Of a stretch of 64,000 bases of DNA, positions 1 to 64,000 are shown piece after piece. This DNA comes from Labia minor (Eukaryota > Arthropoda > Insecta > Dermaptera > Spongiphoridae), in assembly GCA_963082975.1 (NCBI GenBank), contig OY720346.1, forward strand, positions 50,068,296-50,132,295, in the 5' to 3' direction. Both the position numbers and the translations under genes were made by a program. Below the pieces are notes generated by a model. That model saw nothing but the letters and a program-made list of their open reading frames with translations, ran no database searches and was not told the DNA's origin. Every line of letters starts with the position of its first letter. The first letter of the stretch is position 1.

Positions 1-480
1 TATTTTTGAAATATTAAAACACTGAAAGGAGGTTTTTGAAATTCACACCATAGATAATTTTTATAAAGCGAAATCCATCTGTATTGGTTTCAGCCTCGGG
101 AAAAATCAACTTTATTCGTTTTTTCTTAATTTAAAATAGAAAATTTAAATGACATCAGCAACAGCTTATAAAATACAAAATATTATAAATAAAATTAAAA
201 ATATTTACGTTGTTTCCATATCTGACTTTCAGTGCATTAATACGTTCTTCTATTATATCTTATATATTATTAGCTTTTATTATTTAAAATTGATTCAGAA
301 AGTTTATTAGTTTTCTTAATTTAAAATAGGAAATTTAAATGACGTCAGCAACTACGCCAGACTGCTTCCTTAAATACAAAATATTATAAATATAATTAAA
401 ATCAAATTACGAAATATATATTATGTTATATCTACAGGCCATATATTTTTTGTGTTTCAGTGCATTAATACGCACATTTA
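1..480 (+). mobile_element. Diverged HINE-2-related rolling-circle repeat
   Basis: This stretch resembles the 3' half of the HINE-2 family seen intact at 11806-12429: a 'tattggttt..cctcggg' block, a 'tttcttaatttaaaa' block, a TGACATCA/TGACGTCA site, and a run of 'ataaataaaattaaaaat'. The second half of the unit recurs at about 300-480, so the copy is internally duplicated. A sister copy lies at 58077-58340 on the minus strand. The left end is cut by the window, and no terminal hairpin is visible. Family placement is an inference from shared blocks. Confidence 0.5.
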
Positions 481-539
481 AAGGGTGTATATTTTCTGAC
501 TATTTTTTTTTAATTTATGTTCTTTTAAATTATTTGAAG

Positions 540-815
540 ATGCCATTGGGTGAGAGGCTAGCCTCGCTGTATCACATTCACATGGTCCCGGTTCCAAGTC
601 CCGGGCCTGCCAAGGGAATATCTCTATCTGGGGTGTATGGGACGGAGTCAACCCAGCCTCCGGGATCAACATTGGGGAATAGCTACTTGATAAAAAGTAG
701 CGCCTCGAATCAAGAAAATCAAGGTAAAGGTTGATATGACTCGTTCTACTGATCATAGGACACCTCATTGATATAACCGACTTGATAGGCGTTGTCCTTG
801 CGTAGGACGTACAAA
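540..815 (+). repeat. tRNA-derived SINE, fullest copy
   Basis: A G+C-richer island in A+T-rich DNA. GGTTCCAAGTCC at 590-601 is close to the RNA polymerase III B box (GGTTCGANTCC) of tRNA-derived SINEs; 'tgagaggctagcc' about 40 bp upstream could be a weak A box. The 3' half ('atcaagaaaatcaaggtaaa', 'tactgatcata', 'gacttgataggcgttgtcct') recurs at 16345-16470 (plus) and 27745-27880 (minus), which shows it is a dispersed family. It ends in a T-rich tract. It encodes no protein. Confidence 0.6.
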
Positions 816-2158
816 AGTCAGAGGTTTTTTTTTTAATTATTTGAACGGGGGCTCGGTGAAACAGGTACTAATATATTATATAATATATTAATTATTTATA
901 AATTAAATTTATAATAAAATTTTAGTATTGTTTACCTTCAAAACAAAAGAATAAAAATGTTTTTAGTTGAATGTGCTTTTTTATTTTTTATAAAAGTTGC
1001 AAAGGAAATTTAGTAATAAATAAAATGAAAGAAAAAAAAATTAAGTTAAATTAATACACCTTCATTCTTCTAAATGTTATTTATAACACAAGAAAAAATA
1101 GAATAAACCTCTTAAAAAACGCATATTTACATATTTACATAGATATACATATACATACCTACCTACTTACATTATTCAAATATAAATTTATAAATTGACT
1201 AAACTAAATATATTTTTGACAAAATAACAGGGGGAAATAATCAAGTTTGAAATGTCAATGATGATAGTAGATTGAACAGAGGTGGAAGCTCATCACCATC
1301 TTCTTTTAACATAATTTTTTTTATTGCCATTATTTTATTAATAAATTGATTTTCATTTTAATTAATAATTATTTAATTAAATAATTATACTTGAAGTTTA
1401 GACGCTTCTATCAAGTTAGTATAGCTATAGCAATGATTATTTAATATATAATAATAAACTTGTTTCAAAAGATAAATTAATATCTAGAAATTAAGATAAT
1501 ATGCAATAAAGCCAATTAAAATTAATTATAAATAAATCATGTGATATTCATAATATTGATACTCTTTTAATAAAAAAATGAAATATGTCAACATGCTTTT
1601 GATTACTTTTTAAATGTCATTTAGAAAGGGATTATTTCAAAAGTATATTTAATACATACTAGAATTAAAAAAAAATAAATGTATTGATCGGAAGTAATTT
1701 CATTTTCTTTTTTTTTTACTTAAATTGTTTATAATTTTTTTTTTTATAAAATCATGGTGATTTACATCTTAGAAATTGTAACTTGTAATGATGATTATCA
1801 AAAGCTTTGCGCGTCATTGGTTGGTCCCCTACTGGTACCCCTCTAACTTTTCTCCCACCCTCATCACATATCTGCCCTCATTTTTTCGTTTTTAAAAATA
1901 TGGATTTTAAATAAATTGAATTTTTATGAATGTAATTCAGAATAAAACTATTATTTTCTTGTCGAATATTTGAATTATTAAATTGTTTAAATCTCTCTCA
2001 AGAATAATAATTCATGTTTCTTTGATAGTATTTTAGAAAAATGAATAGAATAATCCATAAAAGATACATAAATTAAACTTTTTTTTTATATCAAAGTGTC
2101 TATCAAATATTTTAAACACATCGTGAAAAATAAATAATTTATAAGGTTTCATTCCATT
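816..2158. other. A+T-rich non-coding stretch
   Basis: Mostly low-complexity A+T-rich DNA with poly-A and poly-T runs. A slightly more mixed patch lies at 1800-1885. I see no gene, repeat end or RNA signature. Confidence 0.6.
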
Positions 2159-2749
2159 ACTATCTCGCGAGAGAAGGTATTGCGATCAGCAAAATTTTCG
2201 ATGTCGAGATTTTGATGTTTTTATACGTTTTGAAGGATACTGAATCATTTTCACTAAGGTTGAGAATGATGTCTGTGTGTGTGTATGTGTGAGTGTATGT
2301 AGACAAGATGACACAAAAACGGTTTGAGCTAAAATAATGAAATTTGGTACACGGCCATTATTCAAAATTAATAGTTTTCTATCAACTTTTGAGAAATGTA
2401 GCTCATTCGGAAAAGGACCATTAGCCATTACCTACCATATTTTCATTTTTTTTTTTCCTCTAAAGTGACCGTAAAAATAAAGATATATGTTTGATAGTTT
2501 TTCACATAATTAAAAATTGTATAAAACTGCTATATATAGAATTTCAGCTTGATTGAGTACCCCAATTAATTAATTTTTTAACACTGCGAATCACGCGCTA
2601 GTATGTGACGTGGTGCCATCAATAAAGAGCCAAACACGCTCTGGTTCAATAAACATTATTATAATTTAATTAATTAAATTAAATTTAAATATAATATTTG
2701 TTATTTAATCCAATTCAAATTGCGAAATAATCGAATGGAGTCACTCCAG
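2159..2749 (+). mobile_element. HINE-1 copy A (Helentron-like, non-autonomous)
   Basis: Begins with an ACTATCTCGC-type terminus and ends with the inverted 'GCGAnATAnT' subterminal motif followed by a CACTCCAG end. The interior has the family's GT-rich microsatellite (about 2272-2300), the 'aaaacggtttgagct' and 'gatgaaatttggta'-like block, and the 'gaatttcagcttgattga' block. Both subterminal motifs carry substitutions compared with copies B, F and I, so this is an older copy. No coding capacity. Confidence 0.75.
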
Positions 2750-3660
2750 ATATTTTTAACATTTATACTCATATATATATAAATATATAATTATATGTGT
2801 GTGTTAATCTTATTAAACATTTATCTCATGAATTTTAATAAGTACCCTATATAATTATTATATAATAAATTTGACATTTTTAATTCTTAAAACATTCATG
2901 ATAAAAATATTTATATAATATGGTATTAATTGATGCTACATCAATTATAAATATGGATATTTTAATATTTTTTTTTATCATTAACAAAAATAGCTGACAG
3001 ATAGAAATATCGGAAATTAGAAATAAAATTGTATGTTATGTAATACCTTGTGTAGGTATTAGAAACAATTTCAATTTATTTAATTATTGATTTGATTTTA
3101 TAAAATGAAAAATATAACTAAAATGAATAGGAATATTATTTTATTTTTAACAAATCATTGATTCCATTTTGAAATTTCAAATGAGATTATTATATCTCTC
3201 TAGAGAATGTATAACATATTATTAATAATATATATAATTAATAATAATAGTGTTTATTGTTACAATATGTAGGTATTATTAATACATAATTTCAAAAAAA
3301 ATTTTTTTTTTATTAATTCATTTTTTTTCATTTTTCAAATTTCTATCCAGGGAAATCAATTGATATCTATATTTATATTTATTTATTTATTCAATATTCA
3401 AAACGGATAAAAAAAAAATAAAAATTATATATATATATATATAAATAATAAGAGACAAGTAATAAATTTCTTTTTTTTCCATTCAATTAAAAAAAACAAA
3501 CAGAAATTAAAAACAAGAATAAGGTGATAATTATATATTTTGGATTTCCAAAATAAAGATACCTATATACAAAATGTATATGCATAGGTATATCACATTT
3601 ATATTAAACTTAATTTAAAATATTTTACATATATATAAATATTGATATCCTTTTAATGTT
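2750..3660. other. A+T-rich non-coding stretch
   Basis: Low-complexity A+T-rich DNA with short (TA)n runs near 2765-2790 and 3426-3445. No gene or recognisable repeat boundary seen. Confidence 0.6.
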
Positions 3661-4085
3661 CAAAAAGGTGAATTTTGAATTATTTCGAAAAGTATTTATT
3701 TATTGATCAATATCCATTTTGTCCCCTTCAAAGTAATTCCCCTCAGATATAATGCACTTATGCCAGCGCTTCTTCCAATCGTCGAAACACTTCTAAAATG
3801 CGCTTTTCGGTATGTGGACATCAGCTCTTTCTTCGATTCCGTCTTTATCTCATTCATTGTGGCTAAATGCTTTGCTTTCATTGGTCTCTTCAGTTTTGGG
3901 ACTAGGAAGAAGTCACAGTGAGCCAAATCTGGTGACTAACTTTTTCAGTTGTCAAAAACAAATTACTAATCCAAAATGGCTGATAATATGAGAAACATTG
4001 TGTACCAACATAACAAAAAAAAATAATCGAATGTACACAGCACGCGAAAATTTAAAATTCACCTTTTCTTTTGAAGCTACCCCGT
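3661..4085 (-). mobile_element. mariner deletion derivative
   Basis: Inverted ends 'ggtgaattttgaattat' (about 3667) and 'aaaatttaaaattcacc' (about 4048-4064) bracket a fragment of a DD34D mariner transposase on the minus strand. Residues such as HCDFFLVPKLKRPMKAKHLA and the C-terminal MDID/WILINKx-like tail match the last quarter of the protein, with a frame change between them. The HTH region and the first two catalytic Asp blocks are absent. Same subfamily as the copy at 36858-37490. Non-functional. Confidence 0.7.
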
Positions 4086-4117
4086 ATATATTCAATTTTA
4101 CTTTCTGTTTCAGTTAA

Positions 4118-4722
4118 TCTTATATATAAAATTCTCGTGTCACAAAACTTTGAAATGATACTCCTCCGAAACGGCTGGACCGATTCTTATGAAATTTTTT
4201 ATGCATATCCAGTAGGTCTCAGGGCATGTCAGACTTCTTTTATTAAACCGCTAATTGGTAAGGTGTGTCCAGGGGGAGGTATTTAAATAAAAATAGTTTA
4301 GTTACAATGCTAGATTATAGAGGCACTGCTGGCGATAATTAGACATGTATATATATCGTAATAGAAGACTTGCAAACAAAAGTGGTTCGTGGGTGAACTG
4401 TCTAAGGCGTTATCTTATGACTTTGCACTTTCAGTTCGAAACTCGCAATTTTTTTTTAAGTATTATATATTTTTTTTACAAATTTATTAATTTTTATTAT
4501 TTTAATATTTTATTAAATTAATTTTATTAAATTAAATTTTATTAAATTAATAATTATGTCAATTAATTTTTTCTGCATAAATAAACATATATAAACAACT
4601 ATAGAGATGGGACAGGGTAGGAGTTAGATGGTTATAGCTCAGAATAGGGACACTCGGGGGGGTACGGGGGGCGGAGCCCCCGTCTAGGTGTGGAGAGCGC
4701 CGAAGGCGCTCGGAGCAGCTAG
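4118..4722 (+). mobile_element. Short canonical Helitron (TC...CTAG)
   Basis: The 5' end is TC followed by 'TTATATATAAAATTCTCGTG', typical of insect Helitron 5' ends. The 3' end has a 7-bp stem hairpin, GAGCGCC-GAA-GGCGCTC (4695-4711), seven bases before a terminal CTAG (4719-4722). The flanking bases are A on the left and T on the right, as expected for Helitron insertion into AT. No Rep or helicase is encoded, so it is non-autonomous. About 4602-4650 matches the 3' part of the local LINE family, suggesting an inserted or captured fragment. A second copy of the same 3' end is at 62996-63065. Confidence 0.85.
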
Positions 4723-5217
4723 TATATATATATATATATATGTTATGCAATTTTCAATGAGCCCATTAAAACAATTACAATCAATGATGACGATAAATGA
4801 ATAAAAATCAGCATTTCCCTTAAATAGATTATAGGTTCATTCAACGAGATAAACCTGGCATCTATTTTAAAAGTGAATTTAGTATGCATATCACACGTAT
4901 TTTATTTCATTTTTTTTTTCTTTAAAATAATTGACATAAATTGAACCTTGATAATGGAAATTCAACAATTTAATTTTTATTTTATGATATATATATGTAT
5001 TAACCCATTAAAGACTTTCTTTCGATAAAAACATAAATTCATGTTGATTACTTACTTGTAAAGATATTTGAAATATTTTAAAATTTATTATTTAATTTTA
5101 AAATAAAATTAAAAATATTTATTTTAATAAAATATATTTATTAATCTCTCTCTCTCTCTCAAAAAAAAAATACGGCCTGGTAATTGTCTTGCAAACATTG
5201 TAAGCATTGTTATTTTT
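4723..5217. other. A+T-rich stretch with microsatellites
   Basis: Begins with (TA)n immediately after the Helitron and contains a (TC)n tract at about 5146-5160. No gene seen. Confidence 0.6.
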
Positions 5218-5328
5218 ACTATCTCGCCAGAGATAGTATTGCGATCACGAAAATTTTCGATGTTGAGATTTTGATGTTTTTATACTTTTTGAAGGTTCCT
5301 GAATCATTTTCACTAAGGTTGAGAAAAA

Positions 5329-5368
<40 letters not shown>

Positions 5369-5849
5369 TGTGTGTGTGTGTGTGTATGTAGGCAAGATTA
5401 CGCAAAAACGGTTTGAGCTAGAATGATGAAATTTGGTACATGGACATTATTCAAAATTCATAGTTTTCTATCAACTTTTGAGAAATGTAGCTCAACCGGA
5501 AGAGGGTCATTACCTACAACGTTTTGATTTTTTTTCCTCTAAAGTGACCGTAAAAATAAAGATATTTGTTTGATAATTTTTCACATGATTAATAATTGTA
5601 TAAAACTGCTATATATAGAATTTCAGCTTGATTGAATTGCTGAAATTACCAGAATTAATTTTTTAACACTGCAAATCTCACGCGCCAACACGTGACGTGG
5701 TACCATCAACAAAAAGCCAAACATGCGCTGGTTTAATATTTATTATTTATTATTTATAATTTATAATTAATTAAATTTAATTTAAATATAATATATTATG
5801 TTATTTAATCCAATTCAAATTGCGAGATAGTCGAGTGGAGACACTCCAG
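5218..5849 (+). mobile_element. HINE-1 copy B (Helentron-like)
   Basis: The 5' end is the small palindrome ACTATCTCGCCAGAGATAGT. Near the 3' end its first ten bases recur inverted (GCGAGATAGT), followed directly by the hairpin GAGTG-GAGA-CACTC and a CCAG end. The central (GT)n tract at about 5332-5385 is the longest in the family. This matches the DINE-1/HINE plan: subterminal inverted repeats, an internal microsatellite and a 3' stem-loop. By eye it differs from copy I (61272-61899) at only a few positions outside the microsatellite. No coding capacity. Confidence 0.85.
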
Positions 5850-6811
5850 CTAATTTTTCTCTAAAATATTAGAAATTTTTTAATCTGTTTTGTCGTTTAA
5901 TTTTTTGTTAATTCTCATAAAGTTTTATTAGTTAATTTTATGTTTTTTCTTTATCTATTTTTGTATTGATTTTTTATTAAATTATTAATTTATATTTATT
6001 TATTTAGTGTTCTTTTATTAAATAATTTTTAGATAGTTTTATAATTTTTAATATTTTTTCACTAAAATATTATTTAATGTTTATTAATATTATTTATTAT
6101 TATTGAGGACCCCAAGTTCCATTAATTTTAATTGATTTTAAGATTGATGCAATAATGTAACATTTAATAATTGTAATAAATAATTAAAGAATTGTATATC
6201 AATATTTTTTAAAAGGTCGAGCGATAGGTACTCCATATATTAATATATTTATATATTTCAATATATCATTAAATGGACGAGTACTTCCATACTTCAATAA
6301 ATTATACTTTATTTCTTATTCATTTATTTATACGGATATTTTAATGTTGATAACCTCTCTTAATTCATGGATATTTACAATTTATTTATTTATTTTATTA
6401 TTTCTTTAATAAAACTCATTAACCCTTTGAATATTTTTATTTAATTATTTATTTATGCATGCCATTTTCCTATTTCATATCCTTTTTTCTAATTACCTTA
6501 TTTATTCAATAATCTGTGTCTTTCTAATTCCAAATTGAATAATAATAAAAAAGTAATATCTTTATTTTATCATAATTAATTAACATTATAATTTATTCGT
6601 TAAAATATTTTATAATTGCTTGAAAATTAAAGACACACGCCATTTAAAATTTTAATTAGAAAATTAAAATATTTTCATTCATTTATTTTAACTTATAAAT
6701 AAATAACTGCTCCATTTCTTATTCAAATATTTGCATATTTTAAATAATCCAATATTGAAAATACTTTTTCAAAATGGTTAAGTTTAGATATATTATACGT
6801 TAAGAAAGCCC
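5850..6811. other. A+T-rich non-coding stretch
   Basis: Very A+T-rich with no visible gene, inverted ends or RNA signature. Confidence 0.6.
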
Positions 6812-6940
6812 AATTTCTTTATTGGAATTCTTTATGAAACTTGTAATCAAGCGTGGAGGGGATGGAAGTGGAAAATAAAGAGAGAGAGAGATCAATGAAT
6901 TAAATAGAAATTAAAAGTTAAAACTTTAAAAAAAAAAAAA
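6812..6940 (+). repeat. Direct repeat, probable donor of filler in HINE-1 copy C
   Basis: About 127 bp starting 'aatttctttattggaattct' and ending in a poly-A tract. It is repeated at 11039-11165 with one visible substitution ('caagcgtgg' here, 'caagagtgg' there). Here it is continuous with the surrounding unique DNA. At 11039 it sits inside a transposon, so this copy is the likely source. Confidence 0.85.
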
Positions 6941-7519
6941 AAAAAATAAGGAAAATATCTGAAGCAACTAAGAAAGAAAAGGGAGGGGTTGATTTAATAC
7001 GAAAATTTCAATTTGTACTTTTGATTAATTTCGAAGAGGCAAATAACTTTTCCAAAAGACAAAACTTCCATTACAATTATTTACCGTGATGGAGTGAGAC
7101 AAGAAAAATAACAACAACATGAACAACAGGAACAACAACAAGCCTCTTTAGCTCATTATCTTCATAGTATATTCCTTCAGGGTTATTGTCGTCTTTCACA
7201 AACCACGAGTAGATTTACACGACGATAATCAATCCCATTGAAAGCAGATATGTAAATAAATTGGGATGAAATGATTAGCGTTAATCTTTATGTCAATGAC
7301 ATCAAACAAGATTAAACGATTAACAGGCAATTAACAGGCAAACCAACCAGAAAGGAAACTCTAGTATTGGCAATCAATAATTATATATATATATATATGT
7401 ATATAAAATACATTATTTATTTATTTGGTCAATATTATCATATAAATATACATATATCTATGTAAACAAGTAAGTAGGATTGGATAAGAAAAAAGATAGA
7501 GGAATGGTAAAAGAAAAAC
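6941..7519. other. Unique, more complex non-coding island
   Basis: Between about 6960 and 7370 the sequence is less repetitive than its surroundings and shows no repeat ends. It has homeodomain-like TAAT/ATTA and TGATTAG cores and paired 'ttaacaggcaa' units (about 7320-7340). It could be a conserved regulatory element, but nothing in one genome can show that. A (TA)n tract and A+T-rich DNA follow to 7519. Confidence 0.35.
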
Positions 7520-7602
7520 CTGGAGTGTCTCCACTTGACTATCTCGCAAATTTGAATTAAAGATATTAATTGATTAATTAAAAAATTTAAATTTACAGTA
7601 TA

Positions 7603-7607
7603 GTATT
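7603..7607. repeat. Left 5-bp target-site duplication of BEL/Pao element
   Basis: GTATT directly before the TG of the left LTR. The same five bases follow the CA of the right LTR at 10993-10997. Confidence 0.9.
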
Positions 7608-8139
7608 TGTTCAGTCGTGAAGCCTGACGCCATCTATTGGTTCTTGCACGATTCACCGTTCCCCCTCTTGGCCTGAGTCCGGCCGACCGTCGCCACAGAG
7701 ACCACTTCTCTCCCACCTCGCTACGCACACATCGCCTCCTTGAATACCTTTTTTCAAAGAATCCCTCAACCGCCATCTTCGTTTATCCCTTTACTACAAT
7801 TATTCATCCCCCTTTTATCACTCACCACACCACACCACCCCCTCGTCTCTCAGCCAACCCTTGTTGCTGAGAACTCCACCGCTTCCAATTACGTTTTCCA
7901 AATCTCTCATTATCCACATCCACACAACCGCTATCTCTCTCTCTCTCTCTCTCTCGCCCTTATATACCACCCGATTCGCACCCTATCATCCTCCCCTTCG
8001 TGTCCTTTCTCTCGTAATTTGTACATAACTCAACTCGCTGTATATATAAAACCTGGATTGTTCAAATAAACAAGCCTCATCACAAATCGCCTTTTTATTT
8101 TAATTTTGTTTTTTTTCACCCGGCCTCCGGCCCTTTACA
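7608..8139 (+). repeat. Left LTR of BEL/Pao element
   Basis: 532 bp, TGTTCAG...TTTACA. G+C-richer than the surroundings, with a (CT)n tract near 7933-7955 and a 'tatatataaaa' TATA-like motif near 8041. No difference from the right LTR was found by eye, including an equal (CT)n length. Confidence 0.92.
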
Positions 8140-8573
8140 TGGTCCTTCGACACACCAGATACCAGTTGGAAATACAACTTCTATCGCTAGGTAGCTATTT
8201 CAAATATATTATTATTTCTATCAAATAATAAAATGTTTAATTCTTTTTATGTATAAAATAAATACAATTCTATTTATATATAATAAGCATATTATATATT
8301 TATCTTCTTAATACTTATATTTAAAATTTATAAGCTTTCATTTCAAATATTTTCTTATATTATATTTAATTTCATAATCTTTAAATTCAATTCTCTTATA
8401 TATCCCATTGTTACATTGTTTAATTTTTATATTATATAAAAATTTCTTATTCGTTAAATACAATTCTATTATATACCATACGCATATAGTTACCTTGTTA
8501 ATTCCTTATATTTGAATTGTATAGTCTTTCATCCCGAATATTTTCTATATATATATCTAATTTCACATACGCC

Positions 8574-10400
8574 ATGGCTCAACCCACAACTAAAATTGCC
8601 AAGCAAGAGCGTGAAGGCAACATTTGTGAAATGGAGTTGGAGAAATTGTTGTCTTCGGTCACTTACCTGTCGTCTAAGGAGCAGGAGATCACTCCAGCTA
8701 ACGCACATTCCTTCCAATCCATTCTCACCCGGCTTTGTAATATGTTGGATCAATTAGATCAATTGACAAAGCGGTGTATAGCTCATAACGCCTCGGTGGA
8801 ACCCGAGAATCGAGTTAAATTCTCCAATATTCAAATCCAAATCCTACAAAAGGTGTCGGATTTTGAACTCACATATAATCAGAACTCTGGAGTTCATAAT
8901 GTTATCCCTCCAGTTCCTCATTCTGATCCTTCTCCTCGACTGGCTGAGCTAATGCTTCCAACCTTTTCAGGCGGTTTTCGTGATTGGCCGCATTTTAAAC
9001 ATATAGTTTCCGAAGTGCTTCTCAATCACTCCACCGCCTCGTTGGCCGAATCCTAATGCGACAACTCCCCGGTGAACTCCGAAGGAGGTTCGAAGAGTTT
9101 TACGGCTCAGAGGCTTTACCCACAGTCAATGACATATTGTCATTTCTAGAACGCATCTGCCGAGCATCAGAGGAAGCTTCAGTCACAAAGGTTCCTATTG
9201 TTCCATCTCATATGAACTCGCAGCAACCGCCATCACAACATCCAAGTCAACCAGTTCAAAATAATCACATAAATCCACAATCCTCTCAACATTCACCTCC
9301 TCATCTTTCACAACCTTGTCCCGGACAGCACTTACATCAACAACAAACACATAGTTCACAAACTCATCAGCAAGTTTCACAAACTTCTCCTCAACAACAT
9401 CTTACTCAACATCAACAGCCATCTCCACATTTAGGCCAACAAGGCCCTTCTTCGCATATTGGTCAACATCAGCCCTCTCAGCATATTGGTTCTCAGCAAA
9501 CTCCACCTTCTCAACATATTGTATCCCAACAATCTCCATCTTCTAATCTACCCCGCTCTCCTACATGACCTTTTGCTACCGGATCCTGCTTTCGTACTTC
9601 CTTTCTTCTCCACCATAACCAGGATCTGCGGCTTTTTCCCTTGGGAACTCCTACCAATACTTCTCCCCGCGCCATCTCATCATCAATTCAACATTATTCC
9701 ACTTCCTATAAGCCATCTTTAATGAACACTTCACACTCACTTGATCACATTTCTTTAAAGTTAACTCAACAAACGCCTTCATTGCCTCTAACTCAAGCAC
9801 CGCCGCTGTTTCACAATATAGAATATTCGCAATCTGGTGCCACTGGCTTTTATCCTCACACTATCACCAAGCGTCTACACTCCCAACGCAACCATCATTT
9901 ATCTCAAATTAAATCATATCTCCCACCGCTTTCTCAAAAACCTCAACTGATTTATCCCCATAGATTTTACTTCTCTGATCCTCGATTCATTCCCCATCGT
10001 CATAATATCCAACAATTGGCTCCTCATAATTCAATGCTTCCAATGCAGCGCGATAACAAAATTCACATTTCTCCATGCCATAAATATTTTTACGAAACCG
10101 AGATTGTCCCAAACCCACATCTAAGAATTATCCATCAATCAGATACACCAATTTCAGCTTCTAGTAATTTAACCTCTACAATTGGAATAGACGCAACTCT
10201 TCCAGTTAACCCTCCAATGAAAGCTTCGCCATCGCCACCAGGACCTCATCCAATACCTGGTTCATCAAAGAGGAGGTGCGCCCCCGTTGCAGTGAACGTT
10301 GGATCCTATCATCAACGTTACTTCGGGACCGGATGGCGTACCAGAAGTCTTCTTCGCTCAAGATCAAGGCACACTCACCCGCGCAGTGTTAACCCCTGAA
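8574..10400 (+). pseudogene. BEL/Pao gag-derived region (fossil)
   Basis: The beginning, from ATG at 8574 in a good context (gccATGG), encodes an N-terminal segment with the BEL gag signature LMLPTFSGGFRDWPHFKHIV, related to the DUF1759 'LPxFxGxxxxWxxF' region. Downstream residues resemble the rest of that domain and are followed by low-complexity Gln/Pro/His/Ser-rich sequence. In intact BEL elements this region is the gag part of a gag-pol protein that packages the element's RNA in cytoplasmic particles. Here it is broken and lacks pol. It is treated as a fossil and I do not reconstruct it. Confidence 0.7.
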
Positions 10401-10460
10401 GAACAATGCCCCCTTTCTGCAATGTTGAAAGAAATCTCATCTTTCAACGGCCGGGGAGAA

Positions 10461-10992
10461 TGTTCAGTCGTGAAGCCTGACGCCATCTATTGGTTCTTGC
10501 ACGATTCACCGTTCCCCCTCTTGGCCTGAGTCCGGCCGACCGTCGCCACAGAGACCACTTCTCTCCCACCTCGCTACGCACACATCGCCTCCTTGAATAC
10601 CTTTTTTCAAAGAATCCCTCAACCGCCATCTTCGTTTATCCCTTTACTACAATTATTCATCCCCCTTTTATCACTCACCACACCACACCACCCCCTCGTC
10701 TCTCAGCCAACCCTTGTTGCTGAGAACTCCACCGCTTCCAATTACGTTTTCCAAATCTCTCATTATCCACATCCACACAACCGCTATCTCTCTCTCTCTC
10801 TCTCTCTCGCCCTTATATACCACCCGATTCGCACCCTATCATCCTCCCCTTCGTGTCCTTTCTCTCGTAATTTGTACATAACTCAACTCGCTGTATATAT
10901 AAAACCTGGATTGTTCAAATAAACAAGCCTCATCACAAATCGCCTTTTTATTTTAATTTTGTTTTTTTTCACCCGGCCTCCGGCCCTTTACA
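10461..10992 (+). repeat. Right LTR of BEL/Pao element
   Basis: 532 bp, same length and apparently same sequence as the left LTR. It would supply the polyadenylation region ('aataaacaagcctc' near 10918). Followed by GTATT (10993-10997). Confidence 0.92.
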
Positions 10993-11038
10993 GTATTGTT
11001 ATTCAATTAAAGTAATTAATTAACATATATTAAATTTA

Positions 11039-11165
11039 AATTTCTTTATTGGAATTCTTTATGAAACTTGTAATCAAGAGTGGAGGGGATGGAAGTGGAA
11101 AATAAAGAGAGAGAGAGATCAATGAATTAAATAGAAATTAAAAGTTAAAACTTTAAAAAAAAAAA
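11039..11165 (+). repeat. Filler copied from 6812-6940
   Basis: About 127 bp, direct orientation, one visible substitution from the donor. It replaces part of the interior of HINE-1 copy C. The left junction shares 'aattt' and the right junction lies in poly-A, so both have microhomology. Confidence 0.85.
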
Positions 11166-11805
11166 TCATCTTCATTTTTAAGTCAAAATTTAAAAATTTA
11201 AAAAATTAATTCGCGTGTTTGGCTATTTGTTGATGACACTACGTGGCGTGCTGGAGCGTGATTGTCAGTCAACGTGCTAAAAAATTTAAAAGAGTACTTT
11301 CAGTCAAGCTGAAATTATATATATATATATATATATATATAGCAGTTTTGTACAATTTTTAATCATGTGAAAAACTATCAAAGATATATCTTTATTCTTA
11401 TGGTCAGTTTGGTTGAAAACAAAATGAATACGTGGTAGGTAATGACCCTTTTCTGAATGAGCTACATTTCTCAAAAGTTGATAGAGAACTACGAATTTTG
11501 AATAATGCCCATGTAATAAATTTCGTTATTCTAGCTCAAACCGCTTTTGGGTAATCTTGTCTACATACACACATACACACAGACATTTTTCTCAACCTTA
11601 GTGAAAATGACTCAGGGACCTTCAAAACATATAAAATCATCAAAATCTCGACAACGAAAATTTACGTGATCGTAATTTATCTCTGGTGAGATAGTAAAAA
11701 ATTAAACAAAAAGAAATAAAATTTATCCTCAAAATAAATAAAACTAAAATAATATTCTAATTAATACAAGATTTTTGATATTTGCTTTATATTTTTTATA
11801 TTTTT

Positions 11806-12429
11806 ACCGACCGACGATAGTAAGGGAGGTATTGTTTTCACACCAAATTTCACATGTGGAGATTTTTACATATCTCCACGAATCATGCATTTTCTTAACA
11901 GAAAAAAGTATTTTTAGCATGATGTCTGTCCGTCCGTCCGTATAGATGTGTACAGCCTGAACGGCTCAACCGATTTTTATGAAATTTGGTATATTTACTT
12001 AATGCATCAGTGGGATGCATTGATCAACTTTTGGTGCAAATCCGGAAACCGGAAGTGGTAGTATTAGCGATCGACGATAGGAAGGGAAGGGTTATTTTCA
12101 CACCAAATTTCACATGAGGAGATTTTTTTATATATCACCACGAATCATACACTTTGTATTGGTTTTATCCTCGGGAAAATCATATTTATTAGTTTTTTCT
12201 TGATTTAAAGTTATATGACGTCATCCAGCCATTCATGACGTCACAGTCTGGTCTTGCATATATATTATAAATAAAATAAAATTAAAAATGTTTATATTTA
12301 TTATTTATGTATCCATATCTGTTTTTTATTACATTAATAGATATATTAAAATTATTTGAAATTGTTTCTGTAGCTGGAAATTAATTTACTTCAAACCGTC
12401 GGTCGGTTCGGACCTGGCCACAGGTCAAC
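11806..12429 (+). mobile_element. HINE-2 full copy (Helentron-like)
   Basis: The 5' end, ACCGACCGACGATAGTAAGG, recurs inverted near the 3' end as CGTCGGTCGGT (about 12398-12408). This is followed by the perfect hairpin GACCTG-GCCA-CAGGTC and an AAC end before a T-rich flank. The interior has a roughly 170-bp unit that starts at 'cgacgata' and is repeated once ('tttcacaccaaatttcacat' at about 11831 and 12098), a 'tccgtccgtccgt' tract, and TGACGTCA sites. No coding capacity. Same plan as HINE-1 but different termini. Confidence 0.85.
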
Positions 12430-12575
12430 TTATTTTTCTTCTTTCTAAAATTTAAATGAATTATATGCATTTTTGTAAATATGGTTTTCAATGGTAAATT
12501 ATTCTATTTCTTGAAATATATCGGGGAATCCACTTAAAAGAAATTTATAATGAAATATATATATATATATATACA
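12430..12575. other. A+T-rich spacer
   Basis: A+T-rich DNA ending in a (TA)n tract at about 12556-12573. Nothing else recognised. Confidence 0.5.
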
Positions 12576-12822
12576 TGGGATCTGCTGCTTTGGACAGCCT
12601 CCAAGGGTCCTGTCCATCTGTGATGTGAACTCGAAGAAAACCTCTAGGCGAAAGTTTGACGCCTGAGTGGAGGGGAAGAATTTTTAATATTGAATTAATG
12701 GGATTTGATTAGGGTTTGGGACGCGACTTTCTCAATAGTAGGAGAGGAAAAGTCGTGGTTTGCGTGAGCAGGGTTGTGCTTACCTGAAGTGGATATAACT
12801 CTCTATCTGGGACATAGAGACT
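12576..12822. repeat. Unclassified G+C-rich island bounded by (TA)n
   Basis: About 245 bp of balanced composition between two (TA)n microsatellites. It has no tRNA-like B box, no inverted ends and no open frame of note. A short intermittent retroelement or an RNA-derived sequence is possible. Only one copy is seen here, so the class is open. Confidence 0.35.
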
Positions 12823-13384
12823 CCTAATATATATATATATATATATATAATATATTTGTTATTTCATCAAACACATTATATATTTTTTTTTAATATAGTA
12901 CACAGAATTAATAAATATTCAATCTTAATGAGATATAAAAAAATTAAACAATTCTGTAGTTGTAAAAAGGCGTACATATACATATACTAGGCAACTACCT
13001 CTACATGGCTTAGCAAGAGCTAGTCTCAGTTTAATCCAGTAAATTTATATTGTGAATATGACAAAATCTGGACCATTGATTGACTTTAAAATAATGTCTT
13101 CATAAATTCAATCACTATCTAACGTAACGTTTCGTTCATTAACACTAGGCTAGAAAAAGAAGTCTGAATTTTACTTTCAATCACATAGAATTTCTTTCAG
13201 CCTACTTGAAACAACTTAAAAGTAAAATGACTTTTCTTTGGCAACACGGGACATACTTATGGACCATTAGGATACACGTAATATCATCTACTGAGAAGTT
13301 AAGTGAGTCCTTTTTAGCAAATATATTATTATATAAAATTTATGAAATTTTTCAAATAATCTTTTAAGCTTCTATACTTTAGAT

Positions 13385-13763
13385 CAGCTATTCTCAAAGG
13401 GGTCCATGTGGACCCCCTGGGGGTCTATGGGACTTCATGGGGGTCTATGATCACCAAGTGGTCTATTGGGGTCTATGGATGTCTCTTTAGTAAAAAATAA
13501 ATTAAAAGGGGAGATTTAAGTATAAAACTTAGTAATTTTAGGCCAAACATAAAAGAAATCGCACAAAAACGTCAAGTCCATCCATCACACTAATATTATA
13601 ATTTTATAAAATATTTGTTTTTTTTATTATGTGTTAAATTTAATCATTAAAAATATAGATATAATTATTGATATTTCAGTGTTTCTTTCTTCTATACAAT
13701 TTCCCCTCATTTTCCTATTACTATGTGTTTTAATATGTGGTAGCTTTTGCACACACACAATTA

Positions 13764-13818
<55 letters not shown>

Positions 13819-13894
13819 CTTAGGTAGGGGGTCTATGAAATAAATAAAATTCCTCCAGGGGGTCTATGGAAGAAAAAGTTTGAGAACCCCTGTG
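13385..13894. mobile_element. hAT MITE with 8-bp target duplication
   Basis: Starts CAGCTATTCTCAAAGGGG and ends GTTTGAGAACCCCTGTG; both ends fit the CAGgGGTTCTCAAAC-type hAT terminus. Direct repeats CTTTAGAT at 13377-13384 and 13895-13902 form a perfect 8-bp target duplication. The interior repeats 'ggggtctatgg' near both ends and has a long (TA)n at about 13769-13816. No transposase. Confidence 0.88.
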
Positions 13895-13902
13895 CTTTAG
13901 AT

Positions 13903-14187
13903 ATTTTAATACAATTTGTTTCTGATTAAATAAATAAGCATTTCTTTAATTTATTATTTTTATAATATTCAAAATTCTCCTCTGTGTCACTTGAAATCTC
14001 AATTTGTTTCTTTTTTTTATATATACGTATATTTTATATTCAAAGTAAATGTCATAAAAAAAATTCTTCTTTTGGACGTTGCTATTAGATTTTGTGAATA
14101 TTTTTTTTATGAAAATATAGAAACTGTCTTTTCGTTTTCTTCTCTATCACTTCTCATGCTTACTTCTTTACAGTTTTTTCTCTCTAC

Positions 14188-14229
<42 letters not shown>

Positions 14230-14511
14230 GAGGGGAATCCAATTTTCCGAGGATTTATTCTTTAAGCTCTGATTTATTTTATGTGAATACTTTTTTTTAT
14301 AGACTCGTCAACGTAATCGTTTCACTTATTTTTTCATGCTCGTGAAATTTTATTGAAACATCTGTTTTATATTTTGAAACAATTCATACTATGTATGATA
14401 AGGATATTTCTTAACCCTTCTTGAAATTATCTTAAAACGGGAGAAAAAGAAAGGACAGATAAATTTTTAAATTTTAAAATTTTATAAATTTCAAATATAA
14501 TCGAAAATTTT
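13903..14511. other. A+T-rich stretch with (TA)n
   Basis: A+T-rich DNA with a (TA)n tract at about 14190-14226. No gene recognised. Confidence 0.6.
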
Positions 14512-15072
14512 ACTATCTCACCAGAGATAGTATTGCGATCACGAAAATTTTCGATGTCGAGATTTTGAGGTTTTTATACGTTTTAAAGGTCCCTGAGTCA
14601 TTTTCACTAAGGTTGAGAAAAATGTATGTGTGTGTATGTAGACAAGATTACACAAAAATGGTTTGAGCTAGAATCAACAAATTTCAAAATCATCAAAATA
14701 CGTGCATTATTCAAAATTTGTAATTTTCTATCAACTTTTGAGAAATGTAGCTCTTTCGGAAGTGGGTCATAAACTGACTGTAAAAATAAATATAGTTTTT
14801 CACATGATTAAAAATTGTATAAAACTGCTATATATAGAAATTTCAGCTTGGTTGAATCGCTGAAAATTTCAGAATTAATTTTTTAACACTGCAAATCATT
14901 CGCCAACATGTGGCGTGGTCCCATCAACAAAGAGCCAAACATGCGCTGGTTTAATAAATATTATTTATTAATTTTAATTTATAATTTATAATTAATTAAA
15001 TTTAATTTGAATATAATATATGCTATTTAATCCATTTTAAATTTGCGAGATAGTCTAATGGAGACACTCCAG
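14512..15072 (+). mobile_element. HINE-1 copy D
   Basis: ACTATCTCACCAGAGATAGT at the start and GCGAGATAGTCTAATGGAGA plus CACTCCAG at the end. The GT tract is short and part of the interior ('gacctacca..ttttcctcta') is missing compared with copies B and I. Non-coding. Confidence 0.8.
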
Positions 15073-15736
15073 CTTATTTCTTTAGATTTTTGTTTTTTTT
15101 GTTTAGATTAATTGATTTTTATTTGTTGTTCTAATATTTATATAATTTTTAATTTATTATCTATTTCAATTATAATTGTTCATTGATAATATATTTCATA
15201 TTAATTTAATTATATTTTGAAAGAGAAGGATTAAATATCATTTAAACTTTCTAGGATATAAGTGATCATTCTCTGTCCAACTTCTTTATTTATAGAATCT
15301 ACATCTACATATCTACAATATACTTTAATCTTCAATAAATCCCGCAACAGTTTGGTTTTATTCTGAATTATCTCAGTATTTTCCCTCAATTTATATAATC
15401 GGTAAATGAAATATTAATTATATATGTATTTAAGGAATTTTCAATTAAATTCCACGGCGCGTTGAAATTGAAATTTGAAATTAATTAATTTTCATCGAAA
15501 GTTTGAATAAATAATTTCTATCAATAAATAATATCAGTTAGTACCAATCAGAGATCTTTCTTAGTTGAACATATACAAATTTCAATTTTATATTTAACAA
15601 TAACAACAAAATTAAATAATTTAATTATTTGTATAATTATTAATTATTTTGTATTATTTTCACAATGGGATATAAAAAATTGCTGTTAATAAAATTGTAA
15701 TTATATCCTTTTACTTTCTCCCTTAATGTGAATATG
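15073..15736. other. A+T-rich non-coding stretch
   Basis: No gene or clear repeat ends seen. Confidence 0.55.
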
Positions 15737-15744
15737 ATCTAGTG

Positions 15745-15963
15745 CAGTGGTTCCCAAAGTCCATATCGACCCCAGGGGTCAATGGTGGCCTCCAAGGGGT
15801 CTGCTCAAGCGAATAAAAAATTTGGGGGCCATGAAATTTTGGCTCTAAAAAAAAGTGTAAAATTTTTTTTACAAAAAATCAATTTCAGGTTAAGTACAGG
15901 GTCTATCCAAAACCGAAAAACATGTTAAGGGGTCTTCCACACAAAAAAGTTTGGAAATCTATG
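15745..15963. mobile_element. hAT MITE
   Basis: 219 bp from CAGTGGTTCCCAAAG to GTTTGGAAATCTATG, flanked by ATCTAGTG (15737-15744) and ATCTAGTA (15964-15971), an 8-bp target duplication with one mismatch. Interior has 'aggggtc' motifs near both ends. No coding capacity. Confidence 0.8.
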
Positions 15964-16008
15964 ATCTAGTACAAAAAGGTTTTTAAAAATCTTATAAAAC
16001 AAATTAAG

Positions 16009-16238
16009 GTAAACGTATGAGTAGTTGACCACTATACCAGTAATTGACCATTTGATAGATTTTTTTATCAAAATAAGCTTTTTAATTTCAAATTAAACAC
16101 GTGATATCGTTAAATATCAAAAAGAGCCTCTTCCGGGTTGCTTAACTATGAAATACAGAAATTAAAACGGTTATTTTGATAGAAAAATCTATTAAATAGA
16201 CAATTACTGGTACAGTGGTTAACTACTGTTACGTTTAC
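16009..16238. mobile_element. Palindromic MITE with long inverted repeats
   Basis: About 230 bp. The left arm, GTAAACGTATGAGTAGTTGA and onward, pairs with the right arm ending TAGTTAACC..GTTACGTTTAC. The arms match over roughly 75 bp ('accagtaattg', 'atagattttt', 'atcaaaataa'). The flanks allow a TA target site, which would place it near Tc1/mariner, but this is not certain. Confidence 0.65.
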
Positions 16239-16344
16239 TATATATTTATTTGTTCTCTGATTCTCTAACTTTACTAACAATTTATACATGATTTATGAAA
16301 AGTTAACTGGAATCCAATATATGTAGATATAAAATAATATGCGA

Positions 16345-16470
16345 TTTGGAGTTCAAGTCCTGGGAATCTGTCTCTATTATCTGTTCAAGAAAATCAAGAT
16401 AAAAATTGAGAGAATCCCTTTTACTGATCATACAATAGCTCTACTCCGCCAGACGACAATTGACTTCATA
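16345..16470 (+). repeat. tRNA-derived SINE, partial copy
   Basis: Shares the B-box-like 'gttcaagtcc' (about 16361), 'tcaagaaaatcaagataaa' and 'ctactgatcata' with the SINE at 540-815, with an internal deletion. Old and truncated. Confidence 0.55.
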
Positions 16471-16479
16471 TACATTGTT

Positions 16480-17457
16480 TTTTTATAGGATACTCAAAAG
16501 AAAGATGTTTTTTTATTAAATATATAATATGTATGCTATGTTCACACCCCCATTTGTCAATTTTTAGAACAACTCTCAATTAAATTTAAAAGAAATATTA
16601 AACAATAATAGTATATTCAGTAATTTAATTCTGAATTTTTATATTGATAATATATAATATAAAATTTTATAAATTTTGATTAATATTATACAGAATTTTT
16701 ATAGGTATGTTCATTATCTATCATTATATATGTCTTCCAATAAATTTCTAATAATATTATCTTACAATAACAGATTTTAAATTATCTTCTTCTTGGGTTT
16801 GTTGGCTATTCACTCACTGATATTTATTAATTATTTAACTTTTTACAAATATTTCTTCCTCCTTTTGAGCCTTCACCAAATTCATTAATTTTCGTTTTAT
16901 TTTATATTTTATTATCATTACTCATATTTTTTTTTGTATTACAGTGATCTTGATGTTCTATTTAAAATTTTTTTTAAATTATATTTAATATAATTGGTAC
17001 TACCTGTGACATTAGATTTAATATACATTTGTTATTTCATTATATTTTTCAAATTATATAAGTATATAAAAAGATAAAACAAAAGAAAAGTATTCATCGT
17101 CTTGAGAGAAAAAAATATTATATAATTAAGTATTTATTTATTTTATTAATATCCTGATTATTTTTATCAATTGTTTTTTATTTTCAGAATACCATTATAA
17201 TTTATTTATTACAAAAAATAAAAATCTAATTACTTAAATAAGATATAAATTATATTTATATATTTTTTCATATAATATTTAATATTTTTAAAAGATAAGA
17301 GAAATGTTCGGTCTTTTTTTGTTATTTGTTATACTTTTTAACAAGATCCAAGTTTTAGTTTAAAAAAAAACGTAGAAAAAGAATAACTTACTGTTGTTTA
17401 GTAAGTTGTTCTTTTGTAATTTGAGTTGTTGGCAACTTTTCTTAATGAGTTAAATAC

Positions 17458-17501
<44 letters not shown>

Positions 17502-17679
17502 TAGTACAGTTCACAAGTGATATATTTTGCTCATTTAATCTCTCACACTTCTTCAGAAAATATTTTTAAATTCTATTATATTACGAATATAGTAATTTAA
17601 TAATTTTATAAAATCTAAAAAAATGTAATTTATTTAATGAAAATTATTAAATTAAAATATTTATATAATAAAAAAAAAT
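16480..17679. other. A+T-rich non-coding stretch
   Basis: Long A+T-rich region with (TA)n at about 17460-17501. No gene or bounded repeat recognised. Confidence 0.6.
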
Positions 17680-17950
17680 CTCGAGTGTCTCGACTATCTC
17701 GCAAATTTGAAATGGATTAATTAACATTTATATTTAAATTAAATTTTATTAATTAGGTTATAAATAGAATTTATTAAACCAGATCACGTGCTGGCGCGTG
17801 ATTGGCAGTCAACGTGGTAAAAAATTTAAAAATTTAATTCTGAAACTTTCAGCACAAATTCTACATATAGCAGTTTGTATACAATTTTTAATTATGTGAA
17901 AAACAATCAAGCATATATCTTTATTTTATAATAATAAAGTTAGTTTAGAG
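17680..17950 (-). mobile_element. HINE-1 copy E, truncated
   Basis: Minus-strand 3' portion: 'gactatctcgcaaatttgaa', the 'gctggcgcgtgattggcagt' block and the 'tttagaggaaaaaa' block, where it stops. Full copy F begins immediately afterwards. The missing half is not found beyond F. Confidence 0.75.
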
Positions 17951-17958
17951 GAAAAAAT

Positions 17959-18560
17959 CTGGAGTATCTCTCTCCATTCGACTATCTCGCAAATATGAAT
18001 TGGATTAATTAACATATATTATATTTAAATTAAATTTAATTAATTATAAATTATAAATTAAAATTAATAAATATATATTAAACCAGCGCGTAATTGGCTC
18101 TTTGTTGATGCCATCACGTCACGTGCTGGCGCGTGATTTGCAGTCTTTTTAAAAAATTAATTCCGGTACTTTCAGCGATTCAATCAAGCTGAAATTCTAT
18201 ATATACCTACTAGTTTTATACAATTTTTAATCATTTGAAAAACTATCAAACATATATCTTTATTTTTCGGTCAGTTTAGAGGAAAAAAATGAAAACGTAG
18301 TAGGTAATGACCATCTTCCGAATGATCTACATTTCTCAAAAGTTAATAGAAAACTATGAATTTTGAATAATGCCCATGTATCAAATTTTCATCATTCTAG
18401 CTCAAACCGTTTTTGCGTAATCTTGGTTACATACATACACACACAGACATTTTTCTCAACCTTAGTGAAAATGACTCAGGGACCTTCAAAACGTATAAAA
18501 ACATTAAAATCTTGACATCGAAAATTTTCGTGATGGCAATACTATCTCTGGCGAGATAGT
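17959..18560 (-). mobile_element. HINE-1 copy F, full length
   Basis: Minus strand: CTGGAGTATCTCTCTCCATT at the 3' end, then GACTATCTCGC, to ACTATCTCTGGCGAGATAGT at the 5' end (18541-18560). All internal blocks are present. It abuts truncated copy E in the same orientation. Confidence 0.83.
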
Positions 18561-19388
18561 AATAACTAATTATTTCAGTTTTTTTATAATTAAATAATAT
18601 ATATACCTTTTATATATTTTTAATTGATTTCATTAAATGATGTAAATATTTGGAAACATATTGTATTTCATATATTGTATATATTTTATTATAAAAAATA
18701 ATTGTTTTTCATATTCAATTCATTAGTATTTTTCTATAGTAAGATAGATAGATATAAATAAATGAGAGAGAGAATTTTGATCTTTCTATTTTCATATATA
18801 TATAATATACACCCTATCTATATATATATATATATATATATGTGTGTATGTTGTTATTGTATATATGTATGAAATAGAGGGGTATATTAGTCACATACAT
18901 AAGCATGTTAGAATATATATCAAAGAGAATAGATTATCTATAAAATTTTCATCTATGCTTTTACAAAGAGTATAGAAACATTTTAATATTTTATAAAGAT
19001 ACATTCAAATGGAATTCTTATTTCAATAAAAATGTATATTTTCATACAATGAAATACATATTAAATATAATAATGAAAATCATTTCCTATTTTATTATTT
19101 TTAGATTATCCAACATAAATTATTAGGCTAAGCTAATTAGGATATTTTTTTTTAATTTATCTCTTTTAGATATAAATTAATTATTAAATTCTAAATGTAA
19201 ATTGAATTTAAAATCTTCAAAGGTTTTATTCATTTTACACTTTTCAAACACTATTACTTGTTTATTTAATAAAAAAACAAACAAACAAATAAAACTTTAC
19301 AATTTAGGTATATTTTATAAATAATACATTTTGTGCTTTTCATTATACGAAAATATGTATTATTATTATTATATAATAATTAATTTAT
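18561..19388. other. A+T-rich non-coding stretch
   Basis: A+T-rich with (TA)n at about 18820-18842. No gene recognised. Confidence 0.55.
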
Positions 19389-19396
19389 ATTACATA

Positions 19397-19644
19397 CAGT
19401 GGCGTCGGGCCGGGAGGGGGATCACGTGCCCCCCAAGCATAGTGCAAAAAATAAATTTAAAAGTGATTAGTTTTGTAACTGAGAACCCAAAAGTAAAAAA
19501 CAACTTTAAATTACGTATAAGTATAGTCTAAACGTTATGAATAAATATATAATTTATTTTTTCAAAAATTTTTCCGGGGGAAACCCCTGGACCACCCCCC
19601 TGCTCCCCTGCCCCCTCAACACAATAGATCACGCTACGCCACTG
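19397..19644. mobile_element. hAT MITE with perfect 8-bp duplication
   Basis: CAGTGGCGTCGGGCCGGG at the left and ATCACGCTACGCCACTG at the right, flanked by ATTACATA at 19389-19396 and 19645-19652. The C/G-rich subterminal tracts are unusual for this A+T-rich window. No transposase. Confidence 0.88.
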
Positions 19645-19652
19645 ATTACATA

Positions 19653-20309
19653 TATACTATATTATATTATTTTATCGATATTAAATTTGAGAACATAATT
19701 TTGAAATTATTAATAAGGAATACTATTTAAATTATTTTATTTTTCAATTCCAAAGCATATATTTAAACTAAAATATAAAACCTAATAAAATAATAATTTT
19801 TAATTAAACTTTAACAAGAGAGCCGAAATGCGCATAAGCCAATAAATATATATATATCCATAAACTTGGAACATCATTAAATTTTATTTTATTTTACCTC
19901 ACTAATTCAAGTATTTGTTTCAATTAATGCATTCGATTAAATTTATAAATTTCATAAAAAAGTGATGTCTATTAATTTAATAAAATAAATAAATTAATAA
20001 ACGTATATAACTAATAGATTTAAATACAAATTAATTAATATTTAAATAAATTACATTATATGATTCATTAATTATTATTTATTTATTTCCAAATTTTTAA
20101 AACCTTGAATTGATAAACGAAAACCAAAATTGAAAGAGTATATCTCTGTGAGGGAAACAATTATTACATTTAAGTATAGTTTTTAGTTATTAAAAATGAA
20201 CAGAAAAAAAAATATTTTGTGTTCTTATGACGAATCAAGAATTTAAAAAAATATATAAAATTATAAGTTGATAAATTTTTATAGAGGAGATTTATGATCT
20301 TACAATAAT
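19653..20309. other. A+T-rich non-coding stretch
   Basis: Nothing recognised beyond low-complexity A+T-rich DNA. Confidence 0.55.
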
Positions 20310-20480
20310 ATTTATCTATCTCTATAGCCCCGCAGATCTCGAAAGTTCTTGGCCTCAGCAACTATATTTTTCCAAGTGTCTCTATCCTGAGCCACCACCA
20401 TCCAACTCCTACCCTCTCCCATCTCTCACATCGCCCTTTCCTATAATGTCCACCCACCGCGTTCTTGATCTTCCATGTTC
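20310..20480 (-). pseudogene. LINE 3' fragment
   Basis: Minus strand. The reverse complement matches the 3' coding end of the LINE at 30430-31010 ('gagagatgggagagggtagg', then 'ggccaagaactttcgag') and ends in GATA-like simple sequence. Strongly 5' truncated. Confidence 0.7.
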
Positions 20481-20654
20481 CGTGGTGATATTTTGTTGGT
20501 AAACTAAAATATTATAATAATATTAAATTAAATAAAATCAATATTATCTCATCTTTAGTGAACATAAAATAGTCAAATCCACTTTGAAGGGATGAACAAA
20601 ACGCAATTTCAAATCTTTTCAATGTAAGTGGGAGATACCAAAAATGTTTCTATA

Positions 20655-20965
20655 TATATATATATCTATATCTATCTCTGTGGCTCTACGGAACTCAAAA
20701 GTTCTTGGCCGCAGCAACCACACCCCTCCAAGTGTCTCTATCCTGAACCACCACCATCCAATTCCTACCCTTTTCCATCTCTCACATCGCCCCTTCCTAT
20801 ATTGTCCACCCACCGCGTCCTTGATCTTGCAAGCGGACCTTTCCCAATCGGTTTCCCCACCAATATATTTTTCGCCATTCTTTCCTCTCCCATTCTAGCC
20901 ACATACTCTGACCATCGTATCCTCGAATTTATAACCCTAACTATGTCTATGCATAAAGGTCATGC
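20655..20965 (-). pseudogene. LINE 3' fragment
   Basis: Minus strand. Covers the C-terminal part of the reverse-transcriptase ORF (LHDLY, then a degraded RMGE.., then KR/GRP-rich basic tail) and the 3' end 'gccgcggccaagaacttt'-like block, with a (GATA/TA)n tail at 20655-20680. Same family as 20310-20480, 23184-23510, 30430-31010 and 63495-63809. Confidence 0.7.
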
Positions 20966-21300
20966 AATAGTATAACAATTTGTTTTCGCCAAACTATGAT
21001 CATCGAACTCTGTATGATTTTTCGAAATTTCCATCGACCCCTAAAGGTAATTTTCAGATAATTAAAATAAAACAATATATTAACCTTAATATTTAATAAA
21101 TCAGAAACAATAAGTAAAGTAGGTACATATTTTTTACTTCTTTTCACCCGAATAAATATTTATACTTTTATTATTTTATTTTCTATAAAGGAAATGATAT
21201 TAAGTCAATTATAAAAAAATTTAAAATTTTACGCAGTTAGATATGTGTGATTTTCGTATTAAGAACTGTTTTTCTTTTAGATCCCAAACGACTCCTATTC

Positions 21301-21596
21301 CAGGGCTTCTTAAACTTTTTTATATAGCGACCCCCTTCAAGCTTAGGAAATTTTAAACGACCCCCTCCTCCATATAATGAAATATATATTAACCGTAGAT
21401 GTAGATGTAATATCGCACTATTTTACAATGTAAATAAAATAAGGATTAAAGAATACATACCCATTCATTTCACATATATATAATTTAATAATTTTAAATT
21501 TTATTTATAATGATTCAAAAGTATCAGATCTTTGCGACCCCCTTTCAGTAGTCTCGCGACCCCAGGGGGTCGCGACCCACAGTTTAAGAACCCCTG
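21301..21596. mobile_element. hAT MITE matching the intact hAT termini
   Basis: CAGGGCTTCTTAAACTTTTT at the left and CACAGTTTAAGAACCCCTG at the right, flanked by TCCTATTC at 21293-21300 and 21597-21604 (perfect 8 bp). The ends, followed by 'gaccccc' and 'gggggtcgcg', resemble those of the element at 48683-52009, which could have mobilised it. Confidence 0.9.
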
Positions 21597-21609
21597 TCCT
21601 ATTCGACCC

Positions 21610-23183
21610 CTTCTATTGTTAAATAGACCACTGGGGTCTATATTGACCACTTTGGCGACCCCTGGTGTAGACTTTTCAATGCAATTGATTTGAATTTTTA
21701 TGAAAATATCTTAAAACGTGGTCCGATTTAACTCTCAAATTTCAAATTTATCCTTAAAAGTTAAATAAAAAATTTTTTCAATTAAATTTTAAAAATTACC
21801 AATCAAATAAAAAAAAAGATTTACAATGTATCACAGAGATATAAAATATGGGAGATTGATTTACTGGTTGAGATTGAATGTCCCTAAAAGTCAAATTAGT
21901 TGAGGTGTTATTGATTTCATTGCACAGCGTGTTTTTATCGTGCCAGGCCAGCTAATAACAATAACTGTTATTTATTTATTTAGCTTTTGCAACGTATTTA
22001 CTTTGAAGCAAAATCATTTGCGCTGACCTGTTTTCCATTTCAATTGAAGGGTTGAGGGTTGGGAAAGGAATTGAATAGGAAAGGGAAGGCTGTTCAGCCT
22101 GGATGGAGTGAAAAGAGTAAGAATCCATTTCAGATAGCGAATGAAGCTATCATTCCTTCTTTTTCCCTTCCTCCTTTTACCATTCACCCTTAAAAAAAAA
22201 CAGACGAAGTTTTTCTTTATTCAACAAGTTTTCAAGAATTTTATTTTTATTTTTTATTTTTTTTTATTATTTTTTTTATATTCATGACAAAAATTGAAAA
22301 GAAAAATAAAATGAATTTTCAATTCATTTGGATTGATTTATTCTATTCCTTAGAAAATATTGCTTAGTATCAATTTTTTTTTATTATTTTTTTTAGATGG
22401 ATTTAATTTAAAATCAAATTAATAATGTTGAATTAAATATTTCACGAAATATTTTTATTTTATTTAATTCTTTTTTATTTTAATTGAAAAATATGATTAT
22501 ACTATCACGGTAATTTACTCTATTAATGATTTACCTGTATAACTATTGGGGTCGAAAGAAAGTGAATAATGAAAACTCAAGTATTATATATATACTGATT
22601 GATTAAAAATATCAAATATAGAAAGATGAGAGAGAAAAACATATATATATACAATCGAATTGAATTCAATCAAGAATTTTGTCATTAAATCTTATTTAAC
22701 CATTAAATATATAAACTAAATATTTATAATGAAAAATATCTTATATTTGATTGATTGATTAAAACTCAATTTTTTTTTTAATTATGAATTTAGATAAATA
22801 AATAAGAAATATCTATTCATCATAAATCATATTCTTTTTATTATTATTCCTCATTAATTTTAAAAAAAGAATCAATAATTTTTATGTTTCAATATTTTAT
22901 CAAAATTAAAATTACGAACAATACATAATTATGAATTTTATTTAAAATGAATAAAAAAATATCTTCTGAATGTTGTTTATGTTTGAAATTAGAAACATCA
23001 ACCCGAAGAATTAATTAATTATTAGGAAAAAAAAATAAAAATACAATGGTTTCAATGGATAGGCTAGAAGATATTAATATAATAATTTAAGTGGATAGGG
23101 TAGAATATATTAATAGCAGAAAAATAGTGACGAAAGTCATTAAAAACAAAAGACGAAAAATTCTAAAAAATAAAACATTTGAA
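21610..23183. other. Largely unique non-coding DNA
   Basis: A+T-rich. The part at about 21900-22170 is of more mixed composition and has no repeat ends; the rest is poly-T rich with no gene recognised. Confidence 0.5.
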
Positions 23184-23510
23184 ATAAAGGAATGTGGCCG
23201 CAACAAGAATAGCAGAGATCGTATATCATATCTTATAAGACTGCATAACGAAGCCACCCTGCATCTCCAGACATAGAGTTATAAAATCGAGAAGGCTGCG
23301 ATGGGCAGGGCACGTGACTAGAATGGGAGAGGAAAGAATGGCGAAAAAGATATTGGTGGGGAGACCTATTGGGAAACGACCGCTTGGAAGACCAAGGATG
23401 CGGTGGGTGGACAATGTAGGAAAGGCCGAGAGAGAGATGGGAGAGGGTAGGAGTTAGATGGTTATCTGCAGCCAAGAACTTTCGAGTCCCGTAGAGCAAT
23501 TACGTAAATA
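23184..23510 (+). pseudogene. LINE 3' fragment (RT C-terminal end)
   Basis: Encodes the end of the reverse-transcriptase ORF: KSRRLRWAGHVTRMGEERMA, then KKILVGRPIGKRPLGRPRMR and VDN. This is the conserved basic tail of RTE/Jockey-type ORF2 proteins. The upstream RT domain is missing and 'rDRI' sequence before it is degraded. Ends at 'gccaagaactttcgagtccc' and a GTAGATA-like tail. Confidence 0.75.
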
Positions 23511-23879
23511 CGTAGATAAGCTTTTTATGTTTATAATGTTTCTTTCCTACCTTCGTAACAAAATATACATTAATTTTTACTTATTACTGAATTACTAAAC
23601 AATATTGTATGTTTGATTTGTTTATTCTAAAATTCACATGATTAACATACATGCTTATGGGATATATTTTGTAAATTAACAATTTTAAAAAATATATAAT
23701 AATATTTGTTCATTTAAAATATTAATAATAATGGACTCTTTTTTTGTTAATATAAATTTTCAAGAAAAGTTTCCGATTTACAAAATAGACTCGTCAATTG
23801 GACGGAAAATATTTAAGTGGAGTCAATTGTAGAGCACACTTTTTGTTACATTTTAGTGTAAAATTTATTTAATTTTGCT
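23511..23879. other. A+T-rich spacer
   Basis: No gene recognised; the last 100 bp may include an eroded mariner terminus. Confidence 0.4.
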
Positions 23880-24180
23880 ACTTTGTTTGTCATCTCCTGT
23901 TTAGTACAATGGCAGAGCAAAATGAGTATTTTCGCCATATTTTGTTGTATTATTTTCGAAAAGAGAAAAACGCAACCCAAGCATCGAAAAAAATATGCAA
24001 CCTCTACGGGGAATCTCTAGTTACAGATCGCGTCGCACAAAAGTGGTTTGCCAGATTTAGAAGTGGACAATTAAAGATTGCAAGCGCTTGGGCGGCCTGT
24101 AACATCTGACAGGCCCACATTATTGTCTGTGGTTGATGAAAATCCACACTTTACACTACGTGAGATACAACACAATTAAT
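23880..24180 (+). pseudogene. mariner transposase N-terminal fragment
   Basis: From ATG at 23909: MAEQNEYFRHILLYYFRKEK, then NATQASKKICNLYGES and QKWFARFRSGQLK, the N-terminal helix-turn-helix region of a mariner transposase that binds the inverted repeats. After about residue 60 the frame shifts by one; the other frame continues LGRPVTSDRPTLLSVVDENP and HFTLREIQHN, the linker and second HTH, before a stop. The catalytic DD34D domain and the 3' end are gone. Confidence 0.8.
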
Positions 24181-25527
24181 TATGTTAAAAATACAAACTA
24201 TTTAATTGATTAATTAACTTGTAGAAGCAGCATGTTTAAATAGAATAAAAAATATTTCTCCTGTAAAGTAGGCAACCGTTTTAACCGAAACTGAACGAAC
24301 TCATTGACAACCAAATAAATAAGAATAATTAGGATGTGAATGAAAGTGATTCAGGGTAGTGACGGTTGGAGGAATCTGGTGGTTTTGTGCATAATAATTA
24401 TTTTTATATATACAAAGATCCCAAAAGAAATTGGATTAGAGGAATAAAATTTAGGCAAAATATTTATCTACTTAAACTGTCTATTTATTTGGTTAGTATT
24501 TCAAAGTTATAGGTGAAGAGAAAACTTTTCTAATATGAAATAGTGGCATCTTTTAATAACTGATGTATGCATGCATTCAAATATATTAACATTTGCTTAA
24601 TTATCTCAATTTCTACTTGGTGTTTGAATTTTTTTTCCAACAGTAAATTTAATATATATATACGATATATATATATTTGTATTCATTATTAAAATTTTCA
24701 ACATAAAAATTTAATCCCTTTAATTTATTATTACTTTTAATACAACTCATATTTGTTCATTCTTTAACAATTCCATCCCTTATTAAATTTTCTTCCAATT
24801 CTCCCTTGATTAACATTCATATACTTTGTTAAAACTATTTAAATAATTAGCTACAACAACAGACAACCAATGAGAAAGAACTTTTTTAATTTCATTCACC
24901 AAAAAAAAAACGAAAGTTTTTTTTTAACTGGTGTTTGCTATCCCTTGTCTTCCTTTCCAACCCATAGCCCCCTCCCCCACCAAAAAAAAACTACCATAAG
25001 ATAAATAAATTATGAAATTAAAATGAATTACCGCGTGGTAAACCAATTATTGATGAATATTTAAAAATATTATGGAAGAAAGAATAAAAGAAAACTTTTG
25101 TTTTTGTTATTACTGGTAGTAGGTGAATTTTGTTTTTTTGGTGGGTAAGTTTTACGTTGGTTAGCTAATAAATTATGGAAATTAATTATTCGCATACGGA
25201 TTTAATTATCGTTAACGATGAATGGCAGTCAACTCGAGTATGGAAGCTTCTAATTAAAGGAGGGAGTTTTGCCTGCAAAAATTAGACACCAATAAAAACC
25301 ACGATGCTTGCAAAATATTTTAACTCAATCATCAATAATTCTTAAACAGTATAAATACTTAAATAATATTTATTAAAAAAAATTTAATTGAAAAATAACG
25401 ATTTGGTAAAAAAAATAAGAAAATATTAAAAATTAATAAAATTAAAATATTTATTATTTTAAAGACAAAACTTATTTCAATGTAATATCGTATTTATTCT
25501 TTAAATTAGTATAAACACATATATATA
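24181..25527. other. Unique A+T-rich DNA
   Basis: No gene recognised. A mixed-composition patch at about 25140-25300 shows no repeat ends. Confidence 0.5.
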
Positions 25528-25667
25528 CGAGGGCCACTAAATAAGTAAAGAGACAAATGGCTATAACTCAAAAACAGTTTATTTGATTCTTACAAAATTC
25601 ACACTATTTTCAACATAATTGCTTTTCTTGCAGCTTCATTCTTCTTTCCTAAGCTTTCTTCATTCCT

Positions 25668-25895
25668 AAGCTGACCCGTGATAAGCTTCCTAAATTGGGT
25701 TGGGAGGACTTACCTCATCATGCCTACAGTCACGACCTCGCCCCAACTGATTTTTACCTGTTTGGACCACTCAAAGGTGCCCTACATGGAAAAAGATTTG
25801 CTTACAATGAGGAAGTTAAGGAAGCGGTGCAAAAGAGGTTTCGGGGGAATTCGAAAGAATTCTTTGCCAAGGGAATTAGGTATGCGCAAATCGTA
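25668..25895 (+). pseudogene. mariner transposase C-terminal fragment
   Basis: Reads LTRDKLPKLGWEDLPHHAYS, HDLAPTDFYLFGPLKGALHG, KRFAYNEEVKEAVQKRFRGN. The 'HDLAPTDFYLFGPLK' stretch corresponds to the third catalytic Asp block (YSPDLAPSDYHLF) of DD34D transposases. The HTH domains and first two Asp blocks are absent. It stops being mariner-like at the border with repeat X1. Confidence 0.8.
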
Positions 25896-25896
25896 T

Positions 25897-26410
25897 TCTT
25901 AGTCAGTCAGAAAGAAATACTGTCATCTATTATAGAAATGTATAATTCCGGAAGACTTCGACAGCCGCTGATGGGGAGATCTTGACAGTCAAATTCTCTC
26001 TTATTGGCATACCGAGTTCTTCGTGATTTGTATATTTTAAGTTTTATCTTAACAAAATACTTTATTTATTTATGAAGAAGCACAGTGCCTCTCGTGAATG
26101 TATATAGTAATTAATTAATAAATTGGTTAGAGAAAAGACTCAACTCGGTACAGCTAAAACGGTGAAAATTATTGAAGCAATCAACCCCATTGTAGTTGCA
26201 ACAAATGTTCATCGTTATAGGTAGAGAATGTATTGTTAATATGTTTGTTCTGGTTTATATTTAGAATATAAATATTATCTATTGTTCTTGCCGTCCTGTT
26301 GGATACGTGTCGAGGTCTTCTGAATTTAAGGGTGAAGTGTACATTACATTTATATGTTTGTATTGTATTTTAACAAAATTTTCACAATGTGATACTAATG
26401 TATGAAAAAT
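25897..26410. repeat. Unclassified dispersed repeat X, copy 1
   Basis: About 510 bp recurring at 53568-54110 with high identity by eye (for example 'agatcttgacagtcaaattc' and 'gcaatcaaccccattgta'). No inverted ends or convincing protein. It interrupts or was joined to a mariner derivative here. Confidence 0.75.
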
Positions 26411-26429
26411 TTGTATCTTTACTTAAAGA

Positions 26430-26560
26430 AGCCCTACCTGGAAAAAGATTTAATAACAATGAGGAAGATAAGGAAACGGTGCAAAACTGGCTTCGGGGTA
26501 AATCGAAAGAATTCTTCGCCTTAGGGAATTAGGAAACTGCAAGAAAGATGGGACAAGTCC
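26430..26560 (+). pseudogene. Second mariner C-terminal fragment
   Basis: Encodes KEALPGKRFNNNEEDKETVQ, NWLRGKSKEFFALGN, overlapping in content with the end of the fragment at 25668-25895. The two pieces are not one split gene but partly duplicate copies on either side of repeat X1. Confidence 0.7.
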
Positions 26561-26649
26561 ATAACTATGGGGGAAAAAATCTGAATTTTGTAAGAATCAA
26601 ATAAACTGTTTCTGAAATATAGCCATTTGTCTCTCTTTCACTCTATATT

Positions 26650-27740
26650 TATATAAATGTATATATTTAGGGGAAAATGGGATATATTACAAATGTTTTA
26701 TTAAAGACTCTAGGCCAGATAGTTTAGGAAATTTTTGTCTTTTTTTTATTTATTTAAGAGAACATAACGCTTTTCCCTTAAGGATTTCTATCGATTAACT
26801 CGCATCCACGTTAAAGAACTCTGATTTAAGCAAATGAAAATAAAAAAGAATACAGATCAATTTATATGCACTTTATGTATTATACTTATTTTATTAACAT
26901 TTAAATGAAGAAATTCTCTAGGTTCCAATTTTTTTATATATTGTTCTCTGCCCTAGAATACATAAAAAAAATTCACAATCTATTTTTAAAAATTAAATAA
27001 CAAAATATTTTCTGTTAAAAGATTATACTCAAAAAAAAGAAAGAAATTTAATTAAGTTTCACAATTCTTACGCATTAGACACCATTCAAGCAGTAAATTC
27101 CTCAATTCTTTTTTTTTAAAGATAAATAAATAAAAATTAAGTGAATAATTGTGTTTAGTGAAATTTCCACTGTGTATTTTTACGAAATTGAATCTATCGG
27201 TTAAAGAAAATAAAAAAAAAATAGAAGTTTCAATTTCCTTTTAGGGAGATTAAAGAAGAATGGAGTCCTAATGGTGGACCTTGGTAAGTAATAAATAAAC
27301 GAGGCGACGAGGGTGAATGTCGACATGAATAAAACATCCACTGACCTAGACAGTACACCCACCACATATCTTCTTCCCCAATTCTCCTCTTTTCCTTTCC
27401 AATACACCTCACTTGAAATTAGGACTACTATTTAAAAGCAAAAAAAAAAAAAAAATCAAATGAGATGCGAAATCGAATCCAATGAAGGGGAAAATGATAC
27501 TTGATTGTTTTGAGTATATCTAGTATTCGTGAGAAACATATAAAATAGAAATTTTAAATTAAATTATATTAAAATTTTCATTATTTTGTTTTAACATTGA
27601 TTAAGTAGAGATATTTACCTTCTTTTAAAGAATGCGCATTCCTTTGGAGATAAAATATCTGAAAATAAAAAGAAAAATTAATGAATATAAAGAAGAGAAT
27701 ATAATTTTAAATGAATTTATTGCTTATATTATTAACTTAA
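26650..27740. other. Unique A+T-rich DNA
   Basis: No gene or repeat recognised. A mixed-composition patch at 27240-27425 shows no repeat ends. Confidence 0.5.
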
Positions 27741-27744
27741 ACTT

Positions 27745-27880
27745 AACTGGTTTATATATCCTTCGAAAGGACAACGCCTAACAAGTCAGTTACCGCCTAA
27801 GCAGGGTAGAGATAATGTATGATCAGTACAGTGGATACAACCTTTATCTTGATTTTCTTGATGGGATACTACACGTAAAC
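27745..27880 (-). repeat. tRNA-derived SINE, 3' part
   Basis: The reverse complement carries 'atcaagaaaatcaagataaa', 'gtactgatcatac', 'gacttgttaggcgttgtcct', matching the 3' region of the SINE at 540-815. Confidence 0.6.
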
Positions 27881-28240
27881 CCACGACGACTGAGAGGCTA
27901 CCTTCCAAGCTACATAGCGTCTTCAAAATTTCTATGTAATAAGCATGAGGTATACCAACCATCCCTTACTTTGATTAACTACCAGACGATTTGTATTCAG
28001 GGTAGTATGGTCGTTGGCATTATTCATTTATCATTTATTATTATTATTATTATTATTATTATAGAGTTGTTGCACTTACTCAGCACAAATGCTGGTAAAC
28101 TTTTACCTATCCCTTTTTTATTTCTCTTTTTTTTATTGGGATTAGGCTCAAGGAGGTGGCGGAGAGTGACTTCATCCTGACGCACAACACCTTTATTTCA
28201 TAGTGGTTCTCCATGTTGCCATTAAATGAGATAATAGGTA
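27881..28240. other. Unclassified mixed-composition stretch with (TTA)n
   Basis: Contains (TTA)n at about 28038-28062 and non-repetitive flanks that could belong to a retroelement. No protein or end structure recognised. Confidence 0.35.
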
Positions 28241-30429
28241 AATAATCTCACTGTTTATTTTATAAATTTTTCCAGGGTTTTCAAGAGCTACTTATGTAGA
28301 ATTATTATTATTATTATTCTAAATATAGATTTTATTTGAATATAATATATATTAATAATTATAATTGTATTTTTAAATTGAATTGAAAAATTAAAGTTAT
28401 TAATTTAATATTATTATTTTAAATTAAATATATAAGAAAAATAGCATTTAAAAAATATACACAAAATTTATTAAAATATATAAATATATAAAAATTCATT
28501 GAAAATGAAAATTAATAAAACAAAAAAAATAAATAAATAATATTTAATGAATATTCAATTTCTTATCATGCAGAGCATAACCAACCACAAAATGAATAAA
28601 TCCCCGAGTGAATTATACATTAATATTATTGGTGGAAATAAAGATGAATTTTGGTAATTTTTCTTTCGCAAGGATCTTAGAGCACTTTGAATTGTGACTT
28701 GTCTGGTTATAATTAAATGAAATTCAATCAAATTGAGCTGAAGGAAGAGGCGTTGGTGGTGGGAGTGAAGGGTGAACTGGGAATGAATTTACTAGCCGTT
28801 TTTATTTACTAAGTGGGTGTTGACATTCAATGGCAATTTTACTAATTGCTTAAATAAATTTAAAAACTAAAATAAATAAAAAAAATCAATTATTTACCTA
28901 AGTTTATAAAACAAAATTTGTTTTTAAAAATTGTATATAGATTGAAGAAAAAATATAAATATAAATTATATTTATAGAGATTATTTCTAAAGATTAAATT
29001 AAAAGGTGCTTTCACAAAAACAACGTTAAGTTAAATAATTAAATTAATGAAAAAAAGACATTTTCACAATGAATGAATGATTAAATAAGACATTCTATTC
29101 TTTTTTATCATTTTTTTTTAGATGGTGAATGTGTTTGGCTGAAGTCCAATTCGCCTCACTTTTGCATTTTTTTTTACCACCCACCCCTCATCTCATCCAA
29201 CATCAAATCTCGTGTTCAATTAAAACTCAGTAATTAAACTGGGCCGTACGTCTTTTCTCTCTACCAATCGAATAGAGAATAAAAATCTTATACATATATA
29301 AAAAGAGAGTAATAATAAGAGAGAGGAAGTGAGAGAAAGAGAGAAATAGACAAAAAAAAATAGAAGGTAAAAGAGAAAAAGGGGTGGATAAGCCCTTAAA
29401 ACTAAATTCGATTAATTTATCTTTCCACGTTTTCAAAGTAAAAGGAACAATTCAATTAAAATTCATTTGCAAGAGAAATTACCCTCCGGTTGTTTCTTTC
29501 CATCAAGAAAATTCTTTAATCACAAAGGGGCAAGGTAAAAAAAAAATATCTCGATTATTTATTTGTAAATAAATAATATTGTTTTTTTTACTGAAAAAAA
29601 ACATTCAAACCTTCGCACAAAAATAATTAAAAAAAAAACAAGATTATATTTTATTCGTTTTGATTGTAATCTAATAAACAGATTATTTATTTATTTAATT
29701 TGGATTGATATATTTTTCCCCATTTAGAATCCATTACTAATATAAAAAAAAAATTATTTACTATTAGACTTTATTATTATTATTATTATTTATTGTATTG
29801 TTATTTCCTTTGTTTATTAAAAGATGGCAGTAGTTTAATAAAATTTAATTAAAGGATATTAATATATAAATGTAGAATAATTTTACAATGAATGTGATAT
29901 TAATTTAAATTTTACAATTTGACGTAACTAAAATGGCATTAGAAGTTTAGGATTTTTTATAAAAATAAAATATTAAATTGGCGAGAATTTTTTTTTTTTT
30001 TTTTTTGAGATGGTTGAGAGTAAGTTCATAAATCGCTGGGTTGATTAAAAATTCATTTAATAAATGAATCATGTCTTGAGTGAAGTGTTTCATTATTAAT
30101 GTATGCAAAGCCAAGAAATGTTTGCCTTTTAACAATAAGGATTTGGTATACTCCCCCCAGCCCCTGCACCCCACACTCATGACGCATATGCTTCACTTTT
30201 GATTAATTACATGGAGTTTGTTTTACATGAATGAGCATGCATAGAGAGCATGAAGCATCGTTATCAATCAAATATTGAACAGAATAATCCAACAGGTAAA
30301 TATCGAAATCAACACAGAGTTTACCAAGATATATAATTAAAAATGACATCATTTTTGAAAATCAAAATAGAATATAAATAAAAGACAGCCCTTCATGAAT
30401 AATTTAGAAAATAAATGAAATTGAAATAA
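28241..30429. other. Unique A+T-rich DNA
   Basis: No gene recognised. Patches at about 28570-28850 and 30070-30310 are of higher complexity without repeat structure. A poly-T run lies at 29987-30006. Confidence 0.5.
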
Positions 30430-31030
30430 CACCATAATAATAATAGGATAATAATATTCGAGAAGAATTTAAAGCGAGGTTGTAATCGGGAAACGCCTGT
30501 AATCATGCAGTAAAGTGACTTATCGCGTCAAAATTATTATCAAAGAGATACAAACTAAAATATATAAAACAATTATTTTGCCGGTTGTATTATATGGATG
30601 TGAGGCATGGTCTATGACCTTAGGAGACGAGAGTAGATTTAGAATATTTGAGAATAAGATTCTTCGCAGCATTTATGGACCAAAGAAGGTTGAGGTCACC
30701 GGGGAATGGTGAAGACGGCTTAACAAGGAATTGCATGACCTCTATGCATCTACAGACATAGTCAGAGTTATAAAATCGAGAAGGCTGCTATGGGCAGGGT
30801 ACGTGACTAGAATGGGAGAGGAAAGAAAGGCGAAAAAGATATTGGTGGGGAAACCGGTTTGGAAACGTCCGCTTGGAAGACCAAGGACGCAGTGGACAAT
30901 GTAAAAAGGCATGAGAGAGATAGGAGAGGGTAGGGATTAGAGGGTTGTGTCTTAGGATGGAGAAGTTTAGTTGCTGCGGCCAAGAACTTTCGAGTTCAGT
31001 AGATCCACAGAGATAGATAGATAGATATAT
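30430..31030 (+). pseudogene. LINE reverse-transcriptase 3' end with GATA tail
   Basis: The longest copy of the family. The region encodes ..IQTKIYKTIILPVVLYGCEA, WSMTLGDESRFRIFENKILR, SIYGPKKVEVTGEW, then after an in-frame TGA, RRLNKELHDLYASTDIVRVI, KSRRLLWAGYVTRMGEERKA, KKILVGKPVWKRPLGRPRTQ. This is the thumb and C-terminal basic region of RTE/Jockey-type LINE ORF2. The catalytic YxDD part lies upstream and is missing, so it is 5' truncated. The 3' end runs into (GATA)n at 31009-31027, the likely natural tail. Confidence 0.82.
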
Positions 31031-32297
31031 ATAGAATAATAATAAAGTTTATATATTATTTTTATCAGAAAAAATTAACCAATAAAGAATAGAATAAAAA
31101 ATATTTTTATCAATATTTCTCCATAATTTCCAAAGGTGGCTTAATAAACTTTTAATTACATCCTGTTTAATTCTATTTTTTTAAAAGATCATACCCAAAA
31201 AGAAAAATGAGATAAAAAGACTTTAGAAACAAAAAACAAAAAAATAAATTATTTATTAAAATTTTTATATTAATATTCAATATTAAAATTTCCAATATCT
31301 GGATTCAATTAAAAAGTGAAATGTCGTCTCTTTAATAAAAGAAACGTACTAGGGAAAAAACCCGGCTGTGTGCATGAGTGAGGGAGTGGTCGTTGGGAGG
31401 GTTGAAGGAAGAAAATCAGAGGGGTGAGGTGAGGTGAATTTCAATCTTTTATTTACGCACAGAGATCGATCACATTTCACATGGCCTTTCAACACTTTTG
31501 AATGATGTATATCTCCATTAGCACATCACCCCCACCTGGGAATCAATAATTATTTATTATATAAATTTTCTTATTCGATATAAATATGATGTAATTAAAT
31601 AAATATTCGTAGCTGTGTGAATATTTGTTTATATTATTTATATATTTAAAGAATATACATATTTTTATTTTTTATTTTATTTCATGATTATTTACATAAT
31701 TAGAAATTAATATTATTTATTTTATTTTACTTTTATTATTTATTTTATTCATGTAAATTATATATAAAAATAAAATATGTATTTGTCGATATATATAAAG
31801 ACAAATAACAACAAATATTCCTAGGGCATTCATTGATCGCTAGAAATATATTTCAATCATCTCACTCCTCTCTCACCATATCCCACATTCTCCCCCACCT
31901 CTCTCCCCCTTCCTCTATTCCGTATTTCTGATCTCAATTTTGATTCATTCTCATGACTACAGGGTAAAATCTGACTATCCTTTGTAACATAAACATCAAA
32001 GAGTATTTTTATATTTAGTAGAACAAATATTTATTCCAATTTCAAATACTATCAAACAAAACTAATAATTTTATAAGTATATATTTTATAATAAATGTAA
32101 ATTAGTAATTATATAAATATAGTTATAAAATAAAATATTTTAATTATTCAATTGAGGCGTGAAGTTAGTTAGCAAAGAATTCGTTAAATTGTTGTATAAT
32201 TAAAATTAATAACATTATTATACGTATAACATGCTAGCTGTTCTGGGCATTATATGCTGCCGGCGAAAAAAAGCTCTTCAGGTACAGGCGGCTTCTA
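31031..32297. other. Unique A+T-rich DNA
   Basis: No gene recognised. C-rich patches at about 31360-31540 and 31850-31930 are not repeat-like in this window. Confidence 0.5.
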
Positions 32298-32305
32298 ACC
32301 GCACG

Positions 32306-32547
32306 TAGAGCCGGATCCAATAAGTGCGGGGCCCGATTGGACTTTGTTTTACGGGACCCTCTATGTATTAAATAAAATTATATATATATGTATATTTATC
32401 AACTATTTTAAATTATTTTTAATTATTTGAGAAATTTATCCATCCCCTATCTTCAAAAGCAATTTGCTTTAAATTTCTTTTGTTAATTGCTTCAAGCGCG
32501 GGGCCCGTTTGTGTCCAATCGCTCCAATCGCCCTAAATCCGGCCCTG
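32306..32547. mobile_element. hAT-like MITE
   Basis: Ends TAGAGCCGGATCCAATAAG and CGCCCTAAATCCGGCCCTG, with 'gcggggcccg' near both ends. Flanked by ACCGCACG (32298-32305) and GCCGCACG (32548-32555), an 8-bp duplication with one mismatch. The CAGGGCCGGATTTAGGG type of terminus is common in hAT MITEs. Confidence 0.75.
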
Positions 32548-33589
32548 GCCGCACGAGATTGATTAATAATAATAATTTATAGGAAATTTTGTTTCAAATA
32601 CTTATAAAACAACACAATGTTTAAATATAAAATTAATAACTTTATTCAAATCCTCGTAGTATTTTTTTTTAATTTTTTTTTTAATATTTAATAATAACAA
32701 AACAAAATTTAAAAAGGATGAAGTTAGAAACAAATTGATAATTTTAAGCGTGCCATTTTTCGGCCCATCAAAAAATGTATTCAGACAAATTTGGTAATGC
32801 AAAAAATATACAACGACAAAAAATTGATAAAACGACAAAACGTGAAAACGAACGACAATTAATGTATTTTTTTTTTTTGTAATTTCACATCAAAATATGT
32901 ATTGGCACTACAAATTACTGGAAAACCAGAATCAGAATTTGAAAGAAAATTTAAGGGTAAAAAATATAAATATAAAATTTTTTTATAAAATAACGTTTTT
33001 CCAATGGACTAATAAGAAGAAAATAATTTTTCTATAAGCCTGACAAAGTTTATGGATGAATTACTTCATATTCAACGAAAAACGTTGGGCGCATTTTGTT
33101 TTACTTATTTATAAGAAAAATCAAGTCAAATTTTTGTAATAATAAAAATTTTATTAAACATATAAACTGAAAAATTTTTCTTAAATAAAATTGATAGGTT
33201 TAAGAGCTAAGAAATTAATCTTTTTGTATTTTTCAAAGTAATATACTTATATCCAAGTATGTATAAAAATTTAAAAGAATATTTATTATAAAAAAGGACA
33301 TTTTCTCTATGCCATTTGAGGGGAAGACCACCCCTACTTAATCGACGCTAGTGCTGATTAATAAGAATTCATCATTAATTTTAAATATGAAATTTTAAAT
33401 ACGTCAAAATGAAAATCTATCCTGAAATCAATATTTATATTTCAGAATCAGAGACACCGAGACAGACGACAAGTGAAGTTAAGAAAAACGTTATAATAAA
33501 GTAAAACATGTAAAAACATCCAATTAAAGATTACGTATGTTTTATGAAGATAATATATATGAATATATAAATTGTTTTTTCTTATTTTT

Positions 33590-34215
33590 TATCCTTACAG
33601 TATAATAGAAGAAATTTTTTGTTTGGGAGATTATGAAGAAGATGAAAATAATGAAAAAGCCAATTTCAATGTAAAGTCATTAAATACCAGAAGTAAAGGA
33701 CGTAACTGGTATTTTGTAAAAGATTTTGAAGAATCATCAAAAATGAAAATTCATGGTGCAAAACATCAAAAAAGAACATCTTAGATGGTGAAAAAGTAGA
33801 ATTTCGATGTAAGTAGGGGAAATATCTGAAGCATGAGTGCCCCGCAGCCATTTATTGTATCATGCATCAAGAATGAAAGTTTCTCTTTTTACAACGAACC
33901 GTGAACATTTATTTACATTTGAATATTAATCTTGTCCGTGGGTTAGACCACAATGCAAAAAAAAAATTGAAGAGCTATACAAAAAGGGGGTGTACAAAAA
34001 CCTAATGAAATATTACCTTCATTTAAGAAAGATAATATTGTAGAACCACCAAAAACGCGATTATCAAATTTTTTACGCTTATTAAGAGCAAATACATCTG
34101 GGCCAAGTACTATTTCTGGGAATGAATGGTGTAAAGAAAAAAGTGCCATACCAGATGACTTGGATAAGATATTAGTTTTCGACTATTTAGTAAATTATGA
34201 TTATGAAAACCAAGA
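33590..34215 (+). pseudogene. FLYWCH-finger MULE transposase remnant
   Basis: Pieces in shifting frames read GRNWYFVKDFEESSKMKIHG, then VEFRCK and KHECPAAIYCIMHQE (zinc-finger Cys residues), REHLFTFEY, and KIEELYKKGV followed by EPPKTRLSNFLRLLR. This order fits the N-terminal FLYWCH zinc finger and following helical region of Mutator-like transposases. Several stops and frame changes are present and the DDE catalytic core is not visible. The finger normally binds DNA. Confidence 0.6.
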
Positions 34216-34257
34216 CATTAAAATTATAATTATATTATATTTCAATTTGACTTAATT

Positions 34258-34332
34258 ATAATGAATACTCGTTTTTTTAAATAAATTTACTTTAAATAAA
34301 TTTACTTTAAATAAATTTACTTTAAATAAATT
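34258..34332. repeat. Short tandem repeat, 14-bp unit
   Basis: 'taaataaatttact' repeated about four times near 34278-34330, inside the MULE remnant. Confidence 0.75.
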
Positions 34333-34844
34333 TCTGGTTTATTTCTTATTTAATAAGGAAAATATAACCTATACATTTGACGGTTGTCAATTTTGTCGTG
34401 CTTAAAACATAATTTGTCGTGACATGACTATTTGGTAAGGATACCTAATTGGCCGTGCTAAATACCTAATTTGTCGTTAATTTTACTACTTTTACAGCTG
34501 ACAATTTGTCATGCAAATTACATTTTTTGACAGACTATTCCATATTCCCCTAATTTTAATAAGTTTCTTTTTATGTTATTATGTTTAATAAATTCTCTTT
34601 TATGATAAAAAATAATATTACTATTAAAAATTAGAATATTTCAATTTGTATTTTAAATTCTATAAAAATTCTAAATTGTAAAATTCTAAATTTGTAGATA
34701 ACTTCATAATGTTAGACATTTCATACATACATATACATACATACCACAGACTATATACATACATAGGAAATTATATATATTGATTGATATTCAGGCTATA
34801 TATTAAATAATTAAAGTTTTAATTATAATAATAATAATAAATAA

Positions 34845-35691
34845 GCGGGAGTGTCCTCCCCTAGACTTTCCCGCATATAAATATGTATAAAGAGTTGTGA
34901 ATGAATATTTAGAATGTAATAAAGTGCTACTTCCGGTTAACTGATATTTTAAATGTAAAAAAAACAGATATGGATATAATATAAATATTTTTAATTTTAT
35001 TTTATTTATAATATATAAGGGCTGGCTGTGACGTCATATAATTTTAAATTAAGAAAAAACTAATGAAGATGATTTTTCTCGAGGATAAAACCAATACAAA
35101 GTGCATAACACGTGGAGATATGCCTTCACGTGAAATTTGATATGAAAATAACCCTTCACTTCCTCTCTTCGATCGGCAATACTAGCACTTCCGGTTTCCG
35201 GATTTGCACCAAAAGTTGATCCATTCATCATACTGATGCATTAAGTAAATATACCAAATTTCATCAAAATCCGTTGAGCCGTTCAAGCTGTACACATCTC
35301 TACGGACACACAGCGGACGGACGGACAGACATCATGCTAAAAATACTTTTTTCTGTTAAGAAAATGCATGATTCGTGGAGATATGTACCTAAAAATATCC
35401 ACAGGTGAAATTTGGTGTGAAAACAATACCTCCCTTACTATCGTCGGTCGGTAAAAAGGAAACGCTACTTGTATAGGTAAAATGTCACTTCCGGTAGTCA
35501 GATCATGATGAAATTTGGTATCTGAATTTTTTTCATATTTTTAAATCTATATACAAAATATGAAGCAAATATCTCGAAGCAAACTGGTACTTTACTTGAA
35601 AGGTAAACGCAACCGGTGTAGGTAAAGTACCACTTCCGGTTAACCGATTTTGACGAAATTTTGTTTTGTTATACGAAGTATGCGGGAAAGT
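34845..35691 (-). mobile_element. HINE-3 (Helentron-like) with nested HINE-2
   Basis: Minus strand. The 5' terminus ACTTTCCCGCATA (complement at 35679-35691) recurs inverted at 34865-34877, followed by CTAG and a perfect hairpin, GGGAG-GACA-CTCCC (complement of 34847-34860). The interior has 'cacttccggtt' and 'ccgattttgacgaaatttt' blocks. A truncated HINE-2 copy occupies about 34957-35452. Confidence 0.75.
34957..35452 (-). mobile_element. HINE-2 copy, 3' truncated, nested in HINE-3
   Basis: The 5' end ACCGACCGACGATAGTAAGG is intact at 35433-35452 (complement). The copy ends at the 'atatccatatctgttttttt' block and lacks the terminal hairpin of the full copies. The 'ccgtccgtccgc' tract and the repeated unit are present. 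Confidence 0.8.
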
Positions 35692-35699
35692 AAAAACGA

Positions 35700-36361
35700 G
35701 GATTTCATTTTTCCAAAAGATTAAAATACTGAATTATTTTTCATATTAATATTGAAATTTAAGTTGACAGTGATATTTTATTCAAATATATTCAAATTTT
35801 TTAGATAAAAACATAAAAAAATTAGCAATCAAGTAGACTTTAAAGTTAAAGAATTAGTTTTTTTTTTATTTCTCCTAAAGAAAATACATATTAATAACAG
35901 AATGATAATAAATCATTTTTTTTTTCAAATATTTTCTTCTTTTTAGATCTATATATAGTATTCTTCCCATAATGTATTTTCCAACGAAAGTAGAAAAATT
36001 CAAAAGAGCGAAGGAAAAGCTATATTACTACTTTTCAGGCAATGTCGTCGTGTCCTCGACAGGAATTGTATTGTAAATGGAGAGAGTAGGACAGATGGAG
36101 GACAATGTCAGGAGGGAATCCAAAGGGATACAGACCGAAGTCAGGAAGGGAAGTCAAAAAGAGTCCTAGGAAATAAGAACGAAGAGGAAAATAAGGAAAT
36201 GCAATGAACCGATAAAGAGAAGAGGATGAGGGAGAGAGAGAAAAAAAAGAAAAAAACTTAAAAAAAACCTTTCTATCTTTCTAATAAATGAAACTTTACT
36301 CTTTTACTAAACGATATATTATATTCTCTACAGATCACTAGAAAGAAAAGGATTCTCAGTG

Positions 36362-36402
<41 letters not shown>

Positions 36403-36855
36403 ATTAATCTTTAGGGGCAAATAAAAAAACAGACAAGAAATAGAAATGAATCTTACAATAACAACATTCAGTTATCTCAATTTCACTTTCAAACAAATCT
36501 TTTGGACGTGAGATAAAATATGAGAAAAATGAATGGAAGTTATTTTGTAAAAAATCTCTAAAGAATAAAAAAAAAATAATTTTATTATTTGGTTATTTAT
36601 ACAAATTAAAATTCTCTATAAATTTATTTCATAAAATTAGATGTTGATGAATAAATTTATTTAATAATTTAGAAAAATTTTCTATTATCTAATAATGAGC
36701 CTGATTTGTTAGAGAGAGGGCATAAACTTAAATTAGGTAATGTTTTAACAGCAATTTGACTCGATTAACCTGAATATTTAATGATTTTATTTGTCAAATG
36801 TTTTTTGCTATGGATTCAACACTTAATTGGTAAGGTAATCACTCTTTGGAGAGGC
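35700..36855. other. Unique DNA with purine-rich patch
   Basis: Includes a mixed, purine-rich non-repeat patch at about 35980-36255 and (TA)n at about 36367-36397. No gene recognised. Confidence 0.45.
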
Positions 36856-36857
36856 CT

Positions 36858-37490
36858 ACGAGGTATGTTGAAAAGAAAATGTGAATTTTGAATTTTTGTC
36901 TTAAAAAAATGCTTATAAATGGTACAAGCGTTTTAAAAAAGCACGTTAAGTTCGATCAAATGTGCAAGTTTTGTTCAATGTTTTCATCGATTACAATGGC
37001 GTGGTGCATCATGAGTTCTTGCTAACAGGTCGTACTGTTAATAAGGAGTATTACAAGGAAGTTATGCAACGTTTGCGTGAAGCAATACGGCTTAAACGAT
37101 TGGAATTGAGGAAAAACAAATCATGGGTTCTGCATCACGATAATGCACCAGCTCATACATCATTGCTTTTTGGCCAAAAAAATACCGTAATCATGCCTCA
37201 ACCACCATTCACCAGACTTAGCTCCCTGCGACTTTTTCCTAGTCCTAAAAATGAAGACACCAATGAAAGCAAAGCGTTTTGCCACAATTGATAAGATAAA
37301 GTCAGAATCGAAGAACGACCTGATGGTCATACTGAAAAGCGTATTTCATAAGTGCTTGGACGATTGCAATAAGCGCTGGCATAAGTGCATTATAGCTGAG
37401 GGGAATTACTTTGAAGAGAACAAAATGGATATTGATCAATAAATAAATACTTTTAGAAATAATTCGAAATTCACCTTTTCGTTAGGGCTT
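36858..37490 (+). mobile_element. mariner element, C-terminal half only
   Basis: Related ends 'gtgaattttgaattttt' (about 36880) and the complement of 'aattcgaaattcacctttt' (about 37462-37480) enclose the second half of a mariner transposase. Same subfamily as 3661-4085. Confidence 0.7.
36962..37442 (+). pseudogene. mariner transposase, catalytic C-terminal half
   Basis: Reads VLFNVFIDYNGVVHHEFLLT, VNKEYYKEVMQRLREAIRLK, then KSWVLHHDNAPAHTSLLF, the second Asp block of DD34D transposases. One frame shift follows at about 37195, and the other frame gives HHSPDLAPCDFFL (third Asp block), KTPMKAKRFATIDKIKSES and RWHKCIIAEGNYFEENKMDI ending at a stop near 37441. The N-terminal HTH region and first Asp block are absent. 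The enzyme would cut and paste at TA sites in the nucleus; this copy cannot. Confidence 0.85.
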
Positions 37491-38121
37491 GGTTCTGAAA
37501 TAATATGTTTATTGACATAAAATTAAAATTAAATATCAATAATAATAATAAAAACAACATTTCTGCTATACATACACCCACACACACTTATACGTCAACG
37601 GAAAACCAATACTTTGGAATCAGGATGACTTGAAACGTTGAGATTTGTGAAAAAACGCATATCAGTCACTCTCATCAGGATCACAATACCTTTACTCTCA
37701 AAATATTTTGAATTTGTTTCAATTGTAAAGTAAAAAAAATTGTATAAATTGTAAATAATATATGTATATTTTGTGTAGACAAAAAAGTTAATAAATAAAT
37801 AAATAAATAAACGTCTATATATATATATATATATATATAATCAAAAACCAATGACATTTTTTTTATATAATTTATCATTCTATTCAACGAGTAATATAAA
37901 AATATTTTTTGACAGATTATACCTTTATTATTATAATATTTCATTCCGAGATATATCATTTTCATCTCTATAATATTTAATTGGTAATTTGATCTACCAA
38001 TTCTTCTAGATTTATGATTAGTTTTATTTAAATTTCGGATGATATCTACGATAATGATTTTATTAAAATTCATTAAAATGAAATAAAAAAATATTCTCTA
38101 AAAATTTTCTCATTAATTTTT
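37491..38121. other. A+T-rich spacer
   Basis: (TA)n at about 37818-37840 and a short CA-rich patch near 37571-37590. No gene recognised. Confidence 0.55.
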
Positions 38122-38265
38122 GAAGTGAAACTTCTTTAGCGGCGTCCTGACATTTGGTTGAGAATGGAGAGTGAATTGAAAAATTGAAATTTCGTAACGC
38201 AAGAGAGAAAAAAATTGAAATTTCGTAACGCAAGAGAGAAAAAAGATATAGATATAACGAGTGGG

Positions 38266-38412
38266 AATGAGATAGCCTCTATCTGCGTCTCCCTTTTGTG
38301 CGGTCTTTCGTTCTTGAGAAAGAGGCTATCTGCGTCTCCCTTTTGTGCGGTCTTTCGTTCTTGAGAAAGAGGCTGTCTGCGTCTCCCTTTTGTGCGATCT
38401 TTCGTTCTAATA
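38266..38412. repeat. 47-bp minisatellite, about three units
   Basis: The unit contains 'ctgcgtctcccttttgtgcg' and 'gtctttcgttcttgagaaag'. Three units here, one in copy 2 (about 61965-62015). A 32-bp tandem duplication ('gaaatttcgtaacgcaagag') lies just upstream at about 38183-38245 and is also single in copy 2. Confidence 0.85.
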
Positions 38413-38527
38413 CCCACTCGCTAGGTCCAAAGTCCATGGCGCGCATGCGCGCGAGTACGTTGACGCGGAATAATATTTCTCAGCCTCTACTGGGTCAAAG
38501 AATTAAAAATTAGTATGACTTATGATC

Positions 38528-39113
38528 AAAAGAGGGCGAGATCTCCACCTTGTCCAGTAGATATCGCAATTAAATACAATTTGAATTTAAATATATATTA
38601 ATTTCAAAATTTGCCTAAACATTTATAAAAATAAATATACATATGAAATTTGTTATTTTTTTTTAATATTAAAAAATATTTAATTTGAGATTAATTATAT
38701 GTAAAAAGATCAACTATCAAATAGATTCAAACTTTTATTTTCTTTGATTAGATTATAATTAAATATTATTTATATTATTTAAAAATTATTATTTTTCTAT
38801 TTATTAAGGATGTCTATTAAAAAATTGTAATTAACCTTATCATATGTCATATATTATAGCTAAGTTTTTTTGAATTTTTTAAAATTTTTTATATAATTAA
38901 TCTCAAATTAAATATTTTTTAATATTAAAAAATAACAAATTTCATATGTATATTTATTTATTTTTAATATTAAACGTATTTCATATGTATATTTATTTTT
39001 ATAAATGTTTAGGCAAATTTTGAAATTAATATATATTTAAATTCAAATTGTATTTAATTGCGATATCTACTTGAGCAAAGCAAACACAATGGTGAAGGCC
39101 CCGCCATCTCTTG
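38528..39113. mobile_element. Palindromic MITE inside the Helentron-like element
   Basis: Arms of about 155 bp: AGTAGATATCGCAATTAAAT from 38556 pairs with ATTTAATTGCGATATCTACT ending 39071. Outside these, 'caaaagagggcg' and 'cgccatctcttgag' look like diverged outer arms. The right arm carries a small internal duplication. No coding capacity. Absent from copy 2, where a larger block (about 38456-39278) is missing. Confidence 0.6.
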
Positions 39114-39560
39114 AGTTGTCTTGACCTAAAGCCAAGCGTGGTCGTTGGTTACGCCCTCTTAGGGACAATCATTTCTATCTCGGAGCCACGGATGTAAACC
39201 TTTACCTACGCATCAGTACGTGAGAGAGGCATATTACTTTTGAGCTATCGATAAATATTTCTACCTATCGCTGCTATACATGTAAGTCATATATAAAAAT
39301 TGATATTTATATATATATATATATATATATCGTGAAATAATTAAAATTCTCAAGTCAAATATACAGCGTGCACGCATACCGACGCATGTAATTGTGTGTG
39401 TGAACATGGTCGGCGATTCACACGCCAACACATACAGTTATGTGCGTCGATGACCATTCACGTTATTTATCCGAATCTCAACATTACTTTAACACTACTA
39501 AATCAATTTAAAATTATTATTGCATTTAAAACTGCTTTTCTCTACTCCACAGATTTCACT

Positions 39561-39965
39561 ATGCCGAAAAAAAATAACGACCAAAATTTAGACGATATTA
39601 TTTATTTCATACACCGTTCACTACTGGTTTATAGCCACACAGGTGCTAATGCACTTGAACGAGGCGAAGATAAAATCCCTCTAATTCTCGGGGGAGATTT
39701 TAATGTAAATTTTGGATCTGATGATTCGTTGCCGTTGATCAACTTTCTTCGAGAAACATTTGGTCTGCTTATAAATAACGATCCCAAGGAATCAACAACA
39801 AAATCTGGAACTACAATAGATGCTGTTTTTACACGTTATATAGAAAATATCGAATCACGAACATATATATCTTATTTTAGTTATCACAAGCCATTAATAT
39901 CAGTATTACCAATTGAAGCACCAACCGACAATAGTACAGGCAATGTAGATATGATGATAGAGTAG
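39561..39965 (+). CDS. Helentron-type endonuclease C-terminal fragment
   Basis: An open frame extends from 39396, but similarity-like sequence starts near the ATG at 39561. It reads MPKKNNDQNLDDIIYFIHRS, then KIPLILGGDFNVNFGS, LPLINFLRETFGLLINNDPK, TTKSGTTIDAVFTRYIENIE, SRTYISYFSYHKPLISVLPI. GGDFN is the Asp/Asn motif of the exonuclease-endonuclease-phosphatase fold, and TIDAVF and SYFSYHKP are its C-terminal motifs as found at the end of Helentron Rep-helicase-endonuclease proteins. Only the last third is present, so nuclease activity is doubtful. 'ctctactccacag' just before 39553 could be a splice acceptor. The frame ends at TAG 39963-39965, and HINE-2 inserted 13 bp later. Confidence 0.65.
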   Translation: MPKKNNDQNLDDIIYFIHRSLLVYSHTGANALERGEDKIPLILGGDFNVNFGSDDSLPLINFLRETFGLLINNDPKESTTKSGTTIDAVFTRYIENIESRTYISYFSYHKPLISVLPIEAPTDNSTGNVDMMIE

Positions 39966-39978
39966 ATAATAATAATAA

Positions 39979-40605
39979 GTTGACCTGTGGCCAGGTCCGA
40001 ACCGACCGACGGTTTGAAATAAATTAATTTCCAGCTACAGAAACAATTTCAAATAATTTTCATATATCTATTAATGCAATAAAAAACAGATATGGATACA
40101 TAAATAATAAATATAAACATTTTTAATTTTATTTTATTTATAATATATATGCAAGACCAGGCTGTGACGTCATGAATGGCTGGATGACGTCATATAATTT
40201 TAAATCAAGAAAAAACTAATAAATATGATTTTTCTCGAGGATAAAACCAATACAAAGTGCATGATTCGTGGTGATATATAAAAAAATCTCCTTTGGTGTG
40301 AAAATAACCCTTTCTTTCCTATCGTCGGTCGCTAATACTACCACTTCCGGTTTCCGGATTTGCACCAAAAGTTGATCAATTCATCCCACTGATGCATTAA
40401 GTAAATATAGCAAATTTCATCAAAATCGGTTGAGCCGTTCAGGCTGTACACATCTATACGGACGGACCGACAGACGGACGGACAGACATCATGCTAAAAA
40501 TACTTTTTTCTGTTTAGAAAATGCATGATTCGTGGAGATATGTAAAAATCTCCACATGTGAAATTTGGTGTGAAAACAATACCTCCCTTACTATCGTCGG
40601 TCGGT
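39979..40605 (-). mobile_element. HINE-2 full copy inserted in the Helentron-like element
   Basis: The minus-strand 3' end (complement of GTTGACCTGTGGCCAGGTC) is at 39979 and the 5' end ACCGACCGACG at 40595-40605. It lies inside an (ATA)n tract that is uninterrupted in copy 2 (about 60577-60594), which fixes the element limits to within a few bases. Confidence 0.88.
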
Positions 40606-40803
40606 AATAATAAAGCGAATATTTGTTACGAAAATTTTATACTGTTATATGTCTTTCGAAATGATCCCTTTATTTTTCTCTATTTCTCTCTCACTCACAC
40701 TCTCAACTAAAATTTCTCTTATTCTCTAGATTCTAAGAAGTTTCACTTCCGCCACGTGTACGATGCTGCACATTTTGCTTTTTTTTTAAGTATATCTTTA
40801 GAG

Positions 40804-41086
40804 CAGGGGTCGGCAACCTTTTTCAATAGTCGGGCACATTTCAGAAATAATATAACAGGAGTGGGCACATTTGGTATTACTTTAAAAAATCGAAAATGTT
40901 TAAGAGCCTGATCGTAAAAACATTTTACTTTTTTTTAGGACCATATTGAAAAATTGAAAAAGTCGAAAATATTTAATCGCCAAAATATTTTACGTTTTTT
41001 TTGAGTAATAATTTAATACTTAGTAATTTGAATGCGGGCACTTGAAATGGCTTCGGTGCTCGCGGGCGCCTGATTGCCGACCCCTG
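40804..41086. mobile_element. hAT MITE
   Basis: CAGGGGTCGGCAACCTTTTT at the left and GATTGCCGACCCCTG at the right. Flanked by CTTTAGAG (40796-40803) and CTATAGAG (41087-41094), an 8-bp duplication with one mismatch. The CAGGGGTCGGCAAC terminus is a widespread hAT type. Inserted 28 bp beyond the Helentron-like element. Confidence 0.87.
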
Positions 41087-41094
41087 CTATAGAG

Positions 41095-44000
41095 AATATA
41101 TTTTGTTTTCATTTGCACTGGCTTAATTTGTAATTGCTTAAATAATTAAATAAATTTAAAATTATTCAGATATTCAAGAATATTTTTTGCAACCTAGGTC
41201 ATATAAAACGGAGCCTTTACAAATTTTCTTTGTTTCTTCAAACAGCAGAAAGGGTATTGTTTTTTCATTTTTCATTTTCTAAAAAATAATAACTCTAAAT
41301 TTAGTATTAAAAGGATTGTTCTATCAAGAATTGTTCTATTAAGTAAAGTCTTGATGAAAGAAAAACAAAAGGAGAGAAGATTCGTCATTAAATCAGGATT
41401 TGTAAATATTGAATGTCGTTGTTGTCTCTTAAAGGGCATTGGTAGATATTTAATTAACTCGGAATGTCTCTTCTATTTGAAGCTCCCTCTTGGTCGCTGT
41501 GCCTTCAAGTAAATTGCAATTAGTTTAAGTCCCTTTACGAGTGTATTTGTATTTAATGATGATATGAAATGTCGTTTCCTTTTATTCAAATAACATGAAT
41601 AAATAGAGCCGAGCTGAGGAAAACTTTCTAGAGAAATTAACGATCGGATAATATTTCCAGCCTCCAATGTCTATAATAAGTTTACCTTCTGGATCAGATT
41701 ATCGGATAACGTTGAAATTTAATCAGCACCCAGAACGTAACGTATTCGATGCCTTTATTGATAATGCAATGCATGAAATAACAACAGTTAAGGGGTGAAT
41801 TCCCATCAGGAATTTTAAATGAAAATAGATAACAAGTGATCATGTCAAATAAACCCATCTAGGAGATGGGTGGATGGAGCATTCATAAATTTAAATCCAT
41901 TAATAAAATTATCAGAAAACATTTATTTAAATGAATTTAATGATAAGATCGGATTACCTATTTTTATTTAATATATTTATCTATTTTTATAACATAAAAA
42001 CTCTTATACTTTCATAATTTCATCCATGATGATAAAGTGAGGTTAAGTTTGAAGTTATGAAATCAAACAATCTTTTTTTCTTCTGAAATTTCAAATATTC
42101 CGTCTATATTCTTTGATCAATTCTTGTTACATTAATGTCCAATCTGATATATGATTAGTAATTCTTTTAATTAATAAAAATTATATAATTATACATAAGT
42201 AATAAATATTAATTAAAATAATTGTAATTGATTCAATTAAATATGTATACTTATATATATATATATATATATATATACATAAAGATAAATAATTATATTT
42301 TTATAAATTTAATGATTAATATAATAAATAAAATCAACTTTTTGGTACATATGAAAATTAATATTTAAATAAAGTTTCATTTTTAATTTTTTTTTTCAAA
42401 TTCCAATTTTAATATTAATATATTAAATATATAAGAAGTGGTGGAAATGTGATAATCCTATTTGTTATATAATAATAATTTTAATTAAACATTTATTTAT
42501 TCATTAAAAAATACTTGATTTATTTATTATACTGTAAATAAATAATGAATGCATTTAAATATTATTGTTAAATATCATATTAATATTTGTTCAATTGAAA
42601 TATATAAGTACGGTCAGCTCTCCTCTCATTCGGGCAATAAACACAGGCTTTGTGAATGTGTTGGTAAAATAGAGTGGGGAAAATTGTCCCCAAGCTTGAC
42701 CTAGCTTAAATTAAAATCTCTCCATGGTATGCCAATAATAATACAAGTATAAGAATTTTATTAATTTATTTAATTATAATGTTAGCTATGACTTCTAAGA
42801 GGCAAAGAATATAAAAAAATAATAATCACAATTAAGATTTTCAAATACAATGAATGTTCTATATAAGCAACCTCTATAAAAGCAACTTATTTTTCTACTG
42901 TTCTGTATAAGCAACTTATTTTTTCAAAGCTAAATATTTGAGTCGAAAGCTGTTCATAACCTCAAATTGTAAAAAATTCTGTTATTGGAATGTTTCTGTT
43001 TTGAGCTACACATATTGAAGTTAATTTCTGTTAATTAGAATAGTTACTAGAATTACTTTTAGTTTCTGTTATTTAATTAATATTGTTGTGGTTTTTATCC
43101 TCATTTTTTCCATATAAGCAACTTTTCCCAATAAGAATTTTTTTTTATTGAAATTGGTTCAAATAAGTTACAAGTATAGAGCGTTCACTCTATCAATTTT
43201 ATTTCTAGATAAATATACAAGTATCTATTTTTTCTATATATAAATGAAAACATAAAAAACATAATGATTTTTATTCAAACCAAATTTATATTCATGTTCT
43301 AATTAAATTATTTGAAATACGTAATATGATTATCGTTTTTATAACAATTTATTTAAAAATTTTTTCAAATTGAAATGTTTCCATGTTCTAAATTTGAAGA
43401 ATTTGACATCCACACTTGATGGAAATGATTGTGGTAAAACAAATACATTCATATCCCTTTCCCTTTATCTTCTGAAATGTCAACGATGCTCGGAATTTGA
43501 TGGCATTTTCATATTTTGTAAATTAAAATAAGTATCTCTGTTTCATTTCTTTCTTTTTCAATTAAATGAAATATTTTCGAAAATCTTGTGAATTTAGATT
43601 GGAAATTATCTTTGGAATTTATTAAATAATAAATAAATATTTGTATGGGTTGTGTTATTTAATTAATTAGTAGGTGAATTGATGATATTTAGTTTTTATT
43701 TCTTCTGGTAAAATTATTATAATATCCATTTCACTTTTAGACATATTTTCATTGGATAGTCCTTTGAAGAAAAGACAAGATAAGCCAATTTTTATAACGT
43801 TTTTCTTAACTTCACTTGGCGCCTGTTTCTCTGTCTGTCTCTTCGCTCTTTTGACAAATTGAAATCGATTTTTCGACTTTTTATCGTATAGACTTTTGAA
43901 AATTTCTATAGATATTTCACTGGATCCCTAGAAGTTATAGAAGAAATATAATTGAATTATAATTAATTAATTGTAATTAATTAGCGATTACTTTTAGTAA

Positions 44001-44326
44001 CTAACTCCTTTTGTATTGCTCCGATTAATTTTTTCAACCGATTAAGTTCTTGTTAATATTTAATATGTATGGATTAAAAATTTTCTTCAATGTCAATATT
44101 TGAAACGAGAGAAACACATACGAATTGTTCTTAGTGAGAAGGAAATTTATAAATAAATAAGTAAAAATAATCATTTCTATTTCCATAAAGATACTATTTA
44201 AAAAAATCACAAGAAATCCATAAATCATTGATTAACTAAGAATAATTAATCCAACGAATTTTTAATCATCTAAGTTTATCAAACAACTGATTTACGTACA
44301 TTTGGGTAAATTTATAAAGGAAAAAA
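41095..44326. other. Long unique stretch
   Basis: No gene found. 41390-41710 is of mixed composition without repeat ends. 42850-43150 has repeated 'tataagcaactta' motifs near both sides and may be an eroded pogo-like MITE. 43789-43850 (minus) shares 'agtgaagttaagaaaaacgt' with 33470-33500, a dispersed repeat of unknown type. (TA)n at about 42255-42277. Confidence 0.4.
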
Positions 44327-44435
44327 TGTGGGATGTCTCCGCTCGGCTATCATGCAAATTCCAATTGTGTGGATAAATTAACACATATATATTATATTTA
44401 AATTAAATTATAAATTAAAATTAATAAATAATTTT
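44327..44435 (-). mobile_element. HINE-1 copy G, 3' fragment
   Basis: Minus-strand remnant: 'gggatgtctccgctcggcta' followed by 'catgcaaatt' and the A+T-rich subterminal block. The rest is missing. Confidence 0.6.
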
Positions 44436-46375
44436 AAAATAGTTTAAGATATTAAGAAAAACGTTATTTTATAAAAATTTTTAATATATATATTATTCGG
44501 TAAATTTATTTTATATAACAAACGAAATATAAAAGATTATGTTATGATAAAATTTGCAAAGATTAATAAAACAAAAAGACATTGGATATTTTATTGGGAT
44601 AAAAATTAATTTAATTAGACTTTTAAATTAATAAAAATTGATTAATTTCTAAAAAATATATAACACTTAAAATAAAATGAGTTTTTTTATATAAAATTAA
44701 ATTCTAAATATATGCGCATATAAAAAATAATTCATAATTAAATAATAAAATAATTTAAATAATAACAAATTTACTTGCAGTTAATTGCTGGGTTTGTTTC
44801 GAATATTATGTGTACGGATGGTATGTGGGTGTCGAGTTTGATATTCAAATAATTGCAGGGAATTCGGAAGGCCTGTGGAAGGGAGTGATCTTCGGATATT
44901 TTTTTGCAATGCCATCTATTGGGCGCCTGAAGAGTCAACCGTTTTCGCCTGCAACACCATCTGGTGTTCCTGTTTCACTCGTCCCATTGATCTGGACCCC
45001 CATTGGTTATTATTTATTTTTACTTTGTTATGGTTGCGTTAACAAATGTACACTTTTATTAAATTTAACACTTGTTTACCCTAAAAAAAACATTTGTTTT
45101 ATTAAAAATTTAAATATAAAAAATATTACTTACTTTGCTTTAGACAATATTAATTAATTAGAAGTAATATTTAATTTAATTTAATTGTATTTGATTTTAT
45201 TTTTAATATTATTGAATATTAGAAATTAAAATAAAAATTTAAATATTATAAACATTCTTTGTAAGTAACTTTCTAGAATTATTAATTTTATATTCAGTGT
45301 CGGAAATGAATCAACTTCCTAAACCACCAGAAGCATCACATGGGGCGTTTATTATACATATACCCATAGAAGGATCTATGTTGTTATATATATATAATAT
45401 ATTATTATTTAATTTAAAATTTTCCAAATATGATATAATATAATATAATATACTGGATTTTTGACTAGTGATATGTTCGAACTTAATTTGACTATTGAAT
45501 CGAAATCAATTTTCTTAATCTAATTCTGGCAATAAAGTTTTTGAAACATGAATTTATTTTATTTATTTATTATATTTAATAAATATATATATATACATAG
45601 GTATATAATATTTTTCCTCCAGTTATACGGTATATATATATATATTTATATAATAAGATAGACAAAAATAACAAAATAAACAAACGTAACTATTCGTTAA
45701 GTATCTGGATGAGAGAAAGAGAAAGAGAGAGAGAGATAGAATGAGAGTACCCTCCTCCCTCACCTCATCCCGGTAAGGATTTTATTTTGCCGGAGGTGGA
45801 AAAGTCATCTGTCTGCTTGGCTTCGTAAATTCATTTTTTATTAAAATGGCTGAATTTCGAACACGGGCTTATTTCCTTGAACCGTAGCAACTTCCACTTT
45901 ACTTTCCTTTCAATCCTGTATATAGATATCGTTAGGGAAGGGGAATGTATGCCTGGAGGTGGTTTCCTTACAACCGGCAAAAACGTCCTTTTTCCACTGA
46001 CGTTTACAAACAAATAGAAAATAAAGAACCAGTAAAAGAGAAATGACATCTTTTTTCTATAAATATATATTTATTAATTCCAAAAAACAAAATAAAACTC
46101 ACTATTTATTTTTTAAAAAAATAAGTATTTCAATTCATACGGTTAATGTATAACCAATATTATCTAAATTTTCATATAAATAAATATATATATATATATA
46201 TATACATATATAAGTGTACATAAAAGTTTCTATATAAAGCAAATTATGAATATTTTTTGAAACAAGATCGAATCGGTATAAACGGATCGCCATAATAAAA
46301 AAAAATGTTTAACTTTTAAATATACGAGTTGATGTTTTCATAAATGAATGGCGGAATTCAATGAATTGTTTTTTT
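44436..46375. other. Mostly unique DNA with an unclassified G+C island
   Basis: 44780-45010 is G+C-richer, with 'gccatctattggg' and 'caccatctggtgttcc', but no ends or protein are recognised; an eroded LTR or host regulatory DNA are possible. 45690-46050 has a (GA)n patch and mixed sequence. No gene supported. Confidence 0.35.
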
Positions 46376-46501
46376 TTATTTGATCAAAGATTTCACCTTT
46401 TCATTGGAATGGTTCACCGGATTTATTTCTGCATACGCCTTTCCTAATGGCTCTACCAACCAATGAATTCTCTTTTCAGTTTCCAGAACTTCTAATTTGA
46501 C
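46376..46501 (-). CDS. Candidate terminal exon, unidentified
   Basis: On the minus strand an AG at 46503-46502 is followed by a 41-codon open frame, VKLEVLETEKRIHWLVEPLG, KAYAEINPVNHSNEKVKSLI, K, then TAA at 46378-46376. The composition is more protein-like than the surrounding A+T-rich DNA. The polypyrimidine tract is poor, no upstream exon is identified, and I recognise no family. It may be chance or part of an unknown repeat. A mariner remnant begins about 255 bp to its right. Confidence 0.2.
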   Translation of the reverse strand, partial: VKLEVLETEKRIHWLVEPLGKAYAEINPVNHSNEKVKSLIK

Positions 46502-46755
46502 CTAAATTCCATAAAAGACTCATTTTCTTTTTATCCTAATTTAAATGATTGATATTTGATAAAGGATTTTATTCAAAAGGAAAAATAAAATTGTTAAATA
46601 AATAAATAATTTTTTTAAAGAAAATAAAATAATAAAATTGTTCTATATAATTGTCACATTTAAATTATTTAAAGCCCCCAAATTGTAGGATTTACAATGA
46701 AAATCGCAAACCAATTACTAAAATATGGAATTTATTTTTCAGTTTTATTATTAAA

Positions 46756-47105
46756 GGTTGTTCGGAAAGTAATTTCGTTTATTTTATTTTATTTTTTTTG
46801 AAAACTGAAAAACAATTTTTGTAAAATGAATAAATATTTGCTGGTAAAAACCTGATTCAAATTATTATTTTTAACCTCTTCATTTGAAGTAAAGGTTTTA
46901 ACATCCAAAAAATCAACGAATGTCTTTATCGTGTCTTTATCAGCTTCAACTTGGTGCATGTTCAATATCAAAATCGCCGGATCTAAACTTTGTAAACCAG
47001 TTCTGGCACTGGCCAAAACATCTTCTCCATACACATCCGTTAATTTCTTTCTGGCTTGAACAGCATTTTTATATTTTCTATAGGAAAAAAGTAAAATATG
47101 AAAAA
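46756..47105 (-). pseudogene. mariner deletion derivative (mauritiana-like)
   Basis: Minus strand. Starts at 'aggttgttcggaaagtaatt', a typical mariner terminus. Coding pieces: RKYKNAVQARKKLTDVYGED and, one frame over, QNWFTKFRSGDFDIEHAP plus EADKDTIKTFVD (HTH region), joined directly to FLDVKTFTSNEEVK (near the C-terminus). The central catalytic region is deleted. The other, longer frame through this stretch is a shadow. Confidence 0.7.
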
Positions 47106-47159
47106 AATGCTTCTTATTGTTGTACTATTTAAAAGGGCACTTACCATAAAACTACTGCG

Positions 47160-47937
47160 TAGATCCAATTGAACTATTTCTCTCACAAGTATTGATATAT
47201 CAGCTTTCCAAACACAAAATGATTATGCGGTTTAAGTGTGAAGTTGTGTTCAAAAAAAAAAAAATATAATTAAATCCTCTTGTTGAAAAACAAAATTACT
47301 AATAATTATTTTCAAAATTGATCAAATAATATTTATCAATATCCACTTTTGAGAATTGAAAATTAATTGTTGAATACAAAATCTATCTATTGAATAATAT
47401 ATAAAATTTATTTTCATTAATTTATTAGCAATAAATTAAACGAATTTTGCATTTTTTTTTCTTTATGATTATTATCTTTTAAATAAAAAACAATATGTCG
47501 TAATAATAATGATTTAATTGTAATTGTAATTGAAACTAATTGCTATAATTAGTATAATTGAATGTTTATACTAGAAATGAAGTGGCATGTAATCAACGAT
47601 GATTAAACAGTCAAGGATTTTCGAAAAGCAATTTCATTATTCTCCTTTTAGCCACTTCATATATTAACACACTCACTCCTCTTTAACACCACTTGGATAT
47701 ATATTTGCAATATTTTATAACATTTTATCTAAAAAAATTCTGTGATAGGATGCAGATGGAATTGCTAGGGATTATTTTCAAAAGAAGAGTGTAGAATTTT
47801 TTATTTTATTTTCAATTTTTTTATTCTGATTGATCTGGATACAAAATATTCACATAAAAATAGAAAACACATTTTCATGGAAGTTTTTTTTTTTGTTTTT
47901 TAGAAATACATATTTATACTATTTCGGTCATTAATGG
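47160..47937. other. Unique A+T-rich DNA
   Basis: No gene recognised; a mixed patch lies at 47575-47760. Confidence 0.5.
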
Positions 47938-47939
47938 TA

Positions 47940-48413
47940 CGAGGACAGGTCAATAAATCCGTGACTTCATGAATTTCCCGTCTCTGGCAACACTGTTCCT
48001 GTCAGAAACTATCATCTAATTCCTGATGGGTCTTTTAGTTTTTGTTTGGCATCCATTAAAATTAGTCTACCTCGTGATTTGAGAAGAAAATGGAAAAAAA
48101 GTGAATTTCCATGAAAATCCATGAATTCGAATACGGCTTGCTCCCCCATCCGCCGTATTCTTCGGATTTAACCCCAGGTAACTATTTCTTGTTTCCAAAC
48201 TTGTGTGTGAAAGAAATGGATCGGCGAAAAGAGATTTCACTCCAACGATGAAATCATCTCACAAACAAATCTATTTTGATGTCCTCGACAAATTTTATTT
48301 TTTGAAAAGGATGAAAAAATTGGAAGTTTATAGAGCTCAAAGGAGACCACATTGATAAATAAAATAATTGTGTGTTTTATTCAAAAAGTCATGGACTTAT
48401 TGACCTGTCCTGG
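47940..48413 (+). mobile_element. mariner deletion derivative with TA flanks
   Basis: Inverted ends CGAGGACAGGTCAATAAATC and the complement of GGACTTATTGACCTGTCCTGG, flanked by TA (47938-47939 and 48414-48415). The interior retains a C-terminal transposase piece, GLLPHPPYSSDLTPGNYFLF, carrying the third Asp block, then a degraded tail. Most of the gene is deleted. Confidence 0.82.
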
Positions 48414-49068
48414 TATTATAAATTACCGAAATTTGAGCATAAATAATTCAATTCTAATTCTAATTAATCAATTAAAAATTAATCCCTCCCTATTATTTGT
48501 TTTGATTCAATTCGTTCAAGAAACGATAATTGGTTTTACTTTTAATATCATTGACCCTTCCTTTCCCTTCCACTTGCTCTCTCGTTTCATGTTTAAATAG
48601 TTTTCTAACAAGGCAATGGATACATGCTTCGTTTGTTTCATTCGAATCGCCATTCGATTCAATTTAAATAGATACACTAGAGCATAGGTTCTTAAACTTA
48701 TGTACTCCACGGACCCCCACTTGAAAAAATTTTTTTTGACGGACCCCCATCACAACTTTAGGTACTTTTCGTCATTTTATTAATTAATTTCTGGCTTACG
48801 ATCTCATAAGGACAAGGATATATGATGAATATTTCTAACAGTGATTGGTGAATAACGATTTTTTTGCATATTGTAGAACACATTTTATTAGAAATTATAA
48901 TATTGAAGAAAGAAAATACAAACATTGTCATAGCAACAAATCTCACAAATTATAATGGGTACTTACATTAAATTCATATAAATATTTTATAATTTTTTTC
49001 AGAAAATATTAAATAAGAAATATTTTAAAAAATAACTGCATCTATCTCATTAAATATAACTTACATAT

Positions 49069-50928
49069 TTAATGAGATGTATGCAGTTGTTTTCTTGAAA
49101 CAAGAATCTCAATATCTGGCTTAATATTGGAAACTTTTAATCTAAGATCCGGCTCTACATTTAATTTGTTTCTATATTTAGACTTAATATAAAATAGTAC
49201 CGAAAAAGCTTGTTCGCATAAATATGTTGTGCAGAATGGAATCAAGTGTTGAAGTGCTTTATTTGCAAGCGCAGGATAATCTGACCTGAGAAGTAACCAA
49301 AAGTTGCTCAATTCAGTTTTGTTAAATTTTAGTTTATAAGTTGTATCACATGATAATTCCACGAGAATATCTTGTTCAGGTGCAGATAAATGTTTAGCAT
49401 TTGTAATTTCCATATTAAATGGATCTCTGATCCAGTTATTGCAAGGATCAGGAGTAGAAAAATACTTCCTGAAGTTGCTTTTCAAAGTAATTAAATGTTC
49501 AACAAATAATTGACGCGTTTGATTAAGCAATTTTTCACTGGAGCTTTCTATGAAATCATTGAGAGTTGGAAAAGACTCATATACACCGTTCTGGATGCGT
49601 TTCGACCACAAGTCGATTTTTTTAATCATTGCTTCTATTTTATCTTCAACTTTAAATATATTTACAACAGTACCTTGCAGGCTCAAATTAAGTTCGTTCA
49701 ATTTTGTAAAAATATCAGTCAAGTAAGCCACCTTAGCTAACCAGATAAAATCATTGAAACATTCGGTCAGTTCAAAATGCGCATCTATTAAAAACAATCG
49801 TATTTCATCTCGAAGCTCAAAAAGGCGAATGAGTACTTTCCCGCGGGACAACCAACGTACATCTGTATGTAATAATAAATGTGTATGTTGACTACCCATT
49901 TCCTCACACAAAATTTTAAAAACTCTGGAATTAAGTGGACGAGCCTTAATGAAATTGACAATTTTAACTACTTCGTCTAATGTTCTTTTCAAATCTGGTG
50001 ACATATTTTTGGCTGCTAATGATTCTCTGTGAATGCAGCAATGATTCCAAACAACCTGAGGCGCAACATTTTTAATAAGAGCAATCAATCCAGTTCTTGT
50101 ACCTGACATTGCACGAGCACCATCAGTGCAAATTCCAACACATTTTGGCCACTCTATTTCATTTTCGGTTATAAAATTATTCAAACTGTTAAATATGTCA
50201 TTAGCTGTCGTTCGTGAAGGTAGTGAATCACAAAACAATACATCTTCTTGTATTTGATTTTCAAACTCATATCTAATGAAAGCTAACAAATTGGCATTAT
50301 TAGTGACATCAGTACTTTCATCCAATTGTAATGAGTAATAGTGACTTTTGCGCACTCTCGATATTAATTCTTCTTTTATATTACATGACATGTCTTCAAT
50401 CCTATTCTTAACCGTATCATTTGATAATGAAATCAAATTTATATCGTTTGCTGCTTTAGTTCCTAACATTATATTTGTAATTACTTTTGTAGCAGGAAGA
50501 ATTAATTGCTCTGCTATATTATGCGGCTTTCCTGCTTTAGCAATAAGTAGAGCTACTTCATATGATGCCATTACTGCTTTCTTACTCATACCACCAGATC
50601 CCGTCTTTACCATCAATTTCTGACTTGAATTAAGTTCTTCTTTTTTCATTTTAAAAAATTCGATAGACTTACTAACATGCTCGCTGTGCTTTGTTTGTAA
50701 ATGACGTCTGAGATTAGCAGGTTTCATACTTTCATTGGATAAACTTTCCTGACATAGAACGCAGACTGGTCTTTCCACATCATTGTTGCAAATATAAGTA
50801 AATCCAAATGATAAATAATCATCCGAATATTTTCTAGTTTTGCGTTTCTTGGTAGAGTTTGCTGTTGATGCCTCATCATCTGATTCTTTCCGTTTCTGTG
50901 TTGAACCAGTTTGTAGCCAACGATCCAT
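49069..50928 (-). CDS. hAT transposase, ZBED5/SCAND3-like
   Basis: Single-exon 619-residue protein that would bind the element ends and catalyse cut-and-paste transposition in the nucleus. A Lys/Arg-rich N-terminus (residues 22-33) may be a nuclear signal. A BED-type zinc finger follows (C56, C59, H76, H81). The hAT catalytic residues are visible: D203 in QLDESTDV, D269 in GICTDGARAMSG and E572 in TTYLCEQAFSVL. The hAT CxxH-type motif is at 297-300 (CCIH) and VRWLSRG at 357-363. Residues 535-590 form the C-terminal dimerisation region. All key parts are present, and length fits the ZBED5/SCAND3-like branch. The ATG at 50928 is the first in frame and precedes the MDRWL start common in this branch. 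It lies within TIRs with a target duplication, so it is a transposon gene, not a domesticated one. Confidence 0.93.
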   Translation of the reverse strand: MDRWLQTGSTQKRKESDDEASTANSTKKRKTRKYSDDYLSFGFTYICNNDVERPVCVLCQESLSNESMKPANLRRHLQTKHSEHVSKSIEFFKMKKEELNSSQKLMVKTGSGGMSKKAVMASYEVALLIAKAGKPHNIAEQLILPATKVITNIMLGTKAANDINLISLSNDTVKNRIEDMSCNIKEELISRVRKSHYYSLQLDESTDVTNNANLLAFIRYEFENQIQEDVLFCDSLPSRTTANDIFNSLNNFITENEIEWPKCVGICTDGARAMSGTRTGLIALIKNVAPQVVWNHCCIHRESLAAKNMSPDLKRTLDEVVKIVNFIKARPLNSRVFKILCEEMGSQHTHLLLHTDVRWLSRGKVLIRLFELRDEIRLFLIDAHFELTECFNDFIWLAKVAYLTDIFTKLNELNLSLQGTVVNIFKVEDKIEAMIKKIDLWSKRIQNGVYESFPTLNDFIESSSEKLLNQTRQLFVEHLITLKSNFRKYFSTPDPCNNWIRDPFNMEITNAKHLSAPEQDILVELSCDTTYKLKFNKTELSNFWLLLRSDYPALANKALQHLIPFCTTYLCEQAFSVLFYIKSKYRNKLNVEPDLRLKVSNIKPDIEILVSRKQLHTSH

Positions 50929-51150
50929 TTTATGGAGTAATTTATTAACATTGAACTACAATAATATAAATATAATATAAATATAATATAAATATAACGA
51001 ATTATTATTTACTAGCTATGTTTTAATATGATTTTAAATGAATGTTTTAATATCATTTTAAATGAATGTTTTAAATCATTTTAATAAATGTTTTAAATCA
51101 TTTTAAATAAATGATTTAATATCATTTTAAATGAATATTAATTTATATAA

Positions 51151-51240
51151 TAAATATATTTCGTAATTTGATTCTAAAATATTATTAATTTCGTAATTTG
51201 ATTCTAAAATATTATTAATTTCGTAATTTGATTCTAAAAT
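51151..51240. repeat. 30-bp tandem repeat, three units, in hAT 5' region
   Basis: Unit ends 'tttcgtaatttgattctaaa' plus 'at'; three consecutive copies. 'ttttaaatgaatgttttaat'-type units at about 51030-51130 form a second, looser array. Confidence 0.9.
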
Positions 51241-51431
51241 ATTATTAAAATAAATATTTTTTATTCATAAAACTAACTTATACTTACTCTCAAAAACAGC
51301 CTTTCTGGGAAATTGCAAAATGTGTTTAGTGTTTTTATAAAATAATGATCATGCAAATTACACTAAAAATTAAAAAAAATTATTAGCTATAATAAACTAT
51401 TATTAGCTATAATTTAATTATAATTAATTAA

Positions 51432-51541
51432 ATTAATAAAAATAATTTAAAGATACAACTCGTTGAGAAATGAACTTATAATTAACATTAATAAAAATAA
51501 TTTAAAGATACAACTCGTTGAGAAATGAACTTATAATTAAC
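51432..51541. repeat. 55-bp tandem duplication in hAT 5' region
   Basis: Two identical-looking units containing 'agatacaactcgttgagaaa' and 'tgaacttataattaac'. They lie upstream of the transposase start and could include transposase-binding or promoter sequence. Confidence 0.88.
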
Positions 51542-52017
51542 ATTTGCTTTAAAACTGTTTAAAACCCCAGAGTGGACGCTGACAATTTGGGTTTTTCCGG
51601 GTAAGACTGTCCCCTCCCCTGGTTTTCCCCAATAACAAAGTGAAAGAAAATTCCCTTATATGCCTCCCCTTCCGAGCCCCTAAGAGGGGTTATTTTAAAG
51701 GAACAATCGAAAAATGATTTTAAATGAATGAATGGATGAAAATTCAAATTTTATATATAGTTTTTTATATATGTTTATTTATTCACAAAAAATTAATTGA
51801 CATAATTATCAATTTAATAAAATAAAATAGTATTATTAATAGTATTAAATTATAGCCGTAATTCTCTAGGAGGATATAGTTAAACAATGAACTTTAAATA
51901 TTTATATATGTATATATTTTTACGATGATTTTTTTCCGAGGACCGCGGACCCCCAGTAAAGGCTTCGCGGACCCCCAGGGGTCCGCGGACCACAGTTTAA
52001 GAACCACTGCACTAGAG

Positions 52018-52854
52018 TATGAGAAGGGTAGAGAATAGGGGGTTTGGTTCAGAATAGGCAAAGGGGGAGAGATCCATTACAAAATGGATTTGTTACTTAG
52101 TTTGTGAGGCTTAAATTTACATATCCAAATGGATGTGATAAACTCAGCCATTCATTGCGAAGAGAATGTTATTTTCTCTTCGATTATGTTTATAGAAAGA
52201 TACACTACACGAAAATAAATTGTAGCGCAGTCGTCAGAATCGATATAACGTATAATAGGTTGCAATTATTTCATACTAGAACAAATATTCATTTCGTTGT
52301 TAATGTTGTTGTTTGACATTCAGAGAAATGATCCAAATACAAGAAACTCACCTTTATTTATTCACCTTACCTTTCTCATCATCTTATTATCTATTATATA
52401 CTTTATATTAGAAAAATTATTATTTAATGAAAATTTTCGTAGAATTCTATTTTCGAATCTTAGAAATCATCAATTCCCAAGTCATAGATATATATATTAT
52501 ATATGTATAGACACACACACACAGAGAGAGAGAGAGAGACATTCCCTCTAATTAATATTTATCTATATTTGTTTTAATTAGTATTTGCATTAGGTAATTT
52601 CTCATAAATAAATATGATATTAAGTTCTCCATGTCAGAAATTACATTTTTTGAGTAAAAAAAAAAATAATTTGTTTAAAATAAACATCATTTTCAGATTT
52701 GAAGGTTTACCTTTAAATATTTTTAATAAAATTTTTCTTGTACTTAACAGATTAAATTAAATTAAAGGTATATTCTGAATATAAAATAAATTAAATTGTT
52801 TTGTTTTGTCTTAAATAGAATATATATATATATACGAGCTATAATAAGTAGAGA
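52018..52854. other. Unique DNA with CA/GA microsatellite
   Basis: (CA)n and (GA)n at about 52511-52540. No gene recognised. Confidence 0.5.
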
Positions 52855-53235
52855 CACATTAAAGTAATCTTTCTTACAGCTTCCTAAGTTGACCCGTGAT
52901 AAGTTTCAAAAATTAGTTTGGGAAGTTTTACCTCATTCTACCTACAGTCCCGACCTCACTCTCCATCAGATTTTTATCTGTTTGGACTACTTAAAGACGC
53001 CCTGAGTGGAAAAATATTAACTAACAAAGAGGAAGTCAAGAAAGCGGTGCAAAAGTGATTTCGGAGTAAATCGAAAGATTCTTCGCCAAGGGAATTAGGA
53101 AGCTGCAGGAAAGATGGAACAAGTGCATAACTGTGAGGGTGATTATGCTGAAAAATATTCTGAATTTTTTAAGAAACAAATAAATAGTTTTTTAACTATA
53201 GCCATTTGTCTTTGTACTTATTGAATGATTCTCGT
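52855..53235 (+). pseudogene. mariner C-terminal fragment and 3' terminus
   Basis: Encodes LTRDKFQKLVWEVLPHSTYS, PDLTLHQIFICLDY.. with a frame change, then KDALSGKILTNKEEVKKAVQ, followed by RKLQERWNKCITVRVIMLKN. The end, 'catttgtctttgtacttatt' to 'gattctcg' before TA, is the inverted terminus of the same subfamily as 25528-26646. 5' truncated. Confidence 0.78.
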
Positions 53236-53567
53236 ATATATATATATATAATATCGACATTTTTAAGAAAATCTCTTCGGAAAAAGATCTGCATATAACT
53301 TCGTGTATGCAACTTCTCTATTGTAATAACCCGAAAGAGTAGTGTTCTGTTGTCAATTGAATGTGAGGAAATTTAAAGATTCAACAAGAAAATAAATATT
53401 TATAGTATATCATGTACGTGCTTTATAGTTTACAATGCTTGAAGTATAAGATTGGCTAACGATAATAAATGTTAGCTAAGGTTTCAATTTTGGGGGATTT
53501 GCAAATGACTCACTTGTGAGATCAGACATACAGGAAAATGGTTGTGAACGCAAACCACATTCATAAT
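53236..53567. other. Spacer between mariner remnant and repeat X2
   Basis: Mixed composition with no counterpart seen near copy X1. It may belong to a longer version of repeat X. Confidence 0.35.
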
Positions 53568-54110
53568 CAGTCAGAGAGGAATATTGTCATTTTTTACAGA
53601 AATGTATAATTCCGGGAGATTTCGACAGCCGGTGATGGGGAGATCTTGACAGTCAAATTCTCTCTTATTGGCATTCCGAGTTCTTCGTGATTTGTATATA
53701 TTTTAAGTTTTATCTTAACAAAACATTTTATTTATTTATATAGAAACACAGTGCCTCTCGTGAATGTATATAGTAATTAATTAATAAATTGGTTAGAGAA
53801 AAGACTCAACTCAGTACAGTTAAAACTGTGAAAATTATTGAAGCAATCAACCCCATTGTACTTGCAACAAATGTTCATCGTTATAGGTAGAGAATGTATT
53901 GTTGTATTGTTAATATGTTTGTTCTGGTTTATATTTAGAAAATCTATTGTTCTGAATTGAACTTGCCGTCCTGTTGGATACCTGTCGAGGTCTTCTGAAT
54001 TTAAGGGTGAAGTGGACATTACATTCAGATGTTTTTTAATGTTTTTTATTAATTTGGGATGTTTTTAAGGCAAACAAAATTTTCACAATGTGATACTAAT
54101 ATACGAATAA
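53568..54110. repeat. Unclassified dispersed repeat X, copy 2
   Basis: Matches 25897-26410 in the same orientation, with small insertions (for example a doubled 'tattgttgtattgtt' and an extra stretch near 54030-54060). As with copy 1, a mariner remnant of one particular subfamily lies next to it. Confidence 0.75.
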
Positions 54111-57100
54111 ATTTTCTCTGAAAAAAATCATTAAATCCTTAAATGTTAACCGTTATGCATCATATTCCCTTAAGGTGTCGAGATACCCTTAAAGGAATAT
54201 ATCAAATAATACCAATAATATTTTTAGTACTTAATATATATATAATATTATTAGTTTTTTATTATATATTTAATGTAATTTGTTTTAGTAAGCAAACATT
54301 GTTTTAATTTTCTTTCATATTTATCACCACCTGTTGATTAAAATAATTAAAAAAATAAAAATTAAAATAAAATGAGATTTACAGTATTAAATATACATGC
54401 AATTTACAAAACAGACCTATTATCAATTTTCAAATTAAATATTGATAGATAGACAGATAGAAAACTGGTTAAATTTTCATAAATTCATATTCATTCAAGA
54501 TCCTGAATATAATTTTTCATTACTATAAATTTTTATAAAACATTTCCATTTAGATTAAAGATCATGGCATAATTAACCATTTAGGCCAATGAATGAACAA
54601 AATAATGTCAAATTATACTAACCTATTAACATATCAAAGAAAGAAAAATCCTAATAAATGTACTTACAGAGAGCCAATGACTTTCTTTCTTTTGAAGTGT
54701 TTATCACGTTCTCTAGGAAAATTCAATAAGCATTGAAAGGAAAAGTTGAAAATAAAAAGATAGTGGGAGGTTTGGTAGATGGTTTGGGGGTGGGATTTTG
54801 GGAGTTGAAATGTAAGAAAGAGAAGAAGGCGACTAGCAAATGAGAGAATATAATATTCGACAAAGAAAGAAAATTACTAGAAAGTATTTTACATTCAAGA
54901 TATACTTAATTATTAGTTTTTAATCAATTTAATTTCGTTATTTTAATGAGTTTGCATACACTTCACAATTTTATTTATTAAAGAGCACAACGGCAAGATC
55001 ATCTTTCTTAATTATATTATAACTTGAAGTAAAATTGATATATATATATATATACACCTTGCATTAGAATGGATACATCTTTTACTTAAATATAATAATT
55101 AAAATTTTTTAGTTTATTCTAGGAAACTAAACATTTCTTCAATATCTTCTTTAATATTAGTTAAAAACCGATTTTTATTTATATATTTATTTTAATATTA
55201 TTGGGATTGTACATCGAACAACAGTTTTCTTCTTCCAAAATTATATAATCACATTAAAAAGAGATAAGTTTATAATATTTTTTTCTAATAAAAATATGAT
55301 TGTTCTTCTTAACATTTAAATTAAATTTATACATTAAAAATACTAATAATTAAATTAATTAATTAAGTTAATTTTTGTTTGTAATAAATCAATTTAACTA
55401 AATGCCATTTTTTGAGACATCTTTTACATGTTTACATTATTTATTTCAATTTCATCAGAAAAACTATCAATTTGTTCAGTTGCTTACTGAACATGATGTA
55501 ATAAAAAAAACATTAAAATTAATTAAATAATTCATTTTAATTAGGCTCTTTATTCAAAGTATCTAGACCATTGTTGTTGAAGTGCTAAGTAGGCGGATCA
55601 TTGTACAACCCCATCATGAAGAAGAATATACTTATTGAGGCTAAGAGAAAAATTATTTTCTAGTTTTTAGTGCATTTATAAATAAAACACTTTTTTTAAA
55701 ATTATTTATTTTATTTTTAATTTTTTAGTAAATAAATTTTTAAGATTTTAAGTTTTATTTGAATATAGTTTGAGATTATAAAAGATATTTAATGATGGGT
55801 TAAAATTTATTAATTAAGTTATTAATTAATTAATTAAGAAAATGAAAACTTTATTTCATATTCATGTTTTGTCATCCAAATCTGAAAAGTGTGCAAAATT
55901 TTAGTTCGATTAGTCAACTGAAACTGTGTTAAAAATAAGTTACTAGATTTGAACTATACAGACAACCAAGCAAGTTAAATAAAACATTGTAAAAATATTA
56001 AGCTAATATTTATTAAAACAATGAATTTGTCTCCTAACGAGTGCTTAAATTAAACATGAATCTTAATTAATTATTTATTGTAAAAGTTTTATTTTCAAGT
56101 TGAAACAAAACAAAATGTTCAATTATTATTTAAAATATTAAATATATTGTTATAAAATTGTTTTTTTTTTATTTAAACTTTTCATTTTTGAGAATTATTA
56201 ATTTAAACTGATTTCACACTATTGTATTTTCAAATGAGAGAGGATTTAATTTAAAATATATTTCCCCCTTTTAAAATCAACGTAAATTTCAAAAAAAAAA
56301 AGATTAAGAAATTGTTTCTAACATTACTGTGGTAAGCAGGGTCCGCTCTAGAAGGCGACAAACCGGACATTTGTCCGGGGCGAGGAATCTGAAGGGCGGC
56401 ATTTTGTTTATGAATATAATAAATTTTACTATATATAGGGGCGCCAATTTATTCATTTTCCAAGGGCGCCACAAATGGTACACTGGCGGTAAGTATTTAA
56501 TTTTTTTTTTTATTTTCTTATAAGTGGGGGAAATATATTTTAAATTAAATCCTCTGTTATTTGAAAATACAAGTTTGTGCTGAAATTGAAATCCTTATTA
56601 ATAATGAAAATATGTGAAAAGTGTCGCAAAAAATAGAATTTAGTTAAATGGATTCAAAACAAACAAACAAAAAATTAATTAAATTAATTTATTAGTATTT
56701 TTAATGTATAAATTTATAAACTCATCTCTTTATTATATAATTTTGGAAGAAGAATGGTCTGTCGTTCGATGTGCACGGCTTTTACTCTAAACATACCCTT
56801 TATCTGATTCAAAAGTAGAGTTAGCATAACGTGACATCTCCTTTTGAATAGAACAAAGAGCAAAATCTTTTCTAAAATTTTTGAATCCGATGAATGTATT
56901 CCGAACTAATTCATTACATTCCTCGAACAGTGAATTTTTAATTATGAATTAAATTTCTGTGCTCTCTCTGTGAACATACCAACTTTCTGTTCATACCCTG
57001 GACATGTTTGGAATTTACTTCACAAACAAAATTTATAAATTATACTACAATTAAAACAAATATAAAACATATATTTAATTATAACATAATTTAGTATTAT

Positions 57101-58076
57101 TTATATTGAACTAAATTTAAAATTTAGTTTATAAAAAACAAAATAGTATTTGGGATGCCTTCCAGAAGCATTTCTTGACTATTCCCAATGGATAAGCGAA
57201 AGTAAAAAAGCTTACGGAGATGTTTTCTTTTCTTCATTCTATTTTTGGCTTCCCAGCATATTATCGAATTTATCTCCTTGGATTTTTTTTTTTTGTAAAT
57301 ACACTTTAATAGAATTATGCAAAAAGGTTTCCGTTAAAAAGAGAACAAATTTAAATATTTTTATTTTTTTTCTTTCCTTAATCAATTTTTTTTTTTAATT
57401 TTTTCTAATAAAATTAGCATTTTTAGCAATTTTGTGTTAAATCATTAAATGTTTTCTTATTATTATTATTTCTTTATGTAATTACAATGTCAATTCATTA
57501 TATATATAATATATGCCTGAATTCAAATTCTGTTTTTGATTTGTTTCAAAAACAACACTGAATTAAAAACAAACTTAAGTTTTACATAATTATAGTCTCT
57601 GTATTGTTCCTGAAGTAAAAGACATCTGAATTAGGTTTGTAACACGCCTACAAAACGTCTGTTATGACCCATTTTCTGATTAATAAGATTTAAATAATAT
57701 TCAGTTATTATTTTATGTATAATTCATATCTGTAGTTTTGCACTTGCATTCGTAAAGTCTTCCAACGGACGTAAAAGTTTTTTACTCATTAATATGTAAG
57801 AAATCTAATCACCAGTAAAATATAATATTAATGTATTTTTTTCCTTTTCTAAATAAATTTTTTTAAATATTAAAGTAAATTATTATATATTATATTATTA
57901 GTACCTGGTTTATCGAGCAGCCGCTCTGTACTTTAAAAAAATATTTCTTATGAACTATGAATATTTAAGATTAAGATTATTATTTAAAATATAATCGACA
58001 AAATATATGAAACAATTTTAAATAATTTAAAAGAACATAAATTCAAAAAAATAGTCAATACAACAGCCCTTAAACG
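54111..58076. other. Long A+T-rich region without recognised genes
   Basis: Nearly 4 kb of A+T-rich DNA. 54680-54860 is purine-rich. 56335-56495 has 'cagggtccgctctag', 'ttgtccggggcg' and two 'gggcgcca' motifs and may be an eroded hAT MITE. 57145-57285 gives a short protein-like frame (WDAFQKHFLTIPNG) that is too weak to call. Confidence 0.4.
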
Positions 58077-58340
58077 TAAGTATTAATGCACCGAAAGACA
58101 GAAAAGTATGTCCTGAGGATATAACATAATATATATGTCGTAATTTGATGACAAACTATTGTTAAAATAAATATTTTTAATTTTATTTTATTTACAATAT
58201 TTTATATTTAAGGAAGCGCAGTGAGGCGTTTCCCGGCGCTATTTTTTATTATTAAAATTCCTATTTTAAATTTAGAAAAAACTAACAAAGATAATTTTTC
58301 CAGAGGCTGAAACCTATACAGATCGATTTTTCTTTTATAA
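58077..58340 (-). mobile_element. Diverged HINE-2-related repeat
   Basis: The reverse complement shares 'acatagataat', 'ctgtataggtttcagcctc', 'taaaataggaa' and 'cgcttccttaaata' with 1-480, in the same order. No intact ends. Confidence 0.55.
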
Positions 58341-58409
58341 ATATTATCTATGTTGTAAATTTAAAAAAAAATCTTTTGAGCGGTTTAATATTTCAAAAAT
58401 ACAAATGTA

Positions 58410-58447
<38 letters not shown>

Positions 58448-59344
58448 TACTATATATACAAATTTCGCTAGTTTAATAAGATAAGATAAAGTTATATTAA
58501 AGATCCATAAATGTCTAGTTTCTCTCTGGAAATGTTTTTAATCAAAGTTTTTCTAATAAGTTTCTTGAGGGATGATAGGAAATGATGGAAGGGTTGTTGT
58601 TGATGTTGTTAATATGTGATAATATGTTTCATGGAGGTGGAGTGGGCGAAAGTGAGACGTATACTAGAGGTAGTTGCCCCAAGGGGCACTTATTGGGCCA
58701 GATCGGATGGATTATCGAACGGTTTTAAGAGATCTGAGGTTGGGGAAGTACGGTGGATTCGATGAGAGTGGAGAGAAGAGGAGGAGGGGTGGGGGTGGGG
58801 TTGGGGGCAATTGCCAACCCCTGACAACGAATTAGGGTCTCAGGGCAAACAACCTGCTAGAGTGACTTGTCCCTCGGGAAAATGACATCCAATTCTCTGC
58901 GTTTCTTCAATCTTAATGAAGTTTAGTGATTGGAAAAAAAACTTAATCGAAATTCCTAAAAAGAGAGAAATGAAAAAAAATTAACTAATTTTTAACAAAA
59001 ATTTTTGTATAAGGTTTCAATAAAAAAAATAGATAAAAAATTGGATAATCTCAAATTAATCAAAAAAAAAAAAAATATTTATTGGCAATTTGAAGGGCTT
59101 ATTATAAATTTATTAAATTGTGAACCGACTGAAATTAAATATCAATAGTTAATCTAAAGTAAATTCCAATAAAGGGAAATCCATCAATTAAAAGAAAAAA
59201 AAAATAAATAAATATAAAGTTAATCTTATAAATACTAAACGGAATTATTATATATAGTGTTATTTTAATTGTTTCGTTTCATTTTGTTCTTAATTTAGTT
59301 TTTTATAAACATATATTTTAAATTTTTAAAATGAATGCATTTTT
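58341..59344. other. Unique DNA with a G+C-richer island
   Basis: (TA)n at about 58410-58450, then 58500-58930 of mixed, G-rich composition that does not match any repeat in the window. No convincing open frame. Possibly regulatory or an unrecognised non-coding transcript. Confidence 0.4.
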
Positions 59345-59918
59345 ACAATCTCGCCAGGGATAGTATTGCGAGAACGAAATTTTCGATATCGAGATTTTGA
59401 TGTTTTTATATGTTTTGAAGGTCCCTTTGTCATTTTCACTAGGGTTGAGAAAATTGTATGTGTGTGTGTGTGTGTATGTGGACAAGATTACGCAAAAACG
59501 GTTTGAACTAGAATAATGAAATTTGTTTATTCAAAGTTCGTAGTTTTCTATCAACTTTTGAGAAATGTAACTCATCCGGGAGAGGATCATTACCACGTTT
59601 TCATTTTTTTTCTCTAAACTGACAGTAAAAGTAAAGATAGATGTTTGGTAGTTTTCACATGCTTAAAAATTGTATAAAACTGCTATATATAGAATTTCAG
59701 CTTGATAGAATTACTAGAATTAATTTTTTAATAGGTTGACTGCCAATCACGCGCCATGTGACGTGGTGCCATCAACAAAGAGCCAATCATGCGCTGGTTT
59801 AATAAATATTATTTCTTAATTTTAATTTATAATTTAATTAATTTAATTTTATTTAAATATATTATATATTAATTAATCCGATTCAAATTTGCGAGATAGT
59901 CGAGTGGGGACACTCCAG
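59345..59918 (+). mobile_element. HINE-1 copy H
   Basis: ACAATCTCGCCAGGGATAGT at the start; GCGAGATAGTCGAGTGGGGA then CACTCCAG at the end. Short (GT)n tract. The hairpin keeps GAGTG/CACTC with a GGGA loop. Confidence 0.82.
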
Positions 59919-60415
59919 ATTTCTTTAATTGTATCTAATATTTTTTTTAATCGCTAATAATTGAAATAAAAATATATTTCAACTATTTTAATTAAATTTA
60001 TATAAAATTTTGGAGAGTGATTTTGACTTTTAATGTAATAAAATGAAAATGCTGATATGACAAGAAATCTTTTGATGATGACGTTGATGTTTTCATCCGC
60101 TCCTGTGGTTGTTGATTGTATTTTAATTAAACAGGCATCTGCAAGATATTCACAAAGGTGTTCCAAAGTTTTTGATCATAATAATAACATAAATAGAATT
60201 TTCTTTTTTGTGGTTTTGTTTGAATATAAATATTGAATATTTTAAAAACCTTCATTGGTGTCACGTTTATTCTAGTATATACTTTATCCTATTTTGAATC
60301 CAATGTTAAACACTTCTTTCGTTTTCGTTCAAATATGTTGTGACATACTTTTTCTTTCCTTATAATCATAAATCTTTTTCAATTTATTTTTAAATTTTTT
60401 AATAAAAAAAAAAAA
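59919..60415. other. A+T-rich spacer
   Basis: No gene recognised; ends in a poly-A run that borders the next element. Confidence 0.5.
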
Positions 60416-60592
60416 AATGTGCAGCATCGTACACGTGGCGGAAGTGAAACTTCTTACAATCTAGAGAATAAGATAAATTTTAGTTGAGAGTGTGAGTGAG
60501 AGAGAAATAGAGAAAAATAAAGGGATCATTTCGAAAGACATATAACAGTATAAAATTTTCGTAACAAATATTCGCTTTATTATTATTATTAT

Positions 60593-61010
60593 CTACTCTA
60601 TCATCATATCTACATTGCCTGTACTATTGTCGGTTGGTGCTTCAATTGGTAATACTGATATTAATGGCTTGTGATAACTAAAATAAGATATATATGTTCG
60701 TGATTCGATATTTTCTATATAACGTGTAAAAACAGCATCTATTGTAGTTCCAGATTTTGTTGTTGATTCCTTGGGATCGTTATTTAGAAGCAGACCAAAT
60801 GTTTCTCGAAGAAAGTTGATCAACGGCAACGAATCATCTCAGATCCAAAATTTACATTAAAATCTCCCCCGAGAATTAGAGGGATTTTATCTTCGCCTCG
60901 TTCAAGTGCATTAGCACCTGTGTGGCTATAAACCAGTAGTGAACGGTGTATGAAATAAATAATATCGTCTAAATTTTGGTCGTTATTTTTTTTCGGCATA
61001 GTGAAATCTG
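60593..61010 (-). pseudogene. Helentron-type endonuclease fragment, frameshifted
   Basis: Same sequence as the fragment at 39561-39965: IPLILGGDFNVNFGS, then LPLINFLRETFGLLLNNDPK and SYFSYHKPLISVLPI. A 2-bp difference after 'ttggatctga' shifts the frame just after the GGDFN motif. Otherwise only scattered substitutions are visible. Confidence 0.75.
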
Positions 61011-61227
61011 TGGAGTAGAGAAAAGCAGTTTTAAATGCAATAATAATTTTAAATTGATTTAGTAGTGTTAAAGTAATGTTGAGATTCGGATAAATAACGT
61101 GAATGGTCATCGACGCACATAACTGTATGTGTTGGCGTGTGAATCGCCGACCATGTTCACACACACAATTACATGCGTCGGTATGCGTGCACGCTGTATA
61201 TTTGACTTGAGAATTTTAATTATTTCA

Positions 61228-61262
<35 letters not shown>

Positions 61263-61271
61263 TCAATTTTT

Positions 61272-61386
61272 ACTATCTCGCCAGAGATAGTATTGCGATC
61301 ACGAAAATTTTCGATGTTGAGATTTTGATGTTTTTATACGTTTTGAAGGTTCCTGAATCATTTTCACTAAGGTTGAGAAAAATGTC

Positions 61387-61423
<37 letters not shown>

Positions 61424-61899
61424 TAGTGTGTGTGTATGTAGGCAAGATTACGCAAAAACGGTTTGAGCTAGAATGATGAAATTTGGTACATGGACATTAT
61501 TCAAAATTCATAGTTTTCTATCAACTTTTGAGAAATGTAGGTCAACCGGAAGAGGGTCATTACCTACAACGTTTTGATTTTTTTTCCTCTAAAGTGACCG
61601 TAAAAATAAAGATATATGTTTGATAATTTTTCACATGATTAATAATTGTATAAAACTGCTATATATAGAATTTCAGCTTGATTGATTCGCTAAAATTACC
61701 AGAATTAATTTTTTAACACTGCAAATCTCACGCGCCAACACGTAACGTGGTGCCATCAACAAAAAGCCAAACATGCGCTGGTTTAATATTTATTATTTAT
61801 TATTTATAATTTATAATTAATTAAATTTAATTTAAATATAACATATTATGTTATTTAATCCAATTCAAATTGCGAGATAGTCGAGTGGAGACACTCCAG
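61272..61899 (+). mobile_element. HINE-1 copy I, nested in copy 2
   Basis: Full length, with the same terminal palindrome and hairpin as copy B and a long (GT)n tract. The uninterrupted site is present in copy 1 at about 39290-39300 ('gtcatatataaaaattgata'), so the insertion limits are known to within a few bases. Confidence 0.88.
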
Positions 61900-62125
61900 C
61901 TAATTATATATGACTTAACTAGCGCGCATGCGCGTCATGGACTTTGGACCTAGAGTGGGGATTAGAACGAAAGACAGCACAAAAGGGAGACGCAGATAGA
62001 AGCTATCTCATTCTCACTCGTTATACCTATATCTTCTTTCTCTCTTGCGTTACGAAATTTCAATTTTTCAATTCACTCTCCATTCTCAACCAAATGTCAG
62101 GACGCCGCTAAAGAAGTTTCACTTC

Positions 62126-62423
62126 AAAAATACTGATTTTTTCAAGAATATATTATATTTATATTGTATTAAAAAATAAGACTATTTATATACTTAAAGA
62201 GACAAACAAGAGAGATAGATTATTTATTTATAATTCAAAAGAGTAATTTAAAACCCTATTAGAAGAAAATAATACACACATTTAAATTATTTAATATTAC
62301 CATATTACTTAATAAATTATTCTAAAATATAATATTTTATTTATGAAGATAATCATTAAAGTAAAGCATAAAGTATTAAAATTTTATCTATGTAAACATT
62401 ATTTTATTATAATAAATAAATAA

Positions 62424-62471
<48 letters not shown>

Positions 62472-62995
62472 CATATATTTTTATCCTTTGTTGTTTTTTT
62501 GATTAATAAAATTGTATTTAAATTTTTTTAAATAAAGTGACATCATAGTGTTAATCTGTATTCATTGAAATTATCTACTTATATTCTTTGAGATTTATGT
62601 TACATTAACTTTCATTGTAAACGCAGCTTTCCTTTAATTAAATTAGAATTTAAAATAGAAATTAAAAATACAATCTTAATTAACATAATTAATTAAAGTT
62701 TTATATTTCTATATAATATTATTTTAAAAATCTATTTAAAACTTTTAGTAGCTTTTAAAATTTTAAATAAAGGTTTCTGTTTTGTTTTGTTTTTTATTGT
62801 TGTAAATTTAATATTTAATATAAATTTAATAATAATAATTAAACTTATCTTTAATTACTATAAAATACGTTATTATAAGGTTATAATATTATTACTCATT
62901 TAATTTAATTAACTAATTAAATTAATTTAAAATAATTCTTTTTAAATTTGAAATTCTTTTAATTTCTAAGATGAGAACCATTTTTAAATAATGAA
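62126..62995. other. A+T-rich stretch with long (TA)n
   Basis: (TAAA/TA)n at about 62415-62472. No gene recognised. Confidence 0.55.
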
Positions 62996-63065
62996 CTAGC
63001 TGCTCCGAGCGCCTTCGGCGCTCTTCACACCTAGACGGGGGCTCCGCCCCCTGTACCCCCGAGTG
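62996..63065 (-). mobile_element. Helitron 3' end
   Basis: Minus strand: 'gggggcggagcccccgtcta', then a hairpin GAGCGCC-GAA-GGCGCTC, GGAGCAG and CTAG (complement of 62996-62999), followed by T. Same 3' terminus as the Helitron at 4118-4722. Its own 5' end is not identified. Confidence 0.75.
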
Positions 63066-63166
63066 ATACATAGTATTTGGTTGAAAGTCTGTATGTAAAT
63101 GGTTTTCATCCATTTTGTTTCAATCAATATAAGTAGATAAGACATGTATTTGTTTTATTGTAAAAT

Positions 63167-63400
63167 ATATCTATATATTTAATACGATAGTGTCCGTCTG
63201 TACGCAAAAAACTCCAGAGCCTAAACTACAAGGAGTAAGGTAACCAAATTTTTCTGAGGTGAAGGGTACCTCAAATGATGAAAAATAAAAAAGAAATTAG
63301 AATCTTAGGTAACTCCTGAGCTGAGCTGCGGGTGTTCCATTTTCCAGAAATATATATAAAGGAGAGCGTTTGTATGTATATAATTTGTTTACTTTTTTGC
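63167..63400 (+). mobile_element. Possible Helitron 5' end
   Basis: TCTATATATTTAATACGATA followed by 'gtgtccgtctgt' is similar in style to insect Helitron 5' ends. No 3' hairpin or CTAG partner was located, so this is tentative. Confidence 0.25.
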
Positions 63401-63494
63401 TGTCATAGAAACAGATATATATATATATAATTAGAACCTCTCTCTCTCCCTCTATTTAAAATTTTAAAAAATTTCTTAAGCCAGGTAAATGAAT

Positions 63495-63809
63495 TGGACT
63501 GGAAGAGGAGACATGTGATTAGAGAAATTGGGGAAAAATCAACCGAAATGTAATTAAACAAAAAAATTCAAGAATTATGCTACGGATACGACTTACATAC
63601 AATTAACATACAAAATGTAGAATTTGAAAAAGTATAAATATTTAAATACTTAAGATCTCTAATCACGAAGGATAATAATATTCGAGAAAAATTTAAATCG
63701 ACGTTGTAATTGAGTAACGCCTGTTATTATGCAGTAAAGGGGCTTATCTCATCAAAGAGGATCAAAATTAAAATATATAAAACAATTATTTTTCATGTTG
63801 ATCGATGAC
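63495..63809 (+). pseudogene. LINE RT fragment, interrupted by hAT MITE
   Basis: Pieces read NELDWKRRHVIREIGEKS, IQELCYGYDLHTINIQNVEF, IFKYLRSLITKDNNI and SNACYYAVKGLISSKRIKIK, IYKTIIF, the region just upstream of the part retained at 30430-31010. Stops and frame changes are present. It is cut at 63809 by the MITE that follows. Confidence 0.75.
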
Positions 63810-63995
63810 TAGGGTGACCATATTTCGAAAACACCAAACCGGGACAAACGGTATACCTTTTTTTTAGAACTAAATTGAAAAAATTTTGAAAAAAAAATTA
63901 CGAAATGTCATAAATATTGAAAAAACGTGACAGTAGGCTCTGCCGAAGACATTTTTGGGACAGAGCACCAAAAGACGGGACGTTTGGTCACCCTA
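63810..63995. mobile_element. hAT-like MITE at window end
   Basis: TAGGGTGACCATATTTCG at the left and TTTGGTCACCCTA at the right. TCGATGAC precedes it (63802-63809) and TCGAT follows before the window ends, consistent with an 8-bp duplication. 'cgggac' motifs lie near both ends. Confidence 0.78.
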
Positions 63996-64000
63996 TCGAT

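Follow-up and report, generated by a model that had tools for sequence, protein, structure and literature searches.

The closest described systems to the locus analysed here are the Helentrons and HINE-Mo-1 to 7 of Thomas, Vadnagara and Pritham (2014; PMC4067079), the DINE-1 elements of Drosophila (PMC2374699) and Cg_HINE of Crassostrea gigas (PMC7492417), each cited here from the available part of its text. HINEs and Helentrons are described as having subterminal inverted repeats (subTIRs) near the 5' end, a 3' palindrome and a T-rich target, and the HINE target site is left unmodified, as demonstrated by paralogous empty sites; the two inserts reported below are alike in these respects (PMC4067079). 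Autonomous Helentrons additionally carry an endonuclease domain that belongs to the same Pfam model, PF14529, to which a sub-cut-off fragment was matched in this study (PMC4067079). For DINE-1, a conserved core of about 90 bp has been reported (PMC2374699).

In the 64-kb window, which is the whole stretch of DNA that was analysed, two non-autonomous rolling-circle elements of the HINE kind (HINE-1 and HINE-2) appear to have hit two copies of a larger Helentron-like element that retains part of an endonuclease-like gene, a reading to which a probability of roughly 0.85 is assigned. The observations that carry it are the same host ends in both copies, precise insert ends, targets that are T-rich on the sense strand, and joined flanks that equal the empty site without a duplication; the enzyme, the intermediate and the autonomous partner are drawn from the literature.

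The plus strand of copy 1 was aligned globally with the reverse complement of copy 2. Copy 1 of the host, a non-autonomous element, spans 38118-40776 (plus strand) and holds HINE-2 and an 826-bp block, and copy 2 spans 60416-62129 (minus strand) with HINE-1 inside. Homology of the two extends from TTTTTGAAGTG to CACATTTT and the sequence differs beyond, the exact ends being uncertain within T runs; the host borders are T-rich. Without the HINEs, the host measures about 2.0 kb in copy 1 and 1.1 kb in copy 2. The shared ends, dissimilar flanks and near-identical gap-free stretches confirmed that these are real copies of one host element, as a first-pass annotation of this DNA had proposed. The 15-bp subterminal inverted pair claimed in that annotation was also recovered, with the 5' subTIR of copy 1 at 38122-38136 (plus strand; 62111-62125 in copy 2) and the 3' subTIR at 40735-40749 (plus strand; 60441-60455 in copy 2), approximately 24 nt from the 3' end; shuffling the end zones 2000 times never produced a match of 15 bp. 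The 3' hairpin claimed for the host found no support, which counts against the preferred reading: for the tail past the 3' subTIR, a folding energy of -0.6 kcal/mol was obtained, and 187/200 shuffles do as well. Only the subTIRs fold, and weakly so (10/200 and 5/200 shuffles fold as well).

The endonuclease-like fragment corresponds to an open frame of 133 codons from ATG (39564-39965, plus strand) resembling the second half of Exo_endo_phos_2. The fragment said to be shared is indeed found in both host copies, but its match to PF14529 (profile positions 26-115 of 117) scores 17.9 bits, under the cut-off of 27.4, and the copy 2 version carries a 2-bp frameshift. No relatives were found in the PDB by sequence, which counts against the preferred reading, and the structure model was unusable (mean pLDDT 37.5). 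In the contig collections that were searched, which are viral and prokaryotic so that few matches are to be expected, one stretch of the viral contigs and 39 stretches of the genome contigs matched the fragment pattern with none confirmed, and the host 5' end pattern had no match among the viral contigs. Among frames of at least 90 aa, no Rep/helicase frame was seen in the host copies, the sole other frame being one of 93 aa in the tandem units, read from the minus strand. This absence is expected for a deletion derivative, and the host is probably such a derivative of an autonomous element. Because Rep and helicase domains were not found in it, the host is only called Helentron-like and is not assigned as a member.

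The insertion of HINE-2 into copy 1 (39975-40606, minus strand, 632 bp) is matched in copy 2 by an empty site of five ATA units (60578-60592, minus strand), as seen in the junction alignment. In copy 1, the (ATA)n tract breaks off at AGTTGACC and is resumed after CGGTCGGTA. The shared prefix of 26 bases and suffix of 21 add up to 6 more than the 41-base empty site, resulting in seven possible end placements; the placement given here lies between two As, which are two Ts on the HINE-2 sense strand. When 60 bases from each side were joined, they equalled copy 2 over 120/120 bases with no mismatch and no gap, and the flanks are homologous at both sides of the site. Both the uninterrupted (ATA)n tract reported for copy 2 and the coincidence of the gap with the HINE-2 ends were therefore borne out. 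Taken by itself, this site could conceal a duplication of as many as 6 bp, but no repeat of that kind accompanies the HINE-2 copy near 11806-12432, whose terminal bases are identical. HINE-2 inserted here without altering its target.

The insertion of HINE-1 into copy 2 (61271-61904, plus strand, 634 bp) is given at a placement between two Ts, one of four that are possible. Copy 2 reads TAAGTCATATATA, then HINE-1, then AAAATTGATA, and the same two sequences are joined in copy 1 at 39283-39305 (plus strand; junction alignment), where gtcatatataaaaattgata (39286-39305) is uninterrupted. With a prefix of 14 and a suffix of 18 bases against 29, the gap again coincides with the ends of the insert. 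On the left flank, only 13-14 bp are shared before the 826-bp gap. The joined flanks align over 73/120 bases, free of mismatches but with 6 gap bases within a TA repeat, because the 826-bp block of copy 1 ends 13 bp from the junction; they fall short of the published empty-site criterion as given in the available part of PMC4067079. The copy 2 junction query also returned five weaker AT-repeat matches (76-87%). The site was accepted because the right flank is strong and the 13-mer beside the junction is found nowhere else in the window; it stands as a one-sided control. Of the reciprocal empty sites put forward in the first-pass annotation, presence and absence are thus real in both directions, including the intact copy 1 sequence opposite HINE-1, but the HINE-1 control covers one side only. 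With nine other joined-flank queries (five HINE-1, two HINE-2 and both host copies), no empty site in the window was convincing: few matches crossed the junction, and these covered 60-67 bases or fewer with 73-78% identity.

The two inserts had been regarded as unclassified families; their insertion sites are given by the host pair, but as judged from sequence features, both follow the published HINE/DINE-1 plan of 10-11 bp subTIRs, a 3' palindrome, a microsatellite and a T-rich target with no duplication needed. On its sense strand, HINE-1 starts with TACTATCTCGCCAGAGATAGT (the subTIR and a complementary repeat) and finishes with GCGAGATAGT-CGAGTGGAGACACTCCAGCTAAT, and HINE-2 starts with TACCGACCGACG and finishes with CGTCGGTCGGT-TCGGACCTGGCCACAGGTCAACTTAT. 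A hairpin follows the 3' subTIR in both inserts, at -3.6 kcal/mol in HINE-1 (2/200 shuffles as good) and -5.8 kcal/mol in HINE-2 (0/200), and the 5' palindrome of HINE-1 folds at -6.5 kcal/mol (0/200). HINE-1 has a TG run at 125, and HINE-2 has GTCY runs at 119-146 nt from its 5' end on the sense strand. HINE-2 also contains, near 276, a diverged internal repeat of its 5' end (40251-40340 vs 40515-40612). No open reading frame of at least 90 aa, the cut-off used, lies inside either insert; Rfam and tRNA searches gave no matches, and the exact HINE-1 end patterns had none in the viral and genome contig collections.

A profile search of the 64-kb window, to which all copy counts are limited, found seven near-full HINE-1 copies and three HINE-2 copies, plus fragments. 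Identity to the HINE-1 of copy 2 is 76-97% among the six other near-full copies, and the two other HINE-2 copies are 94% and 84% identical to the one in copy 1. The HINE-1 5' end, TTAC(T/A)ATCTC, is present in 7/7 near-full copies, and its 3' end is recognisable with a T-rich border in 6/7, the seventh having none at the expected place; the HINE-2 5' end is common to 3/3 copies and the 3' end to 2/3. A perfect subTIR match of 10 bp was found for HINE-1 in copy 2 (reached by 10/2000 shuffles) and in copies b and c, and one of 11 bp in both HINE-2 copies that keep their own 3' end (4/2000; 0/2000 for each of those two copies with slightly different end zones). Folding of the 3' end in HINE-1 copies c and d was equalled by 2/200 and 1/200 shuffles. 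Counting against the reading, perfect subTIR matches reach no more than 5, 7 and 8 bp in HINE-1 copies d, e and f, which have diverged further, and copies e and f have weak 3' hairpins (23/200 and 30/200 shuffles as good). The T-rich borders are weak evidence because 14.9% of dinucleotides are TT and 14.6% are AA, and some of the possible HINE end placements are not between two Ts. Each HINE profile weakly matches two copies of the other family (E 2e-4 to 8e-4), a hint that the two may be distantly related, though direct comparison of HINE-1 with HINE-2 gave short matches only.

Under the preferred reading, an autonomous Helentron elsewhere in the genome would supply the Rep/helicase/endonuclease, which would nick the 5' end of a HINE; one strand would then be displaced as far as the 3' palindrome, with the subTIRs and this palindrome serving as start and stop signals, and the rolling-circle product would integrate at a T-rich site. 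The 64-kb window showed no autonomous partner, which counts against this reading. Each HINE lies inside a host copy and must have inserted later than that copy, and the proposal that the host element came first follows from this nesting. The nesting dates each HINE against its own host copy only; it does not order HINE-1 relative to HINE-2, nor either of them relative to the 826-bp difference.

The alternative that survives best, with about an even chance of being correct, is that copies 1 and 2 are hybrid or partly converted, the 3' half having been shared by gene conversion or module exchange, in which case they would not be simple sisters and identity would not date the insertions. In gap-free stretches picked by hand, with the tandem units and the TA repeat excluded, mismatches between the copies number 0/61 bases at the 5' end, 9/149 in the middle of the 5' module, 1/636 in the 3' half and 2/161 at the 3' end. 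The divergence is therefore uneven, at 9/149 in the 5' middle vs 3/858 elsewhere (Fisher p = 4e-6), suggesting from the alignment that recombination, gene conversion or module exchange may have taken place and making it unsafe to date the insertions by identity. An alternative count of the host 5' part gave 12 mismatches, about four of which were judged to lie beyond the end of homology. The diverged middle of the 5' module corresponds to 38210-38457 in copy 1 vs 62068-61917 in copy 2. The 826-bp block and the tandem units (of 31 bp and 47 bp in copy 1) set the copies apart beside this same module and also favour this alternative, but only two copies enter the comparison, the stretches were hand-chosen, and more rapid evolution of a module rich in repeats could contribute to the contrast. 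The idea of simple sister copies is nonetheless doubted, given the mismatch counts. This alternative is compatible with the preferred reading of HINE insertions into a Helentron-like host, and it leaves the HINE-2 junctions untouched.

A bolder extension, that the ends of such rolling-circle elements are exchangeable modules, is considered doubtful; it draws on a hybrid HINE-2 copy and on host copies that are alike in their ends and 3' half with a diverged 5' module. The hybrid (34845-35452, minus strand) combines the HINE-2 5' end with a HINE-1-like terminus in place of its own 3' end. No subTIR is common to the two termini, which match in inverted orientation over 5 bp at most (reached by 1742/2000 shuffles). 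If such hybrids move, transposition would not depend on matching subTIRs, and the 5' end would be a signal independent of the 3' end; the hybrid is a single copy, from which mobility is not demonstrable.

The 826-bp block, like the differing tandem units, was absent from the account in the first-pass annotation. In the global alignment, the block is present in copy 1 only (38457-39282, plus strand) and includes a self-inverted fold-back of approximately 520 bp (38553-39074) with arms about 70% identical; outside the fold-back, its G+C content is 40-44% and those parts match nothing else in the window. The block was considered as a further HINE in copy 1 and rejected, the longest inverted matches of its end zones being two of 9 bp. 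That copy 2 lost the block through a deletion linked to the insertion of HINE-1, as opposed to an independent loss, is quite unlikely: in favour of it, only 13 bp separate the break from the HINE-1 3' end, but these 13 bp are intact, no other HINE copy in the window is open to the same test, and the block may equally be an insertion in copy 1.

The weakest alternative, in which both inserts would be MITEs that move by cut-and-paste, bear subterminal inverted repeats and produced a short AT-rich target-site duplication at each insertion, is very improbable: the junctions alone permit a duplication of up to 3 bp (HINE-1) or 6 bp (HINE-2), and DINE-1 was formerly taken for a MITE with a TT duplication according to the available part of PMC2374699, but in other copies the terminal bases are constant while the flanks differ and show no such repeat, and the ends lack symmetry, a hairpin being present in HINE-2 past its 3' subTIR only.

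Several other features lie in the window. A 619 aa open frame at 49069-50928 (minus strand) resembles a BED-finger hAT-type transposase, with Pfam matches under the cut-off, and a mariner-type transposase fragment is found at 36962-37291 (plus strand; Transposase_1, E=6.5e-9). An identical 109-aa frame occurs twice, at 7740-8069 and 10593-10922 (plus strand), 2853 bases apart and flanking three longer frames; the two might be placed like the LTRs of a retroelement.

Compared with the described systems, as far as the available parts of those papers go, HINE-1 shares with DINE-1 of Drosophila the inverted repeat beside the 5' subTIR, and HINE-2 shares the GTCY microsatellite; a stem-loop a few bases past the 3' subTIR and a preference for TT are likewise alike (PMC2374699). 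The subTIRs here are 10-11 bp, whereas those of DINE-1 are 13-bp (PMC2374699) and those of mite HINEs are 12-15 (PMC4067079). The host 3' subTIR lies approximately 24 nt from the end vs 38-60 in PMC4067079, and unlike in that study, the empty sites are provided by two Helentron-like copies in one window. Cg_HINE is alike in its 11-12 bp subTIRs, the complementary repeat beside the 5' one, the 3' palindrome, the microsatellites and the T-rich empty sites without duplication, and differs from the HINEs here in its central satellite-like arrays (PMC7492417). The host pair yields precise ends for two HINE families, which is useful for repeat annotation of this genome, and with more copies, the hybrid HINE and the uneven host divergence could be used to test the independence of the 5' and 3' ends. 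Overall, the findings repeat the published picture of mite, Drosophila, Culex and oyster HINEs.
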